Part shown: positions 1 through 64,000 of the stretch, one piece after another
Layout of the letters: each line of letters starts with the position of its first letter
How positions within the stretch are numbered: the stretch's first letter is position 1
Assembly (NCBI RefSeq): GCF_000253155.1
Contig: NC_015291.1
Location: 591,001-655,000 of the forward strand
Direction of reading: 5' to 3'
DNA from: Streptococcus oralis Uo5
GTDB taxonomy: Bacteria > Bacillota > Bacilli > Lactobacillales > Streptococcaceae
DNA: 64,000 bases
Notes under the pieces: generated by a model
Told to the model about the DNA's origin: nothing
Databases searched by the model: none
The model's input: the letters and a program-made list of their open reading frames with translations, nothing else
Position numbers and translations under genes: made by a program

Positions 1-468
1 TTGGAGACTGAGTTCACTTTTGAATCTTCTGAACAAGCCTGGGCGGCTCTATTGTGGGCTTTGGAGATTAAAGATGCACAGCCATTTTTGAAAGCTTGGA
101 AAACCTCACGCCAGTTTGCCAAGCAGGTTCAGGATTTGCTGACCATTTTGGCTTTGCGAGAAGAAGGAGAGCTGAGCAAGCGCGATTGTTACCGCTTTGA
201 CTTGGATTCCCTTCTACAAGCTGAAAATCTTCGTCAGGCCCAAGGAAAAGAAGTCAACCCACAAGCTATCACAGAAACTTACCATAGTTTGACCATTCAT
301 GACAAGAAAGAAATTCAGATTAACGGTGGAATTTTGATTAAGGAATATGGTTACCAGCCAGGACCAGACTTGGGAGAGATTTTAACAGAGATTGAGTTTG
401 CCATTGTCGATGGAGAGTTGGAAAATGATCGTCAAGCAATCCATGCTTACCTGAGGGAGAAAAAATGA
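1..468 (+). CDS. cca: CCA-adding tRNA nucleotidyltransferase, C-terminal part
   Basis: The frame is open from the first base, so this is the 3' end of a gene starting outside the window. The 155 visible residues are helical and match the C-terminal RNA-binding region of bacterial CCA-adding enzymes, which add or repair the CCA tail of tRNAs in the cytoplasm. The catalytic head with its two-aspartate metal site is not in view, so activity cannot be judged here. The stop codon overlaps the ATG of the following ABC-F gene by 4 nt (ATGA), indicating translational coupling. The same cca/ABC-F pair is found in pneumococcus. TTG at base 1 is simply an in-frame codon, not a credible start. Confidence 0.85.
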   Translation: METEFTFESSEQAWAALLWALEIKDAQPFLKAWKTSRQFAKQVQDLLTILALREEGELSKRDCYRFDLDSLLQAENLRQAQGKEVNPQAITETYHSLTIHDKKEIQINGGILIKEYGYQPGPDLGEILTEIEFAIVDGELENDRQAIHAYLREKK

Positions 469-2333
469 GTGATTTTATCGTTGAAAAACTAAGCAAATCC
501 GTCGGTGACAAGACCGTTTTTAAAGATATTTCTTTTATCATCCATGATTTAGATAGAATCGGTCTCATTGGTGTCAATGGCACGGGTAAGACCACCCTTT
601 TAGATGTTTTATCAGGTGTTTCAGGCTTTGATGGGGATGTCAGTCCTTTTTCAGCTAAAAATGACTACCAGATTGGCTATTTGACCCAGGATCCAGAGTT
701 CGATGATAGCAAGACAGTTTTGGATACGGTCCTATCCAGCGACCTCAAGGAAATCCAGTTGATTCGTGAGTATGAGTTGATCATGCTCAACTATAGCGAG
801 GACAAGCAGACTTTTTTGGAACGGGTCATGGCTGAGATGGATTCTCTCCAAGCCTGGGAAATCGAAAGTCAGGTCAAGACCGTTCTCAGCAAGTTGGGTA
901 TTCAGAACTTGTCGACTCCAGTTGGTGAATTGTCAGGTGGTCTGAGAAGACGGGTTCAGTTGGCGCAAGTTCTTCTTGGAGACCACGATCTCTTGCTACT
1001 GGACGAGCCGACCAACCATCTGGACATTGCGACCATCGAGTGGCTGACCCTTTTCTTGAAAAATTCCAAGAAGACGGTTCTCTTTATCACCCATGATCGC
1101 TATTTCCTAGATGCACTGTCAACACGAATTTTCGAGTTGGACCGAGCAGGCTTGACCGAGTATCAGGGCAATTATCAGGACTATGTTCGCCTTAAGGCGG
1201 AACAAGATGAACGCGATGCTGCTCTCCTTCACAAAAAAGAACAACTCTACAAACAAGAACTGGCTTGGATGCGCAGACAACCGCAGGCGCGTGCGACCAA
1301 GCAGCAGGCTCGTATCAATCGTTTCCATGATTTGAAAAAAGAAGTTTCAGGCGGCGTTGCTGAGGCAGACTTGACCATGAACTTTGAAACCAGTCGGATT
1401 GGGAAAAAAGTCATCGAGTTTCAGAATGTTTCCTTCGCCTATGAGAACAAGCCTATTTTGAAAGATTTTAACCTTTTGGTGCAAGCTAAAGACCGTATCG
1501 GTATCGTTGGGGACAACGGTGTTGGGAAGTCAACCCTGCTCAACTTGATTGCAGGAAGTCTTGAGCCAACTGAAGGACAAGTTGTGAGAGGGGAAACTGT
1601 TCGCATCGCCTATTTCTCTCAACAAATCGAAGGCTTGGATGAAAGCAAGCGCGTTATCAATTACCTGCAGGAAGTGGCAGAAGAGGTAAAGACCAGTGGT
1701 GGTTCCACAACTTCTATCGCTGAGTTACTGGAGCAGTTCCTCTTCCCACGTTCGACGCATGGAACCTTGATTGAGAAATTGTCTGGTGGCGAGAAAAAAC
1801 GCCTCTATCTTCTCAAATTGCTTTTGGAAAAACCAAATGTTCTTCTCTTGGATGAGCCGACAAATGACTTGGACATTGCAACTTTGACAGTTTTGGAGAA
1901 TTTCTTGCAAGGTTTTGCAGGGCCAGTATTGACAGTTAGCCACGACCGTTATTTCCTGGATAAGGTAGCGACCAAGATTCTAGCTTTTGAAGATGGCAAG
2001 ATTCGTCCTTTCTTTGGTCATTACTCCGACTACCTTGACGAGAAAGCCTTTGAAACAGAGATGGCCAATCAAGTGCAAAAGGCCGAAAAGGAAAAAGTAG
2101 TCAAAGTCCGTGAAGAAAAGAAGCGAATGACCTATCAAGAAAAGCAGGAGTGGGCAAGCATTGAAGGCGATATTGAAGCCTTGGAAAATCGTATCGCAAC
2201 CATTGAAGAAGAAATGCAGGCAAATGGTTCTGATTTTGGTAAACTGGCCACTCTTCAGAAAGAACTAGACGAGAAGAATGAAGCCCTCCTTGAAAAATAC
2301 GAACGCTATGAATATTTAAGTGAGTTGGCATGA
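465..2333 (+). CDS. ABC-F family ATPase (Uup/YfmR-like ribosome-associated factor)
   Basis: This 622-residue protein has two ABC cassettes and no membrane segments, as expected of ABC-F translation factors that bind the ribosomal E site. Cassette 1 shows Walker A GVNGTGKTTLL near residue 37, signature LSGG and Walker B LLLLDEPTNHLD. Cassette 2 shows GDNGVGKSTLL, LSGGEKKR and LLLDEPTNDLD. A charged linker lies between them, and the last ~75 residues are a charged coiled coil typical of the Uup subgroup. ABC-F genes are often labelled transporters, but nothing here is membrane-embedded. It overlaps cca by 4 nt and the next gene by 4 nt, so the three form one transcription unit. The exact subfamily is inference. 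Confidence 0.9.
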   Translation: MSDFIVEKLSKSVGDKTVFKDISFIIHDLDRIGLIGVNGTGKTTLLDVLSGVSGFDGDVSPFSAKNDYQIGYLTQDPEFDDSKTVLDTVLSSDLKEIQLIREYELIMLNYSEDKQTFLERVMAEMDSLQAWEIESQVKTVLSKLGIQNLSTPVGELSGGLRRRVQLAQVLLGDHDLLLLDEPTNHLDIATIEWLTLFLKNSKKTVLFITHDRYFLDALSTRIFELDRAGLTEYQGNYQDYVRLKAEQDERDAALLHKKEQLYKQELAWMRRQPQARATKQQARINRFHDLKKEVSGGVAEADLTMNFETSRIGKKVIEFQNVSFAYENKPILKDFNLLVQAKDRIGIVGDNGVGKSTLLNLIAGSLEPTEGQVVRGETVRIAYFSQQIEGLDESKRVINYLQEVAEEVKTSGGSTTSIAELLEQFLFPRSTHGTLIEKLSGGEKKRLYLLKLLLEKPNVLLLDEPTNDLDIATLTVLENFLQGFAGPVLTVSHDRYFLDKVATKILAFEDGKIRPFFGHYSDYLDEKAFETEMANQVQKAEKEKVVKVREEKKRMTYQEKQEWASIEGDIEALENRIATIEEEMQANGSDFGKLATLQKELDEKNEALLEKYERYEYLSELA

Positions 2334-2941
2334 TGGAAGAAAAAGTCATTAAACGTAGTCCCAAGAAAATCATTTGGAATGCCTTGTTTGGCTTGGCTTC
2401 AGTGCTTTTCTTCTTGTTGCCTCTCTCTTATCTCCATTCGTACTCGCAAAAGGGGACTCAACTGCATACGATAAGCCTTTTGTTAATGTTGCTTGTACTT
2501 TTTTGCGCTGGAGTAGTCGTTTATCAGACATACAGAATGTTAAGCTCCGATAAGGAATATTTGAAATGTACTGTCGAGGGGTTTTACTACAAACCAAACC
2601 CAAAGAAACCCAGTCATTTCTATGCTTGGGCTGATGTAGAGGACTTTTTCTTCTCTCGAATTCGAGGGAAGTATAGGGACTCCTATCGGATTGAAGTTGA
2701 TTTTAAAAACAAGGAAAATGTGAAATCCCAATCCTTTCTAGCTCTGTTGAAGAGAAGGATTCTCCCTTTTCATCCGTCAGCAGATTTAATTATCCCTATC
2801 TTTCTACTAGATGTAGGACTTCCTGAAAGGGTCTATGAGGCAATGAAGTACTATGAAAGAGAATGGCGCATCGAGCAAAATCGCCAAGCAAGAAAAGAGG
2901 CAAAACAAGCTTCGAAAAGCAAATCTTCCAAACCGTCATAG
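2330..2941 (+). CDS. Two-TM membrane protein, unknown function
   Basis: A 203-residue protein with a basic N-terminus, two hydrophobic segments at about residues 15-36 and 46-66, and a soluble C-terminal part ending in a Lys/Ser-rich tail. The soluble part has an alternating strand pattern with a central YAWADVEDF motif, reminiscent of PH-like domains of small bacterial membrane proteins; this fold assignment is weak. It starts with overlapping ATG codons at 2330 and 2333 inside the stop of the ABC-F gene, so it is translationally coupled to it. A convergent terminator separates it from mntE. No catalytic motif was recognised. Confidence 0.75.
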   Translation: MMEEKVIKRSPKKIIWNALFGLASVLFFLLPLSYLHSYSQKGTQLHTISLLLMLLVLFCAGVVVYQTYRMLSSDKEYLKCTVEGFYYKPNPKKPSHFYAWADVEDFFFSRIRGKYRDSYRIEVDFKNKENVKSQSFLALLKRRILPFHPSADLIIPIFLLDVGLPERVYEAMKYYEREWRIEQNRQARKEAKQASKSKSSKPS

Positions 2942-2970
2942 TCTGTCTTTGCTTAAAGTAGCATAATCAA

Positions 2971-2996
2971 AAAGGCCCTACCCATTGGATAGGGTC
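2971..2996. terminator. Bidirectional terminator between converging genes
   Basis: GCCCTA and TAGGGT arms form a hairpin with A-rich sequence on the left and T-containing sequence on the right. It lies between the + strand membrane gene and the - strand mntE, so it can serve both. Confidence 0.6.
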
Positions 2997-2999
2997 ACG

Positions 3000-4193
3000 T
3001 CACTGTTTGTCTTCTTTTTTAGTTTCCTGGTGGAAAATATTTTGCCAAGTCTCATGGCGACGCCAGATACTGGTATGGACGATACCATCCAGCTCATAGC
3101 AAATGAGCTTGGTTTTCTGACTAATGGAAGTGATTTGAATATCCTTAATAGTAGCTTTAAGTTCTTTTTCAGACTTAAAAGCCTCTTTATCCATCTGCTC
3201 TCCATCTTGACGGATATAGTGAAAGTCCTCAGCAAGGAGTTCTTCGAGTTGATTGCCTTGGTCAATCAATTGCTCGCGCATGAGTAGTTTTTTATAGACA
3301 TTGTCTAAAATCTCGTCCTCAGGTATAGGAGCAGGTTCGATATGGACATCGGTATCAAATACTCCAAATCGTTCTTCTAGCATAGACTCAACCTGGTCTG
3401 CAATTTCGTGACTTTCATAGACTGATAGATCAGGATTCATCTCCAGCGTGATATCAAGGTAGATATTGCTACCGTAGGTACGTCCTCTTTGGGACTTGAC
3501 CTTACTAATCTTTGGAATCTCCATGATGGCCTTTTGGTAGTCCTCTAGCAGACGGTCATCAAAACCATCTGAAAGACTGAAGGAAGACTCGATAAAGATA
3601 TCATAGGCTGTCTTTAAGATAAAGAAAGTGATAATGATAGCGACCAATTTATCCACGATTGGATAATTGAAACTGCTGGCTAGGATGGCAATGGAAGTCC
3701 CAAGCGAGGTGACAGCATCGGAAAGATTGTCCTTGGCGGCAGCCTTGAGAGCCTTGGATTTGGATTTCTTACTGAGGCGAGTATTATAGAGATAAACTGC
3801 GAACATGACTGCCGCAGAGATGACTCCTAGAGTAGCACCCAGAGGGTCAATAACAGTCTGTTCCCGACTGAGAATTTTTTGAATGGTGTCCCGAAGAACA
3901 TCAAAGCCAACGTAGAACATGATGATGGAAGTAATCAAACTAGCCAAATCTTCAATTTTCCAGTGACCAAAGCGATGGTCACGATCTGCGGGCTGGCGCG
4001 CCATCCGAATGCCAATCAGAAGAGCAACATTTCCGATAATATCGGATACGTTGTTGAAACCATCCGCTACCAAACTGGAAGAATGTAGGAGATGGCCAGT
4101 CGCTAATTTTGCCGCAGATAAGAGGAGGTAGGTCGAAATGCTGATAATGGCACCACGTTCCGCCAACTTGAGATTTGACATGGATTGGTTCAT
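3000..4193 (-). CDS. mntE: Cation diffusion facilitator, manganese exporter MntE
   Basis: A 397-residue CDF transporter. The N-terminal ~200 residues contain about six membrane segments and the C-terminal part is the cytoplasmic metal-binding dimerisation domain, followed by an extra ~90-residue C-terminal extension. The first transport-site helix carries N47 and D51 (within ADGFNNVSD) and the later one reads DNLSD, giving an N-D/D-D site rather than the D-D/H-D of zinc CDFs; this agrees with Mn selectivity in pneumococcal MntE. It exports Mn2+ across the plasma membrane. A ribosome site AGGAAG precedes the ATG. In pneumococcus mntE lies beside mgtA; here 3.6 kb of glycosylation genes separate them. 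Confidence 0.9.
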   Translation of the reverse strand: MNQSMSNLKLAERGAIISISTYLLLSAAKLATGHLLHSSSLVADGFNNVSDIIGNVALLIGIRMARQPADRDHRFGHWKIEDLASLITSIIMFYVGFDVLRDTIQKILSREQTVIDPLGATLGVISAAVMFAVYLYNTRLSKKSKSKALKAAAKDNLSDAVTSLGTSIAILASSFNYPIVDKLVAIIITFFILKTAYDIFIESSFSLSDGFDDRLLEDYQKAIMEIPKISKVKSQRGRTYGSNIYLDITLEMNPDLSVYESHEIADQVESMLEERFGVFDTDVHIEPAPIPEDEILDNVYKKLLMREQLIDQGNQLEELLAEDFHYIRQDGEQMDKEAFKSEKELKATIKDIQITSISQKTKLICYELDGIVHTSIWRRHETWQNIFHQETKKEDKQ

Positions 4194-4307
4194 CGGACTT
4201 CCTTTCTAGTGCTGAGATTCTGTTTTCATTATACTGGTTTTCATGGGAAAATTCAAACGATATAGGCTCACAAGGTTGGAAGTAAGCTAGTTTTTTATAA
4301 GGAAATG

Positions 4308-4316
4308 TGGTAGAAT
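4308..4316 (+). promoter_or_regulatory. Extended -10 promoter of the glycosylation cluster
   Basis: TGG-TAGAAT, an extended -10 element about 35 nt upstream of the ATG at 4351, lies in the divergent region between mntE and the glycosylation genes. No strong -35 was seen. Confidence 0.45.
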
Positions 4317-4350
4317 TGAAGGGTAATATTTATTCGAAAGAGAGCTTGTA

Positions 4351-4455
4351 ATGATAAATAAAAATATGGTCAGTAGGCTACTTAGCTTAAGTTTTTTGCC
4401 ATTTTATTTTTTTATCTCTATATATCATTTAGAGGTTTTGAATATCCTGTTGTAG
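4351..4455 (+). pseudogene. N-terminal piece of the frameshifted GT-C-like gene
   Basis: ATG at 4351 follows a GAGAG ribosome site and opens a 34-codon frame encoding a hydrophobic N-terminus that ends in HLEVLNILL and a TAG stop. The next frame, read from about 4440, continues as EYPVVDDIMVNQ and runs into the ORF at 4464. Adding one T to the run at 4436-4439 would join the two into one ~534-residue protein (HLEV-FEYPVVDDI). The first membrane segment and the conserved DD motif of this enzyme class would therefore be encoded across the break. It could be a real inactivating mutation, a slippage-prone on/off switch, or a sequencing error. Confidence 0.7.
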
Positions 4456-4463
4456 ATGATATC

Positions 4464-5954
4464 ATGGTAAACCAAACCATATTATCTGGGGAAAATATGT
4501 TATTACCCTACATAGGAATTTTATTATCTTCAGGTTTGGTTTGGCTTCAACAAATGGTTACAAACTGGAATATTTATTTTATTTTTTTAGTTAGTATTTA
4601 CTGTATTAGTTTTAGCGTATATACATCATTTTTTTATAAGAAAAAACTGTATCTTTTGCTTCCAATAGTGTTTTTAGCCCAATTGATACTTATTAAATAT
4701 TTTTCTTTTTCCGTTATTGCATATTTATCAGCTACAGCAGCAACTTTTTTTCTATTTGACAAAAGGTACATTTCTGGACTATCACTATTATTCATTGGTT
4801 TATCAATTAGGCCTCAGATTATATCTAGCTTTATTTTACTGTTATTCCCTTTTCTGCTCTTTGAGTGGATATCTTCTAAAAAAAGAAAAGAAATTATTTT
4901 ATTATTTAGCGTCATTTTACTGATTTTTGCTTCCAATAAACTATATACACTAGGTAAAGCTGACGTACAGGAGTATTTGACATGGAATGCCCTAAGTACG
5001 AATTTGAGAGATTATCCTGCTATTGATTATCAAAGACATGCGAATGAATTGGAAGCTTTGGGGGTAAGTGAAAATGATTTGAATGTCTCCACCTACTGGT
5101 TATTTGCTGAAAAAAAAGCCTTAAGCAATGCTCTTTTAACAAACATTCAATCTGTTCGTTCCCTTTCAGAAAAATACTCGTTTAATCTGCCTCGGATGAT
5201 ATCAGATTTTTTTAAGAATAGTATTCTGACAACCTTCTCTTTAATGCTGATTAGTTGGTTTTTGATTTTTAAGCCTAAGAAACTATACGGATGGTTTGTA
5301 CCGATTTTCCCATTACTTTTAATTGGAGCTCTCTTTGTTAGACAAAGGGTAGTAGAGCGCGTATATATCCCTCTAATAGTATGTTTCTTATTAGTATTTA
5401 TTTTCTATGCTCGATCATTTTATGAAAAAAGAAGTTTATTTGATAAGAGAAAGGTGTTCCTTAGCATACAAATAATGGGAATACTAGGAGGAGCAGTATG
5501 GATAAATAAGCTTGGACAAGAACTGTATTGGTTTCCCTATATTCAATCGTCAATAGTCTCAGAGTACCAAAATCTTGTACAGAGGAATTCGGATAAACTT
5601 ATTGTTTTCGGTGGATATGGTACTTTGGTTTCTTCACAGCCTACATTATCGACTTTTAAATTAAGATCCAATCAGTTAGTGACAAATACGACAACATTAG
5701 GAAATTGGCAAACTTTTTCTCCTCATTATTATCAACAAATGAAGAGATACGGAGTTGAAGAACCTGAAAATCTGTTATCTTCTGCAATCAACAATCAGAA
5801 TATTCTCTTCTTTTGGTCCACTTCATCAGGGAATATGGATAGTGTTAAAAAAATCATGAAAGAACATTATCAGAAGGATGTTTACTTTGAGGAAGTTGAA
5901 TCTGTAACTTCAGATATGAGCGTTTATCGATTAAAATTAGGAACAGGAGGATAG
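4464..5954 (+). CDS. Polytopic GT-C-like glycosyltransferase, 5' end disrupted
   Basis: A 496-residue open frame with roughly ten hydrophobic segments and a soluble C-terminal ~130 residues, the layout of GtrII-type or other GT-C glycosyltransferases that use undecaprenyl-phosphate sugars outside the membrane. The ATG at 4464 has no good ribosome site and falls within VVDDIMVN, where a conserved acidic pair in the first external loop is expected, so the true start is almost certainly 4351 with a frameshift between. It is followed after 1 nt by the acyltransferase, then the GtrB-like enzyme, suggesting a surface-polymer glycosylation operon. The strong A+T bias relative to flanking genes points to transfer. 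The acceptor is unknown. Confidence 0.75.
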   Translation: MVNQTILSGENMLLPYIGILLSSGLVWLQQMVTNWNIYFIFLVSIYCISFSVYTSFFYKKKLYLLLPIVFLAQLILIKYFSFSVIAYLSATAATFFLFDKRYISGLSLLFIGLSIRPQIISSFILLLFPFLLFEWISSKKRKEIILLFSVILLIFASNKLYTLGKADVQEYLTWNALSTNLRDYPAIDYQRHANELEALGVSENDLNVSTYWLFAEKKALSNALLTNIQSVRSLSEKYSFNLPRMISDFFKNSILTTFSLMLISWFLIFKPKKLYGWFVPIFPLLLIGALFVRQRVVERVYIPLIVCFLLVFIFYARSFYEKRSLFDKRKVFLSIQIMGILGGAVWINKLGQELYWFPYIQSSIVSEYQNLVQRNSDKLIVFGGYGTLVSSQPTLSTFKLRSNQLVTNTTTLGNWQTFSPHYYQQMKRYGVEEPENLLSSAINNQNILFFWSTSSGNMDSVKKIMKEHYQKDVYFEEVESVTSDMSVYRLKLGTGG

Positions 5955-5955
5955 T

Positions 5956-6987
5956 ATGAAGAACCGAATTGGTTACATAGATATGTCTAAAGGGTTAGCG
6001 ATTATATTAGTTATCATTGGACATAGTAGCTTCGTTCCAAATAATGCAAAGTTGCTTCTCTATTCATTCCACATACCGTTGTTCTTTTTCTTATCTGGTT
6101 TTACTTTGAATGTTAGAAAATATGAAACCTTCTCAGGCTATTGTTTAAATAAGGTAAAGAGTTTAGTTATTCCTTTTTTCTTGCTAAATAGTTTTGTTTT
6201 TTTGTTTCAACTTTTTGTCATGTACCCTGATCAGGCTCTGAGTTTTGATATTCTTCATTTTATAAAACAGTTACTGATTTCAGATCGTTTGCATATTTAT
6301 TTTCAATTATGGTTTTTGAATGTGATGTTTTTGGCTCATGTTTTCAGTTACTTTATTTTAAAGAGAAGATGGAATTTGAGCCAGTGGGTGATAATAATCC
6401 TATCTCTCTTGGTTTTAGTCTATCTCGGACAGAAGGTATATGAGAGGGAGTATTATTTAATTTGGAATATTGATTTAGTTCCTGTTGCTCTGATTTTCAT
6501 CTTGCTGGGAGTATGGACTAATAATAATTTACATCAATTAGAAAAGTATTTTTCAATTTACCTTTTGCCGATTGGACTTATTCTGACCAATTACAGTAGT
6601 AAACTAAACTATCGAGTAAGTGGCTATCAGATTGTTGATTTGTATTATCAGCAAATTGGAAATCATTTCTTATTTTACTTGGCAGCTATTTCAGGGATTT
6701 GGAGTGTTCTTATATTTTTTAAAACACTTCCAGAGAGTTCCATTATGAAATCAATCGGACAAAAAACATTGATTTATTATGGAGTTCATTCGCCGATAGT
6801 TCTGGTGTTAGTAGAAAAATTAGTTAAAGAATTGTCTACGAAATATACTGGAATTTTTGTTAATCAATATATAACGACAGTTTTTGTAGCCATATTGACA
6901 ATTTTGGGCTGTGAATTGATAGTCAGGATGTTTAGAGGAACTAACTTTCCTTTTGGGATAAAAAGATTAGGAGAAAGAGATGAGTAG
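5956..6987 (+). CDS. Membrane acyltransferase, acyltransferase-3 (OafA-like) family
   Basis: A 343-residue integral membrane protein with about ten hydrophobic helices. The N-terminus reads YIDMSKGLAIILVIIGHSSF, and the early DMSKG and later GHS match the acyltransferase-3 family, in which this His is needed for moving acetyl or other acyl groups onto extracellular sugars. GGAGG lies just before the ATG, inside the end of the upstream gene. It overlaps the GT2 gene by 8 nt. The likely job is O-acetylation of the same polymer that its neighbours glycosylate; substrate and acyl group are inference. At 343 residues it lacks the extra SGNH domain found in some larger members. Confidence 0.8.
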   Translation: MKNRIGYIDMSKGLAIILVIIGHSSFVPNNAKLLLYSFHIPLFFFLSGFTLNVRKYETFSGYCLNKVKSLVIPFFLLNSFVFLFQLFVMYPDQALSFDILHFIKQLLISDRLHIYFQLWFLNVMFLAHVFSYFILKRRWNLSQWVIIILSLLVLVYLGQKVYEREYYLIWNIDLVPVALIFILLGVWTNNNLHQLEKYFSIYLLPIGLILTNYSSKLNYRVSGYQIVDLYYQQIGNHFLFYLAAISGIWSVLIFFKTLPESSIMKSIGQKTLIYYGVHSPIVLVLVEKLVKELSTKYTGIFVNQYITTVFVAILTILGCELIVRMFRGTNFPFGIKRLGERDE

Positions 6988-7966
6988 ACACAAGCCAATT
7001 TTATATATAGTTGTTCCATGTTATAACGAAGAGCAAGTCTTACCACATACTAATCCAATGTTTGTTGAAAAAATTGAACAATTAGTAAAGAAAGAAGAAA
7101 TCCATCCTCTTAGCAAAATTATGTATGTAAATGATGGTAGTAAGGATCGGACTTGGGAACTGATAGAAAGTTATGCTAAAACCATCCCTTCTGTAGTTGG
7201 TGTGTCACAAAGTCGTAACAGGGGGCATCAAAGTAGTGTCCTTGCAGGTATGTATGAGGCCATTCAGTTTGCTGATATTGTCATTACCATTGATGCCGAT
7301 GGACAAGATGATATCAATTGTATGGATAAAATGATTGAAGAATATAAAACCGGTTCTGAAATTGTCTACGGTGTACGTGATAACCGTGATACGGACTCTG
7401 CTTTTAAACGAATTACAGCTGAAGGTTTTTATAAAGTGCTACGCCTATTTGGAGCAGAAGTCGTTTTTAATCATGCTGACTATCGATTGGTTTCTAAAAG
7501 ATTCTTGAAGGAATTAGATAAATTTACTGAAGTCAATCTTTTTCTTCGTGGTTTAATGCCTTTAGTTGGTTTTAAATATTCTTACGTTTCGTATAAGCGA
7601 CATGAACGAATTGCTGGTGAGAGCCATTACCCACTGTCTAAAATGCTTGGTTTGGCTATGGATGGTATTACAAGTTTATCAATCAAACCGATAAGGTTGA
7701 TTACAAGTCTGGGAGTCCTGACCTCTCTCTTTAGTTTTTTGTTGATTATTTGGGTTGTATGGAGTAAGTTTGCTGGTACAGTCGTGGCTGGATGGGCAAG
7801 CACCTATGCAATAGTTAGCCTACTTGGTGGAGTTCAATTGATTAGTTTGGGCGTAATTGGTGAGTATGTTGGAAAAATTTATCTGGAAACAAAACGTCGT
7901 CCTAGGTATATTATCAGCGATCGTACTTTTGATACAGATAGTGTTTCATCAGATTTAAACCCTTGA
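6980..7966 (+). CDS. GT2 glycosyltransferase, GtrB/dolichol-phosphate-type
   Basis: A 328-residue protein with an N-terminal GT-A domain (IVVPCYNEE, NDGSKD, DADGQDD for UDP-sugar and metal binding) and two C-terminal membrane helices ending in GVIGEYVGKIY and a basic tail. This is the standard layout of enzymes that make undecaprenyl-phosphate hexose on the cytoplasmic face. It overlaps the acyltransferase stop by 8 nt. It would supply the lipid-linked sugar for the GT-C-like protein upstream; a GtrA flippase, the usual third partner, is not present in the cluster. The donor sugar cannot be read from the sequence. Confidence 0.85.
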   Translation: MSRHKPILYIVVPCYNEEQVLPHTNPMFVEKIEQLVKKEEIHPLSKIMYVNDGSKDRTWELIESYAKTIPSVVGVSQSRNRGHQSSVLAGMYEAIQFADIVITIDADGQDDINCMDKMIEEYKTGSEIVYGVRDNRDTDSAFKRITAEGFYKVLRLFGAEVVFNHADYRLVSKRFLKELDKFTEVNLFLRGLMPLVGFKYSYVSYKRHERIAGESHYPLSKMLGLAMDGITSLSIKPIRLITSLGVLTSLFSFLLIIWVVWSKFAGTVVAGWASTYAIVSLLGGVQLISLGVIGEYVGKIYLETKRRPRYIISDRTFDTDSVSSDLNP

Positions 7967-7990
7967 AAATTGTTCAAATTTTGATATAAT
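7963..7990 (+). promoter_or_regulatory. Promoter of the Mn riboswitch-mgtA unit
   Basis: TTGAAA (7963-7968), a 16-bp spacer and TATAAT (7985-7990) place transcription start near 7997, just 5' of the riboswitch. The -35 lies at the end of the GT2 gene. Confidence 0.75.
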
Positions 7991-7999
7991 AGTACTACT

Positions 8000-8085
8000 C
8001 AAGGGAGTAGCTGGCAGAAACCTGTGATAGTGTCGTCATTCCGAATTGTATACTGAAAAGTATGTTTTCCGGCGCTATCTTAAAC
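8000..8085 (+). promoter_or_regulatory. yybP-ykoY manganese riboswitch aptamer
   Basis: The leader contains the conserved yybP-ykoY signatures: CAAGGGAGTAGC at the 5' side, GTGTCGTCA in the middle and CCGGCGCTATC at the 3' side. GTAGC (8007-8011) pairs with GCTAT (8074-8078) to close the aptamer, and TATAC/GTATG forms an internal hairpin. This class senses Mn2+ and turns on exporters; the pneumococcal mgtA leader is a known example. It is followed by an intrinsic terminator, so control is most likely by Mn-dependent readthrough. Confidence 0.88.
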
Positions 8086-8088
8086 AGC

Positions 8089-8119
8089 GAGACTTGTTAT
8101 GATTAACAGGTCTCTTTTT
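8089..8119 (+). terminator. Riboswitch expression-platform terminator
   Basis: GAGACTTGTTA (8089-8099) pairs with TAACAGGTCTC (8104-8114), with one G-U pair and a 4-nt loop, followed by TTTTT. It sits between aptamer and mgtA, so Mn binding should prevent its formation. Confidence 0.85.
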
Positions 8120-8184
8120 GTTTGTCGTGAAAAGATAGGACAGAAAGAGAGTCTGTTTTGCACACAATGTCAAGGAGGAGACAC

Positions 8185-10881
8185 ATGTCAAAAGAACAAA
8201 AACGCCAAGCGTTTTATACTCAAAGTCCTGAAGAGGTCTTGAAGTCGGTTGAAGCAACTGAGCAAGGGCTTTCGTCAAGCGAAGCGCAAAAACGTCTAGC
8301 TGAATATGGACGCAATGAACTGGAAGAGGGTGAGAAAAAATCTCTCCTAGTCAAGTTTATCGAACAGTTTAAGGATTTGATGATTATTATTTTGGTTGCT
8401 GCAGCCATCTTGTCTGTCATAACTTCTGGTGGGGAAGATATTGCAGATGCTATCATTATTCTAGCCGTTGTTATCATCAATGCTGCTTTTGGTGTTTACC
8501 AAGAAGGAAAAGCAGAAGAAGCCATCGAGGCCCTCAAGTCTATGTCTAGTCCAGCTGCTCGCGTTATTCGTGATGGACACATGGCAGAGATTGATTCCAA
8601 AGAATTGGTACCAGGAGATATCGTTGCCCTTGAAGCAGGTGACGTCGTACCAGCAGACCTACGTTTGCTAGAGGCTAACTCTCTCAAAATCGAAGAAGCT
8701 GCTTTGACAGGTGAGTCTGTTCCAGTCGAAAAAGACTTGACCGTCGAGCTCTCTGCAGATGCTGGTATTGGTGACCGTGTCAATATGGCCTTCCAAAACT
8801 CAAACGTGACTTATGGTCGTGGTCTTGGTGTTGTTGTCAATACAGGTATGTACACGGAAGTGGGGCATATCGCTGGCATGCTCCAAGATGCGGATGAGAC
8901 GGATACACCACTCAAACAAAACTTGAACAACCTTTCTAAGGTCTTGACCTATGCAATTTTGGTCATTGCCCTTGTTACTTTTGTAGTCGGAGTCTTCATT
9001 CAAGGTAAAAATCCACTTGGTGAGTTGATGACCTCTGTCGCGCTTGCTGTTGCAGCCATCCCAGAAGGACTTCCTGCTATCGTGACCATCGTTCTTGCCC
9101 TTGGTACTCAAGTTTTGGCTAAACGAAACTCTATCGTTCGTAAGTTGCCAGCAGTAGAAACACTTGGTTCAACTGAAATCATCGCTTCTGATAAGACTGG
9201 TACACTTACTATGAACAAGATGACAGTCGAGAAAGTCTTCTATGACGCAGTCTTACATGACTCAGCTGATGATATTGAACTTGGCTTGGACATGCCACTA
9301 CTTCGTTCAGTTGTCTTGGCCAACGATACCAAGATTGATGCTGAAGGAAACCTGATCGGGGATCCAACGGAAACAGCCTTCATCCAGTATGCCTTGGACA
9401 AGGGCTACGATGTCAAAGGATTTTTAGAGAAATATCCTCGTGTAGCTGAGTTACCGTTTGACTCAGATCGTAAACTCATGTCAACAGTTCACCCATTGCC
9501 TGATGGTAAATTCCTCGTAGCAGTCAAAGGGGCTCCAGATCAACTCTTGAAACGTTGTGTTGCTCGTGATAAGGCTGGAGATGTTGCTCCGATTGATAAT
9601 CAAGTCAATGACTTAATTCACACAAATAACTCTGAAATGGCTCACCAAGCCTTGCGTGTCCTTGCAGGTGCTTATAAGATTATTGATAGCATTCCAGAGA
9701 ACTTGACTTCTGAAGATCTTGAAAACAACTTGATCTTTACTGGTTTGATTGGGATGATTGACCCAGAGCGTGCCGAAGCGGCAGAAGCTGTTCGTGTCGC
9801 TAAGGAAGCGGGAATCCGTCCAATCATGATTACGGGTGACCATCAAGACACAGCAGAAGCCATTGCCAAACGTTTGGGAATCATCGATGAAAATGACTCA
9901 GAAGACCATGTCTTGACAGGTGCTGAGCTTAACGAACTTTCTGATGAAGAATTTGAAAAAGTCGTTGGTCAATACTCTGTCTACGCGCGTGTATCTCCAG
10001 AACACAAGGTTCGTATCGTGAAAGCTTGGCAAAACCAAGGTAAGGTCGTTGCTATGACAGGTGACGGTGTTAATGACGCCCCAGCTCTGAAAACAGCCGA
10101 TATCGGTATCGGTATGGGAATCACTGGTACAGAGGTTTCTAAGGGAGCTTCTGATATGATTCTTGCGGATGATAACTTTGCGACCATTATAGTCGCAGTT
10201 GAAGAAGGACGTAAGGTCTTCTCAAACATTCAAAAGACAATTCAATATCTTCTTTCTGCCAATACGGCTGAAGTTTTGACCATTTTCCTAGCAACCCTCT
10301 TTGGATGGGATGTCTTACAGCCAGTTCATCTCTTGTGGATTAACTTGGTAACCGATACCTTCCCAGCCATCGCTCTTGGTGTTGAGCCAGCTGAGCCAGG
10401 TGTTATGACCCACAAACCACGTGGACGTAAGTCAAGCTTCTTCTCAGGTGGGGTCTTGAGTTCCATTATCTATCAAGGTGTACTCCAAGGAGCACTGGTC
10501 TTGACCGTTTATGGTCTTGCTCTTACCTATCCAGTCCATGTAGGAGACAACCAAGCCATTCACGCAGATGCCCTCACCATGGCCTTTGCAACACTCGGTT
10601 TGATCCAGCTCTTCCATGCCTACAATGTCAAGTCTGTTTACCAATCCATCTTAACAGTTGGACCATTCAAGTCTAAGACCTTCAACTGGTCTATCTTGGT
10701 ATCCTTCATTCTCTTGATGGCAACGATCGTCGTAGAACCGCTTGAAGGAATCTTCCACGTAACCAAACTAGACTTGTCACAATGGGCCATTGTTCTAGCT
10801 GGAAGCTTCTCAATGATTCTTATCGTAGAAATCGTTAAGTTTGTTCAACGTAAACTTGGTCTTGATAAGAACGCTATTTAA
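8185..10881 (+). CDS. mgtA: P-type Ca2+/Mn2+ ATPase MgtA (CaxP)
   Basis: An 898-residue P2-type cation ATPase in the plasma membrane. Seen in order are the N-terminal cation ATPase domain, the actuator motif TGES, the phosphorylation motif DKTGTLT with D336, the TGDGVNDAP hinge motif and about ten membrane helices, including PEGLP in the ion path. ATG at 8185 is chosen because AAGGAGGAG lies 4-5 nt upstream; an in-frame TTG at 8158 would add nine residues that span the ribosome site. Pneumococcal MgtA/CaxP exports Ca2+ and Mn2+ and is induced through the same riboswitch class. The gene is monocistronic, with a terminator at its end. Confidence 0.92.
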   Translation: MSKEQKRQAFYTQSPEEVLKSVEATEQGLSSSEAQKRLAEYGRNELEEGEKKSLLVKFIEQFKDLMIIILVAAAILSVITSGGEDIADAIIILAVVIINAAFGVYQEGKAEEAIEALKSMSSPAARVIRDGHMAEIDSKELVPGDIVALEAGDVVPADLRLLEANSLKIEEAALTGESVPVEKDLTVELSADAGIGDRVNMAFQNSNVTYGRGLGVVVNTGMYTEVGHIAGMLQDADETDTPLKQNLNNLSKVLTYAILVIALVTFVVGVFIQGKNPLGELMTSVALAVAAIPEGLPAIVTIVLALGTQVLAKRNSIVRKLPAVETLGSTEIIASDKTGTLTMNKMTVEKVFYDAVLHDSADDIELGLDMPLLRSVVLANDTKIDAEGNLIGDPTETAFIQYALDKGYDVKGFLEKYPRVAELPFDSDRKLMSTVHPLPDGKFLVAVKGAPDQLLKRCVARDKAGDVAPIDNQVNDLIHTNNSEMAHQALRVLAGAYKIIDSIPENLTSEDLENNLIFTGLIGMIDPERAEAAEAVRVAKEAGIRPIMITGDHQDTAEAIAKRLGIIDENDSEDHVLTGAELNELSDEEFEKVVGQYSVYARVSPEHKVRIVKAWQNQGKVVAMTGDGVNDAPALKTADIGIGMGITGTEVSKGASDMILADDNFATIIVAVEEGRKVFSNIQKTIQYLLSANTAEVLTIFLATLFGWDVLQPVHLLWINLVTDTFPAIALGVEPAEPGVMTHKPRGRKSSFFSGGVLSSIIYQGVLQGALVLTVYGLALTYPVHVGDNQAIHADALTMAFATLGLIQLFHAYNVKSVYQSILTVGPFKSKTFNWSILVSFILLMATIVVEPLEGIFHVTKLDLSQWAIVLAGSFSMILIVEIVKFVQRKLGLDKNAI

Positions 10882-10910
10882 AAAGAAAGTCATCTTCGGA
10901 TGGCTTTTTT
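10881..10910 (+). terminator. Terminator after mgtA
   Basis: AGTCATC and GATGGCT arms close a TTCG tetraloop and are followed by six T. Confidence 0.85.
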
Positions 10911-10944
10911 GCATTTGAGGGAAAGGACTATAAGTCGCTCCCTT

Positions 10945-10956
10945 TTGTGCTATAAT
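10945..10956 (+). promoter_or_regulatory. Extended -10 promoter of the deformylase-like gene
   Basis: TGTGC-TATAAT ends at 10956, with a ribosome site AAGGAG before the ATG at 10985. Confidence 0.7.
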
Positions 10957-10984
10957 AAAGTAAAGTAGCAAGGAGTGAAAGAGA

Positions 10985-11395
10985 ATGGAAAAGAAAATTG
11001 TCCGAGATGTCTTATTTTTGTCGCAGGTTTCGAAACCTGCAAGTCAGGAAGACCTTTATCTGGCTAAGGATTTGCAGGATACCCTGCTTGCCAATCGCGA
11101 GACCTGTGTCGGTCTGGCAGCCAATATGATTGGCGTGCAGAAGCGCGTGATTATCTTTAATCTTGGCTTGGTTCCCATAGTCATGTTTAACCCCATTCTC
11201 CTTTCCTACGAAGGACCTTACGAGACAGAGGAAGGTTGTTTGTCTTTGACTGGGGTGCGACCGACAACTCGTTTTGAAACGATTACGGTTTCCTATCGTG
11301 ATAGTAAGTGGCAGGAACAGACCATTACGCTGACAGGTTTTCCAGTTCAGATCTGTCAACATGAACTGGATCATTTGGAAGGTCGGATTATTTAG
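10985..11395 (+). CDS. Peptide deformylase-like protein with altered motif 1
   Basis: A 136-residue protein of the deformylase fold. Motif 2 EGCLSL (C85) and motif 3 HELDH (H126, E127, H130) of the metal site are present. Motif 1, normally GxGxAAxQ, reads VGLAANM, so the conserved Gln that contacts substrate and stabilises the intermediate is Met48. The protein also ends six residues after HELDH. Family knowledge: such short paralogues occur beside a full-length deformylase in streptococci, so this one may have weak or no deformylase activity. An extended -10 and AAGGAG precede the ATG, and the next gene follows after 11 nt, indicating co-transcription. Confidence 0.75.
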   Translation: MEKKIVRDVLFLSQVSKPASQEDLYLAKDLQDTLLANRETCVGLAANMIGVQKRVIIFNLGLVPIVMFNPILLSYEGPYETEEGCLSLTGVRPTTRFETITVSYRDSKWQEQTITLTGFPVQICQHELDHLEGRII

Positions 11396-11406
11396 GAGGA
11401 ACTCAG

Positions 11407-13002
11407 ATGAAACGCATACTTTTTGAACTTGTTTTTATCGCAACGACCTGGTATATCTTTTTGCCTCCCTTCAATCTGACTAGTTGGGAATTCATCTTCT
11501 TTCTCTGTGGGCATCTGGTGGTGACGGGGATTTTGTTTAGTTTCCGCAAGGATTCCAATATCATCAAAACGGTTCATGTACGACATGGCAAGCCTGCCAA
11601 CGAGCTCAATCTAGAAGGACTCCATTTTACCAAACTCAGTAGAGGATTGTTACTAGCTGCAGGCCTTATCTTTGCCCTTGCTGGTCTGGTTAGCTTAGTG
11701 ACATCAAGCTTTTTCCAAGCAAAAAACTATGCTAATGTAGTGTCTATCATCGAAAAAGACTTTAAAGATTTTCCTAAGAGTGATACCAGTAAGGTTCCGA
11801 TTTTAGATCGTAGTACTGCTGAAAAGATTGGAGACCGTTATCTGGGCTCTCTGACAGATAAGGTTTCCCAGTACGTAGCGGCAGATACCTATACCCAGCT
11901 GACGGTTGATGGCAAACCCTATCGGGTAACTCCTTTGGAGTATGCCGACCCGATCAAATGGTTCAACAATCAAGCCAAGGGAATTGGCGAGTATATCAAG
12001 GTTGATATGGTGACAGGGAATGCGGAATTGGTAGATTTAAAAACACCGATGAAGTATTCGGACTCCGAGTATTTTAACCGTGATGTCAAACGTCATCTTC
12101 GGATCAAGTATCCGACCAAGATTTTTAAAACGCCCTCCTTTGAGGTGGATGATGAAGGCAATCCTTTCTATGTGGCAACCGTTTATCAAAAACAGTTTGG
12201 TCTAGGAGTACCTCGTCCTTCGTCTGTTATTATCTTAGACGCCACCAATGGAGAAACCAAGGAATACAGCTTGGATGAAGTACCAGAATGGGTGGATCGT
12301 GTCTATCCAGCAGAAGAAACCATCGAGCAAATCAACTACAACGGCAAGTACAAAGACGGCTTCTGGAATGCCTTGATTTCTAAGAAAAATGTTACCCAAA
12401 CGACAGAGGGCTATAACTATCTTTCTATCGGAAATGACATTTATCTCTACACGGGGGTGACTTCAGCAAATGCTGACGAAAGTAATTTAGGATTTATCCT
12501 TGAAAACATGCGCACTGGTGAAATCACCAAGTACAATCTAGCATCAGCAACCGAAGAATCTGCCCGTGCTTCCGCAGAAGGAGCCGTGCAAGAGAAGGAC
12601 TATAAGGCTACCTTCCCTATTCTTGTCAATCTTAACGACAAACCGCTCTACATCATGGGCTTGAAGGACAATGCAGGCTTGGTCAAGGAGTATGCATTGG
12701 TCGATGCAGTGGAGTACCAAAACGTCATCGTAGCAGCTACGGTAGATGAACTCCTCAGCAAATATGCCAATAAAAACGACCTAGACCTGGATAACGAAAC
12801 GGTGGAAAGTATCAAGGGAGTGGTTTCAGACCTTAAATCAGCTGTTATCAAGGGTGATACCGTCTACTTCTTTAAAGTTGATGGCAAGATTTATAAGGTC
12901 AAGGCCTCAGTGTCAGACGATCTTCCTTACCTTGAAAATGGCCAATCCTTTGAAGGTCAAGTTGGAAAAGATAACTATCTTAAGACCTTTAAAGTCAAGT
13001 AA
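11407..13002 (+). CDS. Conserved membrane-anchored protein, unknown function
   Basis: A 531-residue protein with three hydrophobic segments in the first ~105 residues (about 5-25, 30-46, 76-100), then a ~425-residue hydrophilic region rich in short beta strands and repeated K-Y/L-V patterns, probably extracellular. I do not recognise a named domain; the repeated substructure suggests PepSY-like or other beta-rich modules but is not convincing. AGGAGG precedes the ATG, immediately after the deformylase-like stop. It has a strong terminator. The streptococcal core neighbourhood and full-length frame argue that it is a real conserved gene. Confidence 0.75.
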   Translation: MKRILFELVFIATTWYIFLPPFNLTSWEFIFFLCGHLVVTGILFSFRKDSNIIKTVHVRHGKPANELNLEGLHFTKLSRGLLLAAGLIFALAGLVSLVTSSFFQAKNYANVVSIIEKDFKDFPKSDTSKVPILDRSTAEKIGDRYLGSLTDKVSQYVAADTYTQLTVDGKPYRVTPLEYADPIKWFNNQAKGIGEYIKVDMVTGNAELVDLKTPMKYSDSEYFNRDVKRHLRIKYPTKIFKTPSFEVDDEGNPFYVATVYQKQFGLGVPRPSSVIILDATNGETKEYSLDEVPEWVDRVYPAEETIEQINYNGKYKDGFWNALISKKNVTQTTEGYNYLSIGNDIYLYTGVTSANADESNLGFILENMRTGEITKYNLASATEESARASAEGAVQEKDYKATFPILVNLNDKPLYIMGLKDNAGLVKEYALVDAVEYQNVIVAATVDELLSKYANKNDLDLDNETVESIKGVVSDLKSAVIKGDTVYFFKVDGKIYKVKASVSDDLPYLENGQSFEGQVGKDNYLKTFKVK

Positions 13003-13005
13003 AAG

Positions 13006-13031
13006 AAACCTCGGTATGAACCGAGGTTTTT
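13006..13031 (+). terminator. Terminator after 11407-13002
   Basis: AACCTCGG / CCGAGGTT perfect 8-bp stem with a TATGAA loop and a T tail. Confidence 0.85.
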
Positions 13032-13043
13032 AAGATGAAATTC

Positions 13044-13079
13044 TTGGTCGTGATTGAAAAATATGCTACACTAACAATA
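13044..13079 (+). promoter_or_regulatory. Promoter placing the start site at the yaaA ATG
   Basis: TTGGTC (13044-13049), 17-bp spacer and TGC-TACACT (-10 at 13067-13072). The expected transcription start, 7 nt downstream, is 13079, the A of the yaaA ATG. Confidence 0.6.
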
Positions 13080-13807
13080 TGAAAATTTTAATCCCAACAG
13101 CAAAAGAAATGAACACAGACCATCCTTGTATCGAAGCGCTCCCCTTGAGGGAAGAAAGTCAGGCAGTCCTTGACTCACTTGCGCATTACTCAGCTAGTGA
13201 ATTAGAGACTTTTTATAAGGTATCTGCCGAGAAAGCAGAAGAAGAGTACGCTCATATTCAAGCTCTAAAAAATCACAGGGCTAAATATTATCCAGCCTTG
13301 AAACTCTTCGATGGTCTCATGTATCGCCACATCAAACGAGATGGGTTAACCGAGGCTGAACAAACCTATCTTGAAAATCATATCCTGATTACCTCGGCTT
13401 TATACGGTGTTGTCCCTGCCTTATCTCCCATGGCTCCTCACCGTTTGGATTTCTTGATGAAGTTAAAAGTTGCTGGTAAGACTTTAAAGAGTCATTGGAA
13501 GTCAGCCTACGATGAGGCACTTCAGGATGAGGACTTGATATTCTCCCTCCTATCATCAGAGTTTGAAACCGTATTTTCTAAGGAAATTAGAGAAAAGATG
13601 GTGACCTTCAAATTTATGGAGGACAAGGAAGGCCAGTTAAAAATCCACTCAACCATTTCAAAAAAAGCCCGTGGTGCCTTTTTGACCGCCTTGATAGAGG
13701 GGCAAGTTCAAACTGTTGAACAAGCTCGCAAGCTCAGTTTTGCAGGTTTTGATTACCGACCTGATTTATCAAGTGATTTAGAACTCGTCTTTGTGAAACA
13801 AACATAA
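13079..13807 (+). CDS. yaaA: YaaA family (UPF0246) peroxide-stress protein
   Basis: A 242-residue protein matching the YaaA/UPF0246 family along its whole length: N-terminal MKILIPTAKEMN, central YPALKLFDGLMYRHI and C-terminal FAGFDYRPDLSSD. In E. coli YaaA limits free iron and oxidative DNA damage and binds DNA; the role in streptococci is inferred. No ribosome site precedes the ATG. Instead a -10 box ends 7 nt upstream, so the mRNA is probably leaderless. It converges on the FMN reductase gene across a shared terminator. Confidence 0.88.
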   Translation: MKILIPTAKEMNTDHPCIEALPLREESQAVLDSLAHYSASELETFYKVSAEKAEEEYAHIQALKNHRAKYYPALKLFDGLMYRHIKRDGLTEAEQTYLENHILITSALYGVVPALSPMAPHRLDFLMKLKVAGKTLKSHWKSAYDEALQDEDLIFSLLSSEFETVFSKEIREKMVTFKFMEDKEGQLKIHSTISKKARGAFLTALIEGQVQTVEQARKLSFAGFDYRPDLSSDLELVFVKQT

Positions 13808-13833
13808 AACCAGCTCATTCGAGCTGGTTTTTA
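13807..13833. terminator. Bidirectional terminator, yaaA / FMN reductase
   Basis: AAACCAGCTC-ATTC-GAGCTGGTTT is a perfect 10-bp stem with A's before and T's after, serving both converging genes. Confidence 0.9.
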
Positions 13834-13838
13834 CTAGA

Positions 13839-14387
13839 TTAGTTGATGGCTGCAAGAAGGTCGTCAGCTTGTTTTTCAAGTGATGAAGCAGTTGCTTCTT
13901 CTAACACCAATTTTCCGTCTGCCCAAGCAGAGTCATTGACACGAGCGGCAGTAAAGTTACCAACGACTTGTGTACGGATAAATGGCAAGAGGTCTTTATA
14001 AATCGCAAAGAGTTGTTCGTGACCGGCATTGGCTACAGATGAGACAGTAACAAACTTGTCTTGGAGGGCAGAAGCACCACGTGTATCAGACAAATCAATG
14101 GCACGAGAGAGCCAGTCAAGCAAGTTTTTCACTGTTCCAGGGATAGAGAAGTTGTAGACTGGAGAGAAGATCCAGATAGCATCCGCAGCAAGGACTGCTT
14201 CACGAGCAGCATCTACAGCTGGATGAGTTGGAACTTCCAAATCTTGGCTGAAGAGAGGAACAGCTGAGTAATCAAGATAGCTAACTTCCGCTTTTCCAGC
14301 AAGTGCTTTTTCAGCTTCGAGGGCCATTTGGTGGTTGAAAGAACCTTGGCGAAGTGAACCGACGATAAATAATACTTTTTTAGACAT
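13839..14387 (-). CDS. NADPH-dependent FMN reductase family protein
   Basis: A 182-residue flavodoxin-fold protein with N-terminal VLFIVGSLRQGSFN, the FMN phosphate-binding GSLRxxSxN motif, and SPVYNFSIPGTVKNLLDW in the middle, which fits the NADPH-dependent FMN reductase/azoreductase group. It would reduce flavins or quinones in the cytoplasm. GGAGAC precedes the ATG. A MarR-type gene lies upstream on the same strand, a common arrangement in which the regulator senses electrophiles or quinones and controls the reductase. That regulatory link is inference. Confidence 0.85.
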   Translation of the reverse strand: MSKKVLFIVGSLRQGSFNHQMALEAEKALAGKAEVSYLDYSAVPLFSQDLEVPTHPAVDAAREAVLAADAIWIFSPVYNFSIPGTVKNLLDWLSRAIDLSDTRGASALQDKFVTVSSVANAGHEQLFAIYKDLLPFIRTQVVGNFTAARVNDSAWADGKLVLEEATASSLEKQADDLLAAIN

Positions 14388-14478
14388 GATATGTCTCCTT
14401 TAGTTTAAAATTCAAAGAGCGAACCCTTTTGTTACCATCTATGTTACAACAAATGATACTAATTAGCAATAATTTTGC

Positions 14479-14925
14479 TCACAAATTTTTAAATTTTTTT
14501 AAAATGCGGATTAAATCTTCCTTTTCACCATCTTCCAAGATGCTGAGTGCTTCTACGATCGAATCGATATGGTCAGGAAGAACCTCTTCGATTTTTCTGC
14601 GTCCTGCAGGTGTTAATTTCAGGAAAAAAGAGCGACGATCCTTGGGGTCACAAGTTCTAGAAATCCACCCATCTCGAACCATATTTCGAATGACAACAGT
14701 CATATTTCCAGAAGTGGCTAGCATTTTTTCAATCAAATCCTGAATGCGTAGTTCCCCCTTGCTATAGAGGGTTTCCAGAACGGAAAATTGGGTGGGTGTT
14801 AGCCCGTGTTCTTTAGCAGCCTTAGCTTCATATGGTTTAAAAGTCCGTATGACTTTATTGAGGATGATAGCTGTTTTTAAGTCTAGTTGATTATCGGAAA
14901 TTTTCTCTTTCAAATATTGTTTCAT
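14479..14925 (-). CDS. MarR family transcriptional regulator
   Basis: A 148-residue winged-helix regulator. The recognition region GLTPTQFSVLETLYSKGELRI through TSGNMTVVIRNMVRDGWI and the wing DPKDRRSFFLKLTPAGR match MarR. No cysteine sits at an obvious sensing position, so the effector is unknown. It lies 91 nt upstream of the FMN reductase on the same strand; the T-rich gap between them could be a binding region. The start ATG (complement) has only a weak ribosome site. It is transcribed divergently from the ypmB-like gene. Confidence 0.85.
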   Translation of the reverse strand: MKQYLKEKISDNQLDLKTAIILNKVIRTFKPYEAKAAKEHGLTPTQFSVLETLYSKGELRIQDLIEKMLATSGNMTVVIRNMVRDGWISRTCDPKDRRSFFLKLTPAGRRKIEEVLPDHIDSIVEALSILEDGEKEDLIRILKKFKNL

Positions 14926-15016
14926 AAGGTTATTTTATCAATAATGAGAGAGAAAAACAAGAACTTATATTTTACAGGAAAAGAATCTTAGAATGTTCCT
15001 ATCTTCACTTGTAATA

Positions 15017-15044
15017 AAGGAGGAGAGATGGTAAAATAGACGAG
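15017..15044 (+). promoter_or_regulatory. Overlapping ribosome site, mini-ORF and -10 before the ypmB-like gene
   Basis: AAGGAGGAG (15017-15025) is followed by ATG-GTA-AAA-TAG (15028-15039), a three-codon ORF. Inside it lies TGG-TAAAAT (-10 at 15032-15037), which predicts transcription start at 15044, exactly the GTG start of the next gene. Confidence 0.5.
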
Positions 15045-15520
15045 TGAAACTAAGACAGAAAAAAGCAAAAAACAAGCTACTTATACAGTATGGAATCGGC
15101 ATTGCTCTGGTAGTACTAGTCATGACGACTTCCTTCCTTTATCTGATATCACTCAGCATGAAACCCTATCAAGATGCTAGACTTGAGGGAGAAAAACTAG
15201 CCAAGCAGTATGCAGAATTGGAACAGGTAGATCAGGTTGATTTCTACAATGGTCTAGAGGGCTATTACAGTGTTCTGGGACATAATAAAAAGCAAGAGGC
15301 CATTGCCGTACTGATTGAAAAGAATGACCACAAGATTTATGTTTATCAGCTTGATAAGGGGATTTCTCAAGACAAGGCAGCGACGATTTCGAGGGAAAAA
15401 GGAGCTAGCGACATTGATAAGATCACCTTTGGTCGTTATCAGGACAAGCCGATTTGGGAAGTTAAGTCAGGAAACCAGTACTATCTGGTCGACTTTGAAA
15501 CAGGAGCAGTGATCCAATAA
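15044..15520 (+). CDS. YpmB-like membrane-anchored protein (DUF5590/PepSY-like)
   Basis: A 158-residue protein with a basic N-terminus, one membrane segment at about residues 17-37 and an extracellular domain resembling B. subtilis YpmB, which also sits next to an aspartate aminotransferase and asnS. The function is unknown. The GTG start has no ribosome site at proper spacing (AAGGAGGAG is 18 nt away), but a -10 box ends 7 nt upstream, so a leaderless GTG start is likely. An ATG 26 codons downstream would delete the membrane anchor and is less likely. It is followed after 9 nt by the aminotransferase with its own AAGGAGG. Confidence 0.75.
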   Translation: MKLRQKKAKNKLLIQYGIGIALVVLVMTTSFLYLISLSMKPYQDARLEGEKLAKQYAELEQVDQVDFYNGLEGYYSVLGHNKKQEAIAVLIEKNDHKIYVYQLDKGISQDKAATISREKGASDIDKITFGRYQDKPIWEVKSGNQYYLVDFETGAVIQ

Positions 15521-15529
15521 GGAGGGCAT

Positions 15530-16708
15530 ATGAAACTATCCAAACGTGTACTAGAGATGGAAGAAAGCGTCACTCTAACCAGTGATGCAAGAGCCAAAGC
15601 ATTAAAAGCTCAGGGAAAAGATGTTCTTTTCTTAACCTTGGGACAGCCTGATTTTCATACTCCTGAAAACATTCAGGATGCAGCGATAGAAGCGATTCGT
15701 GATGGACGAGCTTCCTTTTATACAGTTGCTTCAGGTCTGCCAGACTTAAAGGCTGCGGTTAATACCTATTTTGAACGCTACTACGGGTATTCCGTAGCGG
15801 CTAACGAGGTTACCTTTGCCACTGGTGCTAAGTTCTCTCTCTACACCTTCTTTATGGCTGTGGTCAATCCAGGTGATGAGGTCATCATTCCTACACCATA
15901 CTGGGTCAGCTATGGAGACCAGGTCAAGATGGCAGAAGGTGTGCCAGTCTTTGTCCAGGCTAAGGAAGACAATCACTTTAAAGTAACAGTAGAGCAGCTA
16001 GAAGCAGCCCGAACAGATAAGACCAAGGTCTTGGTTCTCAATTCACCATCGAATCCGACTGGTATGATTTACTCTCGTGAGGAACTCATGGCTATCGGAA
16101 ATTGGGCTGTTGCGCATGATGTCCTTATCCTAGCAGATGATATTTATGGACGTCTGGTTTATAACGGGAACGAATTTGTTCCAATTTCTAGTCTGTCAGA
16201 AGCCATTCGCAAGCAAACCATCGTGATTAATGGTGTATCTAAGGCCTATGCCATGACTGGTTGGCGGGTAGGTTATGCTGTGGGAAATCCTGAAATTATC
16301 GCTGCTATGAGCAAACTAACAGGACAAACAACCTCTAACTTGACTGCCGTATCGCAATATGCTACCATTGAAGCCCTGACTGGACCGCAAGACTCTGTTG
16401 AAACCATGCGCCAAGCCTTTGAAGAGCGTTTGAATACCATTTATCCACTCTTGTGCAAAGTGCCAGGATTTGAAGTTGTCAAGCCCCAAGGAGCCTTCTA
16501 TCTCTTCCCGAATGTTAAAAAAGCGATGGAGATGAAGGGGTATACCGATGTGACAGAGTTTACAACGGCTATTCTCGAAGAAGTCGGCCTTGCCTTGATT
16601 ACAGGAGCTGGATTTGGAGCACCAGAAAATGTTCGTCTCAGCTATGCCACAGACATGGATACTTTAAAAGAAGCTATTCACCGTTTGCATCGGTTTATGG
16701 AAAAATAA
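15530..16708 (+). CDS. aspC: Aspartate/aromatic aminotransferase, class I PLP enzyme
   Basis: A 392-residue class I aminotransferase. LNSPSNPTG (substrate/cofactor contacts), DDIYGRLVY and SKAYAMTGWRVGYA with the PLP-binding Lys are all present, and the length is normal. It moves the amino group between aspartate (or aromatic amino acids) and 2-oxoglutarate in the cytoplasm. AAGGAGG lies 5-6 nt before ATG 15530. It is cotranscribed with the ypmB-like gene, and asnS follows after a terminator, linking aspartate supply to asparaginyl-tRNA formation by position. The precise substrate preference cannot be read from sequence. Confidence 0.88.
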   Translation: MKLSKRVLEMEESVTLTSDARAKALKAQGKDVLFLTLGQPDFHTPENIQDAAIEAIRDGRASFYTVASGLPDLKAAVNTYFERYYGYSVAANEVTFATGAKFSLYTFFMAVVNPGDEVIIPTPYWVSYGDQVKMAEGVPVFVQAKEDNHFKVTVEQLEAARTDKTKVLVLNSPSNPTGMIYSREELMAIGNWAVAHDVLILADDIYGRLVYNGNEFVPISSLSEAIRKQTIVINGVSKAYAMTGWRVGYAVGNPEIIAAMSKLTGQTTSNLTAVSQYATIEALTGPQDSVETMRQAFEERLNTIYPLLCKVPGFEVVKPQGAFYLFPNVKKAMEMKGYTDVTEFTTAILEEVGLALITGAGFGAPENVRLSYATDMDTLKEAIHRLHRFMEK

Positions 16709-16715
16709 AACTTAG

Positions 16716-16744
16716 AATCTTCGCCTTTTTAGCGAAGATTTTTT
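16716..16744 (+). terminator. Terminator after aspC
   Basis: AATCTTCGC / GCGAAGATT perfect stem, 7-nt loop and T tail. Confidence 0.85.
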
Positions 16745-16860
16745 GTAACGAAATTCTCTCGAATTTTCTCCAGTAGAACCTAGCTATCAGAGTCTATTTG
16801 TGGTAAAATAATGAGTAATGACGTCTTCGGACAAGTTAAACGAAAAAAGGAAGATAGATT

Positions 16861-18204
16861 ATGACAAAACGTGTAACAATTATCGAAGTAAAAGACTACG
16901 TTGGTCAAGAAGTGACCATTGGGGCCTGGGTTGCCAACAAATCAGGAAAAGGAAAAATTGCCTTCTTGCAATTGCGTGATGGAACTGCCTTCTTCCAAGG
17001 TGTAGCCTTTAAACCAAACTTTATTGAAAAATTTGGTGAAGAGGTAGGTCTTGAAAAATTTGACACCATCAAACGCTTGAGCCAAGAAACTTCTGTTTAT
17101 GTGACAGGAATTGTCAAAGAAGACGAACGTTCTAAGTTTGGCTATGAGTTGGATATTACAGACATCGAAGTCATCGGTGAATCTCAAGACTACCCAATCA
17201 CACCAAAAGAACACGGAACAGACTTCTTGATGGACAACCGTCACTTATGGCTCCGCTCTCGTAAGCAAGTAGCGGTTATGCAAATCCGTAACGCGATTAT
17301 CTATGCGACTTATGAGTTTTTCGACAAGAACGGCTTCATGAAATTTGATAGCCCAATTCTTTCAGGAAATGCGGCAGAGGATTCAACTGAACTCTTTGAA
17401 ACAGACTACTTTGGAACGCCAGCCTACTTGAGCCAATCAGGTCAGCTTTACCTAGAAGCAGGAGCTATGGCTCTTGGTCGTGTCTTTGACTTTGGTCCAG
17501 TATTCCGTGCTGAAAAATCAAAAACGCGCCGTCACTTGACTGAGTTCTGGATGATGGACGCTGAATACTCATACTTGACACACGATGAGTCCCTTGACTT
17601 GCAAGAAGCTTATGTAAAAGCCCTTCTTCAGGGTGTTCTTGATCGTGCGCCTCAAGCCTTGGAAACCTTGGAACGTGACACAGAGCTCTTGAAACGCTAC
17701 ATTGCTGAGCCATTTAAACGCATCACTTACGATCAAGCCATTGACCTTTTGCAAGAGCATGAAAATGATGAAGATGCTGATTACGAGCATCTTGAGCATG
17801 GCGATGACTTTGGTTCACCACACGAAACATGGATTTCAAACCACTTTGGTGTGCCAACATTTGTTATCAACTATCCAGCAGCTATCAAGGCCTTCTACAT
17901 GAAACCAGTTCCTGGAAATCCAGAGCGCGTGCTTTGTGCAGACTTGCTTGCACCAGAAGGATATGGAGAAATCATCGGTGGTTCTATGCGTGAGGAAGAC
18001 TACGATGCCCTTGTCGCTAAAATGGAAGAACTTGGAATGGATCGTACAGAATATGAATTCTACCTTGACCTTCGTAAATACGGTACAGTACCACACGGTG
18101 GATTTGGTATCGGTATCGAGCGTATGGTAACTTTCGCAGCAGGTACAAAACATATCCGTGAAGCTATTCCATTCCCACGTATGTTGCACCGTATCAAACC
18201 ATAA
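16861..18204 (+). CDS. asnS: Asparaginyl-tRNA synthetase
   Basis: A 447-residue class IIb synthetase: N-terminal OB-fold anticodon-binding domain (about 1-110), then the catalytic core with the [15 protein letters not shown] motif 2 region and the C-terminal [10 protein letters not shown] motif 3. This is the usual full length. It charges tRNA-Asn with asparagine. It has its own extended -10 (TGGTAAAAT near 16802-16810), a spaced leader with AAGGAAG, and a strong terminator. No T-box leader is visible in the ~50-nt predicted leader. Confidence 0.95.
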
Positions 18205-18212
18205 ACTAGGAA

Positions 18213-18240
18213 AAAGAAGATATTTTCATCTTCTTTTTTT
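18213..18240 (+). terminator. Terminator after asnS
   Basis: AAAGAAGAT / ATCTTCTTT stem with an ATTTTC loop and a T run. Confidence 0.8.
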
Positions 18241-18273
18241 CACTTTTATCTTGCTATCTATCAGTTTTTCTAG

Positions 18274-18346
18274 TATAATAGTTTATTGTGAGCAAACCTC
18301 ACTTACCCCTTGCAAAGTCTAGGGGTCATTAGACCAAAAGGAGGAA
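18274..18346 (+). promoter_or_regulatory. rpsF operon promoter and structured leader with possible pseudoknot
   Basis: TATAAT (18274-18279) is followed by hairpin GTGAG/CTCAC (18288-18302). Then comes a potential H-type pseudoknot: CCCC (18306-18309) with GGGG (18322-18325), and GTCTA (18317-18321) with TAGAC (18330-18334). The AAGGAGG ribosome site follows at 18339. A leader of this kind would fit autoregulation by S6 or S6:S18, known for rpsF operons in other bacteria; here it is a fold read by eye. Confidence 0.5.
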
Positions 18347-18353
18347 CATATCA

Positions 18354-18644
18354 ATGGCTAAATACGAAATTCTTTATATCATTCGTCCAAACATTGAAGA
18401 AGAAGCGAAAAACGCTTTGGTAGCACGTTTTGACTCTATCTTGACTGACAACGGTGCAACTGTTGTTGAATCAAAATCATGGGAAAAACGTCGTCTTGCA
18501 TACGAAATCCAAGATTTCCGTGAAGGACTTTACCACATCGTTAACGTTGAAGCAAACGATGACGCAGCTCTTAAAGAGTTTGACCGTCTTTCAAAAATCA
18601 ACGCTGACATTCTTCGTCACATGATCGTCAAACTTGACGCGTAA
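18354..18644 (+). CDS. rpsF: Ribosomal protein bS6
   Basis: A 96-residue bS6 with N-terminal YEILYIIRP, the [12 protein letters not shown] strand and C-terminal ILRHMIVK, which is normal bacterial length. It binds S18 on the 30S platform. AAGGAGGAA lies before the ATG. First gene of the conserved rpsF-ssb-rpsR operon, with 11 nt to ssb, and preceded by a structured leader that may mediate feedback control. Confidence 0.97.
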
Positions 18645-18655
18645 GAAGGTAAATT

Positions 18656-19126
18656 ATGATTAACAATGTTGTACTTGTAGGGCGTATGACACGTGACGCT
18701 GAGTTGCGTTATACCCCATCAAATGTAGCAGTTGCGACTTTTACTCTTGCAGTAAACCGTACATTTAAGAGTCAAAATGGCGAACGTGAGGCTGATTTTA
18801 TCAATGTCGTTATGTGGCGTCAACAGGCTGAAAATCTTGCTAACTGGGCTAAAAAAGGCTCTCTTATCGGGATAACAGGCCGTATCCAGACTCGTAGTTA
18901 CGATAATCAGCAAGGACAACGTGTCTACGTAACAGAAGTCGTGGCTGAGAATTTCCAAATGTTGGAAAGCCGTGGAGTGCGTGAAGGACATACAGGTGGA
19001 GCTTATTCTGCACCAACTGCTGGTCAATCAGCACCTGCAAACCCAGTACCAGACTTTTCACGTTCTGAAAATCCATTTGGAGCAACCAATCCATTGGACA
19101 TTTCAGATGATGATTTACCATTCTAA
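18656..19126 (+). CDS. ssb: Single-stranded DNA-binding protein
   Basis: A 156-residue SSB: an OB-fold of ~105 residues starting [20 protein letters not shown], a glycine/proline-rich flexible region, and the acidic tail ending DDDLPF that recruits replication and repair partners. It forms a tetramer that coats single-stranded DNA. Position between rpsF and rpsR is the usual Gram-positive arrangement of the housekeeping SSB. The ribosome site AAGG is short but correctly spaced. Confidence 0.96.
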
Positions 19127-19157
19127 TGGACAATTAATACTATAAAGGAGAAAAAAC

Positions 19158-19397
19158 ATGGCTCAACAACGTCGTGGCGGATTCAAACGCCGTAAAAAAG
19201 TTGATTACATCGCAGCAAACAAAATTGAATATGTTGATTACAAAGATACTGAGCTTCTTAGCCGTTTCGTTTCAGAACGTGGGAAAATCCTTCCTCGTCG
19301 TGTAACAGGAACTTCAGCTAAAAACCAACGTAAAGTAACAACAGCTATCAAACGCGCTCGCGTAATGGCTTTGATGCCTTTCGTAAACGAAGATTAA
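19158..19397 (+). CDS. rpsR: Ribosomal protein bS18
   Basis: A 79-residue bS18 with a basic N-terminus ([10 protein letters not shown]), the [19 protein letters not shown] core and [15 protein letters not shown] at the C-terminus, of normal length. It pairs with bS6 on the 30S subunit. AAAGGAG precedes the ATG. The gene ends the operon and is followed by an exceptional run of terminator-like repeats. Confidence 0.97.
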
Positions 19398-19424
19398 AAA
19401 AAAGACCCATAAGGGTCTTTTTTT
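19398..19424 (+). terminator. rpsR operon terminator
   Basis: AAAGACCC-ATAA-GGGTCTTT, a perfect 8-bp stem flanked by A's and seven T's. Confidence 0.92.
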
Positions 19425-19673
19425 CACGAGCTTTGAAACGAGGGAGCGAGTTGAGTCTAGTGGCCCTTTTTTTCATGAGCTCGGAAATAAGAAAGCGAGT
19501 CAAGACCCCAACAGGTCTTTTTTTCACGAGCATGGAAATGAGAGAGCGAGTTGGGTCCAGTGGCCCTCTTTTTTATGAGCTCGGAAATAAGAAAGCGAAT
19601 TAAGACTCCAACGGGTCTTTTTTCACGAGCATGGAAATGAGAGAGCGAGTTGGGTCCAGTGGCCCTTTTTTTC
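19425..19673 (+). repeat. Tandem 99-100-bp repeat made of alternating terminator-like half units
   Basis: Five ~50-bp half units follow one another, starting near 19425, 19474, 19525, 19575 and 19624. Each opens with CAYGAGC..GGAAA..AGA.AGCGA and ends in a short stem plus T-run. Type A stems read GGGTC-CAGT-GGCCC and type B stems read AAGACC-x-GGTCTT. Units at 19525 and 19624 share more than 40 identical bases. Together with the rpsR terminator and the hairpin at 19714 this fills the 407-nt gap between rpsR and the next gene. Confidence 0.85.
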
Positions 19674-19713
19674 AGACTTTTCCAGGACTCTGTTAGAATG
19701 GAGTCCCTTTTGA

Positions 19714-19747
19714 CCTAGTAAGATTCTTTTGTCTTACTAGGTTTTTT
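19714..19747 (+). terminator. Strong terminator at the end of the repeat array
   Basis: CCTAGTAAGA / TCTTACTAGG perfect 10-bp stem with an 8-nt loop and TTTTTT. A weaker GGACTC/GAGTCC hairpin lies just upstream (19685-19706). Confidence 0.9.
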
Positions 19748-19804
19748 CTTTTAATCTCTATTATCGTGCTATAATAGTGGAAGAAGGCTTTTAAGGAGTA
19801 CCTT

Positions 19805-20314
19805 ATGGAAACAACATGTCTGATTAGAAAAATGCAAACATCTGATGTTAAAGAACTATCCCAAGGTTTTACCAATCAAGGTTGGCCGGGTAGAGAAGAA
19901 ATTTTGGCTAGGTATTTTCTTGAACAAGAATGTGGGGAGAGAGAAGTCTTAGTTGCAGAGGTTGGGGGTGCTTTAGCGGGTTATGTTACAATTTTGCCTT
20001 GCGCTAAGCAGGGGCCTTTTGCAGAAATCTATCCAGAACTATCAGATTTCAATGTCTTTGAGCCCTTTCAAAATCAAGGTATTGGAAACCTCTTGATGGA
20101 AGAGGCAGAAAATCGAGTTAAGCTTTTTTCAGACAAAGTGACGTTGGGTGTAGGTTTGCACTCAGGCTATGGACCTGCCCAGAGATTGTACATCAAACGA
20201 GGCTATATTCCAGATGGTTCGGGCGTCTGGTATCAAAATCACAGACCGGCTATGGATGCTACTTGTGAAGATATCGGTGACCTTGTTTTATATCTGTCAA
20301 AAGATTTGATTTAA
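19805..20314 (+). CDS. GNAT family N-acetyltransferase
   Basis: A 169-residue single-domain acetyltransferase. The acetyl-CoA-binding motif A is recognisable as NQGIGNLLMEEAE, preceded by LSDFNVFEPFQ, and the fold covers the whole protein. The substrate is unknown. Its own extended -10 (TGC-TATAAT near 19767-19775) and AAGGAG lie upstream, and a terminator follows, so it is transcribed alone. It precedes the accessory exopolysaccharide operon, but promoter and terminator placement give no sign of linkage. Confidence 0.85.
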   Translation: METTCLIRKMQTSDVKELSQGFTNQGWPGREEILARYFLEQECGEREVLVAEVGGALAGYVTILPCAKQGPFAEIYPELSDFNVFEPFQNQGIGNLLMEEAENRVKLFSDKVTLGVGLHSGYGPAQRLYIKRGYIPDGSGVWYQNHRPAMDATCEDIGDLVLYLSKDLI

Positions 20315-20361
20315 GATAGATCTTATAAGGTTTAACTTTAAAATGGCAAGAAGTCGTAACC

Positions 20362-20390
20362 TCCTTTTTCATTCGAAAAAGGAATTTTTT
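20362..20390 (+). terminator. Terminator after the GNAT gene
   Basis: TCCTTTTTC-ATTC-GAAAAAGGA stem followed by a T run. Confidence 0.8.
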
Positions 20391-20748
20391 GTTTGAAATT
20401 GTTTGATTTATTCCTCAAAGTGGTAAAATATAATTGTTTGAAATATCAATACAAATATAAATATCAAAAAAACATATAAGGTTTAGTTTTTTTAAATACG
20501 GATTCTTTTGAAAAGTCTTAAAATTTCCTAAAATAAGGCTTTTCAAAGGTTGTAAATAAAATTATTACAAAAAGGTTACAAATTGTTAAAATTAAATTAA
20601 ATGCAATAATATAATTTGGAAAAAATTTGACATATAAATTAATTGACGGTAAAATAATTAAGATAATCAAATTAATTGATTTGCGCAATAATTCGATATA
20701 AAGATTAATCTGATGTGTCAAATTTTATTATAGTAGAAGGATAGCATA
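20391..20748 (+). promoter_or_regulatory. AT-rich control region of the exopolysaccharide operon
   Basis: This gene-free stretch is very AT-rich. It holds a near-consensus promoter, TTGACA (20627-20632), 17-bp spacer, TAAAAT (20650-20655). A perfect 11-bp inverted repeat, AAAATTTGACA (20622-20632) and TGTCAAATTTT (20716-20726), brackets ~83 bp, and the left arm contains the -35. AAATTAATTGA occurs twice in direct orientation, at 20636 and 20669, 33 bp apart. A second possible promoter, TGG-TAAAAT, is at 20421-20429. The spacing suggests an operator or a long-range RNA hairpin before the ribosome site at about 20736. No RNA gene was recognised. Confidence 0.6.
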
Positions 20749-21903
20749 ATGAAGAAACTGAAAGTGATGGTTGTTTTTGGAACACGACCAGAAGCTATTA
20801 AAATGGCCCCTTTAGTGTTGGAATTGCAAAAACATAGTGACAGCATTGAGACAATCACAGTTGTGACAGCCCAGCATCGTCAAATGCTGGACCAAGTTCT
20901 TGAAACGTTTCGCATCGAGCCACATTATGACCTGGATATTATGGGGAAAAATCAATCTCTTTTAGATATTACTGGAAAAATTTTAGAAAAGTTTGATCCA
21001 GTTGTTAAGCAAGAACTTCCAGATATGATTCTTGTTCATGGAGATACAACAACAACTTTTGCAGCCAGTTTAGTTGCTTTCTATAATCAGGTACGTATCG
21101 GCCACGTTGAAGCTGGTCTAAGGACCTTTGATAAGTATTCTCCTTTCCCAGAAGAGATGAATCGTCAGATGACTGACTGCCTTGCGGATCTCTATTTTGC
21201 TCCAACTAGTGAGAGTAAAGAAAATCTCCTCAAGGAAAATCATCCTGAGTCTGCTATTGTCATTACGGGAAATACAGCCATTGATGCCTTGAAACTAACC
21301 GTTCAATCGGATTACTATCATGAAGTTCTAGATCAATTGGATCCAGATAAGAAACTTGTATTGGTGACCATGCACCGTCGTGAGAATCAAGGTCAACCAA
21401 TGAGAAATGTCTTTGCAGCTTTACGTGAGATGGTCGATCTTCATCAGGAAATTGAAGTTGTTTATCCTGTTCACCTTAGCCCCGCCGTGCAAGAAGCAGC
21501 AAAAGATATCTTAGCCGGTCACGATCGTATTCACTTGATTGAGCCTTTAGATGTACTTGATTTTCATAATTTGGCTTCAAGAAGCTATTTTATCATGACT
21601 GACTCTGGCGGAGTTCAGGAAGAGGCGCCTTCTCTCGGCAAACCTGTCCTTGTCCTTCGTGACACGACGGAACGTCCAGAAGGAGTAAGAGCAGGTACTT
21701 TGAAGCTAGTTGGTACGGATCCAGTATGTGTGAAAGAAGCGATGGCAGCACTTTTAACAGATGAAACTCTTTATAGACAAATGTCTCATGCACCAAATCC
21801 TTATGGAGATGGCAGAGCTTCTGAACGAATCGTACAATCCATTCAACAGTACTTTGGGGCAGCGACTTCTGTATCTGAATTCAAAGGGGGGGGAATAAGA
21901 TAA
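20749..21903 (+). CDS. wecB: UDP-GlcNAc 2-epimerase (non-hydrolysing)
   Basis: A 384-residue enzyme with FGTRPEAIKMAPLV at the N-terminus, HGDTTTTFAAS, the catalytic EAGLRT region and TDSGGVQEEAPSLGKPVLV near the C-terminus, all family signatures. It converts UDP-GlcNAc to UDP-ManNAc in the cytoplasm. First gene of a five-gene operon with a processive GT2 and a GH8 hydrolase, so it most likely supplies UDP-ManNAc as the synthase donor. It is followed after 1 nt by the next gene. A G8 run at 21888-21895 near its 3' end is a possible slippage site. The role in this operon is inference from gene content. Confidence 0.92.
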   Translation: MKKLKVMVVFGTRPEAIKMAPLVLELQKHSDSIETITVVTAQHRQMLDQVLETFRIEPHYDLDIMGKNQSLLDITGKILEKFDPVVKQELPDMILVHGDTTTTFAASLVAFYNQVRIGHVEAGLRTFDKYSPFPEEMNRQMTDCLADLYFAPTSESKENLLKENHPESAIVITGNTAIDALKLTVQSDYYHEVLDQLDPDKKLVLVTMHRRENQGQPMRNVFAALREMVDLHQEIEVVYPVHLSPAVQEAAKDILAGHDRIHLIEPLDVLDFHNLASRSYFIMTDSGGVQEEAPSLGKPVLVLRDTTERPEGVRAGTLKLVGTDPVCVKEAMAALLTDETLYRQMSHAPNPYGDGRASERIVQSIQQYFGAATSVSEFKGGGIR

Positions 21904-21904
21904 A

Positions 21905-22684
21905 ATGAAAAATTGGAGTCAATTTAAAAACTGGCTTATGGCTTTGCTTGCTTGTGAGGTCATTCTTTTGGTGCTTTGTTTTTTGTACGCTCGAGCAATC
22001 ATTTTAGAACAAATCTTGTTTTTAGCTTTAGCCTTGTTTGCAGTGTTGGTATTATCTGACCTTTTGCTTACTTGGACCCTCATCTTAGCATTTGGTTTTG
22101 GACTTATCGTTTTGGTTGCGGGTGTGGTTTATATCCCAATCATTCAACTGGTCTTCTTATTGATCAGTTTTCCACTTTTGATTGGGATACTACTTAAAGT
22201 TCGTTATTATTTCTTCAAGGTGACCTCAAAGGTCCAAGAACAGGAAGACGAAGCTCGAGCAGATTACCAAGCTATGGTAACTGAACAAAGTGATGTGACG
22301 GTACAATCTCTATTGATTCATTGGGCACATGAAGATTTGTTCTTCCAGATTAAACCGAAAGAACATAACCAGATGCTCAGTCGTATTCAAGAGGTAATTG
22401 CTCAGGAATTGAGTTACAATGATAAGCTCTATTACGTTTCGGATGGTAATTTTCTTGTTCTATCGAGTAGTAACCAACATTCTTTGAAGGAACTTTATTT
22501 GAATGGTTTGCAGGAGAAACTAAGCAGTTTAGTTTTTCATGGAGAAGAAGGTAATCAAGAAATTCAGTTCCAAACAGGCTATTTGGTGATTAACTCTGAT
22601 AATAAAGATAAATACCAAGACTACGCAGATGTAGCCAGTCATCTCAAACGTCAACTAGAGACAGATGTAATTGTAGAATATTAG
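21905..22684 (+). CDS. Membrane protein with degenerate GGDEF domain (YdaK/PssE-like)
   Basis: A 259-residue protein: about four membrane helices in residues 10-98, a charged coiled stretch (105-125), and a cytoplasmic domain from ~130 to 259. The pattern LSYNDKLYYVSDGNFLVLSS aligns with the core of GGDEF domains (RxxD-x4-GGDEF). GGDEF itself is SDGNF at 179-183, so cyclase activity is excluded. The inhibitory-site Arg is Ser170 with Asp173 retained, so classical c-di-GMP binding is doubtful. B. subtilis YdaK and the equivalent Listeria pss protein have the same architecture and control a GT2 synthase. The GGDEF assignment is by pattern and needs structural confirmation. Confidence 0.7.
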   Translation: MKNWSQFKNWLMALLACEVILLVLCFLYARAIILEQILFLALALFAVLVLSDLLLTWTLILAFGFGLIVLVAGVVYIPIIQLVFLLISFPLLIGILLKVRYYFFKVTSKVQEQEDEARADYQAMVTEQSDVTVQSLLIHWAHEDLFFQIKPKEHNQMLSRIQEVIAQELSYNDKLYYVSDGNFLVLSSSNQHSLKELYLNGLQEKLSSLVFHGEEGNQEIQFQTGYLVINSDNKDKYQDYADVASHLKRQLETDVIVEY

Positions 22685-22693
22685 GAGGGAAAC

Positions 22694-22834
22694 ATGACTT
22701 TAACCGAACTATTTTTTGGTATTGCTTTGGGACTCAGTCTCGCCTTTGGCATTTGTTTTATCATACTATTTATTGCATACAATATTCTTTATCATCGAGT
22801 GAACAAAAATTTTAAGGCGGTGAATCATGATTAG
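22694..22834 (+). CDS. 46-residue single-TM membrane peptide
   Basis: ATG at 22694 is preceded by a perfect AGGAGG 6 nt upstream and opens 46 codons. Residues 8-33 form one long hydrophobic helix (LFFGIALGLSLAFGICFI onward), followed by a basic tail HRVNKNFK. The stop overlaps the start of the GT2 gene by 8 nt, so it is translationally coupled to it. It has no relative I can name. Small accessory membrane subunits are common next to processive synthases (IcaD and PgaD are larger examples), so it may stabilise the synthase or link it to the GGDEF-like protein. That role is inference. Confidence 0.75.
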   Translation: MTLTELFFGIALGLSLAFGICFIILFIAYNILYHRVNKNFKAVNHD

Positions 22835-24137
22835 TCAAATGTTAATGATTTTTACCTTGCTTACAATTTGGATTTCTCTAGCTTGGGGCTTGGTAATTCT
22901 CTTTTCGGCAGTACACTTTTGGTTTAAACACAGTGATTTTCGTGTAGATACTTCGCCGCTACCTTATTACCCGAAGGTTACCATTGTTGTTCCTGCTCAT
23001 AATGAGGATGTGGTTATTGCCCAAACAGCAAAAGCTATCTTGGATATGAACTATCCTCACGACCGTGTGGAATTGCTTCTATTCGCAGATAACTGTTCAG
23101 ATAACACCTATGCAGAATGTTTGTCAGTACAAGCCATGCCTGAATATGCAGAAAGAAATCTGACTATTATCGACCGTACTGGTACGGGAGGAAAAGCAGG
23201 TGTTCTAAACGATGCTTTGGAGATGGCAACAGGCGAATATATCTGTGTCTATGATGCGGATGCCATGCCTGAAAAGAACGCCCTTTATTTCCTTGTCAAA
23301 GAAGTGATGAAGGACCCAGAACGTCACGTGGCATCTTTCGGTCGCAACAAGACTCGAAATGCTAATCAAAATTTCTTGACTCGTTGTATCAACCAAGAAA
23401 TCGTTGTTACTCAGCGCGTGCACCACGTTGGAATGTGGCATCTCTTTAAAATTGGGCGTATTCCAGGAACCAACTTTATCATTCAAACCGACTTTGTAAA
23501 GAGTATCGGTGGTTGGAAAAATGGTGCCTTAACCGAGGATACCGATATTTCCTTCAAAATCATGCAGAGTGGTAAATTGATTGCCCTTGCCTATAATTCA
23601 GAGGCTTTCCAACAAGAACCTGAGACCTTAAAGAGTTACTATATGCAACGGAAACGCTGGGCAAAAGGAAATTACGAAGTTGTTCTCTCGAACTTTAAGC
23701 ATTTATTTGGCAGAGCAAACTGGCGTGTTAAATTAGAAGTTTTTAACTATTCGTGTGTTTTCTTTTGGTTTAACTTTGCCATTGTTCTATCGGATTTGAT
23801 TTTCCTAGCGAATGTGCTAGCAATCTGCCTTAATCTTTTCTTCCCAGATGTCAGGGTTCCATTTGCTTTTGATGCGGACAATATCTACATTGCACAGCTC
23901 ATGCTTTTTAACTGGATACTCATGATTGGTCTCTATTTGATGCAAATTATGACAGCATTGGCAAGTCAATTTGGACAAGCGACGACAAAACAAATCTGGT
24001 TAGCCTTGGCAGCATATTTCTCTTACGCACAGATGTTTATCGTTGTATCCGTTGATTCCATTTCTTCAATAGTGCTGGATAAAGTACTCCGACGAAAAGA
24101 AACCAAGTGGGTTAAAACTAAGCGATTTGCAGGATAG
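22827..24137 (+). CDS. Processive family 2 glycosyltransferase (polysaccharide synthase)
   Basis: A 436-residue inner-membrane synthase. It has one N-terminal helix (about 8-32), a cytoplasmic GT-A domain with IVVPAHNE, DAD (143-145), TED (236-238) and the processive-enzyme hallmark QRKRW (274-278), then about four C-terminal helices. There is no PilZ domain, unlike BcsA, so regulation must come through a partner, probably the GGDEF-like protein two genes upstream. It should polymerise a UDP-sugar and export the chain. With a UDP-ManNAc-forming epimerase in the same operon, poly-ManNAc, as in the Listeria Pss polymer, is the favoured product; poly-GlcNAc remains possible. Confidence 0.88.
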   Translation: MISQMLMIFTLLTIWISLAWGLVILFSAVHFWFKHSDFRVDTSPLPYYPKVTIVVPAHNEDVVIAQTAKAILDMNYPHDRVELLLFADNCSDNTYAECLSVQAMPEYAERNLTIIDRTGTGGKAGVLNDALEMATGEYICVYDADAMPEKNALYFLVKEVMKDPERHVASFGRNKTRNANQNFLTRCINQEIVVTQRVHHVGMWHLFKIGRIPGTNFIIQTDFVKSIGGWKNGALTEDTDISFKIMQSGKLIALAYNSEAFQQEPETLKSYYMQRKRWAKGNYEVVLSNFKHLFGRANWRVKLEVFNYSCVFFWFNFAIVLSDLIFLANVLAICLNLFFPDVRVPFAFDADNIYIAQLMLFNWILMIGLYLMQIMTALASQFGQATTKQIWLALAAYFSYAQMFIVVSVDSISSIVLDKVLRRKETKWVKTKRFAG

Positions 24138-24145
24138 GAGGATTT

Positions 24146-25249
24146 ATGAAAACGAATAAATTAAAATATGTCTGGTTTGTGCTCATCCTTTCTATCTTTT
24201 GTTTAGCCTTGTTTTTAGCAAGAGGAAGGACTAAAATCGAGATGCGTAATCGAATTTACAGCCAATGGAGCCAACAGTTCCTTGTTACAAAAGGCGATCA
24301 GTCTTATGTTCGTACGACGAATGATTCGGAGGGAACAACAGTTCTATCTGAAGCCCAAAGTTATGGCATGCTCATAACGGTTTTAGCAGCCCAAAAAGGG
24401 CAAGCGACACAAGCAGATTTTGAGAATCTTTATCGCTATTACCAAAATCATCGTATCGAGGGAACGCAGTTGATGTCTTGGAAGCAAGTGATCACAAATA
24501 GTAGTGAAACGGTTGAGAAGCAAAACGCAACTGATGGAGATCTCTACATCGCTTATTCTTTGATTGAAGCTGCCAAGCAGTGGCCGGATAAGGCGCAGGA
24601 ATACCAAGAGCAAGCTAAAAAAATCTTAGAAGATATTCTTCGATACAATTACAATGAAGAGACAGGTGTTCTGACAGTAGGGAACTGGGCCAACAAGGAT
24701 TCCGATTATTATTACTTGATGCGGACGTCTGATATTCTTCCTCGCTATTTCCAATCTTTCTATGACCTGACTGGAAACAAACAGTGGTTAGACGTTAAGG
24801 ATAAGATGCTTGGGCAACTGGAGCAAATTAGTTCTCATTCTGATACGGGTCTCTTGCCAGACTTTATCTGGGCTGAGAAGTCAGGGGCGCGTCTTGTTGA
24901 TGCCAACACTATCGAATCTCAGTATGATGGAGCGTATTCTTATAACGCTTGCCGTTTGCCTTATCACTTGTCTCAGAGTCAGGATGAAAGAAGCCAAAAA
25001 CTCGTTCAAAAGATGATGGATTTCTTTATGAAAGAGCAACGCATTTATGCGGGATATGACTTGAACGGAACTGCCCTCAATCAATACCAGGCAGGTAGTT
25101 TCTTGGCACCAATTACCTATGCATCTGACAAGGGAGAAGGTTATCTGAAACTTCTTCAGCAAAATAAATACATTTTCACACAAGATTTACCTTTGGACAA
25201 CTACTATGATGCAACGATGATTACCATGATTGCTCTAGAGATGTTCTAA
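24146..25249 (+). CDS. Glycoside hydrolase family 8, membrane-anchored
   Basis: A 367-residue protein with an N-terminal hydrophobic anchor (residues 8-25), no lipobox, and an (alpha/alpha)6 GH8 domain outside the cell. The catalytic motif reads VLSEAQSYGM with the acid Glu69, and TDGD at 129-132 supplies further active-site acids. GH8 enzymes accompany synthase-dependent polysaccharides: BcsZ with cellulose, YdaJ in Bacillus and PssZ in Listeria, where it cuts the ManNAc polymer. It is last in the operon, 8 nt after the synthase, with GGAGG before ATG. It probably trims or releases the polymer made by its neighbour. Confidence 0.88.
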   Translation: MKTNKLKYVWFVLILSIFCLALFLARGRTKIEMRNRIYSQWSQQFLVTKGDQSYVRTTNDSEGTTVLSEAQSYGMLITVLAAQKGQATQADFENLYRYYQNHRIEGTQLMSWKQVITNSSETVEKQNATDGDLYIAYSLIEAAKQWPDKAQEYQEQAKKILEDILRYNYNEETGVLTVGNWANKDSDYYYLMRTSDILPRYFQSFYDLTGNKQWLDVKDKMLGQLEQISSHSDTGLLPDFIWAEKSGARLVDANTIESQYDGAYSYNACRLPYHLSQSQDERSQKLVQKMMDFFMKEQRIYAGYDLNGTALNQYQAGSFLAPITYASDKGEGYLKLLQQNKYIFTQDLPLDNYYDATMITMIALEMF

Positions 25250-25258
25250 GATGAAAAG

Positions 25259-25290
25259 AGAGGGCTAGTTCAACTGGCCCTCTTTTTGAT
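25259..25290 (+). terminator. Terminator of the exopolysaccharide operon
   Basis: AGAGGGC...GGCCCTCT arms with additional inner pairs, followed by TTTTT. Confidence 0.85.
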
Positions 25291-25370
25291 AGGTTTTCAT
25301 CTTTTTTCAAGAAAGGAAATTCCTAAGGTTTATGGTATAATGGAAAGAGTGATGGAAAAGAGGTAGAGAG

Positions 25371-26771
25371 ATGGATGCGAAATTAAAATACAAGGCAAAG
25401 AAGATTAAAATCGTCTTTTTTGATATCGATGATACCTTGCGTACGTCAAAGACAGGTTTTATTCCAGCTACAATTCCCACTGTCTTTAAACAGTTGCGTG
25501 AAAAAGGAATTTTGACAGGAATTGCCTCTGGTCGTGGTATTTTCGGTGTTGTTCCAGAGATTCGTGAGCTTAAGCCGGACTTTTTTGTAACTCTGAATGG
25601 GGCCTATATAGAAGATAAAAAAGGTCAGGTCATTTATCAATATCAGATTGACAAGTCAGATGTTGAGGAGTATATCTCTTGGACTAAGCGAGAGGGAATT
25701 GAATATGGCTTGGTTGGTAGTCATGACGCCAAACTCTCTACGCGAACAGAACTGATCAGTGAGGCTATTGACCCGATTTATCCAAACTTGGATGTGGATC
25801 CTGACTTCCATGAAAAAGTAGAGATTTATCAGATGTGGACCTTTGAAGATAAAGGAGATGCCTTGCGCTTGCCAAAGTCTTTATCGGATAAACTTCGCAT
25901 GGTGCGTTGGCATGAACATTCATCTGATATCGTGCCTATTTCAGGTTCAAAAGCCACAGGTGTAGCCAAGGTGGTGGAGCATTTAGGCTTGAAACCAGAG
26001 AATGTCATGGTCTTTGGGGATGGTCTCAATGACTTGGAACTCTTTGATTATGCTGGAATCAGTATTGCCATGGGAGTTTCCCATGAAAAAATCAAAGAAA
26101 AAGCAGATTATATTACAAAAACAGTAGAAGAAGATGGCATTTTTGGTGCCTTAGAAGGATTTGGTATGGTAGAAAAAGAATTGCATTTCCCACAAGTAGA
26201 AATTGAAACAGTAGAAGGCCCTCTTGCGACCATTAAGACAAATCACGGAGACTTGCGTATCAAGCTCTTCCCTGAACATGCCCCTAAAACAGTGGCTAAC
26301 TTTGTTGCTCTGTCAAAAGACGGTTACTATGATGGTGTCATTTTCCACCGAATTATCAAGGACTTTATGATCCAAGGTGGAGACCCAACTGGTACTGGTA
26401 TGGGGGGAGAATCAATCTACGGCGACTCTTTTGAAGATGAATTTTCTGAAGAACTCTATAATGTTCGTGGCGCTCTTTCTATGGCCAATGCGGGTCCAAA
26501 TACCAATGGAAGTCAGTTCTTTATCGTACAAAACCAACACTTACCGTACTCTAAGAAAGAGATTGCGCGTGGTGGTTGGCCTGAACCAATCGCTGAGATC
26601 TATGCCGAGCAAGGTGGAACTCCTCACCTTGATCGTCGCCATACTGTTTTTGGACAATTGGTAGATGCAGAATCTTTTGCGGTCTTGGATGCCATTGCAG
26701 CTGTTGAGACTGGTGCAATGGACAAGCCAGTTGAAGATGTAGTAATTGAAACGATTGAAATTGAGGACTAG
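25371..26771 (+). CDS. HAD (Cof-type) phosphatase fused to cyclophilin peptidyl-prolyl isomerase
   Basis: A 466-residue two-domain protein. Residues 1-265 are a Cof/IIB HAD phosphatase with FFDIDDT (D18, D20) and GDGLNDLELF. Residues ~280-466 are a cyclophilin with FHRIIKDFMIQGGDPTGTG, ANAGPNTNGSQFFI and the final VIETIEI. There is no signal peptide, so both act in the cytoplasm. The fusion is characteristic of streptococci; what links phosphatase and prolyl isomerase is unknown. GAGGTAGAGAG precedes the ATG, the stop is 1 nt before the S1-domain gene, and the two are cotranscribed. Confidence 0.9.
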   Translation: MDAKLKYKAKKIKIVFFDIDDTLRTSKTGFIPATIPTVFKQLREKGILTGIASGRGIFGVVPEIRELKPDFFVTLNGAYIEDKKGQVIYQYQIDKSDVEEYISWTKREGIEYGLVGSHDAKLSTRTELISEAIDPIYPNLDVDPDFHEKVEIYQMWTFEDKGDALRLPKSLSDKLRMVRWHEHSSDIVPISGSKATGVAKVVEHLGLKPENVMVFGDGLNDLELFDYAGISIAMGVSHEKIKEKADYITKTVEEDGIFGALEGFGMVEKELHFPQVEIETVEGPLATIKTNHGDLRIKLFPEHAPKTVANFVALSKDGYYDGVIFHRIIKDFMIQGGDPTGTGMGGESIYGDSFEDEFSEELYNVRGALSMANAGPNTNGSQFFIVQNQHLPYSKKEIARGGWPEPIAEIYAEQGGTPHLDRRHTVFGQLVDAESFAVLDAIAAVETGAMDKPVEDVVIETIEIED

Positions 26772-26772
26772 A

Positions 26773-27132
26773 ATGAAAATTGGTGATAAGCTAACTGGGC
26801 GTATTACAGGAATTCAGCCCTATGGTGCCTTTGTTGAGTTAGAGACAGGGGTGACAGGGCTGATTCACATCTCGGAGATTCGGACGGGATTTATTGAAAA
26901 TATCTATGACATTTTAAAAATTGGCGATGAAGTCCAAGTTCAGGTGGTGGATTTTGACGAATACACTGGGAAGGCCAGTCTTTCTATCCGTACCTTGGAA
27001 GAGGAAAAACATCAATTGCCAAGACGGAGACGTTTTTCAAATGATCGGATCAAGCACGGTTTTGCGCCCCTTGCTCGAATGATGCCTGTTTGGACGCGTG
27101 AGGCACTGGAGCATTTAAAGAAGAAGCCATAA
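26773..27132 (+). CDS. cvfD: S1-domain RNA-binding protein CvfD (YugI/GSP13-like)
   Basis: A 119-residue protein with a single S1 domain at about residues 1-75 (KIGDKLTGRITGIQPYGAFV through GLIHISEI and VVDFDEYTGKASLSIR), then a basic tail rich in Arg/Lys. It matches pneumococcal CvfD, reported as a pleiotropic post-transcriptional regulator, and B. subtilis YugI. ATG 26773 is preferred over an upstream in-frame ATG at 26746, which lies inside the cyclophilin gene and adds nine residues. GAGG is 7 nt upstream. It is translated immediately after the cyclophilin gene, so its expression is coupled to it. Confidence 0.85.
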   Translation: MKIGDKLTGRITGIQPYGAFVELETGVTGLIHISEIRTGFIENIYDILKIGDEVQVQVVDFDEYTGKASLSIRTLEEEKHQLPRRRRFSNDRIKHGFAPLARMMPVWTREALEHLKKKP

Positions 27133-27151
27133 ATACGATTATCTAAATCAT

Positions 27152-27186
27152 TTGTTATGTTAAAATAATTTGTTATAATAAAAGTA
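27152..27186 (+). promoter_or_regulatory. Promoter placing the start site at the 27186 ATG
   Basis: TTGTTA (27152-27157), 16-bp spacer and extended TGT-TATAAT (-10 at 27174-27179). Seven nt downstream is 27186, the A of the ATG. Confidence 0.65.
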
Positions 27187-27935
27187 TGAAAGAAGAACAA
27201 TTATTAAAACCAGGAGAGCGAATCAATCAGCTCTTTTCAACAGATATCAAGATCATCCAAAATAGAGAGGTGTTTAGCTATTCGGTGGATAGTGTTCTTT
27301 TATCACGCTTTCCTCGCTTCCCTAAACGGGGTTTAATTGTGGACTTTTGTGCTGGAAATGGTGCAGTGGGACTTTTTGCTAGTTCACGTACTCAGGCGCG
27401 GATAATATCTGTAGAGATTCAGGAGCGTTTGGCGGATATGGCAGAGCGTTCGGTTCAGTTGAATGGCTTGGAAGAGCAGATGCAGGTCATCTGTGATGAT
27501 TTGAAAAATATGCCTGCCTACATTCAGGGAAGTAAGGTGGATATGATTTTGTGCAATCCGCCTTATTTTAAGGTGGATCCGCATTCTAATCTGAACGAGA
27601 GTGAACATTACCTTCTGGCCAGACACGAAATTACGACTAACCTAAAAGAAATTTGCCGTAGTGCTCAGAGTATTCTCAAGTCTAATGGCCGTTTGGCCAT
27701 GGTTCATCGTCCAGATCGGCTCTTGGATATCTTAGACATGCTTCAACGCCATAATTTGGCACCCAAGCGCCTGCAATTTGTCTATCCTAAACGAGAGAAG
27801 GAGGCTAATATGCTCTTAATCGAAGCTATCAAGGATGGATCGACAAGTGGCTTTAAGGTCTTGCCACCACTCATTGTTCACAATGATGATGGTTCCTATA
27901 CACCAGAAATTCAAGAGATTTACTATGGATCATAA
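27186..27935 (+). CDS. TrmN6-like SAM-dependent methyltransferase (tRNA1-Val adenine N6)
   Basis: A 249-residue class I methyltransferase: SAM motif [13 protein letters not shown], and the N6-adenine catalytic motif CNPPYFK (NPPY). It fits the TrmN6/YabB family that modifies A37 of tRNA1(Val), a cytoplasmic reaction. It starts without a ribosome site, and the -10 is placed for a leaderless mRNA. It overlaps the GIY-YIG gene by 11 nt, a pair conserved in many Firmicutes. The substrate is by family only. Confidence 0.85.
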
Positions 27936-28209
27936 GGCCTATATGTATGTGCTGGAGTGCCGCGACGGTTCTTACTATACGGGCTATACGACTGATGTGA
28001 GAAGACGCCTCGCTGTCCACAATAGTGGGAAGGGAGCCAAGTATACCCGAGCTCGCTTGCCAGTCAAACTCATCTATGTAGAGGGGTTTTCCAGTAAGGA
28101 AGAAGCCATGTCTGCCGAAGCTCTCCTCAAACGAAAGAAACGTTCACAGAAAGAACGATTTCTATCCGAAAATCAAGAGAAAAATCTAGTTAACGATATT
28201 GATGTCTAA
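27925..28209 (+). CDS. GIY-YIG domain protein (UPF0213/YazA-like)
   Basis: A 94-residue single GIY-YIG nuclease-like domain with [19 protein letters not shown], conserved Arg in VRRRL and [13 protein letters not shown], as in the YazA/YhbQ family. The biochemical role is unsettled; DNA-related nicking has been proposed for relatives. ATG 27925 is chosen because the family starts with this hydrophobic strand; an upstream in-frame start at 27835 would overlap the methyltransferase by 100 nt. It is translationally coupled to the TrmN6-like gene, and a terminator follows directly. Confidence 0.85.
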
Positions 28210-28210
28210 T

Positions 28211-28237
28211 GAGGAGTCCTTTGACTCCTCTTACTTT
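28211..28237 (+). terminator. Terminator after the GIY-YIG gene
   Basis: GAGGAGTC-CTTT-GACTCCTC perfect 8-bp stem, with only a short T-rich tail. Confidence 0.75.
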
Positions 28238-28294
28238 TGTCAAAAGAAGAAAAAAGTGCTAAAATAAGATGAATAAATTTAAAGAGGTATTATC

Positions 28295-29230
28295 ATGTCT
28301 AAGATTCTAGTATTTGGTCACCAAAATCCAGACTCAGATGCCATCGGGTCATCTGTAGCCTTTGCTTATCTTGCAAAAGAGGCTTATGGATTGGACACAG
28401 AAGCAGTAGCACTTGGAACTCCTAATGAAGAAACAGCCTTCGTTTTGAACTATTTTGGTGTAGAAGCCCCACGCGTCATCACATCTGCTAAATCAGAAGG
28501 TGCAGAACAAGTCATCTTGACTGACCACAATGAATTCCAACAATCAGTGTCAGATATCGCTGAAGTAGAAGTTTACGGTGTTGTGGACCACCACCGTGTG
28601 GCTAACTTTGAAACTGCAAGCCCACTGTACATGCGTTTGGAACCAGTTGGATCAGCTTCATCTATCGTTTACCGCATGTTCAAAGAACATGGTGTGGCAG
28701 TTCCTAAAGAAATCGCAGGATTGATGCTTTCAGGTTTGATTTCAGATACTCTTCTTTTGAAATCACCAACAACTCACCCATCTGATAAAGTCATTGCTCC
28801 TGAATTGGCTGACTTGGCTGGTGTCAACTTGGAAGAGTACGGTCTTGCTATGCTGAAGGCTGGTACGAACTTGGCAAGCAAATCTGCTGAAGAATTGATC
28901 GACATCGATGCTAAGACCTTTGAACTCAACGGAAATAAGGTCCGTGTTGCCCAAGTAAACACAGTTGATATTGCTGAAGTCTTGGAACGTCAATCAGAAA
29001 TTGAAGCTGCAATGCAAGCCGCCAATACAGCAAATGGTTACTCTGACTTTGTCTTGATGATTACAGACATCGTTAACTCAAACTCAGAAATTTTGGCTCT
29101 TGGTGCTAATATGGACAAGGTAGAAGCAGCTTTCAACTTCAAACTTGAAAACAACCATGCTTTCCTTCCAGGTGCCGTTTCACGTAAGAAACAAGTGGTG
29201 CCTCAGTTGACAGAAAGCTTTAATGGTTAA
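28295..29230 (+). CDS. ppaC: Manganese-dependent inorganic pyrophosphatase
   Basis: A 311-residue family II pyrophosphatase: N-terminal [14 protein letters not shown] and the DHH motif in VVDHHRV bind the Mn pair, and the C-terminal DHHA2 domain carries [10 protein letters not shown] for substrate phosphate. It hydrolyses PPi in the cytoplasm and drives biosynthesis. Full length. AAGAGG precedes the ATG. Being a Mn enzyme, its activity depends on the pool that MntE and MgtA, in the same window, keep in bounds. It is transcribed alone or with the small membrane gene downstream. Confidence 0.95.
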
Positions 29231-29283
29231 TTCTTAATGAATATTTGGAACTGTTAATTTGACTATTTATAGAAGGTGATAGC

Positions 29284-29610
29284 ATGATGCGATTGATTGA
29301 AGGACTGCGCTTTTTGGTTGAGGTTGTGGCAATCCTTGGTCTTTTCTCCGTATCTGTGATACAAATTTCTTGGCTGGAAAAATTCCTATTTTTTCTTCTA
29401 GCAGTTCTATTAATCTTATTTTGGGCACGATATATGGCGCCAAAATCTCCACATGCTTTTAAAAAATGGCGTCGCCTCGTTGCTGAGACATCGATTTTTA
29501 TTTTGGTTAGTGGTAGTTTTTGGTATTTGTATGGATTGCAAATAGGGATCCTCTACTTAGCTCTGTCTTTTGGAAGTTTGGTGCTACTTTATTATTTTCA
29601 GCTAGAGTGA
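29284..29610 (+). CDS. Small four-TM membrane protein (YrdB/DUF2568-like)
   Basis: A 108-residue protein made almost entirely of hydrophobic helices (about 8-30, 32-50, 63-82, 84-104). The central ARYMAPKSPHAF motif is typical of the YrdB/DUF2568 family of unknown function. A ribosome site AGAAGG precedes tandem ATG codons at 29284 and 29287. It follows ppaC by ~50 nt without a terminator, so it may be read with ppaC. No function is proposed. Confidence 0.75.
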   Translation: MMRLIEGLRFLVEVVAILGLFSVSVIQISWLEKFLFFLLAVLLILFWARYMAPKSPHAFKKWRRLVAETSIFILVSGSFWYLYGLQIGILYLALSFGSLVLLYYFQLE

Positions 29611-29695
29611 TTCTTATAATATAGTTAATGAATTATTTAAATGGTAATTATTTGACTGGAGATTGACACGAGAAAACGATGTTTTCCATATAGCT

Positions 29696-29722
29696 AAAGG
29701 GGTTTCGGCTCCTTTTTTTCTA
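29696..29722 (+). terminator. Terminator-like hairpin before 29733
   Basis: AGGGG-TTTCGG-CTCCT with a G-U pair, then TTTTTTT, only 11 nt before the next ATG. TTGACA at about 29664 could drive a short attenuated leader, or the hairpin may simply end the preceding unit. Confidence 0.65.
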
Positions 29723-29732
29723 GGAGAGAAAG

Positions 29733-30245
29733 ATGTTAGAAAATGGTGATTTGATTTTTGTGAAGGATCTTTCAGATATGGGGCAGGCTATCCAGGCTTC
29801 TACTGGGAACTATAGTCATGTAGCCATCTTTTTGGACGGTTTCATCTACCATGCTAGTGGGCAAGCAGGTGTCATCTGTCAAAAACCGGCTGAATTTTTT
29901 GAACCAACTCATCTCTACGATCTTTATGTCTATCCAGAGCTGGAAGCTGACTTGGTAAAGGAGAAGGCTTGCCAGCATCTAGGTGCTCCTTATAATAGCT
30001 CGTTTTACCCAGATGGGTCTGGCTTTTACTGCTCCCAGTACATCGCTGAAATCCTACCGATTTTTGAAACTATTCCCATGAAATTTGGGGATGGGGAGCA
30101 GGAGATTAGTGATTTTTGGAGGGACTATTACAGGAAACTCGAACTTCCTGTGCCTCTCAATCAACCAGGGACCAATCCTAGTCAACTAGCAACATCCCCT
30201 CTATTAGAATGTAAAGAAAGGAAACTTCATGATTCAGATTTTTAA
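29733..30245 (+). CDS. Permuted papain-like (YiiX/NlpC-P60 superfamily) cysteine hydrolase
   Basis: A 170-residue protein without a signal peptide. GDLIFVKD at the N-terminus, the His motif YSHVAIFL and the Cys motif GFYCSQYI are in the permuted order of YiiX/YebB-type enzymes, which cut amide or thioester bonds on lipids or peptides. The substrate is unknown. AGGAGAGAAAG precedes the ATG. Its end overlaps the DUF1803 gene by 17 nt, so they are cotranscribed. It differs from wall-lytic NlpC/P60 enzymes by being predicted cytoplasmic. Confidence 0.78.
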   Translation: MLENGDLIFVKDLSDMGQAIQASTGNYSHVAIFLDGFIYHASGQAGVICQKPAEFFEPTHLYDLYVYPELEADLVKEKACQHLGAPYNSSFYPDGSGFYCSQYIAEILPIFETIPMKFGDGEQEISDFWRDYYRKLELPVPLNQPGTNPSQLATSPLLECKERKLHDSDF

Positions 30246-30879
30246 TCCATCTCGTTTGACTCGACAGCCATTTTTTATAGATTTGGTGGACTATCTGGAC
30301 CAGCATGATGATGTGATCCTCCGAGAAATCAAGGCTCGGTTTCCAGATGTGGCAGTCGATAAACTAATGGAAGAGTATATCAAGGCAGGCTTGATCCTAA
30401 GGGAAAACAAACGCTATTTTCTCAATCTCCCTTTTTTAGAATCTACGGATAATTTAGCCCTTGACCAAGAAATTTTTATCAGAGAGGACAGTCCAGTTTA
30501 TCAAGCCTTGCTAGAGAAGACTTTTGAGACAGAATTGCGCAATCAAACCAATGCCGCCATTTTAGTCGAATCTACGGACTTTGCAAGAGAAAAGATGACC
30601 CTATCCAACTATTTCTACAAGGTCAAGCACCAATATCCTTTGACGGAAAAACAGCAGGAACTCTATGCCATTTTGGGAGATGTCAATCCTGAGTATGCTC
30701 TCAAGTATATGACGACGTTTTTACTCAAGTTCCTCAAAAAGGACCAGCTCATGCAGAAACGGCGTGATATTTTCGTTGAGAGTTTAGTCGTCTTAGGCTA
30801 TATTGTTCAAAACGAAGAAGGGAAGTATGAGTTGGCTGTTGATTTCGACAAGGAACGCTTGACTTTCTATTTGCCTTAA
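30229..30879 (+). CDS. DUF1803 family protein, unknown function
   Basis: A 216-residue soluble protein of mixed helices, starting MIQIFNPSRLTRQPFFIDLVDYL, which I associate with the streptococcal DUF1803 family. The N-terminal ~70 residues could form a winged-helix-like unit (ILREIKARFPDVAVDKLMEEYIKAGLI), but this is tentative. AAAGGAAAC lies before the ATG within the preceding gene, giving tight translational coupling. No active-site motif is visible. Confidence 0.75.
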   Translation: MIQIFNPSRLTRQPFFIDLVDYLDQHDDVILREIKARFPDVAVDKLMEEYIKAGLILRENKRYFLNLPFLESTDNLALDQEIFIREDSPVYQALLEKTFETELRNQTNAAILVESTDFAREKMTLSNYFYKVKHQYPLTEKQQELYAILGDVNPEYALKYMTTFLLKFLKKDQLMQKRRDIFVESLVVLGYIVQNEEGKYELAVDFDKERLTFYLP

Positions 30880-30980
30880 TTGCTTGCTTTTGAGCAGATT
30901 ATTTGACTTTGCTAAAGAATAAGCATAAACTAAATGTAAGCGATAACGTTTATCGTATTAAAAGCAAAGGAGACAGAACT

Positions 30981-31181
30981 ATGTCACTTGAAAATAAATT
31001 GGATCAAGCAACTGGTGCTATCAAAGAAGGATTTGGTAAAGTTACTGGTGATAGCAAGACAGAAGCAGAAGGTACTGTTGAAAAAACAGTTGCCAAAGCA
31101 AAAGAAGTTGTTGAAGATGCTAAAGGTGCTGTAGAAGGTGCCGTTGAAGGTCTTAAAAATTCATTTAAGAAAGAAGACTAA
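30981..31181 (+). CDS. CsbD-like stress protein
   Basis: A 66-residue, highly charged Ala/Glu/Lys/Gly helical protein beginning [20 protein letters not shown], which is the CsbD signature; the second half is an amphipathic heptad repeat ([19 protein letters not shown]). CsbD proteins are induced by general stress in Gram-positives, and the function is unknown. ATG 30981 has AAAGGAG 8 nt upstream; an in-frame TTG at 30903 gives a 26-residue non-CsbD extension and is rejected. A bidirectional terminator follows. Confidence 0.85.
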
Positions 31182-31182
31182 A

Positions 31183-31216
31183 AAAATCAAGGGAATGTTT
31201 CCCTTGATTTTTTTAT
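31183..31216. terminator. Bidirectional terminator, csbD-like / murE
   Basis: AAATCAAGGGAA-TGT-TTCCCTTGATTT is a near-perfect 12-bp stem with A's before and T's after, reaching the end of murE on the opposite strand. Confidence 0.9.
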
Positions 31217-32658
31217 AGATAACATTCTGCGATAGCTGCGTCTCCAGGATAGTCTTCTTTCTTTCCTTGGACGATTTGGTAACAATCAGCTCCCTTACCA
31301 GCAATAATCACGGCATCTAGTTCTTGATTTGTGATGGCCATCGCTGCCTTGATGGCTTCTTCACGATCGGCAATCTTTTCAACAGGATGATTGATGTAGC
31401 TGCTGATTTCTTCAGCAATGGCCATTGGATCTTCATAGTTGGGATCATCAGCGGTGAGAAAGACTTGAATCTCAGGATGTTGATTGAGAAGGATTCCAAA
31501 GTCTTTGCGACGACTTTCACCCTTGTTTCCAGTCGAACCGAGAACCAGAGCAATCTTTCCAGTTTGATGAGTTTCAACAACAGAAATGAGTTTTTTCAGA
31601 CTGTCCCCGTTGTGGGCATAGTCGATGAAGACCTTAGCGCCATTTTTCTGTGTGAGGACTTCCATACGTCCAGGGACGCGGGTTGCAGCGATTCCTTTTT
31701 TGATGTCCTCCAGACTGGCACCTAGACGGAGGCAGGCAAGTCCTGCAGCGACTGCATTTTCTTGATTGAAGTGACCTATGAGTTGGATATCATAATCACC
31801 AGCGAGTTTACCTGTAGCGGAAAAGCTAAAGGCTTTGGAATTCTCGATTTGGTTACTTGACTGGCTACCATAGAAGTCATGTTCTTGATCTTCCACTTGT
31901 TCTTTCAATACAGAAAAGTGGTCCATGTCGCTGTTAATGACAACTGCTCGGCTATTTTTCATCAAGAGACGTTTGTGATAGAAGTAGTCTTCAAAGCTAG
32001 GATGCTCAATCGGACCGATATGGTCAGGAGTGATGTTAAGAAAGACACCTACATCAAAGGTCAGGCCATAGACTCGATGAACAAGATAGGCTTGGCTAGA
32101 GACTTCCATTACAAGATGGGTTCGACCATTCTGAACAGCCTGAGCCATCATGTCGAAAAGATCGATATTTTCAGGTGTTGAGAAGGAAGATTTAAAGAAG
32201 GTCTCGCCATCCAGAGTTGTGTTCATAGTTGACAAGAGAGCTGTTGGGTAGCGTTGAGATAGGATGTGGTAAGCAAAGTAAGCTGCTGTTGTCTTTCCTT
32301 TTGTCCCTGTGAAAGCGAGAATTTTGAGTTTTTCTTGTGGATTGCCATAAAATTCCATAGCAATCAAACTCATGGCTTTTTTGATATCGTTCACAATGAT
32401 GACGGGGATACCGACTTCGTAGTCCTTTTCTGCGACATACCAAGCTAATCCTTGCGTTATAGCGGATAGGAGGTATTCTTTTTTAAAGGCAGCACCTTTT
32501 GCAAAAAAAAGAGTCCTTTCTTTTACTTTTCTGCTGTCATAACTGATGCTGTCAAAAACAACTTCACTGTAGTTGTAGTGGTAATGACCTTGGTCAATAA
32601 TCTCACGAAAAAGGCCATCTTTCTTTAAAATATCTAATACGGTTTCAATCTTAATCAT
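31213..32658 (-). CDS. murE: UDP-MurNAc-tripeptide synthetase, L-lysine-adding
   Basis: A 481-residue Mur ligase: ATP loop [13 protein letters not shown], central GRMEVL and EVSSQAY, and DDPN (within [10 protein letters not shown]) where meso-DAP enzymes have DNPR. The DDPN form marks the L-lysine-adding enzyme, matching streptococcal peptidoglycan. ATG at 32658 (complement) is chosen over one 21 nt upstream because it gives the family N-terminus MIKIETV and because the -10 lies just before it. TTGTAA-17-TATAAT on the minus strand ends 7 nt upstream, so the message would be nearly leaderless. It is divergent from murJ. Confidence 0.93.
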
Positions 32659-32763
32659 ACTTTCTATTATAAACTTCAAGCCCGAATTTTACAAGTAACA
32701 AGGAAAAGTTTATAATGGAAGATAAGGAACTTTTCCTAGTTATCAAAATTGAATGAGGAAGCT

Positions 32764-34386
32764 ATGTCTAACGAAAACAATCACCAGCAAGCCCAGATGT
32801 TGCGAGGGACTGCTTGGCTAACAGCTAGTAACTTTATTAGTCGCCTCCTTGGTGCTATCTACATTATTCCCTGGTATATCTGGATGGGGACTTATGCCGC
32901 TAAGGCAAATGGACTCTTTACTATGGGTTACAATATTTATGCTTGGTTCTTGCTGATTTCAACAGCGGGTATCCCAGTTGCGGTCGCCAAACAAGTGGCT
33001 AAGTACAATACCATGCGGGAAGAAGAGCACAGCTTTGCTTTGATTCGGAGTTTCCTAGGCTTTATGACTGGCTTGGGATTAGTCTTTGCCTTGGTCTTGT
33101 ATCTCTTTTCTCCATGGTTAGCAGATTTGTCAGGTGTGGGGAAAGACCTGATTCCCATCATGCAGAGTTTGGCTTGGGCGGTCTTGATTTTCCCATCTAT
33201 GAGTGTCATCCGGGGCTTCTTCCAAGGGATGAACAATCTGAAACCCTATGCTATGAGTCAAATCGCTGAGCAGGTGATCCGTGTTATCTGGATGTTGATG
33301 GCAACCTTCTTCATTATGAAGATGGGTTCTGGTGACTACTTATCAGCCGTTACCCAATCGACCTTTGCGGCCTTTGTGGGGATGGTGGCAAGTTTTGCAG
33401 TTTTGATCTACTTCCTTGCTCAAGAAGGTTTGCTTAAAAGAGTTTTTGAAACACGGGATAAAATCAATAGTAAGCGACTCTTAGTCGATACGATCAAGGA
33501 AGCCATTCCCTTTATCCTGACAGGATCAGCCATCCAGCTCTTCCAGATTTTAGACCAGATGACCTTTATCAATAGTATGAAGTGGTTTACCAACTACAGT
33601 AATGAAGACTTGGTTGTCATGTTTTCTTATTTCTCTGCCAATCCTAATAAAATCACCATGATTTTAATCTCTGTAGGGGTTTCGATTGGGAGTGTCGGCT
33701 TGCCGCTGTTGACGGAAAACTATGTAAAAGGCGACTTGCAGGCAGCGGCTCGCCTAGTCCAAGATAGCCTCACCATGCTCTTCTTATTTCTACTACCTGC
33801 AACAGTTGGAGTGGTCATGGTAGGGGAGCCTCTTTATACAGTCTTTTACGGTAAGCCAGATAGTCTGGCCATGGGTTTATTTGTCTTTGCAGTTTTGCAG
33901 TCTACTATCCTAGGCTTGTATATGGTCTTGTCTCCTATGCTTCAGGCTATGTTCCGCAACCGCAAGGCAGTTCTTTACTTTATCTATGGTTCCATTGCTA
34001 AGCTCGTCTTGCAATTGCCAACCATTGCTATTTTCCACAGCTACGGTCCCCTGATTTCAACGACTATCGGCTTGATTATTCCAAATGTCCTGATGTACCG
34101 AGATATCTGCCAGGTAACGGGTGCTCGTCGAAAGATTATCTTGAAGCGAACCATTTTGATTACCATCTTAACACTTGTCATGTTTATCCTAGTTGGCTTC
34201 TTGCAGTGGCTACTCGGTTTTGTCTTCCAACCAAGTGGACGTTTCTGGAGTTTCCTTTATGTGGCTCTCATCGGAGGGCTTGGAGGAGGCCTTTATGGTT
34301 TGATGAGCCTACGGACACGACTCCTGGACAAGATAATCGGCAAAGCTCAAGCAGACAGACTACGTACACGATTGAAAATATCGTAA
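32764..34386 (+). CDS. murJ: MurJ-type lipid II flippase (YtgP), MATE/MVF family
   Basis: A 540-residue protein with about 14 membrane helices, in the MVF/polysaccharide-transport superfamily. Its opening MLRGTAWLTASNFISRLLG and the arginine-lined loops match YtgP, the streptococcal MurJ that flips lipid II across the membrane. ATG 32764 has GAGGA 5 nt upstream; a TTG at 32749 in frame is less likely. It is divergent from murE with ~100 nt between, putting two peptidoglycan genes back to back. The broad family also includes capsule flippases, but locus and length favour MurJ. Confidence 0.85.
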   Translation: MSNENNHQQAQMLRGTAWLTASNFISRLLGAIYIIPWYIWMGTYAAKANGLFTMGYNIYAWFLLISTAGIPVAVAKQVAKYNTMREEEHSFALIRSFLGFMTGLGLVFALVLYLFSPWLADLSGVGKDLIPIMQSLAWAVLIFPSMSVIRGFFQGMNNLKPYAMSQIAEQVIRVIWMLMATFFIMKMGSGDYLSAVTQSTFAAFVGMVASFAVLIYFLAQEGLLKRVFETRDKINSKRLLVDTIKEAIPFILTGSAIQLFQILDQMTFINSMKWFTNYSNEDLVVMFSYFSANPNKITMILISVGVSIGSVGLPLLTENYVKGDLQAAARLVQDSLTMLFLFLLPATVGVVMVGEPLYTVFYGKPDSLAMGLFVFAVLQSTILGLYMVLSPMLQAMFRNRKAVLYFIYGSIAKLVLQLPTIAIFHSYGPLISTTIGLIIPNVLMYRDICQVTGARRKIILKRTILITILTLVMFILVGFLQWLLGFVFQPSGRFWSFLYVALIGGLGGGLYGLMSLRTRLLDKIIGKAQADRLRTRLKIS

Positions 34387-34415
34387 AAAGATTTATAAAT
34401 AAAAGTAATAAATTT

Positions 34416-34442
34416 AACCTTTCTGTAATAGAAAGGTTTTTA
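34416..34442 (+). terminator. Terminator after murJ
   Basis: AACCTTTC-TGTAATA-GAAAGGTT perfect stem followed by T's. Confidence 0.88.
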
Positions 34443-34527
34443 TACTACATTTTTCTTAAAAAAAGAGAACTTTTTCTAAAATCAAGAGCAAAAAATATGC
34501 TTTTTTAAGTTTTTCTTCAGAAATTAC

Positions 34528-34556
34528 TTGACTAAATAAAACAAAAGCTGTATAAT
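34528..34556 (+). promoter_or_regulatory. Strong promoter of the oligopeptide-binding gene
   Basis: TTGACT (34528-34533), 17-bp spacer, TATAAT (34551-34556). An AGGAGG ribosome site precedes the ATG at 34589. Confidence 0.85.
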
Positions 34557-34588
34557 AAGACAAAACTTTTAAACAGGAGGTTCTGGAA

Positions 34589-36547
34589 ATGAAAAAGTCT
34601 AAGGCCAAGTATCTGACACTTGCAAGTGTCGTGTTAAGCGCAGGTATCTTACTGAGCGCATGTGGAAATTCAAGTAGCGCTTCTAAAACATATAACTATG
34701 TTTATTCGAGCGATCCATCTAGTTTGAACTATCTTGCAGAAAACCGTGCAACAACTACCGACATCGTGACCAATTTGGTGGATGGGTTGATGGAAAATGA
34801 CCAATACGGTAACTATGTTCCATCATTGGCAGAGGATTGGACTGTTTCTCAGGACGGTTTGACCTATACTTACAAATTGCGTAAGGATGCAAAATGGTAT
34901 ACTTATGAGGGTGAAGAATATGCCCCTGTAACGGCCCAAGACTTTGTGACAGGTTTGAAATATGCTGCTGATAAAAAATCCGAAGCCTTGTACTTGGTTC
35001 AAGACTCTGTAGCAGGTTTGGATGACTATATCAACGGGAAAACAACTGACTTTTCAACTGTCGGTGTTAAGGCGATTGACGACCAAACAGTTCAGTATAC
35101 TTTGACACGTCCAGAACCTTATTGGAATTCTAAAACAACTTCAACCATTCTCTTCCCTGTCAATGCAGACTTCCTAAAATCAAAAGGGGATGATTTTGGT
35201 AAGGTAGATCCTTCTAGTATTTTGTATAGTGGACCTTTCTTGATGAAATCTTTTGTTTCAAAATCTGTTATCGAATACAAGAAAAATCCAAATTACTGGG
35301 ATGCTAAAAATGTCTTTGTGGACGATGTGAAATTGACTTACTATGATGGTAGTGACCAAGATGCCCTAGCTCGTAACTTCGTAGAAGGAGTATATAGCTA
35401 CGCGCTTCTCTATCCAAATAGCTCAAGCTTTGAAGGCATTAAAGAGAAGAACAAGGATAACATCATCTATAGTATGCAAAACGCAACTTCTTATTACTTG
35501 AACTTCAACTTGGACAGAAAATCTTATAACTTCACGTCTAAATCCTCAGATATTGAAAAGAAATCAACCCAAGAAGCAGTTCTGAATAAAAACTTCCGTC
35601 AAGCCTTCAACTATGCTTATAACCGTACAGCCTATGGAGCACAATCTCAAGGGGAGGACGGAGCAACAAAGATTATTCGTAACTTGGTTGTACCTCCAAC
35701 ATTTGTAAGTATCAACGGAAAAGACTTTGGTGATGTTGTTTCAGAAAAGATGGTCAACTATGGCCAAGAATGGCAAGGAATCAACTTTGCAGATGCGCAA
35801 GATCCATACTACAATCCTGACAAGGCTAAAGCTAAATTTGCAGAAGCTAAGAAAGAATTGGAAGCTAAGGGTGTGCAATTCCCAATCCACTTGGATGTAA
35901 CAGTTGACCAATCAGCTAAAAAAGGTGTACTTGAAGCAAGTTCTTTGAAACAATCCATCGAATCTGTTCTAGGAGCTGAGAATGTGGTTATCGATATCCA
36001 ACAATTATCAACAGATGACTTTGACAACTCTAGCTACCTAGCTCAAACTGCAGCTCAAAAAGACTTTGATATCTATAATGGCGGTTGGAGTGCTGACTAC
36101 TTGGATCCATCAAGCTATCTTGATATCTTAAATGTCAATAACGGTGGTATATTGCAAAACATTGGTCTAGAACCAGGTGAGGTCAATGACAAGGCTAAGG
36201 CAGTTGGTCTGGATACTTACACTCAAATGTTAGAAGAAGCGAACAAGGAGCAAGAACCAGCGAAACGTTATGAAAAATATGCTGAAATTCAAGCTTGGCT
36301 CGTTGATAGCGCCCTTGCAATTCCAAACGTTTCTCAGGGTGGAACACCGACCTTGAGAAAGACAGTTCCATTCTCATCGCCATTCTCACAAGCTGGAAAT
36401 AAGGGTGTCGAATCATACAAGTATCTCAAGTTACAAGATAAGACTGTAACGGCTGATGAGTATGAAAAAGCGAAAGAAAAATGGCTAAAAGAAAAAGAAG
36501 AATCAAATAAAAAAGCCCAAGAAGAACTGGCAAAACACGTTAAATAA
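34589..36547 (+). CDS. aliB: Oligopeptide-binding lipoprotein, AliA/AliB/AmiA type
   Basis: A 652-residue SBP family 5 lipoprotein. The signal peptide ends in lipobox LSAC with the lipidated Cys25, followed by a Ser-rich linker and the two-lobed peptide-binding domain. The C-terminus is a Lys/Glu-rich helix. It captures peptides outside the membrane for the Ami permease. There is no permease gene here, as for pneumococcal aliB, which lies at the same place (next to murJ and before metC). A strong promoter and terminators flank it, so it is monocistronic. Assignment to AliB rather than AliA rests on synteny. Confidence 0.88.
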   Translation: MKKSKAKYLTLASVVLSAGILLSACGNSSSASKTYNYVYSSDPSSLNYLAENRATTTDIVTNLVDGLMENDQYGNYVPSLAEDWTVSQDGLTYTYKLRKDAKWYTYEGEEYAPVTAQDFVTGLKYAADKKSEALYLVQDSVAGLDDYINGKTTDFSTVGVKAIDDQTVQYTLTRPEPYWNSKTTSTILFPVNADFLKSKGDDFGKVDPSSILYSGPFLMKSFVSKSVIEYKKNPNYWDAKNVFVDDVKLTYYDGSDQDALARNFVEGVYSYALLYPNSSSFEGIKEKNKDNIIYSMQNATSYYLNFNLDRKSYNFTSKSSDIEKKSTQEAVLNKNFRQAFNYAYNRTAYGAQSQGEDGATKIIRNLVVPPTFVSINGKDFGDVVSEKMVNYGQEWQGINFADAQDPYYNPDKAKAKFAEAKKELEAKGVQFPIHLDVTVDQSAKKGVLEASSLKQSIESVLGAENVVIDIQQLSTDDFDNSSYLAQTAAQKDFDIYNGGWSADYLDPSSYLDILNVNNGGILQNIGLEPGEVNDKAKAVGLDTYTQMLEEANKEQEPAKRYEKYAEIQAWLVDSALAIPNVSQGGTPTLRKTVPFSSPFSQAGNKGVESYKYLKLQDKTVTADEYEKAKEKWLKEKEESNKKAQEELAKHVK

Positions 36548-36565
36548 CCAGTCTATTCAACAGGA

Positions 36566-36600
36566 AAAACGATAGTTTCTCAAGGAACTATCGTTTTTAT
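36566..36600 (+). terminator. Terminator after aliB
   Basis: AAAACGATAGTT / AACTATCGTTTT perfect 12-bp stem with an 8-nt loop and a T run. Confidence 0.92.
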
Positions 36601-36692
36601 ATAGTTTGAAACTATAGCTAGCTCTTGAAAACAAGAAAATGAGTTAGTGAAAATAAGTGGTACAATAGTTACTATAGATTTGGAGGTATTGT

Positions 36693-37787
36693 ATGAGCAA
36701 AGAACTACACATCAACACAATTTTGGCCCAGGCGGGAATCAAGTCAGATAAGGCAACAGGTGCCTTGGTGACTCCACTTCATTTTTCAACAACTTATCAG
36801 CATCCAGAGTTCGGTCAGTCTACGGGATTTGACTATACCCGTACTAAAAACCCAACTCGTAGTAAGGCGGAGGAAGTCTTGGCGGCAATCGAATCAGCAG
36901 ACTATGCCCTAGCGACAAGCTCAGGTATGGCTGCGATTGTACTAGCTTTTAGTGTTTTTCCAGTAGGAAGTAAAGTCTTGGCTGTTCGTGATCTGTATGG
37001 GGGTTCTTTCCGTTGGTTTAACCAAGTCGAGCAGGAAGGCCGTTTCCATTTTACCTATGCCAATACAGAAGAAGAGCTGATCGCAGAGTTAGAGAAAGAT
37101 GTGGATGTTCTCTATATTGAAACACCAACTAATCCCTTGATGTTGGAATTTGATATTGCCAAACTAGCCAAACTAGCTCATGCCAAGGGTGCCAAGGTAG
37201 TGGTGGACAATACCTTCTACAGTCCGATTTACCAACGTCCGATTGAAGATGGTGCGGATATCGTTCTTCATTCAGCCACCAAGTATCTAGCAGGGCACAA
37301 TGATGTCTTGGCTGGGGTAGTTGTGACTAATAGTTTAGAACTATATGAGCAACTGTTCTACAATTTGAATACGACTGGTGCGGTCTTGTCACCATTTGAT
37401 AGTTATCAGTTGATTCGTGGTCTTAAAACTCTACCTCTTCGTATGGAACGTTCTACAGCCAATGCCCAAGAAGTGGTTGCTTTTTTGAAGGATTCACCTG
37501 CTGTCAAGGAAGTGCTCTATACAGGACGTGGAGGCATGATTTCCTTTAAAGTAGTGAATGAAAAGCGTATTCCTCATATTTTAAATAGCTTGAAGGTCTT
37601 CTCTTTTGCGGAAAGTTTGGGTGGGGTAGAGAGTCTGATCACCTATCCGACAACTCAAACCCATGCGGATATTCCAGCAGAAGTGCGCCATTCCTATGGC
37701 TTAACAGATGACCTCTTGCGTTTATCCATTGGGATTGAGGATGCTAGAGATTTGATTGCGGACTTGCGCCAAGCTTTGGAAGGATAA
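36693..37787 (+). CDS. Cystathionine gamma-synthase / beta-lyase, PLP enzyme
   Basis: A 364-residue Cys/Met metabolism PLP enzyme: PLHFSTTYQHP, YTRTKNPTR for phosphate binding, SSGMAAI, DNTFYSP and the PLP-lysine motif SATKYLAGH. It acts in transsulfuration between cysteine and homocysteine; gamma-synthase and beta-lyase cannot be separated by eye. TTGGAGGTATTGT precedes the ATG. Its last codons lie 7 nt before the PatB gene, so the two enzymes are cotranscribed and probably act in the same pathway. Confidence 0.88.
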   Translation: MSKELHINTILAQAGIKSDKATGALVTPLHFSTTYQHPEFGQSTGFDYTRTKNPTRSKAEEVLAAIESADYALATSSGMAAIVLAFSVFPVGSKVLAVRDLYGGSFRWFNQVEQEGRFHFTYANTEEELIAELEKDVDVLYIETPTNPLMLEFDIAKLAKLAHAKGAKVVVDNTFYSPIYQRPIEDGADIVLHSATKYLAGHNDVLAGVVVTNSLELYEQLFYNLNTTGAVLSPFDSYQLIRGLKTLPLRMERSTANAQEVVAFLKDSPAVKEVLYTGRGGMISFKVVNEKRIPHILNSLKVFSFAESLGGVESLITYPTTQTHADIPAEVRHSYGLTDDLLRLSIGIEDARDLIADLRQALEG

Positions 37788-37794
37788 GATAGAT

Positions 37795-38961
37795 ATGGGA
37801 AAATATGATTTTACAAGCCTGCCCAATCGTTTGGGACACCATACTTATAAATGGAAAGAAGCGGAAGCTGATCGAGAAGTTCTACCAGCCTGGATAGCAG
37901 ATATGGACTTTGTGGTTTTGCCTGAAGTTCGACAAGCTGTACAAGCCTACGCAGATCAGTTGGTCTATGGCTATACCTATGCCAGTGATGCTTTGATTGA
38001 GTCGGTTTTGGAATGGGAAGCCAGCCAACACGGGTACCACTTTAACAAAGATGCTCTCGTCTTTATCGAGGGAGTGGTGCCAGCTATTTCAACAGCCATT
38101 CAAGCCTTTACAAAAGAGGGGGAGGCTGTTCTAATCAACACACCAGTCTATCCGCCTTTTGCCCGCAGTGTCAAACTCAACAATCGCCGATTGATTACCA
38201 ATTCTTTGGTGGAAGAGGATGGGCTGTTTGAGATTGACTTTGACCAGCTGGAGAAGGAATTGGTAGAAGAGGATGTGAAGCTTTATATCCTCTGCAATCC
38301 TCATAATCCTGGTGGCCGTGTCTGGGAAAAGGAAGTGTTAGAAAAGATTGGAACTCTCTGTCAAAAACATGGTGTATTGCTGGTTTCGGATGAGATTCAC
38401 CAAGATTTGGCCCTCTTTGGTCACAAACACCAGTCATTCAACACCATTGATCCCGCCTTTAAAGACTTTGCCCTTATCTTGAGCAGTGCCACTAAGACCT
38501 TTAATATTGCTGGGACCAAGAATTCCTATGCAGTTATTGAAAATCCAAAGCTTCGTGTTGCTTTCCAAAAACGCCAGTTGGCCAATAACCAGCATGAGAT
38601 CTCAGGCTTGGGGTATTTGGCGACAGAAGCTGCCTACCGTTATGGCAAGGACTGGTTAGGAGAACTAAAAGGAGTCATAGAGGACCATATTAACTATGTA
38701 GTGGATGTTTTGGGCAACGAAACCAAGATTAAGGTCATGAAACCACAAGGTACCTACTTGATCTGGCTGGATTATTCAGCCTATGAACTAACGGATGACC
38801 GCTTGCAAGAGCTTTTGAAGAATGAAGCCAAGGTCATCTTGAACCGAGGTTTGGACTTTGGGGAGGAGGGAACTCTTCATGCCCGCCTCAATGTAGCCAT
38901 GCCGAAGTCAGTACTAGAAGAGGTTTGTCAACGCATCGTGACCACTTTTGCTACACTTTAA
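37795..38961 (+). CDS. patB: PatB/MalY-type cystathionine beta-lyase aminotransferase
   Basis: A 388-residue fold-type I PLP enzyme. It opens with FTSLPNRLGHHTYKWKEAEA, has PAWIADMDF (the W-x-ADMDF signature of MalY/PatB C-S lyases), CNPHNPGGR and the PLP-lysine motif SATKTFNIAG. It cleaves C-S bonds of cystathionine or cysteine conjugates, giving homocysteine or sulfide. ATG 37795 is chosen for its AAGGAT upstream and family N-terminus; an upstream in-frame ATG at 37756 overlaps the previous gene. It forms an operon with that gene. Confidence 0.88.
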   Translation: MGKYDFTSLPNRLGHHTYKWKEAEADREVLPAWIADMDFVVLPEVRQAVQAYADQLVYGYTYASDALIESVLEWEASQHGYHFNKDALVFIEGVVPAISTAIQAFTKEGEAVLINTPVYPPFARSVKLNNRRLITNSLVEEDGLFEIDFDQLEKELVEEDVKLYILCNPHNPGGRVWEKEVLEKIGTLCQKHGVLLVSDEIHQDLALFGHKHQSFNTIDPAFKDFALILSSATKTFNIAGTKNSYAVIENPKLRVAFQKRQLANNQHEISGLGYLATEAAYRYGKDWLGELKGVIEDHINYVVDVLGNETKIKVMKPQGTYLIWLDYSAYELTDDRLQELLKNEAKVILNRGLDFGEEGTLHARLNVAMPKSVLEEVCQRIVTTFATL

Positions 38962-38966
38962 AATCG

Positions 38967-38999
38967 AGCCTTCTAGGAGAAAAGTCTTCCTAGAAGGCT
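38967..38999 (+). terminator. Terminator after patB
   Basis: AGCCTTCTAGGA / TCCTAGAAGGCT perfect 12-bp stem, 9-nt loop, then ATTTT. Confidence 0.88.
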
Positions 39000-39052
39000 A
39001 TTTTCATAGGGGAAAATGTGGTATAATGAAAAGATAAGATAAAGGGGTTACT

Positions 39053-42000
39053 ATGACTAAATTGATTCCAGGAAAGTTGCGCATGGAGGGTGTTACTCTC
39101 TATGAGACAGGCAAGATTGAGATTATCAAGGAAAAAGGAAATCGCCTCTATACTCGTGTGGCGGGAGAAGACTTGCGCTACAGTTTAGAGGATGATCTTG
39201 TTTTTTTTGCTTGCGATTTTTTCCAAAAAAGAGGTTACTGTGTTCACCTCGCAGCGCTCGAGCATTATCTGAAGAACGACGAAGAAGGCCAGGTGATTTT
39301 ACAAGCCTTAGAAAAAGGACATGAAGAGCAAGAAGAGGTCGAAACCAAGGTTAGTTTTGGTGGTAGTTTTTTGGAGCGTATCCAACCTCAGAAGAGAGAG
39401 AAAATCTACACTTTGTCGGCTCTAGGTCAGGTGGAAGCTGGGACCAATCGCCTCCTTTGGACTCTCCGAATCGGTTTAGTTGATAGTCAAAAATATTATG
39501 TCATTCGTGACATCCCTCTCTTTTTGAAGGTCTTGGTCCATCGAAAGCCATATATGATTGGGAAACACTATGAAAATGACTTGTCTTGGGATGCTTTTGA
39601 TACAGCTAGTCAAGAAGTTCTTACTTTTTTATGTGGCTTAATTGAGGAGGGACTGAGTCAAGACCTCTTTTTCCCTAATCAAGGTCGTCACCTCTTTTTC
39701 CCTCTGACCTTTTTAGAGCAGGGAGTGGAGTTGCTGATGAACTTGGAAGATTTTCATTTTGAGCACCAGATTACTAGTTATGAAAATCTTCTCTTTCATG
39801 ATTTAGATCCCGATGCAGAACTGTTCTCTTTTTCAGTGCAGGAGTATCCTGATTATTTTGAGATGGAAATTTCTGAGACTGAGCGAGTTAACGTATTCTA
39901 TGGAGGGGCAATTCTCTTTCGTAAGGGGAATCTTTATCTCTTAACCCCTAAACAAATCAGCCTCCTAAAGGAAATTAAGGAGCTTCCTCAGGAGGAGAGA
40001 GGGAGAAAATGCCTCCAGTTTGACAACAGTGATCGTGACCGTCTGGCCGCCTGTCTGCCTTTGTTTAGACAGCTGGGCACAGTTTCTGCTCCTGAGCGCT
40101 TGCAAATCAGACCCTTTTCACCAATCTTTTACTTTGATAGGGAGGATGACGGTCGCATTAGTTTGGATATTCAGTTTGACTATGGAGATGTTAAGGTGAC
40201 TAGTCAGCAACAGCTGGAACAATTACCATTTTCAAGCGATGCCGTCTTGGAGAACCAGCTATTTCAAGTCTGTTTAGGAGCTGGGTTTGAGGCTGATTTT
40301 CAGTCTTGGAGACAGGCTTTGAAGCCAGAGGCAGTTTATTCTTTCTTTCACCATACGATTCCATCTTTTGAGAAATTGGGTCAGGTTTTCTTGTCTGATG
40401 AGATAAATCAGCTCTACAGTGTCCAAGCTCCTCAGGTTCAGATTGAGTCCAAGGGAGGACTGTTGGAGATTCAGTTTGATTTCCAAGGGATTGCCCAAGA
40501 AGAGATTGATCAAGCTCTTAAAGCCCTGACCAGCAATCAGGATTTCTATATCAGTTCTTCTGATCAAGTGTACTTTTTTGATGAGGAAACCAAGCAGATT
40601 CGTCAAAATTTGCAGGAACTGGGGGTTGAACTAAAAGATGGTTCTTTCCAAGCGCGAAAATCCCTAGCTTATAGCCTTTCTCAGCTTTTTGAAGGTCGAG
40701 ACAGGATCTCCTTCTCAGAAGAATTTCAGCATTTAGCTCATGATTTGACTCATCCAGAGGACTTTTCTTTGGGAGATATACGAGTTCAGACGAGTTTGAG
40801 AGACTATCAGGAAAAGGGTGTTCGTTGGCTCCAGATGCTTCATCACTATGGTTTTGGTGGCATTCTGGCGGATGATATGGGACTGGGAAAAACATTGCAA
40901 ACCATCGCTTTTTTGACTAATCAGGTGACAGAAGATAGTCGGGTCTTGATTTTAGCGCCGTCAGGTTTAATCTACAACTGGGCAGATGAATTCAGGAAAT
41001 TTGCCCCACAGTTGGATTTGGCTGTCGTTCATGGTTTGAAAGCGAATCGAGAAGCAATTCTTTCTGAAAATCACCAAATCTATGTGACTAGCTATGCCAC
41101 CTTTCGTCAAGATAGCGAGCTTTATCAAGAGATGGCTTTTGATTTTCTCTTCTTAGATGAAGCCCAGGTCATGAAAAATGCTCAGACTAAGATTGCTCAG
41201 AGTTTGCGCCAGTTTGTGGTGCCAGCAGTCTTTGCTTTGTCAGGTACGCCTATCGAAAATCATTTAGGAGAGTTGTGGTCTATCTTCCAAATTGTGCTTC
41301 CAGGGCTCTTGCCAAGTAAAAAGGAGTTTATGAAATTACCGGCTGACCGAGTCGCGCAGTTTATCAAGCCTTTCGTCATGAGGCGTAAGAAAGAAGAAGT
41401 TCTTACAGAACTGCCTGATCTGATCGAAGTCGTCTATAAAAATGAACTGGAAGACCAACAGAAGGCCATCTATCTCGCCCAGTTGCAACAGATGCGAGAC
41501 CGCCTAGCGCAAGTGACCGATCAAGAATTCCAGAGAAGTCGGGTAGAAATCTTATCCGGTCTCATGCGTTTGCGTCAGATCTGCGATACGCCAGCTCTCT
41601 TTATGGACGATTACCAAGGAGCTAGTGGTAAATTGGATAGTCTCCGAGATTTATTGCTACAAGTGGCTGCTGGTGGGCATCGGGTCTTGATTTTCTCCCA
41701 GTTCAAAGGAATGTTAGAAAAAATTGAGCAAGAACTCCCAGACTTGGGCTTGACCTCCTTCAAAATCACAGGTTCAACTCCTGCTCATGACAGACAGGAG
41801 ATGACCAAGGCCTTTAACCAAGGGGAGAGAGATGCCTTTCTCATCTCCCTTAAGGCGGGTGGTGTTGGTCTCAATCTAACGGGAGCTGATACGGTTATTT
41901 TGGTTGACCTTTGGTGGAATCCTGCGGTTGAAGCCCAAGCTATCGGACGAGCCCACCGCATGGGACAAGAGCAGAAGGTAGAGGTCTATCGTTTGATTAC

Positions 42001-42148
42001 CAAGGGGACCATTGAAGAAAAAATCCAAGAACTTCAAGAACAAAAGAAACATTTGGTTTCCCAAGTTTTAGATGGTACGGAGTCGCGTGCGAGTCTCAGT
42101 CTGGCAGAAATTCGTGAAATTTTGGGAATTTCTGAAGCCAGCACTTGA
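39053..42148 (+). CDS. SNF2-family DNA/RNA helicase-like ATPase with SWIM-type N-terminus
   Basis: A 1031-residue protein. Near residues 45-75 it shows spaced Cys and His (FFACDFF, GYCVHL) resembling a SWIM zinc finger. Residues ~100-570 are the bacterial SNF2-associated region. The C-terminal motor begins with LADDMGLGKTLQTI (near residue 605), LFLDEAQVMKN (near 700) and RAHRMGQEQKVEVYR. It should be an ATP-driven DNA translocase in the cytoplasm, perhaps acting on protein-DNA or transcription complexes like RapA. AAAGGGG precedes the ATG, and it is monocistronic with its own promoter (TATAAT near 39022). Confidence 0.88.
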   Translation: MTKLIPGKLRMEGVTLYETGKIEIIKEKGNRLYTRVAGEDLRYSLEDDLVFFACDFFQKRGYCVHLAALEHYLKNDEEGQVILQALEKGHEEQEEVETKVSFGGSFLERIQPQKREKIYTLSALGQVEAGTNRLLWTLRIGLVDSQKYYVIRDIPLFLKVLVHRKPYMIGKHYENDLSWDAFDTASQEVLTFLCGLIEEGLSQDLFFPNQGRHLFFPLTFLEQGVELLMNLEDFHFEHQITSYENLLFHDLDPDAELFSFSVQEYPDYFEMEISETERVNVFYGGAILFRKGNLYLLTPKQISLLKEIKELPQEERGRKCLQFDNSDRDRLAACLPLFRQLGTVSAPERLQIRPFSPIFYFDREDDGRISLDIQFDYGDVKVTSQQQLEQLPFSSDAVLENQLFQVCLGAGFEADFQSWRQALKPEAVYSFFHHTIPSFEKLGQVFLSDEINQLYSVQAPQVQIESKGGLLEIQFDFQGIAQEEIDQALKALTSNQDFYISSSDQVYFFDEETKQIRQNLQELGVELKDGSFQARKSLAYSLSQLFEGRDRISFSEEFQHLAHDLTHPEDFSLGDIRVQTSLRDYQEKGVRWLQMLHHYGFGGILADDMGLGKTLQTIAFLTNQVTEDSRVLILAPSGLIYNWADEFRKFAPQLDLAVVHGLKANREAILSENHQIYVTSYATFRQDSELYQEMAFDFLFLDEAQVMKNAQTKIAQSLRQFVVPAVFALSGTPIENHLGELWSIFQIVLPGLLPSKKEFMKLPADRVAQFIKPFVMRRKKEEVLTELPDLIEVVYKNELEDQQKAIYLAQLQQMRDRLAQVTDQEFQRSRVEILSGLMRLRQICDTPALFMDDYQGASGKLDSLRDLLLQVAAGGHRVLIFSQFKGMLEKIEQELPDLGLTSFKITGSTPAHDRQEMTKAFNQGERDAFLISLKAGGVGLNLTGADTVILVDLWWNPAVEAQAIGRAHRMGQEQKVEVYRLITKGTIEEKIQELQEQKKHLVSQVLDGTESRASLSLAEIREILGISEAST

Positions 42149-42195
42149 AAAATCAAGACAATACGCTATAATGAAGTGTTGAAAGGAAATACAAA

Positions 42196-42807
42196 ATGAA
42201 ACAAGATCGATTTCCATTGGTGTCAGATGACGAGATCATGCTGACCAAAATGCCAGTCATGGACTTGTACGATGAGTCAGACTTTATTAGCAATATCAAA
42301 GGTGATTACCGCGATAAGAACTATTTGGAATGGTCTCCTATCAATGAGGAAGAAACTATAGTTTCTCCAGTGGTTACTAAGGAGTCAAAGCCAAGTCCAG
42401 AACCTAAAAAAGTTGAAAAAACCTATGCTGAATTGGCTCGAGAAGAGGCGCGTGCGGATTTGAAGAAGAAACGTTCAGCCAAGTATTTGACTCAGGATGT
42501 TAGTCATACTAGACGACACAATGGTTCAACACTTGTTCGTCAAGGAAACCAACCAACAGCACCATTTCAAAAGGAAAATCCAGGTGAGTTTGCCAAATTT
42601 AGTAAAAACTTGAGCCAGTCTCACTATATCTTAGCTGAGGAGATTGGCCAAGTGACGAATCCAACTCCGAAAGTCCAAACGGGAAAAGCTAAAAAGAACA
42701 ACTACGATTTTCTAAAGAAGAGTCAAATCTATAATAAAAAGAATAAGCAAACAGAACAGGAACGTCAGGTTGCCCAAGAGTTGAATCTGACAAGAATTAC
42801 TGAGTAG
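42196..42807 (+). CDS. Conserved hydrophilic protein, unknown function
   Basis: A 203-residue, highly charged protein without membrane segments or recognisable domain. The middle is Lys/Glu/Arg-rich ([16 protein letters not shown]), and the C-terminus repeats Lys/Asn/Gln, suggesting long disordered parts. It has a promoter (TATAAT near 42169) and GAAAGGAAA before the ATG, and lies 11 nt upstream of murC, so it is cotranscribed with it. Pneumococcus has a similar gene in this place. A link to cell-wall synthesis is suggested only by position. Confidence 0.75.
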
Positions 42808-42818
42808 GGGAGAAAAGC

Positions 42819-44153
42819 ATGTCAAAAACATATCATTTTATTGGAATCAAGGGATCAGGGATGAGTGCCCTAGCCTTGATGTTGCACCAAATGGGACACA
42901 AGGTTCAAGGTTCAGACGTTGAAAAATACTACTTTACTCAACGTGGACTAGAACAGGCAGGGATTGCGATTCTTCCTTTTGATGAAAAAAACCTACAAGG
43001 TGATGTGGAGATTATCGCGGGGAATGCTTTCCGTCCAGATAACAATGTTGAAATCGCCTATGCGGATCAAAATGGTATCAGCTACAAACGTTACCATGAA
43101 TTCCTAGGTAGCTTTATGCGCGACTTTGTCAGCATGGGAGTGGCAGGAGCTCATGGAAAAACTTCAACAACAGGTATGTTGTCACACGTCTTGTCTCACA
43201 TCACAGATACCAGCTTCTTGATTGGTGACGGGACAGGTCGCGGCTCAGCAAATGCTAAATATTTTGTCTTTGAGTCAGACGAATATGAGCGCCATTTCAT
43301 GCCTTACCACCCAGAATACTCTATCATCACCAACATCGACTTTGATCATCCAGACTACTTTACAAGTCTAGAGGACGTTTTCAATGCCTTTAACGACTAT
43401 GCTAAACAAATTACCAAAGGTTTGTTTGTTTACGGTGAGGATGCTGAGTTGCGTAAGATTACAGCCAATGCACCAATCTATTACTATGGGTTTGAAGCTG
43501 AGGGCAATGACTTTGTAGCTAGCGATCTTCTTCGTTCTACGACTGGTTCAACATTCACCGTTCATTTCCGTGGTCAAGAGTTGGGTCAATTCCACATTCC
43601 AACCTTTGGTCGTCACAATATCATGAATGCGACAGCTGTTATTGGTCTTCTTTACACAGCTGGATTTGACTTGAACTTGGTCCGTGAACACTTGAAAACT
43701 TTTGCAGGTGTTAAGCGTCGTTTCACTGAAAAAATTGTCAATGATACAGTGATTATTGATGACTTTGCCCACCATCCAACAGAAATCATTGCGACCTTGG
43801 ATGCGGCTCGTCAGAAATACCCAAGCAAGGAAATCGTGGCAGTCTTTCAACCGCATACCTTTACAAGAACCATTGCCTTGTTGGACGAATTTGCCCATGC
43901 ATTGAATCAAGCAGACGCCGTCTACCTAGCGCAAATCTATGGATCAGCTCGTGAAGTGGACCATGGTGATGTCAAAGTAGAAGACTTAGCCAATAAAATC
44001 AACAAGAAACACCAGGTTATCACTGTTGAAAATGTTTCTCCACTCCTAGACCATGATAATGCTGTTTACGTCTTTATGGGTGCTGGAGACATCCAAACCT
44101 ATGAATATTCATTTGAACGTCTTTTGTCTAACTTGACAAGCAACGTCCAATAA
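42819..44153 (+). CDS. murC: UDP-N-acetylmuramate-L-alanine ligase
   Basis: A 444-residue Mur ligase: nucleotide-sugar domain [17 protein letters not shown] loop [12 protein letters not shown], central ESDEYERHF and HNIMNATA, and the C-terminal domain with [10 protein letters not shown]. Full length. It adds L-alanine to UDP-MurNAc, the first peptide step of peptidoglycan synthesis, in the cytoplasm. AGGGGAG lies upstream of the ATG. It is cotranscribed with the hypothetical gene before and two GNAT genes after, and close to mltG. Confidence 0.96.
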
Positions 44154-44162
44154 GGAAAACAG

Positions 44163-44630
44163 ATGGAAATTCCAATCACAATAAGGCAAGCTACCTTATC
44201 AGATTTAGAAGAAATGTTGGCGATTGAAGAAGCCAATCCTTCATCAGAAGAGACATTTAGCCGCCAATCCTTAGAAGAGAGTATCCGCAAGACTGCGGGT
44301 ACCTTTCTTGTAGCTGGGGATGAAAATCAGCTCGTGGGCTATATTTTAGGAGAAGCTCAGTCTATTCATCCCAAATGGATAGAAGTAAAATTCTTGACTA
44401 TTCATCCTGACCATTGGGGACAGGGGCTGGGAACTCTTCTTCTTGCAGCCTTGAAACAGGTGACAGTCGAACTAGATTATCAAGGTATTCTTTTGCAGAG
44501 TCCTGATGAACTACTATCATATTTTGAAATGAATGGCTTTGTTGAAGAAGAAGTGACCGAGAGTCATTATGGCAGTGGCTCTGAATGGTATCTGATTTGG
44601 GAAAATCCCTTTTATCAGGAGGAAATATGA
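44163..44630 (+). CDS. GNAT family N-acetyltransferase (first of a pair)
   Basis: A 155-residue GNAT protein with acetyl-CoA motif VKFLTIHPDHWGQGLGTLLLAAL (Q/R-x-x-G-x-G/A variant QGLGT). The substrate is unknown. It starts 9 nt after murC with AAGGAAA as ribosome site, and overlaps the next GNAT gene by 4 nt. The two share an N-terminal pattern (IRQAxxSDLxxxxxIE), pointing to an old tandem duplication. Confidence 0.83.
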   Translation: MEIPITIRQATLSDLEEMLAIEEANPSSEETFSRQSLEESIRKTAGTFLVAGDENQLVGYILGEAQSIHPKWIEVKFLTIHPDHWGQGLGTLLLAALKQVTVELDYQGILLQSPDELLSYFEMNGFVEEEVTESHYGSGSEWYLIWENPFYQEEI

Positions 44631-45124
44631 AAATCAGACAAGCAAGATTTTCGGATTTAGATCGGATTATAGAGATAGAGCTGGAGAATTTTTCACTGGA
44701 GGAAGCCATTCCTCGTTCGGTCTTTGAGGCCCATTTGCAGGAAATTCAGACCAGTTTTCTGGTAGCTGAAAAAGAGGGGCATATTCTTGGTTATATCGAA
44801 GGTCCAGTCGTCCCACACCGCCATCTACATGATCAGTCCTTTACAGAAGAAATAAAAGACTATAGCCATCAACCTGGAGGTTATATTTCTGTGACTTGCC
44901 TATCTATTGCCAAGGAAGCACAAGCTTTGGGAGTGGGGAAAAGACTATTAAGGGCTTTGAAAGAAGTCGCTTTAGAACATGAGCGAGAGGGCATTAATCT
45001 GACGTGTCATGATTACCTTATCGCCTATTATGAAAAGCACGGCTTTGTTAATGAAGGAATATCCCAGTCAAACTTTGCTGGGGAAACATGGTATGATATG
45101 GTCTGGCAGCCTGAAAATCAATAA
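44627..45124 (+). CDS. GNAT family N-acetyltransferase (second of a pair)
   Basis: A 165-residue GNAT protein starting MKIRQARFSDLDRIIEIELE, with SVTCLSIAKEAQALGVGKRLL as the acetyl-CoA-binding motif and a C-terminal YYEKHGFVNEG, as in RimI-like enzymes. ATG 44627 has a strong AGGAGG and overlaps the previous stop by 4 nt; the longer in-frame start at 44585 is inside the previous gene. Its substrate is unknown. It resembles its upstream neighbour in layout. Confidence 0.83.
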   Translation: MKIRQARFSDLDRIIEIELENFSLEEAIPRSVFEAHLQEIQTSFLVAEKEGHILGYIEGPVVPHRHLHDQSFTEEIKDYSHQPGGYISVTCLSIAKEAQALGVGKRLLRALKEVALEHEREGINLTCHDYLIAYYEKHGFVNEGISQSNFAGETWYDMVWQPENQ

Positions 45125-45160
45125 AACTAGCTAGGGAATGCCCTAGTTGGTTGCTTTTCT
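45124..45160 (+). terminator. Terminator-like hairpin before mltG
   Basis: ACTAGCTAGGG-AATG-CCCTAGTTGGT imperfect stem followed by a weak T-rich tail. Confidence 0.55.
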
Positions 45161-45210
45161 ACGACTTTTAAGATATAATATTATGGATTGTCAACAAGGA
45201 GGTAATGCTT

Positions 45211-46956
45211 TTGACTGAAAAATCAAGAGAAGAAGAAAAATTAAGCTTTAAAGAGCAGATTCTACGTGATTTAGAAAGAGTAAAAGAACAAGATAGAAGA
45301 GAGAAAGAAGTAGAGATTCCAAATCTGACGGCTTCTTCATCCCAAGCTAGTTCAGCAACTCCTTCAGATCTTGAACCAGAAACATCAACAGAAGAGTTGA
45401 TGGCTGATTCCCTATCTGTTGTCGATAAAATCCTAAAAAATGCACCAAGTGTTCCTCCACTTTCAAGTGCTAGAACTGATGAAACGGATGGACAAGAAGA
45501 GAAAGAGATTAGACAGCCAATCATCGACAAGATTGAAGTTGTAGAATCTGAAGAACCTCTAGTAGAGCCTATTCATCTGGCTGAAGAACCTGTAGTGGAA
45601 CCCGTTCAACCTAAGGTAGAACCAGTTGAGCTTAAACCCGAAGAAAAAGAATTTAACGATACTCCGACTAAGGTTGCCGTAACCTATAAAACAGAAGACA
45701 AGAAAGAGGAAATCACTCCAGGAATGCCTGAAAGAGTTGAGCCTGTTTCTACAGAATCTAGCAGTGGATTAGCTGATGCTCCACGTCGTAGTCGTCGTCA
45801 AGGTGCAACATCAACTAAGAAAAAGAAAAAATCAAAAGCTAAAGGTTGCCTAGTAACAGTTCTAGTTCTCCTAGTACTCGTTGCAGTTGGTGGTTACTTT
45901 GGTTATGGTTACGTTCAAGATTCCTTGAAACCTGTGGATGCAAGCTCTAAGGATTACGTAACGGTTCAAATCCCAGACGGTGCAAATGTTCAAGAAATTG
46001 GAAGCACCTTGGAAAAATCTGGTTTGGTTAAACATGGACTGATCTTTAGTCTTTATGCTAAATACTATAGCCATGCTAACTTGAAGTCAGGTTATTACAA
46101 CTTGAAGAAGAGTATGAGTACGGATGAGTTGATTCAAGAATTGCAAAAAGGTGGGACTCCTGAAGCTCAGGCACCTGTTCTTGCAAACTTGACCATTCCA
46201 GAAGGCTATACATTAGAGCAAATCGCTCAAACAGTAGGACAACTTCAAGGTGAATTTAAAGAACCTCTTACTGCGGATGCTTTCTTGGCAAAAGCTCAAG
46301 ATGAGACCTTTATCTCACAATTAGTAGCCAAGTATCCAAACCTACTTGGAAGTCTTCCAACAAAAGACAGTGGCGTTCGTTATCGTCTTGAAGGCTACCT
46401 TTTCCCAGCGACCTATACGATCAAAGACAGTACAACTGTTGAAAGTTTGATTGATGAGATGGTGGCTGCTATGGATAAGGCTATGTCACCATATTACGCT
46501 ACGATCAAAGAAAAGAATCTGACAGTTAATGAATTGCTCAGCATTGCTTCTCTTGTCGAAAAAGAAGGTGCTAAGACCGAGGACCGCAAGAAAATCGCAG
46601 GTGTCTTCTATAACCGCTTGAATGCTGGTATGCCACTTCAAAGTAATATCGCTATCCTATATGCTCAAGGAAAACTTGGTCAAAAAATTAGTTTAGCAGA
46701 TGACGCTGGAATTGATACAACGATTGATTCACCATACAATGTTTACACACATCTTGGTCTCATGCCTGGACCGGTTGATAGCCCAAGTTCGGATGCGATT
46801 GAAGCAAGTGTAAACCAGACAAAGAGTGAGTACTTGTACTTTGTAGCAAATGTTGAAGATGGTAAAGTATACTTTGCAACAACAAAAGAAGAACATGATC
46901 AAAACGTTGCAGAGCATATCAATAGCAAGTTACCTCAAGCAAGTAGTTCAAACTAA
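45211..46956 (+). CDS. mltG: Endolytic murein transglycosylase MltG
   Basis: A 581-residue bitopic protein. Residues 1-~210 are a long acidic cytoplasmic region with a VEP-rich stretch (near 115-145), then a basic stretch and one membrane helix (about 215-236), then the extracellular LysM-like and YceG domains with LEGYLFPATY and the catalytic-type SLVEKEGA. It cuts nascent glycan strands near PBP machinery. TTG 45211 is chosen because AAGGAGG at 45197-45203 is 7 nt away and pneumococcal MltG begins with the same EKSREEEKL; ATG 45205 is 1 nt from the ribosome site. Confidence 0.92.
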   Translation: MTEKSREEEKLSFKEQILRDLERVKEQDRREKEVEIPNLTASSSQASSATPSDLEPETSTEELMADSLSVVDKILKNAPSVPPLSSARTDETDGQEEKEIRQPIIDKIEVVESEEPLVEPIHLAEEPVVEPVQPKVEPVELKPEEKEFNDTPTKVAVTYKTEDKKEEITPGMPERVEPVSTESSSGLADAPRRSRRQGATSTKKKKKSKAKGCLVTVLVLLVLVAVGGYFGYGYVQDSLKPVDASSKDYVTVQIPDGANVQEIGSTLEKSGLVKHGLIFSLYAKYYSHANLKSGYYNLKKSMSTDELIQELQKGGTPEAQAPVLANLTIPEGYTLEQIAQTVGQLQGEFKEPLTADAFLAKAQDETFISQLVAKYPNLLGSLPTKDSGVRYRLEGYLFPATYTIKDSTTVESLIDEMVAAMDKAMSPYYATIKEKNLTVNELLSIASLVEKEGAKTEDRKKIAGVFYNRLNAGMPLQSNIAILYAQGKLGQKISLADDAGIDTTIDSPYNVYTHLGLMPGPVDSPSSDAIEASVNQTKSEYLYFVANVEDGKVYFATTKEEHDQNVAEHINSKLPQASSSN

Positions 46957-46985
46957 AATTATGTGGTTTCCACATAATTTTGTTT
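46955..46985 (+). terminator. Terminator after mltG
   Basis: AAAATTATGTGG / CCACATAATTTT perfect 12-bp stem with a 3-nt loop; the following GTTTT is short. Confidence 0.78.
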
Positions 46986-47017
46986 TAAAAAAGTAAATAG
47001 AAAAGAAAGTTAAAAAA

Positions 47018-47500
47018 ATGGCAGAAAAAACTTACCCAATGACCCTTGAAGAAAAGGAAAAACTAGAAAAAGAATTAGAGGAGTTGAAACTCGTCCGTCG
47101 TCCTGAAGTCGTAGAGCGTATCAAGATTGCTCGTTCCTATGGAGACCTTTCAGAAAATAGTGAGTATGAAGCAGCGAAAGATGAACAAGCTTTTGTTGAA
47201 GGACAAATTTCAAGTCTAGAAACAAAAATTCGCTATGCTGAAATTGTTAATAGCGATGCAGTTGCCCAAGATGAGGTAGCAATCGGTAAGACAGTAACAA
47301 TCCAAGAAGTCGGTGAAGACGAAGAAGAGGTCTACATCATCGTCGGTTCCGCTGGTGCAGATGCTTTTGCTGGTAAAGTATCAAATGAAAGTCCGATTGG
47401 CCGTGCTTTGATTGGCAAGAAGACTGGCGATACTGCAACGATTGAAACACCAGTTGGTAGCTATGATGTCAAAATCTTAAAGGTTGAGAAAACAGCCTAA
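47018..47500 (+). CDS. greA: Transcription elongation factor GreA
   Basis: A 160-residue GreA: N-terminal coiled coil ([16 protein letters not shown] through [17 protein letters not shown], with the acidic tip D-x-x-E that reaches the polymerase active site) and C-terminal FKBP-like domain ending [14 protein letters not shown]. It rescues backtracked RNA polymerase. Full length. GAAAGTTAAAAAA precedes the ATG, a weak ribosome site. It follows mltG as in pneumococcus and ends in a long terminator. Confidence 0.96.
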
Positions 47501-47508
47501 ATAGGATG

Positions 47509-47552
47509 AAAAAGGAGTAGTGAAGGTTTTACCTTGCTCAACTCCTTTTTGG
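47509..47552 (+). terminator. Terminator after greA
   Basis: AAAAAGGAGT / ACTCCTTTTT outer stem with an inner AAGGT/ACCTT stem. Confidence 0.85.
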
Positions 47553-47576
47553 TTTTTTGGATAAATAGGAGACTAT

Positions 47577-48941
47577 ATGAGTTCAAATAAGAAGAAAAAT
47601 AAAATGGAGCGTGGATTAACCAATCGCCATGTTCAGGTGATGGCTATTGCGGGAACAATCGGAACAGGACTTTTCCTAGGCGCTGGTCGCTCTATCAGCC
47701 TTACTGGACCTTCGATCATTCTGATTTACATGATTACAGGAGCCTTTATGTTTTTGATGATGAGGGCTGTTGGGGAGATGCTGTATCAGGATCCAGAACA
47801 ACATACCTTTATCAACTTTATCACCCGTCATTTGGGGAAAGGCTGGGGATATTTCTCAGTTTGGTCTTATTGGTTGTCAGTTGTCTTTATCGGTATGGCA
47901 GAAATCACTGCCATCTCAGACTATGTCCGCTTCTGGTTTCCCACATGGCCTAGCTGGATGATTCAGCTTGTCTTTTTAACGATTTTGGCTTTGGTCAATC
48001 TGATTGCAGTTAAGCTCTTTGGCGAAGTCGAGTTTTGGTTTGCTATGGTCAAGATTGTGGCGATTTTAGCCATGATTGCCACTGGGGTATTTATGGTTTT
48101 GACAGGCTTTAAGACACCGCATGGTGTTGCAAGCTTGGCAAATATCAGCGACCAGTTCTCTCTTTTTCCAAACGGAGTTATGAACTTTGTCATGGCCTTT
48201 CAAATGGTATTTTTTGCCTATCTGATGATTGAGTTTATCGGGGTAACAACTTCTGAAACAAAGAACCCTCGTCAGGTCTTGCCCAAAGCTGTTAAGGAAA
48301 TTCCTCTCAGAATTATCTTCTTCTACGGGGGAGCTCTCATTGCGATTATGGCCATTATTCCTTGGTCTTATCTTAATTCTTCAGATTCTCCATTTGTAAC
48401 GGTCTTTGAACTGGCGGGGATCAAGTGGGCGGCGGCTCTAATCAACTTTGTTGTCTTGACATCAGCGGCGTCTGCTCTTAACTCAACTCTCTACTCAACA
48501 GGGAGACACTTATATCAGATTGCCCATGATTCGCCAAATCGTTTCTTAAAGGCCATCAAGGTCGATACCCTTTCTCGCCACAATGTACCTCAAAATGCCA
48601 TCATCGCCTCAGCGATCTTGATTGCTCTGGCTGCCTTTATCAACGTGCTACCAGGTGTTTCAGATGCCTTTGCTTTGATCACCGCATCCTCATCAGGTGT
48701 TTACATCGCGATTTATATCTTGATTATGGTGGCTCATCTCAAATACCGCAAGTCACAAGACTTCATGGCTGATGGCTACCTTATGCCTCAGTATCGCTTG
48801 CTTAATCCCCTAACCATTCTCTTTTTTGTCTTTGTTTTCGTGACTCTCTTTTTGCAAGAGTCTACCTTCATGGGGGCAGTTGGTTCTGCCATCTGGATCC
48901 TTGTTTTTGGGATTTATAGTCAGTGGAAATTTAGAAAATAA
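47577..48941 (+). CDS. Amino acid permease, APC family (AroP/CycA-like)
   Basis: A 454-residue transporter with twelve membrane helices. The first helix carries AIAGTIGTGLFLGAG, the glycine-rich substrate/cation site of the APC superfamily, and residues after helix 2 read RAVGEML. It imports amino acids in symport with protons at the plasma membrane. CycA, AroP, GabP and lysine types cannot be told apart by eye. TAGGAG lies before the ATG. Flanked by terminators, it is monocistronic. Confidence 0.88.
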   Translation: MSSNKKKNKMERGLTNRHVQVMAIAGTIGTGLFLGAGRSISLTGPSIILIYMITGAFMFLMMRAVGEMLYQDPEQHTFINFITRHLGKGWGYFSVWSYWLSVVFIGMAEITAISDYVRFWFPTWPSWMIQLVFLTILALVNLIAVKLFGEVEFWFAMVKIVAILAMIATGVFMVLTGFKTPHGVASLANISDQFSLFPNGVMNFVMAFQMVFFAYLMIEFIGVTTSETKNPRQVLPKAVKEIPLRIIFFYGGALIAIMAIIPWSYLNSSDSPFVTVFELAGIKWAAALINFVVLTSAASALNSTLYSTGRHLYQIAHDSPNRFLKAIKVDTLSRHNVPQNAIIASAILIALAAFINVLPGVSDAFALITASSSGVYIAIYILIMVAHLKYRKSQDFMADGYLMPQYRLLNPLTILFFVFVFVTLFLQESTFMGAVGSAIWILVFGIYSQWKFRK

Positions 48942-48949
48942 ATCATGAA

Positions 48950-48976
48950 CTCATCAACTCTGTTTGGTGAGTTTTT
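48950..48976 (+). terminator. Terminator after the permease
   Basis: AACTCATC / GGTGAGTT stem with one G-U pair, followed by TTTTCT. Confidence 0.7.
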
Positions 48977-49040
48977 CTAGTTTGACAGTCTATTGAAATA
49001 GGATTATAATCAAGCTGTAGCAGTTTATTAGGAGGTTTGA

Positions 49041-49451
49041 ATGCACGTTAGATTGGAAAATAAGGAATCGCATAAAGCGCAAGAAATAGGGGATTTGATT
49101 CGTGCTTATAATCGTTCCAAAAGAGAAGAGGCTGAGAGCGAGCCACTGAATCTTTATCTCGAAGACGAAAAGGGCAATCTCATGGCGGGCTTAGTAGCTG
49201 AGACTTTCGGAAATTGGCTGGAAATCGAATATTTGTTTGTGAAAGAGGAATTACGGGGACAAGGAATTGGCTCAAAACTATTGCAGCGAGCTGAAAATGA
49301 AGCCAAGAATCGAAACTGTCGTTTTTCTTTCGTGAATACTTACCAGTTTCAAGCACCAGATTTTTATAAAAGACATGGTTACAAGGAAGTCTTTACCTTG
49401 CAAGACTATCCCTACACAGGGCAAAGATACTATTACCAAAAGGATTTGTGA
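49041..49451 (+). CDS. GNAT family N-acetyltransferase
   Basis: A 136-residue GNAT protein with the acetyl-CoA motif FVKEELRGQGIGSKLLQRAE and C-terminal FYKRHGYKEVFTL. The fold is complete though short. The substrate is unknown. AGGAGG precedes the ATG, and a promoter-like TTGACA-TATAAT lies at about 48980-49010. It is the last gene before the AT-rich methyltransferase module, with only a terminator between. Confidence 0.83.
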   Translation: MHVRLENKESHKAQEIGDLIRAYNRSKREEAESEPLNLYLEDEKGNLMAGLVAETFGNWLEIEYLFVKEELRGQGIGSKLLQRAENEAKNRNCRFSFVNTYQFQAPDFYKRHGYKEVFTLQDYPYTGQRYYYQKDL

Positions 49452-49510
49452 CCTAGACTTCTTTCTTTTGGAGAGAAACTTAGCTAAGTATCAAAAAAGA
49501 ACGAATACTC

Positions 49511-49544
49511 TTTATCATGTAAGATGGTAGAGAGTTTTTTGTTA
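49511..49544 (+). terminator. Terminator containing the left 17-bp direct repeat
   Basis: ACTCTTTATCAT / ATGGTAGAGAGT stem with G-U pairs, followed by TTTTTT. Bases 49528-49544 (TAGAGAGTTTTTTGTTA) recur exactly at 53464-53480. Confidence 0.75.
49528..49544 (+). repeat. Left 17-bp direct repeat flanking the methyltransferase/ATPase module
   Basis: TAGAGAGTTTTTTGTTA, identical to 53464-53480 on the same strand. The two copies bracket 3.9 kb of unusually AT-rich sequence. Confidence 0.8.
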
Positions 49545-49590
49545 ATAGAGATCAATTCAATTTTCCTAAACAGATTAATTATATTATTTC

Positions 49591-49619
49591 TTTACGTCCA
49601 AAAAATTCTATGCTATACT
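49591..49619 (+). promoter_or_regulatory. Promoter of the methyltransferase/ATPase module
   Basis: TTTACG (49591-49596), 17-bp spacer and extended TGC-TATACT (49614-49619). A GGGGG ribosome site follows at 49648-49652. Confidence 0.65.
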
Positions 49620-49657
49620 TAGGGTGCATAGTAGAAAAATATTAGTCGGGGGCTAAA

Positions 49658-50929
49658 TTGTTGAAGTCGAATTTAGTAGATAAAATAAAAGAAAAAGAAA
49701 TTGATTACTGGGACTTTAAAAATGTAACTGCTTCAGGTATACATAAAATTAGTGCTTATCCAGCTACGATGGTTCCAGATATGCAATATGAATTAATTAA
49801 ATTAATTAAAAGTGAAGATTTATCTATTACAAATATTCTTGATCCTTTTCATGGTTCTGGAACAACACTAGTGGAGGGTGAAAAGAATAACCTTTCTCCG
49901 ATTGGCATAGATATTAACCCTTTAGCTAATCTTATTACAAAAGTTAAGTTGCAAGGCGTTAACAAAAAATATATAGATATAGCAAATAATAGGATTGAGA
50001 AATTTTTAAAAAGTGATAGTTTTGAATTTGACAAACACTATTTTTATAATATAGAAAAATGGTATCGAAAAGATTTTATAATAACGTTTAGTAAAATTCG
50101 TAGTGCTATTCAGAGAGAAAAATACAGATACGTAAGACAGTATTATTGGGTGTGTTTAATTAATATTTTAAAAAAATACAGTAATACAAGAAGTTCAACA
50201 TTTAAATTGCATATAAAAGAGCAAAGCGCTATTGAAAAGATGGAAAACCACATCGTTGAAGATTTTATAAAGAGCATTAACGAATACTGTCAATTTTTAC
50301 CTGATTATAACAGAAGTAAAAAAATTGATTTAAAAATAGGAAAATCGGAAGATATTTTATTTGGAATGAAGAGCGATTCTGTCGATTTGATTGTAACTTC
50401 TCCTCCTTATGGAGATAATTCAACTACTGTAACATATGGACAGTATTCTATGTTACCAATTTACTGGATAGACAGAAAAGATATGGAAAGTTTTGACGAG
50501 AAATTAATAGATAATTATTCAAGTATTGACTCGAATAGTTTAGGGGGGAGAATTAGAAGAATTAAACAAAACTATCAATCAGATTGTTTAAATAAGTATG
50601 TTGAAAGTATAGCCACGGATAAGAGAAAAAAAGTTATGAATTTTATAACTGACTATTTGGATGTAATGGGACAAATGGGACGAATTATAAAAAAGAACAA
50701 AAGAATTGTTTTAACTTTAGGCAATCGGCGAGTTGATAATAAAATGGTTCCATTATCTAAAGTTACTCAAGAATATTTTGAGAGTATTGGATTTGAATTA
50801 GAAGCATCTATTACAAGAAATATACCTATTAAGAGAATGCCGAGAAGGTTATCGAATGTAAAAGATAAATCAGTGGAATCAATGAGTCAAGAATATGTCC
50901 TGATATTAAGAAAAATAAAGGAGATTTAG
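49658..50929 (+). CDS. DNA methyltransferase, N4-cytosine/N6-adenine type
   Basis: A 423-residue methyltransferase. Motif I DPFHGSGTT is at 62-70 (with GIDINPLA following) and catalytic motif IV TSPPYGD at 247-253, so I precedes IV. The ~175 residues between them probably hold target recognition. SPPY-type motifs occur in N4C and some N6A enzymes; the modified base cannot be decided by eye. A TTG start after GGGGG is used, with a second TTG three nt on. It abuts the ATPase gene (0 nt gap). Very AT-rich and Lys/Asn/Ile-rich compared with its neighbours, it is likely acquired. No endonuclease gene is recognisable beside it. Confidence 0.85.
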   Translation: MLKSNLVDKIKEKEIDYWDFKNVTASGIHKISAYPATMVPDMQYELIKLIKSEDLSITNILDPFHGSGTTLVEGEKNNLSPIGIDINPLANLITKVKLQGVNKKYIDIANNRIEKFLKSDSFEFDKHYFYNIEKWYRKDFIITFSKIRSAIQREKYRYVRQYYWVCLINILKKYSNTRSSTFKLHIKEQSAIEKMENHIVEDFIKSINEYCQFLPDYNRSKKIDLKIGKSEDILFGMKSDSVDLIVTSPPYGDNSTTVTYGQYSMLPIYWIDRKDMESFDEKLIDNYSSIDSNSLGGRIRRIKQNYQSDCLNKYVESIATDKRKKVMNFITDYLDVMGQMGRIIKKNKRIVLTLGNRRVDNKMVPLSKVTQEYFESIGFELEASITRNIPIKRMPRRLSNVKDKSVESMSQEYVLILRKIKEI

Positions 50930-51721
50930 ATGTCTAATAATGTTGAACAGGTACCTATTACTGTAGCAGGTAATATACTGAGTGAATTGTCAGAAAAAAT
51001 TCCCAATAATATTATAGCCTTGAATGAGTTGATAAAAAATGCCTATGATGCTAAATCACCTAAAGTGGATATTGTCTTAGATTCAAAGACAAAGCAACTA
51101 ACTATTCGAGATTATGGTGAGGGGATGGATAAGGAGGGAATTGAAAAATTATTTCATATTTCTAGCAGTGATAAAAAATATGGGAAAGCTATACCGTATG
51201 ACAGTGAGACTCGACGGTTAACACAGGGATCAAAAGGTCTAGGTTTTTTATCCGTTTTTAAATTTGGAAAAAGAGTATCATGGAAAACAGCTCAAAATGG
51301 TCAATTATCAGAATTTGCCGCAGATTTTGATTCTCTAGTTGCCGAATATAATATAACAGATAAACAGTTAGATATTACGGTTTCAAATTCTGATAGTTTT
51401 AGAGGTACATTAATCCAAATTGAAATTGATGATTACAATGTAGAGACTTTAAGTAAGTATTTTAGTGAAGAAAAAATACGTAATAAGATTTTAAATTCTT
51501 TTATTGATGATAAAATACAAGATGGTAAAATTTCTGCTGACCAAAACTTTATCATAAACTTTAGTGTAGATGGGGAGTCTAAATCAACCGATTATAAAAT
51601 TCAATTAAGAGAACAAAATAGCTCACAACAATTATTTAGAATACGATATTCTTCTGATAGTCAAGAGATTATTTTTAGTAAAGAAAATCAAAGATATATA
51701 TTCGGAAAAAATTACCTTTAA
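50930..51721 (+). CDS. GHKL/MORC-like ATPase, N-terminal part (frameshifted)
   Basis: A 263-residue frame covering a complete GHKL ATP-binding fold: N-box NELIKNAYDAK (E33, N37, D40), D61-YGEG and GSKGLGF (100-106), followed by a beta-rich transducer region. This is the Hsp90/MutL/MORC class, which closes on DNA when ATP binds. The frame stops at 51719-51721, directly after a six-A tract; shifting by one base at 51706-51711 (GGA-AAA-ATT) continues into the next frame, giving one ~777-residue protein. It abuts the methyltransferase. The gene is thus probably broken, or switchable, by slippage in the A-tract. Confidence 0.75.
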   Translation: MSNNVEQVPITVAGNILSELSEKIPNNIIALNELIKNAYDAKSPKVDIVLDSKTKQLTIRDYGEGMDKEGIEKLFHISSSDKKYGKAIPYDSETRRLTQGSKGLGFLSVFKFGKRVSWKTAQNGQLSEFAADFDSLVAEYNITDKQLDITVSNSDSFRGTLIQIEIDDYNVETLSKYFSEEKIRNKILNSFIDDKIQDGKISADQNFIINFSVDGESKSTDYKIQLREQNSSQQLFRIRYSSDSQEIIFSKENQRYIFGKNYL

Positions 51722-51743
51722 TTCCAGTAAATATTCTATTGAT

Positions 51744-53264
51744 ATGGATTTAGTTGCTTATTCTTTGAAGGCGAATGGGAAGAGTAACATTAACTCGTTG
51801 TTTTATAATCCTAATACTAACGAGTTGACTCCTCTAATTTATATCAATAATAACTTATTTAACAATTATACTTTGTTTAATACAGAGTTGATGACAACTA
51901 AAAAATATAGTGAAGTATTAAAACAATTAATTGGATATATTTCAATTAAGTCTAGTGACCCTTCAATACAATTTAACTCTGATAGAACTCAATTTGCCCA
52001 AAGTGAGCTAACAGATGAAATTACACGATTTATTGAAAAATTAAATGAGGAAACTCAAAAAATTGGTAGTTCGTTAAAAAATGAATTAAGAGACTTGGAT
52101 GCATTCATTCAAAAACAAATTCCCGAAGCAGAAACTTCGAATCTTGATAACCTTCAGAAGTACATCAAAGAAGATTTCAAGTTAAAGCGGTTTATTGAAT
52201 TCCAAAAGGATTTAACAGCAAATCAAATAAACTGTACTTTATTTGGCAATAAAAAAATTCTCACCATTATCCCTAAGGTTAAACACGAAGATAATTTAGG
52301 GACTGTTGAATCATGGATTGGAATAGATAATCTCAGTGAGCAAATAACGGATTTTGATGATTTGTTAAAAAATTCAACGAAAATAGTATTAGATGGTAAA
52401 GAACAAAAATCTTTTAATAAGGAAATTGAAGGTCAGTGGAAAATCGTTACAGAGACAGAAAACGTTATTGAAACTCTGCATCTAATCTTAAAAGATACCA
52501 ACCAGCCTAAAATTGTCCAAAAGCAAAGTATTTTGAAAAGAGGGATGGACTATAATCTTGATAATCTTTTTACTTTTACAAATAGTTTTGGTAAGGAAGA
52601 TGAGGGATTAATTTTTGAAATTGATACCAAAAATAATTCTACAATTAATTTTAACAAAGGCAAAGGAATAATTAATTTTGGACGTGTGAATGAAAACACA
52701 ATATCAATCAAGATATCTGACAAGAAGACTAAAAAAATTCATGAAGCTGATTTTACATTTAAAGTAGAGGAAGATAGCTTTGATATTCCAAAAAGTATGG
52801 CTGAAGCTGATTTAGTTACGATGCCAATCAGTAAAGAAGTCAACTTCAGAGTAGATATTGCTAGCTTTATAAGAGAGATTAATCAAATTTTTAAAATTGA
52901 AGATTATAGTTTTGTACCAGTCGTATCTTATAGGACATTGATAGAAATAGTTGTTAACGATATTTTAGATAATCAAAACATTGATAAGACAGAAAGCTTG
53001 TTGAAAAACTATAATAAAGTTATTGAAGTGGGTAATACTCTCATTAAAGATAGCTCATTAGATGATGCGGATAAAAGAGTACTGTCAGCGTTGCTCTCTT
53101 CAATTAATAGTAAAGAAGAACGTGAAGGTTTTGTAGCGTTTTTGAATTTATCAACTCATGGAGGGCCTAGAATAATTAATAAGGTAGAAGCGATGAAAAA
53201 AACTCAAGAAATTAAATTGTTATTGGGTTTACTATATATTTCTGGTTTAGATAAAGAAAAGTAA
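51744..53264 (+). CDS. GHKL/MORC-like ATPase, C-terminal part (frameshifted)
   Basis: A 506-residue frame that continues the ATPase gene. The reading frame stays open upstream of 51744 (ITFNSSKYSIDMD), and ATG 51744 has no ribosome site, so this is not an independent gene by design. It contains more transducer-like strands, a coiled stretch (residues ~95-135), and a C-terminal helical region with YRTLIEIVVNDIL and FLNLSTHGG that loosely resembles HEPN/DUF4145-type domains (low confidence). No nuclease motif was found. If made, it would lack the ATP site. Confidence 0.65.
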   Translation: MDLVAYSLKANGKSNINSLFYNPNTNELTPLIYINNNLFNNYTLFNTELMTTKKYSEVLKQLIGYISIKSSDPSIQFNSDRTQFAQSELTDEITRFIEKLNEETQKIGSSLKNELRDLDAFIQKQIPEAETSNLDNLQKYIKEDFKLKRFIEFQKDLTANQINCTLFGNKKILTIIPKVKHEDNLGTVESWIGIDNLSEQITDFDDLLKNSTKIVLDGKEQKSFNKEIEGQWKIVTETENVIETLHLILKDTNQPKIVQKQSILKRGMDYNLDNLFTFTNSFGKEDEGLIFEIDTKNNSTINFNKGKGIINFGRVNENTISIKISDKKTKKIHEADFTFKVEEDSFDIPKSMAEADLVTMPISKEVNFRVDIASFIREINQIFKIEDYSFVPVVSYRTLIEIVVNDILDNQNIDKTESLLKNYNKVIEVGNTLIKDSSLDDADKRVLSALLSSINSKEEREGFVAFLNLSTHGGPRIINKVEAMKKTQEIKLLLGLLYISGLDKEK

Positions 53265-53282
53265 TTTTGAATTTTAAAGATA

Positions 53283-53438
53283 AGCCGTAGTTTTAAATAT
53301 GGTGGATTTTTATATAAAAGTTATGTCAAATGGACTACAAGAACTATGACTAAGCTCTAGCTTGAAAGTCTAGGAATCAAGACCTATCAGGTCAAGAAAA
53401 GAAGTGATGTCATCGATATTTTGAAATCCTATATTTAA
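53283..53438 (+). pseudogene. Decayed gene fragment, C-terminal remnant
   Basis: A ~51-codon reading frame interrupted by one TAG (53358-53360). It would encode SFKYGGFLYKSYVKWTTRT, then MTKL, stop, LESLGIKTYQVKKRSDV and a short tail ending at TAA 53436. The amino-acid pattern looks like real coding sequence but I cannot name the family. It lies between the ATPase and the right direct repeat. It and the terminator fill most of the 320-nt gap before the HTH gene. Confidence 0.4.
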
Positions 53439-53445
53439 AGATAAC

Positions 53446-53480
53446 ACTCTCTATTTTTTGTGATAGAGAGTTTTTTGTTA
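53446..53480 (+). terminator. Terminator containing the right 17-bp direct repeat
   Basis: ACTCTCTAT / ATAGAGAGT perfect 9-bp stem followed by TTTTTT. Confidence 0.88.
53464..53480 (+). repeat. Right 17-bp direct repeat flanking the methyltransferase/ATPase module
   Basis: TAGAGAGTTTTTTGTTA, identical to 49528-49544. It lies within the terminator arm and T-tail, so either recombination at similar terminators or target duplication could explain it. Confidence 0.8.
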
Positions 53481-53528
53481 GAAAAATCTTACAAAATGAC
53501 ATTTATATATTGCATTAAGTTAGATATA

Positions 53529-53537
53529 TGGTATAAT
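53529..53537 (+). promoter_or_regulatory. Extended -10 promoter of the HTH/membrane pair
   Basis: TGG-TATAAT (53529-53537), with AAGGAGG at 53572-53578 downstream. Confidence 0.75.
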
Positions 53538-53584
53538 GTTTTTAAAAGAAGCGCAACTTTTTAAAAATGTGAAGGAGGATGCTA

Positions 53585-53794
53585 GTGGCTAAAAACTTAA
53601 AATTAAAATTAGCTCGGGTGGAGCGTGATTTAACACAAGGGGATTTGGCAGAGGCTGTGGGTGTTACTAGGCAGACTATAGGCTTGATAGAAGCAGGGAA
53701 ATACAATCCTAGTCTTTTCCTTTGTCAGTCTATTTGCAGATGCTTAGGCAAAACTTTGGATCAATTATTTTGGGAGGAAGAAGATGAAAAATAG
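53585..53794 (+). CDS. Small Cro/CI-type HTH regulator
   Basis: A 69-residue helix-turn-helix protein: LKLARVERDLTQGDLAEAVGVTRQTIGLIEAGKYNPS contains the whole HTH_3 domain, with no effector domain. GTG 53585 is chosen because AAGGAGG is 6 nt upstream; ATG 53579 touches it. It overlaps the membrane gene by 11 nt. Such HTH/small-membrane-protein pairs are frequent in Firmicutes, the regulator usually controlling its own operon; the trigger is unknown. Confidence 0.85.
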   Translation: MAKNLKLKLARVERDLTQGDLAEAVGVTRQTIGLIEAGKYNPSLFLCQSICRCLGKTLDQLFWEEEDEK

Positions 53795-54272
53795 ATTTTT
53801 TTATTATCAAATATTAGACGAAAGAGAAGAACAACTGATTAACAAAGCTGGGACAGAGTCTTTTAATGTGTTTATCGGGCTCATTCTGTTAAGTTATTTG
53901 GTGGCTGTATTAGCACCTGCTCTTTTTAATTCTAATATTCTTCTGGTTACCCTTCTTTTAGGAATTTTCTTCTTTTTCAATCGTGCACGACAACTTGGAG
54001 TGACCTACTATAGTCGTTTTCATTTTACGATTGTAGGGTGTTTGCTGGTAACTCTCGCTATTACGACTCTTTTGATGTTGCAGAATTATCAATTCAATAT
54101 CGAAATTTATCAGCACAATCCTCTGAACGTTAAATATTTGTCTGCTTGGGTTATTACTTATCTGATTTACCTTCCTTGGGTTTTTATCGGCAATCTCGGC
54201 CTTAAAAGTTATGGTGAATGGGCTCAAAAAAAGTTTGAGCGAGATATGGATGAACTGGAGAGTGGAGAATAG
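53784..54272 (+). CDS. Four-TM membrane protein paired with the HTH regulator
   Basis: A 162-residue protein. The hydrophilic N-terminus LDEREEQLINKAGTESF is followed by hydrophobic segments at about 28-46, 51-69, 82-101 and 116-135, and a charged C-terminal tail. The DEREEQ opening is typical of DUF3169/DUF6773-like proteins found next to small HTH regulators. Function unknown. AGGAGGAAG before the ATG lies within the HTH gene, with an 11-nt overlap, so it is translationally coupled. Confidence 0.75.
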   Translation: MKNRFFYYQILDEREEQLINKAGTESFNVFIGLILLSYLVAVLAPALFNSNILLVTLLLGIFFFFNRARQLGVTYYSRFHFTIVGCLLVTLAITTLLMLQNYQFNIEIYQHNPLNVKYLSAWVITYLIYLPWVFIGNLGLKSYGEWAQKKFERDMDELESGE

Positions 54273-54304
54273 CTTGTTATCTTTTTATCAATCTCGGTAA
54301 AATG

Positions 54305-54313
54305 TGTTATAAT
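54305..54313 (+). promoter_or_regulatory. Extended -10 promoter of pncB-nadE
   Basis: TGT-TATAAT (54305-54313), with a second possible -10 TGG-TAGAAT near 54343-54351. The leader to the ATG at 54389 is short and no riboswitch was recognised. Confidence 0.65.
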
Positions 54314-54388
54314 AGTACTAATTTATCGGATGGTGTGAAAGTGGTAGAATACGTTCATACCTTTGTAAAGTAGGAAGAAGGAAAACAG

Positions 54389-55849
54389 ATGTATCCAGAT
54401 GATAGTTTGACATTGCACACGGACTTGTACCAGATCAATATGATGCAAGTTTACTTTGACCAAGGAATTCACAATAAAAAGGCGGTCTTTGAAGTTTATT
54501 TCCGCCAGCAACCTTTTCAGAACGGCTATGCAGTATTCGCTGGCTTGGAAAGAATTGTACATTATCTTAAAGACTTGCGCTTTTCAGATAGCGATATTGC
54601 CTACTTGGAGTCGCTTGGGTATCATGGAGAATTCTTGGATTACCTACGAAATCTCAAGTTAGAACTAACGGTTCGTTCTGCTCAGGAAGGGGACTTGGTT
54701 TTTGCTAATGAGCCGATTGTGCAGGTGGAAGGACCTCTAGCCCAATGCCAATTGGTCGAAACGGCTCTCTTAAACATTGTTAACTTTCAAACCTTGATAG
54801 CGACTAAGGCAGCACGTATTCGTTCAGTCATTGAAGATGAGCCTTTGATGGAATTCGGGACACGTCGTGCGCAAGAAATGGATGCAGCTATCTGGGGAAC
54901 ACGCGCAGCCGTGATTGGTGGAGCCAACGGGACTAGCAATGTGCGAGCAGGGAAGCTCTTTGGTATTCCAGTATTGGGGACTCATGCTCATGCCTTGGTA
55001 CAGGTTTATGGAAACGACTATAAGGCCTTTAAGGCCTATGCTTCAACCCATCGTGACTGTGTCTTTCTAGTAGATACATATGATACGCTTCGCATCGGTG
55101 TGCCAGCTGCTATTCAGGTAGCTCGTGAACTGGGAGACAAGATTAATTTTAAAGGCGTTCGTATCGACTCAGGGGATATAGCCTATATTTCCAAGAAAGT
55201 TCGCCAACAGTTAGATGAGGCTGGATATCCAGATGCCAAAATTTACGCTTCCAATGACCTCGATGAAAATACCATCCTTAACCTCAAAATGCAACACGCC
55301 AAGATTGATGTCTGGGGTGTGGGTACCAAGCTGATTACAGCCTATGATCAGCCAGCTCTTGGGGCAGTTTATAAGATTGTTGCGATCGAAGATGGGAATG
55401 GTCAGATGCGCAATACCATCAAACTGTCTAATAATGCGGAAAAAGTATCGACGCCAGGTAAGAAGCAGGTATGGCGCATTACCAGTCGTGAAAAAGGCAA
55501 GTCAGAAGGCGACTACATTACTTATGACGGTGTGGATGTGAGCGACATGACAGAAATCAAGATGTTCCATCCAACTTATACCTACATCAAAAAGACCGTT
55601 CGTAATTTTGATGCTGTTCCTCTCTTGGTGGATATCTTTAAAGAAGGAACATTAGTTTACGATTTGCCTAGTTTGACTGACATTCAAGCCTATGCTCGTA
55701 AGGAATTTGACAAACTTTGGGATGAGTACAAACGGGTACTCAATCCGCAACACTATCCAGTGGATTTGGCGCGTGATATTTGGCAGGACAAAATGGACTT
55801 GATTGACAAGATGCGCAAAGAAGCTCTTGGTGAAGGAGAAGAAGAATGA
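54389..55849 (+). CDS. pncB: Nicotinate phosphoribosyltransferase
   Basis: A 486-residue enzyme starting with [13 protein letters not shown]. It contains the [19 protein letters not shown] region and [15 protein letters not shown] of the NAPRTase active site. It makes nicotinate mononucleotide from nicotinate and PRPP, the first step of the Preiss-Handler route. The length is that of the Gram-positive type. GAAGGAAAAC precedes the ATG. It overlaps nadE by 4 nt, so salvage and final amidation to NAD are translated together. Confidence 0.94.
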
Positions 55850-56670
55850 GTTTGCAAGAGACCATTATCCAGCAACTGGGCGTCAAACCAGTGATTGATG
55901 CCCAGGAAGAAATTCGTCGTTCGATTGATTTCTTAAAGAGATACTTGAAAAAACACCCTTTCCTTAAAACCTTTGTACTAGGGATTTCTGGAGGACAAGA
56001 CTCAACCTTGGCAGGGCGCTTGGCACAATTAGCGATGGAAGAAATGCGAGCTGAGACAGGAGATGACAGCTACCAATTTATCGCTGTCCGCCTGCCATAC
56101 GGAGTGCAAGCTGATGAAGCAGATGCTCAAAAAGCTCTTGCTTTCATCCAGCCAGATGTCAGCTTGGTTGTGAATATCAAGGAATCAGCTGATGCCATGG
56201 CAGCTGCAGTTGAAGCGACAGGAAGTCCTGTTTCAGACTTTAACAAGGGCAATATTAAAGCTCGTAGTCGTATGATTGCCCAATATGCCCTTGCAGGTGC
56301 CCATAGCGGAGCGGTCATTGGAACAGACCATGCCGCGGAAAATATCACAGGCTTTTTTACCAAGTTTGGTGACGGTGGTGCAGACATTCTCCCTCTTTAT
56401 CGCCTCAATAAACGTCAAGGGAAACAACTCTTGAAGGAACTTGGTGCAGACCCAGCCCTTTATGAAAAAATCCCAACAGCAGATTTGGAAGAAGAAAAAC
56501 CAGGTATTGCAGACGAAGTAGCTCTTGGAGTCACTTATGCAGAAATTGATGACTACCTTGAAGGCAAAACCATCAGTCCAGAAGCCCAAGCGACTATCGA
56601 AAACTGGTGGCACAAAGGCCAACACAAACGCCACCTACCAATCACCGTATTTGATGACTTTTGGGAGTAA
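55846..56670 (+). CDS. nadE: NH3-dependent NAD synthetase
   Basis: A 274-residue synthetase: N-type ATP pyrophosphatase P-loop [51 protein letters not shown] and the C-terminal [10 protein letters not shown]. There is no glutaminase domain, so it uses ammonia. It converts nicotinate adenine dinucleotide to NAD in the cytoplasm. AGGAGAAGAAG precedes the ATG, and it overlaps pncB by 4 nt. A terminator starts at its stop codon. Confidence 0.95.
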
Positions 56671-56692
56671 AAAGGTCCGGGGGACCTTTTTA
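56669..56692 (+). terminator. Terminator after nadE
   Basis: AAAAAGGTCC-GGG-GGACCTTTTT, a perfect 10-bp stem whose T-tail is its own arm. Confidence 0.9.
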
Positions 56693-56960
56693 GCTTCTTG
56701 TCTAGAAACTGGGAAGCAAGAATAACCTCCAGTGGAGGTTTTTAGCCCGAGTCTAGAAATAAGAAAATGAGACAGAAATCGGTAACTCGAAGAGTTCGAT
56801 TTTCCTTGTCTCACCCCCGCAACGATGACTAGGTTTGAAAAAGCTTGGTAAAGCGCATTTCAAACCAGACAGCGACTGCGTCAAGGGACTAGATAAAACA
56901 CTTGTTTCCTAGCTGTTACTGAGTATAGTCTTTTTACCCTGAGCCTTAAGCTTAGAAAGC
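56693..56960 (+). repeat. Structured intergenic sequence, probable dispersed repeat
   Basis: This 301-nt gap has no ORF but several inverted repeats. AACCTCC-AGT-GGAGGTT plus T's is a second terminator near 56727. GAGACA...TTGTCTC encloses TCGAA-GAG-TTCGA near 56770-56813. GTTTGAAA...TTTCAAAC lies near 56834-56865. Two copies of a CTAGAAA..AAGAAA.. motif also occur, related to those after rpsR. The composition resembles intergenic repeats common in mitis-group genomes. It is not a recognisable BOX or RUP. It may be a mobile repeat or a structured RNA. Confidence 0.5.
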
Positions 56961-56971
56961 GAGGTAACATT

Positions 56972-57523
56972 ATGAAAGCAATCGGTACGCAAATATTACA
57001 GACAGAACGTTTGATTTTGAGAAGATTTGTGGAGAGTGATGCGGAAGCCATGTTTCAAAATTGGGCTTCATCTGCTGAGAATCTGACCTATGTTACTTGG
57101 AATCCTCATCCTGATGTTGAGGTGACTCGGAACTCGATTCGAAATTGGGTTGCCTCCTATGCAAATCCCAACTATTACAAATGGGCCATTTGTCTCAAAG
57201 AAAACCCGGAGCAAGTGATAGGAGATATCAGTATCATTGAAATGCACGAGGAAGATTTAAGTTGTGAAATTGGGTATGTTTTAGGAAAAAACTTTTGGGG
57301 CCGAGGTATGATGACGGTGGCCTTGAAAGCTGTGCTAGACTTCTGTTTTACTCAAGCAGGCTTTCAAAAAGTCAGAGCTCGTTACGCCAGTCTTAACCCA
57401 GCTTCAGGCCGTGTGATGGAGAAGGCTGGAATGTCCTATCTAAAAACTATTGCCAATGGTGTGGAGAGAAAAGATTACGTTGCGGACCTTATTTATTACC
57501 AGATAAGCAGGGAAGACAGGTGA
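56972..57523 (+). CDS. RimJ/RimL-type GNAT N-acetyltransferase
   Basis: A 183-residue GNAT protein of the RimJ/RimL branch: TERLILRRFVESDAEAMF at the N-terminus, GYVLGKNFWGRGMMTVAL as the acetyl-CoA motif and NPASGRVMEKAGM near the C-terminus. Relatives acetylate ribosomal proteins or other N-termini, but most are uncharacterised. GCGAGGTAAC precedes the ATG. It stands alone between a structured repeat and a terminator. Confidence 0.85.
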   Translation: MKAIGTQILQTERLILRRFVESDAEAMFQNWASSAENLTYVTWNPHPDVEVTRNSIRNWVASYANPNYYKWAICLKENPEQVIGDISIIEMHEEDLSCEIGYVLGKNFWGRGMMTVALKAVLDFCFTQAGFQKVRARYASLNPASGRVMEKAGMSYLKTIANGVERKDYVADLIYYQISREDR

Positions 57524-57545
57524 TTCTCTTTGCTGTTTCTATCAA

Positions 57546-57570
57546 AGTCAGACCTTGTCTGGCTTTTTTT
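57546..57570 (+). terminator. Terminator after 56972-57523
   Basis: AGTCAGAC-CTT-GTCTGGCT stem with one G-U pair, followed by TTTTTT. Confidence 0.87.
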
Positions 57571-57686
57571 GTGCAAGATTTCTAAATAAACTGATTAAAT
57601 TCCTATTTTTTCCTATCATTGTCCCTGTTTTTTCTAGAGTTTTGGAGCTATAATAGACCTATCAAATCAAAGAATGGAGGAAGGCA

Positions 57687-58397
57687 ATGGACAATGTAAT
57701 CTTTTTTATCAGTGTTTTTCTTGCTGGAATTCTTTCCTTCTTTTCTCCTTGTATTTTACCCTTGTTGCCTGTCTATGCGGGGGTCTTACTTGATGACAAA
57801 GATGGTTCTCAGGCTTCCAGCGGAAAATTTTCAATCTCACTTGTTAGTTTATTGCGAACTATGGCCTTTATAGCGGGGATCTCTTTTATCTTTATCTTAC
57901 TGGGCTATGGAGCTGGTTTTTTAGGCAATTTGCTGTATGCTTCTTGGTTTCAGTATGTGACGGGTACGATTATCATTCTCTTGGGCTTGCACCAGATGGA
58001 TGTTTTACATTTGCAGGGACTCTACAAGGAAAGAAGGCTACAATTAAAGAGACAGGGGCAAAAGGGTAACGGCTATAGTCAGGCATTTTTACTGGGGTTG
58101 ACCTTTAGTTTTGCTTGGACGCCGTGTGTGGGGCCAGTTCTGGGCTCTGTTTTGGCTTTGGCGGCTTCAGGTGGTTCAGGAGCTTGGCAGGGAGCTGGTC
58201 TCATGTTGGTCTATACGCTGGGATTGGCGCTACCATTTTTAGTCCTAGCTCTCGCCTCCAGCTATGTTTTGAAACATTTCCGAAAACTGCATCCTTACCT
58301 CGGAATCCTCAAAAAAGTGGGTGGTTTCCTCATTATCGTGATGGGAATCTTGGTGCTTTTGGGAAATGCTTCCATTTTGACTACATTATTTGAATAG
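57687..58397 (+). CDS. ccdA: CcdA-type thiol-disulfide membrane transporter
   Basis: A 236-residue membrane protein with six helices. Paired cysteines lie in SPCILPLLP (helix 1) and AWTPCVGPVLG (helix 4), the redox-active pair of CcdA/DsbD core proteins. It passes electrons from cytoplasmic thioredoxin to extracellular thioredoxin-like proteins. A TATAAT near 57649 and GGAGGAAGG before the ATG give it its own promoter. It is first in an operon with the thioredoxin lipoprotein and MsrAB, as in pneumococcal ccdA1-etrx1-msrAB1. Confidence 0.92.
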   Translation: MDNVIFFISVFLAGILSFFSPCILPLLPVYAGVLLDDKDGSQASSGKFSISLVSLLRTMAFIAGISFIFILLGYGAGFLGNLLYASWFQYVTGTIIILLGLHQMDVLHLQGLYKERRLQLKRQGQKGNGYSQAFLLGLTFSFAWTPCVGPVLGSVLALAASGGSGAWQGAGLMLVYTLGLALPFLVLALASSYVLKHFRKLHPYLGILKKVGGFLIIVMGILVLLGNASILTTLFE

Positions 58398-58410
58398 AGA
58401 GGAAAAAGAA

Positions 58411-58974
58411 ATGAAAAAATGGCAAACATGTCTCCTTGGGGTAGGCTCAATCTGTTGCTTGGCAGCCTGTTCGGCTGAAAATATGGCAGACGAGTCTACT
58501 ATGAAGGAGCAAACCAAAACAGAACAAGTTAGTTCACAAACTGCCACTAAGGGTCAGGAAGTCGCTGATTTTGAACTGACAGGTGTAGATGGCAAGACCT
58601 ATCGTTTATCTGACTACAAGGACAAGAAAGTTTATCTCAAATTCTGGGCTTCTTGGTGTTCCATCTGTCTAGCCAGTCTTCCAGATACCGATGAAATCGC
58701 TAAGGATGCTGGTGATGACTATGTGGTTTTGACAGTGGTGTCACCAGGCCACAAGGGAGAACAATCTGAAGCTGACTTTAAGAACTGGTATAAGGGATTG
58801 GATTATAAAAATTTTCCAGTTCTAATTGATCCATCAGGCAAACTTTTGGAAAGTTATGGTGTTCGTTCTTACCCGACTCAAGCCTTTATAGACAAGGAAG
58901 GCAAGCTGGTCAAAACGCAACCAGGTTTTATGGATAAGGATATGATTTTGAAAGAATTGAAAGAAATGGGGTAG
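58411..58974 (+). CDS. etrx1: Extracellular thioredoxin-fold lipoprotein (Etrx1-like)
   Basis: A 187-residue TlpA-like lipoprotein. The signal peptide ends in LAAC with lipid-modified Cys20, followed by a Ser/Thr/Gln-rich linker and a thioredoxin domain with active site WCSIC and cis-Pro loop YPTQAF. It receives electrons from CcdA and reduces MsrAB outside the membrane. ATG 58411 is chosen because it begins the signal peptide and has GAGGAAAAAG upstream; the in-frame ATG at 58390 overlaps ccdA. It lies between ccdA and msrAB. Confidence 0.92.
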   Translation: MKKWQTCLLGVGSICCLAACSAENMADESTMKEQTKTEQVSSQTATKGQEVADFELTGVDGKTYRLSDYKDKKVYLKFWASWCSICLASLPDTDEIAKDAGDDYVVLTVVSPGHKGEQSEADFKNWYKGLDYKNFPVLIDPSGKLLESYGVRSYPTQAFIDKEGKLVKTQPGFMDKDMILKELKEMG

Positions 58975-58983
58975 AGAAAGGCT

Positions 58984-60096
58984 ATGAATGATAAAGTAAA
59001 ACTTTTTGTCTTGGCAGGGGTCATTCTCCTAGCCATAACCGGTTTCTATTTTCTATTGATGCGAAATGCAGGGCAGACAGATAGCTCGCAAATTGAGAAA
59101 GCATCAGTTAGTCAAGGAGGAAAAACAGTGAAAAAAACAGAAGTGAGTAAAGACGCAGACTTGCACGAAATTTATCTAGCTGGAGGTTGTTTCTGGGGAG
59201 TGGAGGAATACTTCTCACGCGTGCCTGGAGTGACAGATGCCGTTTCAGGCTATGCGAACGGTAGAGGGGAAACAACCAAGTACGAATTGATCAATCAAAC
59301 AGGTCATGCGGAGACTGTCCATGTCACCTATGATGCCAATCAAATTTCCCTCAAGGAAATTCTGCTTCATTACTTCCGCATTATCAATCCAACCAGCAAA
59401 AATAAACAAGGAAATGATGTAGGGACTCAGTACCGTACCGGCGTTTATTACACAGATGACAAGGATTTGGAAGTAATCAATCAAGTCTTTGATGAGGTGG
59501 CTAAGAAATACGACCAACCTTTGGCAGTTGAAAAGGAAAACTTGAAGAATTTTGTGGTGGCGGAGGATTACCACCAAGACTATCTCAAGAAAAATCCAAA
59601 TGGCTACTGTCATATCAATGTTAATCAGGCTGCCTATCCCGTCATTGATGCCAGCAAATATCCTAAACCAAGTGATGAGGAGTTGAAGAAGACCTTGTCG
59701 CCTGAGGAGTATGCCGTTACCCAGAAAAATCAAACAGAACGAGCTTTTTCAAACCGCTACTGGGATAAATTTGAATCCGGTATCTATGTGGATGTCGCAA
59801 CTGGTGAACCCCTCTTTTCATCAAAGGACAAGTTTGAGTCTGGTTGTGGCTGGCCTAGTTTCACTCAACCAATCAGTCCAGATGTTGCTACCTACAAGGA
59901 AGATAAGTCCTACAATATGACGCGCATGGAAGTGAGAAGCCGAGTTGGAGATTCTCACCTTGGTCATGTCTTTACAGATGGGCCTCAGGACAAGGGTGGC
60001 TTACGCTACTGTATCAATAGTCTCTCTATCCGCTTTATTCCCAAAGACCAAATGGCAGAAAAAGGCTATGCCTATTTATTAGATTATGTCGATTAA
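58984..60096 (+). CDS. msrAB: Peptide methionine sulfoxide reductase MsrA-MsrB fusion, surface-anchored
   Basis: A 370-residue protein with an N-terminal membrane anchor (about 7-27), an MsrA domain with catalytic Cys in [12 protein letters not shown] (residues ~60-215) and an MsrB domain (~240-370) with SGCGWPSF and catalytic Cys in GLRYCINS. Together they repair both S and R methionine sulfoxide in surface proteins, using Etrx1 as reductant. AAAGGCT precedes the ATG. This is the third gene of the ccdA-etrx1-msrAB operon, matching pneumococcal MsrAB1. It protects the cell against its own H2O2. Confidence 0.94.
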
Positions 60097-60166
60097 GAAG
60101 TCTTTCCTAAGCAGTTAGAGGAGAATTTTGCTATACTGATACTAGTAAGTGGTAAAGGAGCAGAGC

Positions 60167-60904
60167 ATGACCTACACAATCTTAATCGTAGAAGATGAGT
60201 ATCTGGTAAGACAAGGCTTGACCAAGCTGGTCAATGTAGCAGCCTACGATATGGAAATCATCGGTCAGGCTGAAAATGGAAGACAGGCTTGGGACTTGAT
60301 TCAAAAGCAGGTGCCAGATATCATTTTAACCGATATCAACATGCCTCAGCTAAATGGCATCCAGTTGGCCAGGCTGGTCCGAGAAACCTATCCCCAGGTG
60401 CATCTGGTATTTTTGACGGGTTACGATGATTTTGATTATGCTTTGTCTGCTGTCAAACTCGGTGTAGATGACTACTTGCTCAAGCCCTTTTCTCGTCAGG
60501 ATATTGAGGAAATGTTGGGGAAAATCAAGCAAAAACTAGACAAGGAAGAAAAGGAAGAGCAGTTACAAGATTTACTGACCGATAAGTTTGAAGGAAACCT
60601 GGCCCAGAAAATCCAGTCTCATCTGGCTGATAGTCAATTTAGTTTAAAGTCTTTGGCCAGTGACCTAGGTTTTAGTCCGACTTATTTGAGTTCCTTAATT
60701 AAGAAAGAGTTGGGGCTGCCTTTTCAGGATTATCTGGTGAGAGAGCGTGTCAAACAAGCCAAGCTCTTGCTTCTGACCACGGATTTAAAGATTTATGAGA
60801 TAGCCGAAAAGGTTGGTTTTGAAGATATGAACTACTTTACTCAACGTTTTAAACAGATTGCAGGTGTGACGCCTCGTCAGTTTAAGAAGGGAGAAGGTCG
60901 ATGA
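60167..60904 (+). CDS. rr09: Response regulator with AraC-type HTH (RR09/ZmpR-like)
   Basis: A 245-residue regulator. The receiver domain has the acidic pair E9-D10, phospho-acceptor D56 (LTDINMP), a Thr in FLTGYDD and Lys in LLKPF. Two HTH units of an AraC domain cover ~145-245, ending GVTPRQFKKG. ATG 60167 has AAAGGAG 6 nt upstream; the longer in-frame start at 60149 spans the ribosome site. The length equals pneumococcal RR09. It overlaps the kinase gene by 4 nt. The targets may include the upstream Msr operon or a metalloprotease gene elsewhere. Confidence 0.9.
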   Translation: MTYTILIVEDEYLVRQGLTKLVNVAAYDMEIIGQAENGRQAWDLIQKQVPDIILTDINMPQLNGIQLARLVRETYPQVHLVFLTGYDDFDYALSAVKLGVDDYLLKPFSRQDIEEMLGKIKQKLDKEEKEEQLQDLLTDKFEGNLAQKIQSHLADSQFSLKSLASDLGFSPTYLSSLIKKELGLPFQDYLVRERVKQAKLLLLTTDLKIYEIAEKVGFEDMNYFTQRFKQIAGVTPRQFKKGEGR

Positions 60905-62592
60905 AGCGTTCTTCTCTTTTAGTCAGAATGGTTATTTCTATCTTTCTGGTCTTTCTCATTCTCCTAGCTGTGGTTGGGACTTTCTACTATCAATCGAGTT
61001 CATCAGCCATTGAGTATACGATTGAGGGTAATAGCCAAACGACCATTAGCCAAACTAGCCACTTTATTCAGTCTTATATCAAAAAATTAGAAACCACCTC
61101 TACCAGTTTGACCCAGCAGAAGGATGTCTTAGCCTATGCTGAGAATCCTAACCAAGACCAGGTCAAAGGAATCCGAGATCTGTTTTTGACTATCTTAAAG
61201 GCAGATCAGGACTTGAAAACGGTGGTACTGGTCACTAAATCCGGTCAGGTTATTTCCACAGATGACAGTGTGCAGATGAAAACCTCCTCAGATATGATGG
61301 CTGAGGATTGGTACCAAAAGGCTATCCATCAGGGAGCTAAGCCAGTTTTGACACCAGCTCGTAAATCAGATAGTCAGTGGGTTATTTCTGTCACTCAGGA
61401 ACTTGTTGATGCAAAGGGAGCCAATCTTGGTGTGCTTCGCTTGGATATTTCCTATGAAACTCTGGAAGCCTATCTCAACCAACTCCAGTTGGGCCAGCAG
61501 GGCTTTGCCTTTATCATCAATGAGAAGCATGAATTTGTCTACCATCCTGAACGTACTGTCTATAGCTCAGCGAGTGAAATGGAGGCCATGAAACCCTACA
61601 TTGAGACGGGACAGGGCTATACGCTGGACCATCAATCCTACGTTAGTCAGGAACAGATTGCAGGGACTGATTGGACGGTTATAGGCGTGTCTTCGTTGGA
61701 GAAGTTAGACCAGGTTCGGAGCCAACTCATGTGGACCTTTCTTGCTGCTAGTGCCTTATCTCTTCTTGCCTGTATCTGCTTGGTGTGGTTCAGTCTTAAA
61801 CGCTGGATTGCTCCTCTGAATGACTTGAGAGAAACCATGCTGGAAATTGCTTCTGGTGCTCAAAATCTGCGTGCCAAAGAAACTGGTGCCTATGAACTGA
61901 GAGAAGTGACTCGCCAGTTTAATGCCATGTTGGATCAGATTGATCAGCTGATGGCAGCTATTCGCAGGCAGGAAGAAGCGACCCGTCAGTATGAACTTCA
62001 AGCCCTGTCGAGCCAGATTAATCCGCATTTTCTCTATAACACCTTGGATACTATCATCTGGATGGCTGAATTTCAGGATAGTCAGCGAGTGGTTCAGGTG
62101 ACCAAGTCTTTGGCAACCTATTTCCGCTTGGCGCTCAATCAAGGAAAGGATTTGATTTCTCTTTCTGATGAAATCAATCATGTCCGCCAGTACCTCTTTA
62201 TCCAGAAGCAACGCTATGGGGATAAGTTGGAGTATGAAATTGCTGAAGATCCTGACTTTGATAATTTAGTCTTGCCTAAACTGGTGCTGCAACCCCTTGT
62301 AGAAAATGCCCTTTATCACGGTATCAAGGAGAAAGATGGACAGGGACATATTAAAGTTTCCGTCCAGAAAAAGGATTCAGGGCTTGTCATCCGCATTGAG
62401 GATGATGGTGTTGGTTTCCAAGCCGCTGGCGATAGTAGTCAAAGTCAGCTCAAACGTGGGGGAGTTGGTCTTCAAAATGTCAACCAACGACTCAAACTTC
62501 ATTTTGGAGACAATTACCAGATGAAGATCAATTCTGCACCCGAAAAAGGGACGACAGTTGAAATATGCATCAATAAAATTGAAACTAGCTAA
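60901..62592 (+). CDS. hk09: Sensor histidine kinase (HK09/ZmpS-like)
   Basis: A 563-residue kinase. A membrane helix (about 9-30), an extracellular Cache-type sensor (~35-275), a second helix (~279-300), HAMP (~300-352), then the LytS/YesM-type core with QINPHFLYNTL (phospho-acceptor H376) and ATP-binding EDDGVGF and GGVGLQNVNQRL. It autophosphorylates and passes the phosphate to the partner regulator. It overlaps that gene by 4 nt. The length matches pneumococcal HK09. The ligand is unknown. A terminator follows. Confidence 0.9.
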   Translation: MKRSSLLVRMVISIFLVFLILLAVVGTFYYQSSSSAIEYTIEGNSQTTISQTSHFIQSYIKKLETTSTSLTQQKDVLAYAENPNQDQVKGIRDLFLTILKADQDLKTVVLVTKSGQVISTDDSVQMKTSSDMMAEDWYQKAIHQGAKPVLTPARKSDSQWVISVTQELVDAKGANLGVLRLDISYETLEAYLNQLQLGQQGFAFIINEKHEFVYHPERTVYSSASEMEAMKPYIETGQGYTLDHQSYVSQEQIAGTDWTVIGVSSLEKLDQVRSQLMWTFLAASALSLLACICLVWFSLKRWIAPLNDLRETMLEIASGAQNLRAKETGAYELREVTRQFNAMLDQIDQLMAAIRRQEEATRQYELQALSSQINPHFLYNTLDTIIWMAEFQDSQRVVQVTKSLATYFRLALNQGKDLISLSDEINHVRQYLFIQKQRYGDKLEYEIAEDPDFDNLVLPKLVLQPLVENALYHGIKEKDGQGHIKVSVQKKDSGLVIRIEDDGVGFQAAGDSSQSQLKRGGVGLQNVNQRLKLHFGDNYQMKINSAPEKGTTVEICINKIETS

Positions 62593-62616
62593 CTCCCAGT
62601 TCACTCTGGGAGTTTT
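62591..62616 (+). terminator. Terminator after the kinase gene
   Basis: AACTCCCAG / CTGGGAGTT perfect 9-bp stem, 6-nt loop and TTTTACTTTT tail. Confidence 0.87.
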
Positions 62617-62701
62617 ACTTTTAAAAATCAGAATGATTAGTTGGCCTTGATAAAATCAGTAAAAAAAGATATGATAGATAGTGACAAAAGAGGTATCAAG
62701 T

Positions 62702-63265
62702 ATGAAGGAAAAAGACATTCAAAAAGCAACAAGCCAGATTGTAGAAGATGTAATAGACAAGGCCAATTTGAAGCAAGGAGCTATCTTTGTTTTGGGCCTT
62801 TCTTCTAGTGAGGTGATGGGTGGTCAGATTGGCAAGAAATCCAGTCAAGAAATTGGGGAAATCATCGTGAAAACCATCCTAGATATCCTAGAGGAAAAAG
62901 GAATTCATCTAGCTGTTCAAGGTTGTGAACATGTTAATCGTGCCCTCGTCGTTGAACGTCAGCTGGCAGAGCAGTTTGGTCTGGAAGTCGTTAGCGTCCT
63001 TCCGACTCTTCATGCAGGAGGTTCAGGTCAGTTGGCAGCCTTCAAGTTTATGCAGGATCCAGTTGAGGTCGAATTTATCAAGGCCCATGCTGGATTGGAT
63101 ATCGGAGATACTGCGATTGGCATGCATGTCAAGCATGTTCAGGTTCCGATTCGCCCCGTACTGCGTGAAATTGGGCATGCCCATGTAACGGCTCTAGTTA
63201 GTCGTCCAAAATTAATCGGAGGTGCGCGTGCGCATTATCCGCAAGATTCTATTAGAAAGTCGTAA
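62702..63265 (+). CDS. UPF0340 (TIGR01440, YwlG-like) family protein
   Basis: A 187-residue soluble protein that matches the UPF0340/TIGR01440 family over its full length: [20 protein letters not shown] at the start, [14 protein letters not shown] in the middle (a conserved Cys-Glu-His cluster) and [20 protein letters not shown] near the end. Function unknown; the Cys/His motif hints at catalysis or metal binding. ATG 62702 has AGAGGT upstream; an in-frame GTG at 62681 is less likely. It is followed by a terminator. Confidence 0.85.
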
Positions 63266-63298
63266 AATCATTCTGTAGCAACAGAAGAAAAGCAAAAG

Positions 63299-63346
63299 AC
63301 AGAGGAAACAATGGTATAGATACCATGACTTCCTCTGTTCTTTTTT
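63299..63346 (+). terminator. Terminator after 62702-63265
   Basis: ACAGAGGAA / TTCCTCTGT outer stem with inner ATGGTAT/ATACCAT, followed by TTTTTT. Confidence 0.88.
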
Positions 63347-63514
63347 GTTGAACTTTTGTGTAAAGTGCTCCAAATAAGACCAATTTTTAAAAGAAGAAGG
63401 GGTGCTATCTGATGGAGAATTGTCAAAAAGTAGAAAAAAAACTTAGAGAAGATTTTTCCGTTATAGAAATCAGTAAACAAAGCTGGATTTAGCTGTTCTA
63501 GGTCGGCTATTTTG

Positions 63515-63530
63515 TGCTATACTTAAGATA
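63515..63530 (+). promoter_or_regulatory. Extended -10 placing the start site at the pabB ATG
   Basis: TGC-TATACT (63515-63523). Seven nt downstream is 63530, the A of the pabB ATG; there is no ribosome site. Confidence 0.65.
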
Positions 63531-64000
63531 TGCATAGAAAAACAGTGATTGATTTTAGGGCTTTGGGGGAGAGATACACCTTCACTCAGCCTATCAAAGA
63601 GTTAAAAACGAGAGATTTATCAGAAGTGGCGGACTTGCTGGCACAGGTGGAGAGCTACCAAGAGCAAGGTTATTATGTGGTGGGCTATGTCAGTTACGAG
63701 GCTGCACCTGCATTTGAGGAGAAATTAGCAGTTCATAAAGCTCCTTTACTGGCAGAGTATCTGCTATATTTTACCGTTCACGATAGGGTGGAAACATCCC
63801 CTATTCCTCTGACTTATGAGGAAGTAGATCTGCCTTCAAAGTGGCAGGAAGAAACATCTGCAGAGAACTATGAAAAGGCTATTGCCCAGATTCACCATCA
63901 TTTGCGTCAGGGAGACACCTATCAGGTCAACTACACCGTCCAACTCAAGCAGGACTTAAGTGCCAATCCTTTTGCCATCTACAATCGTATGGTGGTAGAG
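63530..64000 (+). CDS. pabB: Para-aminobenzoate synthase component I, N-terminal part
   Basis: The gene runs off the window after 157 codons. The visible part is the N-terminal region of a chorismate-binding enzyme: GYYVVGYVSYEAAPAFE and YEKAIAQIHHHLRQGDTYQVNYT, the latter a hallmark of PabB/TrpE/menaquinone chorismate enzymes. With the pabC-like domain often fused in streptococci, it would make 4-aminobenzoate for folate. The sequence begins at ATG 63530 with no ribosome site; the -10 box lies for a leaderless message. Completeness and fusion cannot be judged here. Confidence 0.88.
   Translation, partial: MHRKTVIDFRALGERYTFTQPIKELKTRDLSEVADLLAQVESYQEQGYYVVGYVSYEAAPAFEEKLAVHKAPLLAEYLLYFTVHDRVETSPIPLTYEEVDLPSKWQEETSAENYEKAIAQIHHHLRQGDTYQVNYTVQLKQDLSANPFAIYNRMVVE

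Follow-up and report, generated by a model that had tools for sequence, protein, structure and literature searches.

Processive family 2 glycosyltransferases (GT2) acting with a small membrane partner are a feature of the staphylococcal ica and Escherichia coli pga operons. The Listeria monocytogenes pss system makes a polymer of N-acetylmannosamine (ManNAc) and galactose in a 2:1 ratio, according to the available excerpt of PMC7479077, which also places the hydrolase PssZ in CAZy family GH126, the primary studies having named it GH8. In Bacillus subtilis, excerpts of PMC5422440 and PMC13274460 describe ydaJKLMN as a single operon encoding a putative hydrolase (YdaJ), a degenerate-GGDEF receptor (YdaK, signature SDERI), and a glycosyltransferase; residues R202 and D205 of the YdaK I-site are required for exopolysaccharide (EPS), with R202A abolishing it (PMC5422440, in the part available). 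As excerpted, streptococcal PelD of the PelDEADAFG system has lost its GGDEF domain entirely (PMC7112168), and Lactobacillus acidophilus gts (GtsA-GtsB-PdeB) combines a BcsA-like GT2 with a degenerate EAL receptor (PMC6123363). A description of the streptococcal operon considered below, or of its polymer, was not found in open-licence PMC full texts, an absence that carries little weight, and the terms for the locus do not occur in an L. reuteri biofilm paper (PMC3873254).

The window, that is, the whole 64,000-nucleotide stretch of Streptococcus oralis Uo5 that was analysed, contains at 20749–25249 five tightly packed plus-strand genes in the order epi-GGL-p46-GT2-GH8 (Table 1), and the five-gene operon reported in a first-pass annotation is real in both content and packing. 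A compact synthase-dependent EPS operon is the best explanation of the whole, with a probability of roughly 0.64. None of the five genes is a Wzy gene, as that annotation had also stated for the operon. An Rfam scan of 18000–26000 returned a single match (E 0.92), far under its gathering score.

Table 1. Features of the operon and its flanks, in window coordinates
Feature	Position	Strand	Basis or remark
GNAT acetyltransferase, left flank, outside operon	19805..20314	+	present too at 8/9 empty sites
Candidate promoter, TTGACA-17-TAAAAT	20627..20655	+	consensus scan, 11/12 positions; only modestly better than shuffles
epi, non-hydrolysing UDP-GlcNAc 2-epimerase (WecB/MnaA type)	20749..21903	+	TIGR00236, solved-structure relatives
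GGL, four-helix membrane protein with degenerate GGDEF-fold domain	21905..22684	+	profile comparison, predicted structure
p46, 46-aa membrane peptide	22694..22834	+	matched across loci, between GGL and GT2
GT2, processive-type family 2 glycosyltransferase	22827..24137	+	motifs DAD, TED, QRKRW
GH8, glycoside hydrolase family 8, predicted membrane-anchored	24146..25249	+	PF01270, N-terminal hydrophobic segment
Intrinsic terminator, 15-pair stem and T run	25255..25287	+	
HAD-cyclophilin fusion, right flank of site	25371..26771	+	

The 436-residue GT2 has the D, DxD, ED, and QxxRW motifs of synthase-dependent EPS systems together with membrane helices, its invariant residues being D88, D143, D145, E237, D238, Q274, R277, and W278 (alignment of the window protein and 24 of 59 GT2 matches). 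Comparison of its predicted structure, a model of moderate quality, by VIA-align gave a HAS/BcsA-type fold, and the best single structural match was the mannosyltransferase PcManGT, which is no polymer synthase. The motifs, helices, and fold support the earlier prediction of an EPS synthase, and GT2 very probably polymerises processively. The small peptide p46, matched in 44 of 54 scanned loci and in 3 further loci, is a conserved partner encoded between GGL and GT2. A cellulose operon was considered and rejected, there being no PilZ match on GT2 and no BcsB in the genome.

GH8 scored 106.7 bits against PF01270, above the cut-off, and a single N-terminal hydrophobic segment predicts a membrane anchor. 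In an alignment of the window protein with 20 of 51 GH8 matches, the general acid E69 is present in all 21 rows. The window protein has Asn at the position of the usual GH8a base. The base of the chitosanase ChoK, E309, aligned to window E257, was rejected as a model, E257 occurring in only 6 of 20 compact rows; D261 is found in 20 of 20 and is a candidate base. The solved relatives named (5xd0, 1v5c) are GH8 enzymes of the chitosanase/glucanase type.

The epimerase scored 515.8 bits against TIGR00236 (cut-off 210.15), which places it in the WecB/MnaA family, and 533 bits against the solved structures 3beo/8ahe, supporting the suggestion that the operon brings its own donor-supply enzyme; the predicted product is UDP-ManNAc. 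An apparent C-terminal extension of the S. oralis DD15 epimerase was discarded, the extra codons being an assembly gap of N. ManNAc is probably the sugar polymerised, as had been proposed, and several observations strengthen this reading: epi is the sole TIGR00236 match in the S. oralis genome at E <= 1e-60; neither WecG/TagA nor UDP-sugar dehydrogenase, two other UDP-ManNAc-using families, was found there; the epimerase gene is joined to the synthase in several different gene orders; and wecB is present in 71/71 GT2 carriers versus 133/224 non-carriers (Fisher tests), an association confounded by phylogeny, the epimerase belonging to the operon in Streptococcus.

The last three of these observations weigh against a GlcNAc-based (PNAG-like or chitin/cellulose-like) polymer, with the epimerase tuning the UDP-GlcNAc pool or serving another polymer, which is an unlikely reading. 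It can be entertained because WecB equilibrates UDP-GlcNAc with UDP-ManNAc, and is favoured by the chitosanase/glucanase-type relatives of GH8 and by the lack of an adjoining epimerase at 10 of 12 mapped non-streptococcal loci. PgaC/IcaA (TIGR03937) is also the closest NCBIfam model of GT2, but its score of 130.8 bits lies far under the cut-off of 422.3, and no IcaB/PgaB deacetylase was found among the five operon genes and two flanking genes scanned. A PNAG operon proper was rejected on these two grounds. The locus shares with ica and pga a processive-type GT2 and a small membrane partner, but differs in having an epimerase, GH8, and a GGDEF-fold subunit, and in the absence of a deacetylase among the five genes.

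The GGL model comprises four N-terminal helices (residues 2–107), taken as membrane helices, followed by a GGDEF-fold domain at about residues 109–258, in which the GGDEF signature reads SDGNF and the I-site RxxD reads SYND (170–173), the loop Asp D173 being kept. Its C-terminus is conserved (ETDxIVEY). Comparison of GGL with six PssE-type proteins by hhalign gave a probability of 95.8 (E 6.8e-9); GGL is kin of the PssE/YdaK-type membrane proteins with a degenerate GGDEF domain. When the GGL profile was searched against sequences of solved structures, the matches were to designed knots and others that look like chance, and a GGDEF protein was not among them. The canonical I-site Arg is absent from all 30 aligned rows, consisting of the window protein and 29 of 47 GGL matches after exclusion of near-duplicates, fragments, and two PssE-type matches; the arginine whose replacement in YdaK abolishes EPS (R202A; PMC5422440, as excerpted) has no counterpart at that place in any of them. 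A PF00990 search of the S. oralis genome yielded no GGDEF cyclase, but other divergent GGDEF proteins may escape such a search because Pfam fails to detect GGL itself. GGL is probably independent of c-di-GMP.

That GGL is still a cyclic-dinucleotide sensor, reading through an altered site c-di-GMP from neighbours or from an undetected enzyme, or c-di-AMP, is improbable in the face of the missing Arg and cyclase. The retention of the fold, of D173, and of purifying selection would suit such a sensor, and in seven of the eight non-streptococcal rows an Arg stands one residue ahead of the canonical I-site position, so that a shifted c-di-GMP site is possible in those proteins. Cyclase-type GGDEF matches above 100 bits (PF00990) likewise occur in 3 of 19 non-streptococcal and 2 of 42 streptococcal compact carriers; seven further non-streptococcal carriers have weak matches (23.5–28.4 bits) in frames of 650–680 codons, presumably GdpP-type proteins. 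A protein search with a lactobacillar GGL returned 12 proteins and one organism name, Lactobacillus taiwanensis.

With Listeria pss, the S. oralis operon shares the GT2 family (35% identity to the GT2 of L105, a genome taken as Listeria-type by gene order) and a PssE-type membrane GGDEF-fold subunit; its hydrolase is assigned to GH8, a family structurally related to the GH126 of PssZ. PssZ had been counted as GH8 in the first-pass annotation, which the CAZy placement (PMC7479077, as excerpted) corrects. ManNAc is a constituent of the Listeria polymer but only predicted for S. oralis. The proposed kinship without BcsB is supported: PF03170, the family of PssD, is absent from the genome. Unlike pss, moreover, the operon has no PssA/PssB-like gene among its five, its GGL lacks the canonical receptor I-site, its hydrolase gene lies within the operon, and it has in addition the 46-residue peptide, its own epimerase, and a GT2 outside the PssC clade, 24 compact rows parting from 7 others in the tree with 100/100 support. 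As in the excerpted accounts of B. subtilis yda, a hydrolase, a degenerate-GGDEF membrane protein, and a glycosyltransferase share one operon, but GGL lacks the I-site Arg and YdaL and YdaN have no counterpart. L. acidophilus, a lactic acid bacterium, likewise encodes a BcsA-like GT2 together with a degenerate receptor of the c-di-GMP type in its gts operon, but that receptor is an EAL protein, and neither epimerase nor GH8 accompanies it in the operon as described in the part available.

GGL adjoins the epimerase in 42 of 197 streptococcal genomes, and the GGL-peptide-GT2-GH8 core is a clade separate from the Listeria pss type, carried by other Lactobacillales too. A streptococcus-only invention is thereby ruled out, and the description of the operon as streptococcal gives way to a compact clade of Lactobacillales, with the epimerase inside the operon at 2 of 12 mapped non-streptococcal loci. 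In whole-genome searches BcsB (PF03170) was found in 0/61 compact carriers and in 3/5 other genomes searched alongside (G281, G249, and G389; not G253 or G078).

The operon had been suspected to be an insertion between rpsR and the HAD-cyclophilin gene, and variable presence at this site is supported: it is empty in 9 and occupied in 3 of 12 syntenic relatives, own genome counted, 30 of 36 flank loci having been covered and 18 of those 30, with neither rpsR nor the operon within 1.5 kb, being left out of the count. Streptococcus sp. Marseille-Q5986 has a decayed copy at this site (L083/L132) and G172 has one elsewhere (L084), which shows that the system is dispensable; GT2 is split in G169 (L093) and GH8 in UBA6071 (L123). 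The empty sites and broken copies could be read as a recently acquired, dispensable operon decaying without present function in S. oralis Uo5, but this is very improbable: all five frames are intact there, dN/dS is <=0.25 for every operon gene and pair computed, the genes thus being under purifying selection, and all five genes are present at 20 of 24 named streptococcal loci (L112 among the 20 having an assembly gap and L118 beginning within the epimerase), a contig end or N cutting two of the remaining four.

In the compact synthase-dependent operon favoured here, the epimerase would convert UDP-GlcNAc to UDP-ManNAc, which GT2 would polymerise at the inner membrane face, extruding the chain via its own membrane helices; p46, GGL, and GT2 may form a membrane complex, and anchored GH8 would trim or release the chain outside the cell. 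GGL, probably derived from a PssE/YdaK-type c-di-GMP receptor, may now serve assembly, or gating by another cue, without c-di-GMP. The operon would then resemble streptococcal pel as a c-di-GMP-free streptococcal form of a c-di-GMP-controlled EPS system, differing in that the GGDEF fold is retained and conserved in GGL but dropped in PelD, as excerpted. More tentatively, and at somewhat less than even odds, a c-di-GMP receptor may have been converted, in much of Lactobacillales including Streptococcus, into a polymer-synthase subunit that is obligate and binds either no ligand or a different one, with fold, membrane helices, and selection kept, the canonical site gone, and no cyclase found in most carriers, its gene being swapped between strains as divergent alleles within an otherwise uniform operon for a ManNAc homopolymer. 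GGL would offer a natural separation of the structural role of a GGDEF-fold subunit from the effect of c-di-GMP on the synthase, and the operon predicts a surface polymer, distinct from capsule, in mouth streptococci, among them S. oralis, S. sanguinis, and S. parasanguinis.

All five open reading frames that the first-pass annotation had assigned to an exopolysaccharide operon proved to be intact, tightly packed and on the same strand, and the operon is real, conserved and compact, with its polymer being predicted from sequence. The genome is a single contig of 1.96 Mb, and its closest named relatives, as judged from the operon locus, are S. oralis strains. Between rpsR and the GNAT acetyltransferase gene (19402–19674), hairpins resembling terminators, with T runs, are repeated in tandem at a period of about 100 (2.7 copies) and a half-period of 49 (5.2 copies). 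The sole run of at least seven Gs in the window, an eight-G run, lies at the 3′ end of the epimerase gene (21886–21893); no matching run was found in 26 named loci (L111–L136), and an assembly gap in the S. oralis DD15 record ends at the corresponding place.

Features of the operon (window positions)
Feature	Position	Strand	Basis or remark
Epimerase	20749–21903	+	TIGR00236, 515.8 bits (cut-off 210.15)
GGL (degenerate GGDEF-fold membrane protein)	21905–22684	+	no family model above cut-off
p46 (46-aa membrane peptide)	22694–22834	+	no family model above cut-off
GT2	22827–24137	+	PF13641/PF00535/PF13632
GH8	24146–25249	+	PF01270
Terminator-type hairpin	25255–25287		3′ of GH8
Promoter-like site	20627–20655		consensus-type matches only modestly above shuffles

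GGL is present in 42 of 197 streptococcal genomes; match positions place a TIGR00236 epimerase next to it in all 42, and the GT2 match is full-length in 41, including one with an internal stop (G169), the GT2 of the 42nd (G187) running into N. Named carriers, that is, 26 loci found through exact peptide patterns rather than by census, include S. oralis, S. sanguinis, S. parasanguinis, S. australis, S. vestibularis, S. sinensis, S. ferus, S. ratti, S. orisasini, S. hyointestinalis, and two Liquorilactobacillus species, with all five genes at 20 of the 24 streptococcal loci. Downstream of its operon, Streptococcus sp. DD12 has another GGL-like gene (L120:10028–10777), which at 249 aa is shorter than the operon's own and is without the conserved ETDxIVEY tail.

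Among 295 sampled Lactobacillales genomes, 71 carry the GT2 (E ≤ 1e-60), in a compact type (56–100% identical) and a distant set (33–37%), and a 31-row GT2 tree splits 24 compact from 7 other rows with 100/100 support. In non-streptococcal compact loci, p46 lies between GGL and GT2 in 11 of 12 (exception, L101), GH8 follows in all 11 whose contig continues, and GGL is split into two overlapping pieces in one (L099). A search of 42 streptococcal and 19 non-streptococcal compact carriers found BcsB (PF03170) in none of these 61, but in three of five other genomes (G281, G249, and G389; not G253 or G078). Seven stretches of the distant set were mapped (L103–L109); in L105, the one checked gene by gene, DUF2334, BcsB, and GGDEF proteins surround the GT2, as in Listeria pss. 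The window operon is a pss/yda-like variant of synthase-dependent exopolysaccharide systems and, with BcsB and the I-site as the defining features, belongs to neither pss nor yda.

The HAD-cyclophilin flank was obtained from 30 of 36 matching genomes. The mitis-type neighbourhood is kept in 12, with the operon in three (window genome counted) and the site empty in nine, where rpsR is close to the HAD-cyclophilin gene and the GNAT gene intervenes in eight; in the other 18, no rpsR and no operon lies within 1.5 kb. Streptococcus sp. Marseille-Q5986 (L083/L132) has a decayed copy at the window's site, in which GT2 and GH8 are fragmented and neither epimerase nor GGL was found, and another remnant lies elsewhere in G172 (L084). 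Given the three occupied and nine empty sites and the decayed copies, presence/absence of the operon between rpsR and the HAD-cyclophilin gene, raised as a gene-order check in the first-pass annotation, is real. An S. sinensis GT2 98% identical to the window's lies on a 10.6-kb contig with none of the window's flank genes, which fits transfer.

Against G060, DNA identity drops to 64–78% over 21851–22750 (GGL), with the flanking kilobase on each side at 83–99%; dS is 1.34 for GGL, versus 0.24 for the epimerase, 0.38 for GT2, 0.31 for GH8, 0.29 for HAD-cyclophilin, 0.55 for p46, and 0.70 for GNAT. High dS in a single gene points to a putative exchange of GGL alleles by recombination, rather than amino-acid change alone. 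GGL is thereby present as divergent alleles in an otherwise more uniform operon, as seen in the comparisons of the window with L094 (dS 1.34 versus 0.24–0.38 for epimerase, GT2, and GH8) and L111. When S. oralis DD24 is compared, identity drops in the membrane half of GGL (21851–22300, 65–75%) and also in the promoter region (69%); against DD15, GGL is unexceptional (dS 0.27).

The operon epimerase is the genome's sole TIGR00236 match (E ≤ 1e-60); of the 42 streptococcal carriers, 33 have just one such match. Shared ancestry ignored, wecB occurs in 42/42 streptococcal carriers versus 29/155 non-carriers (Fisher 4.6e-24), and in 71/71 Lactobacillales GT2 carriers versus 133/224 non-carriers (Fisher 5e-14). 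PF03808 (WecG/TagA) had no match in the window genome, and TIGR03026 dehydrogenase none above its cut-off of 189.8 (two matches, 27 and 23 bits), so that two common routes that use UDP-ManNAc are missing. Epimerase and synthase family are joined in several alternative orders: epimerase-GGL-p46-GT2 in G278 (contig stopping inside GT2), GGL-p46-GT2-GH8-epimerase in G241, and, in G253 (L107:6252–11652, family f6), DUF2334 protein, GT2, epimerase, and GH8-like protein all on a single strand; the 18-kb stretch of G253 gave no GGL match, and its genome has no BcsB. This co-occurrence, the missing routes, and the linkage strengthen the earlier proposal of a ManNAc polymer, and we put the probability that ManNAc is the sugar polymerised at roughly three in four. 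The Listeria polymer is described as ManNAc and galactose, 2:1 (PMC7479077). S. parasanguinis FW213 also produces a ManNAc-containing capsule (PMC10986556); such a capsule may lie behind second wecB copies in such genomes.

One Streptococcus genome that gave no GGL match (G078) has a c-di-GMP island (L110:4646–12695) comprising a PAS-GGDEF protein, two EAL proteins, a PilZ-bearing cellulose-synthase-like glycosyltransferase, and a second GT2, which runs counter to the stated absence of such systems from streptococci. Cyclase-type GGDEF genes occur in two streptococcal carriers (G181:C118:1540–1983 and G187:C1:1034731–1035174), each adjoining a 747-aa frame with a weak match to GT2. More interesting than ManNAc itself is the GGDEF-fold subunit that the operon retains: its canonical c-di-GMP site is gone, and no cyclase was detected in the window genome.
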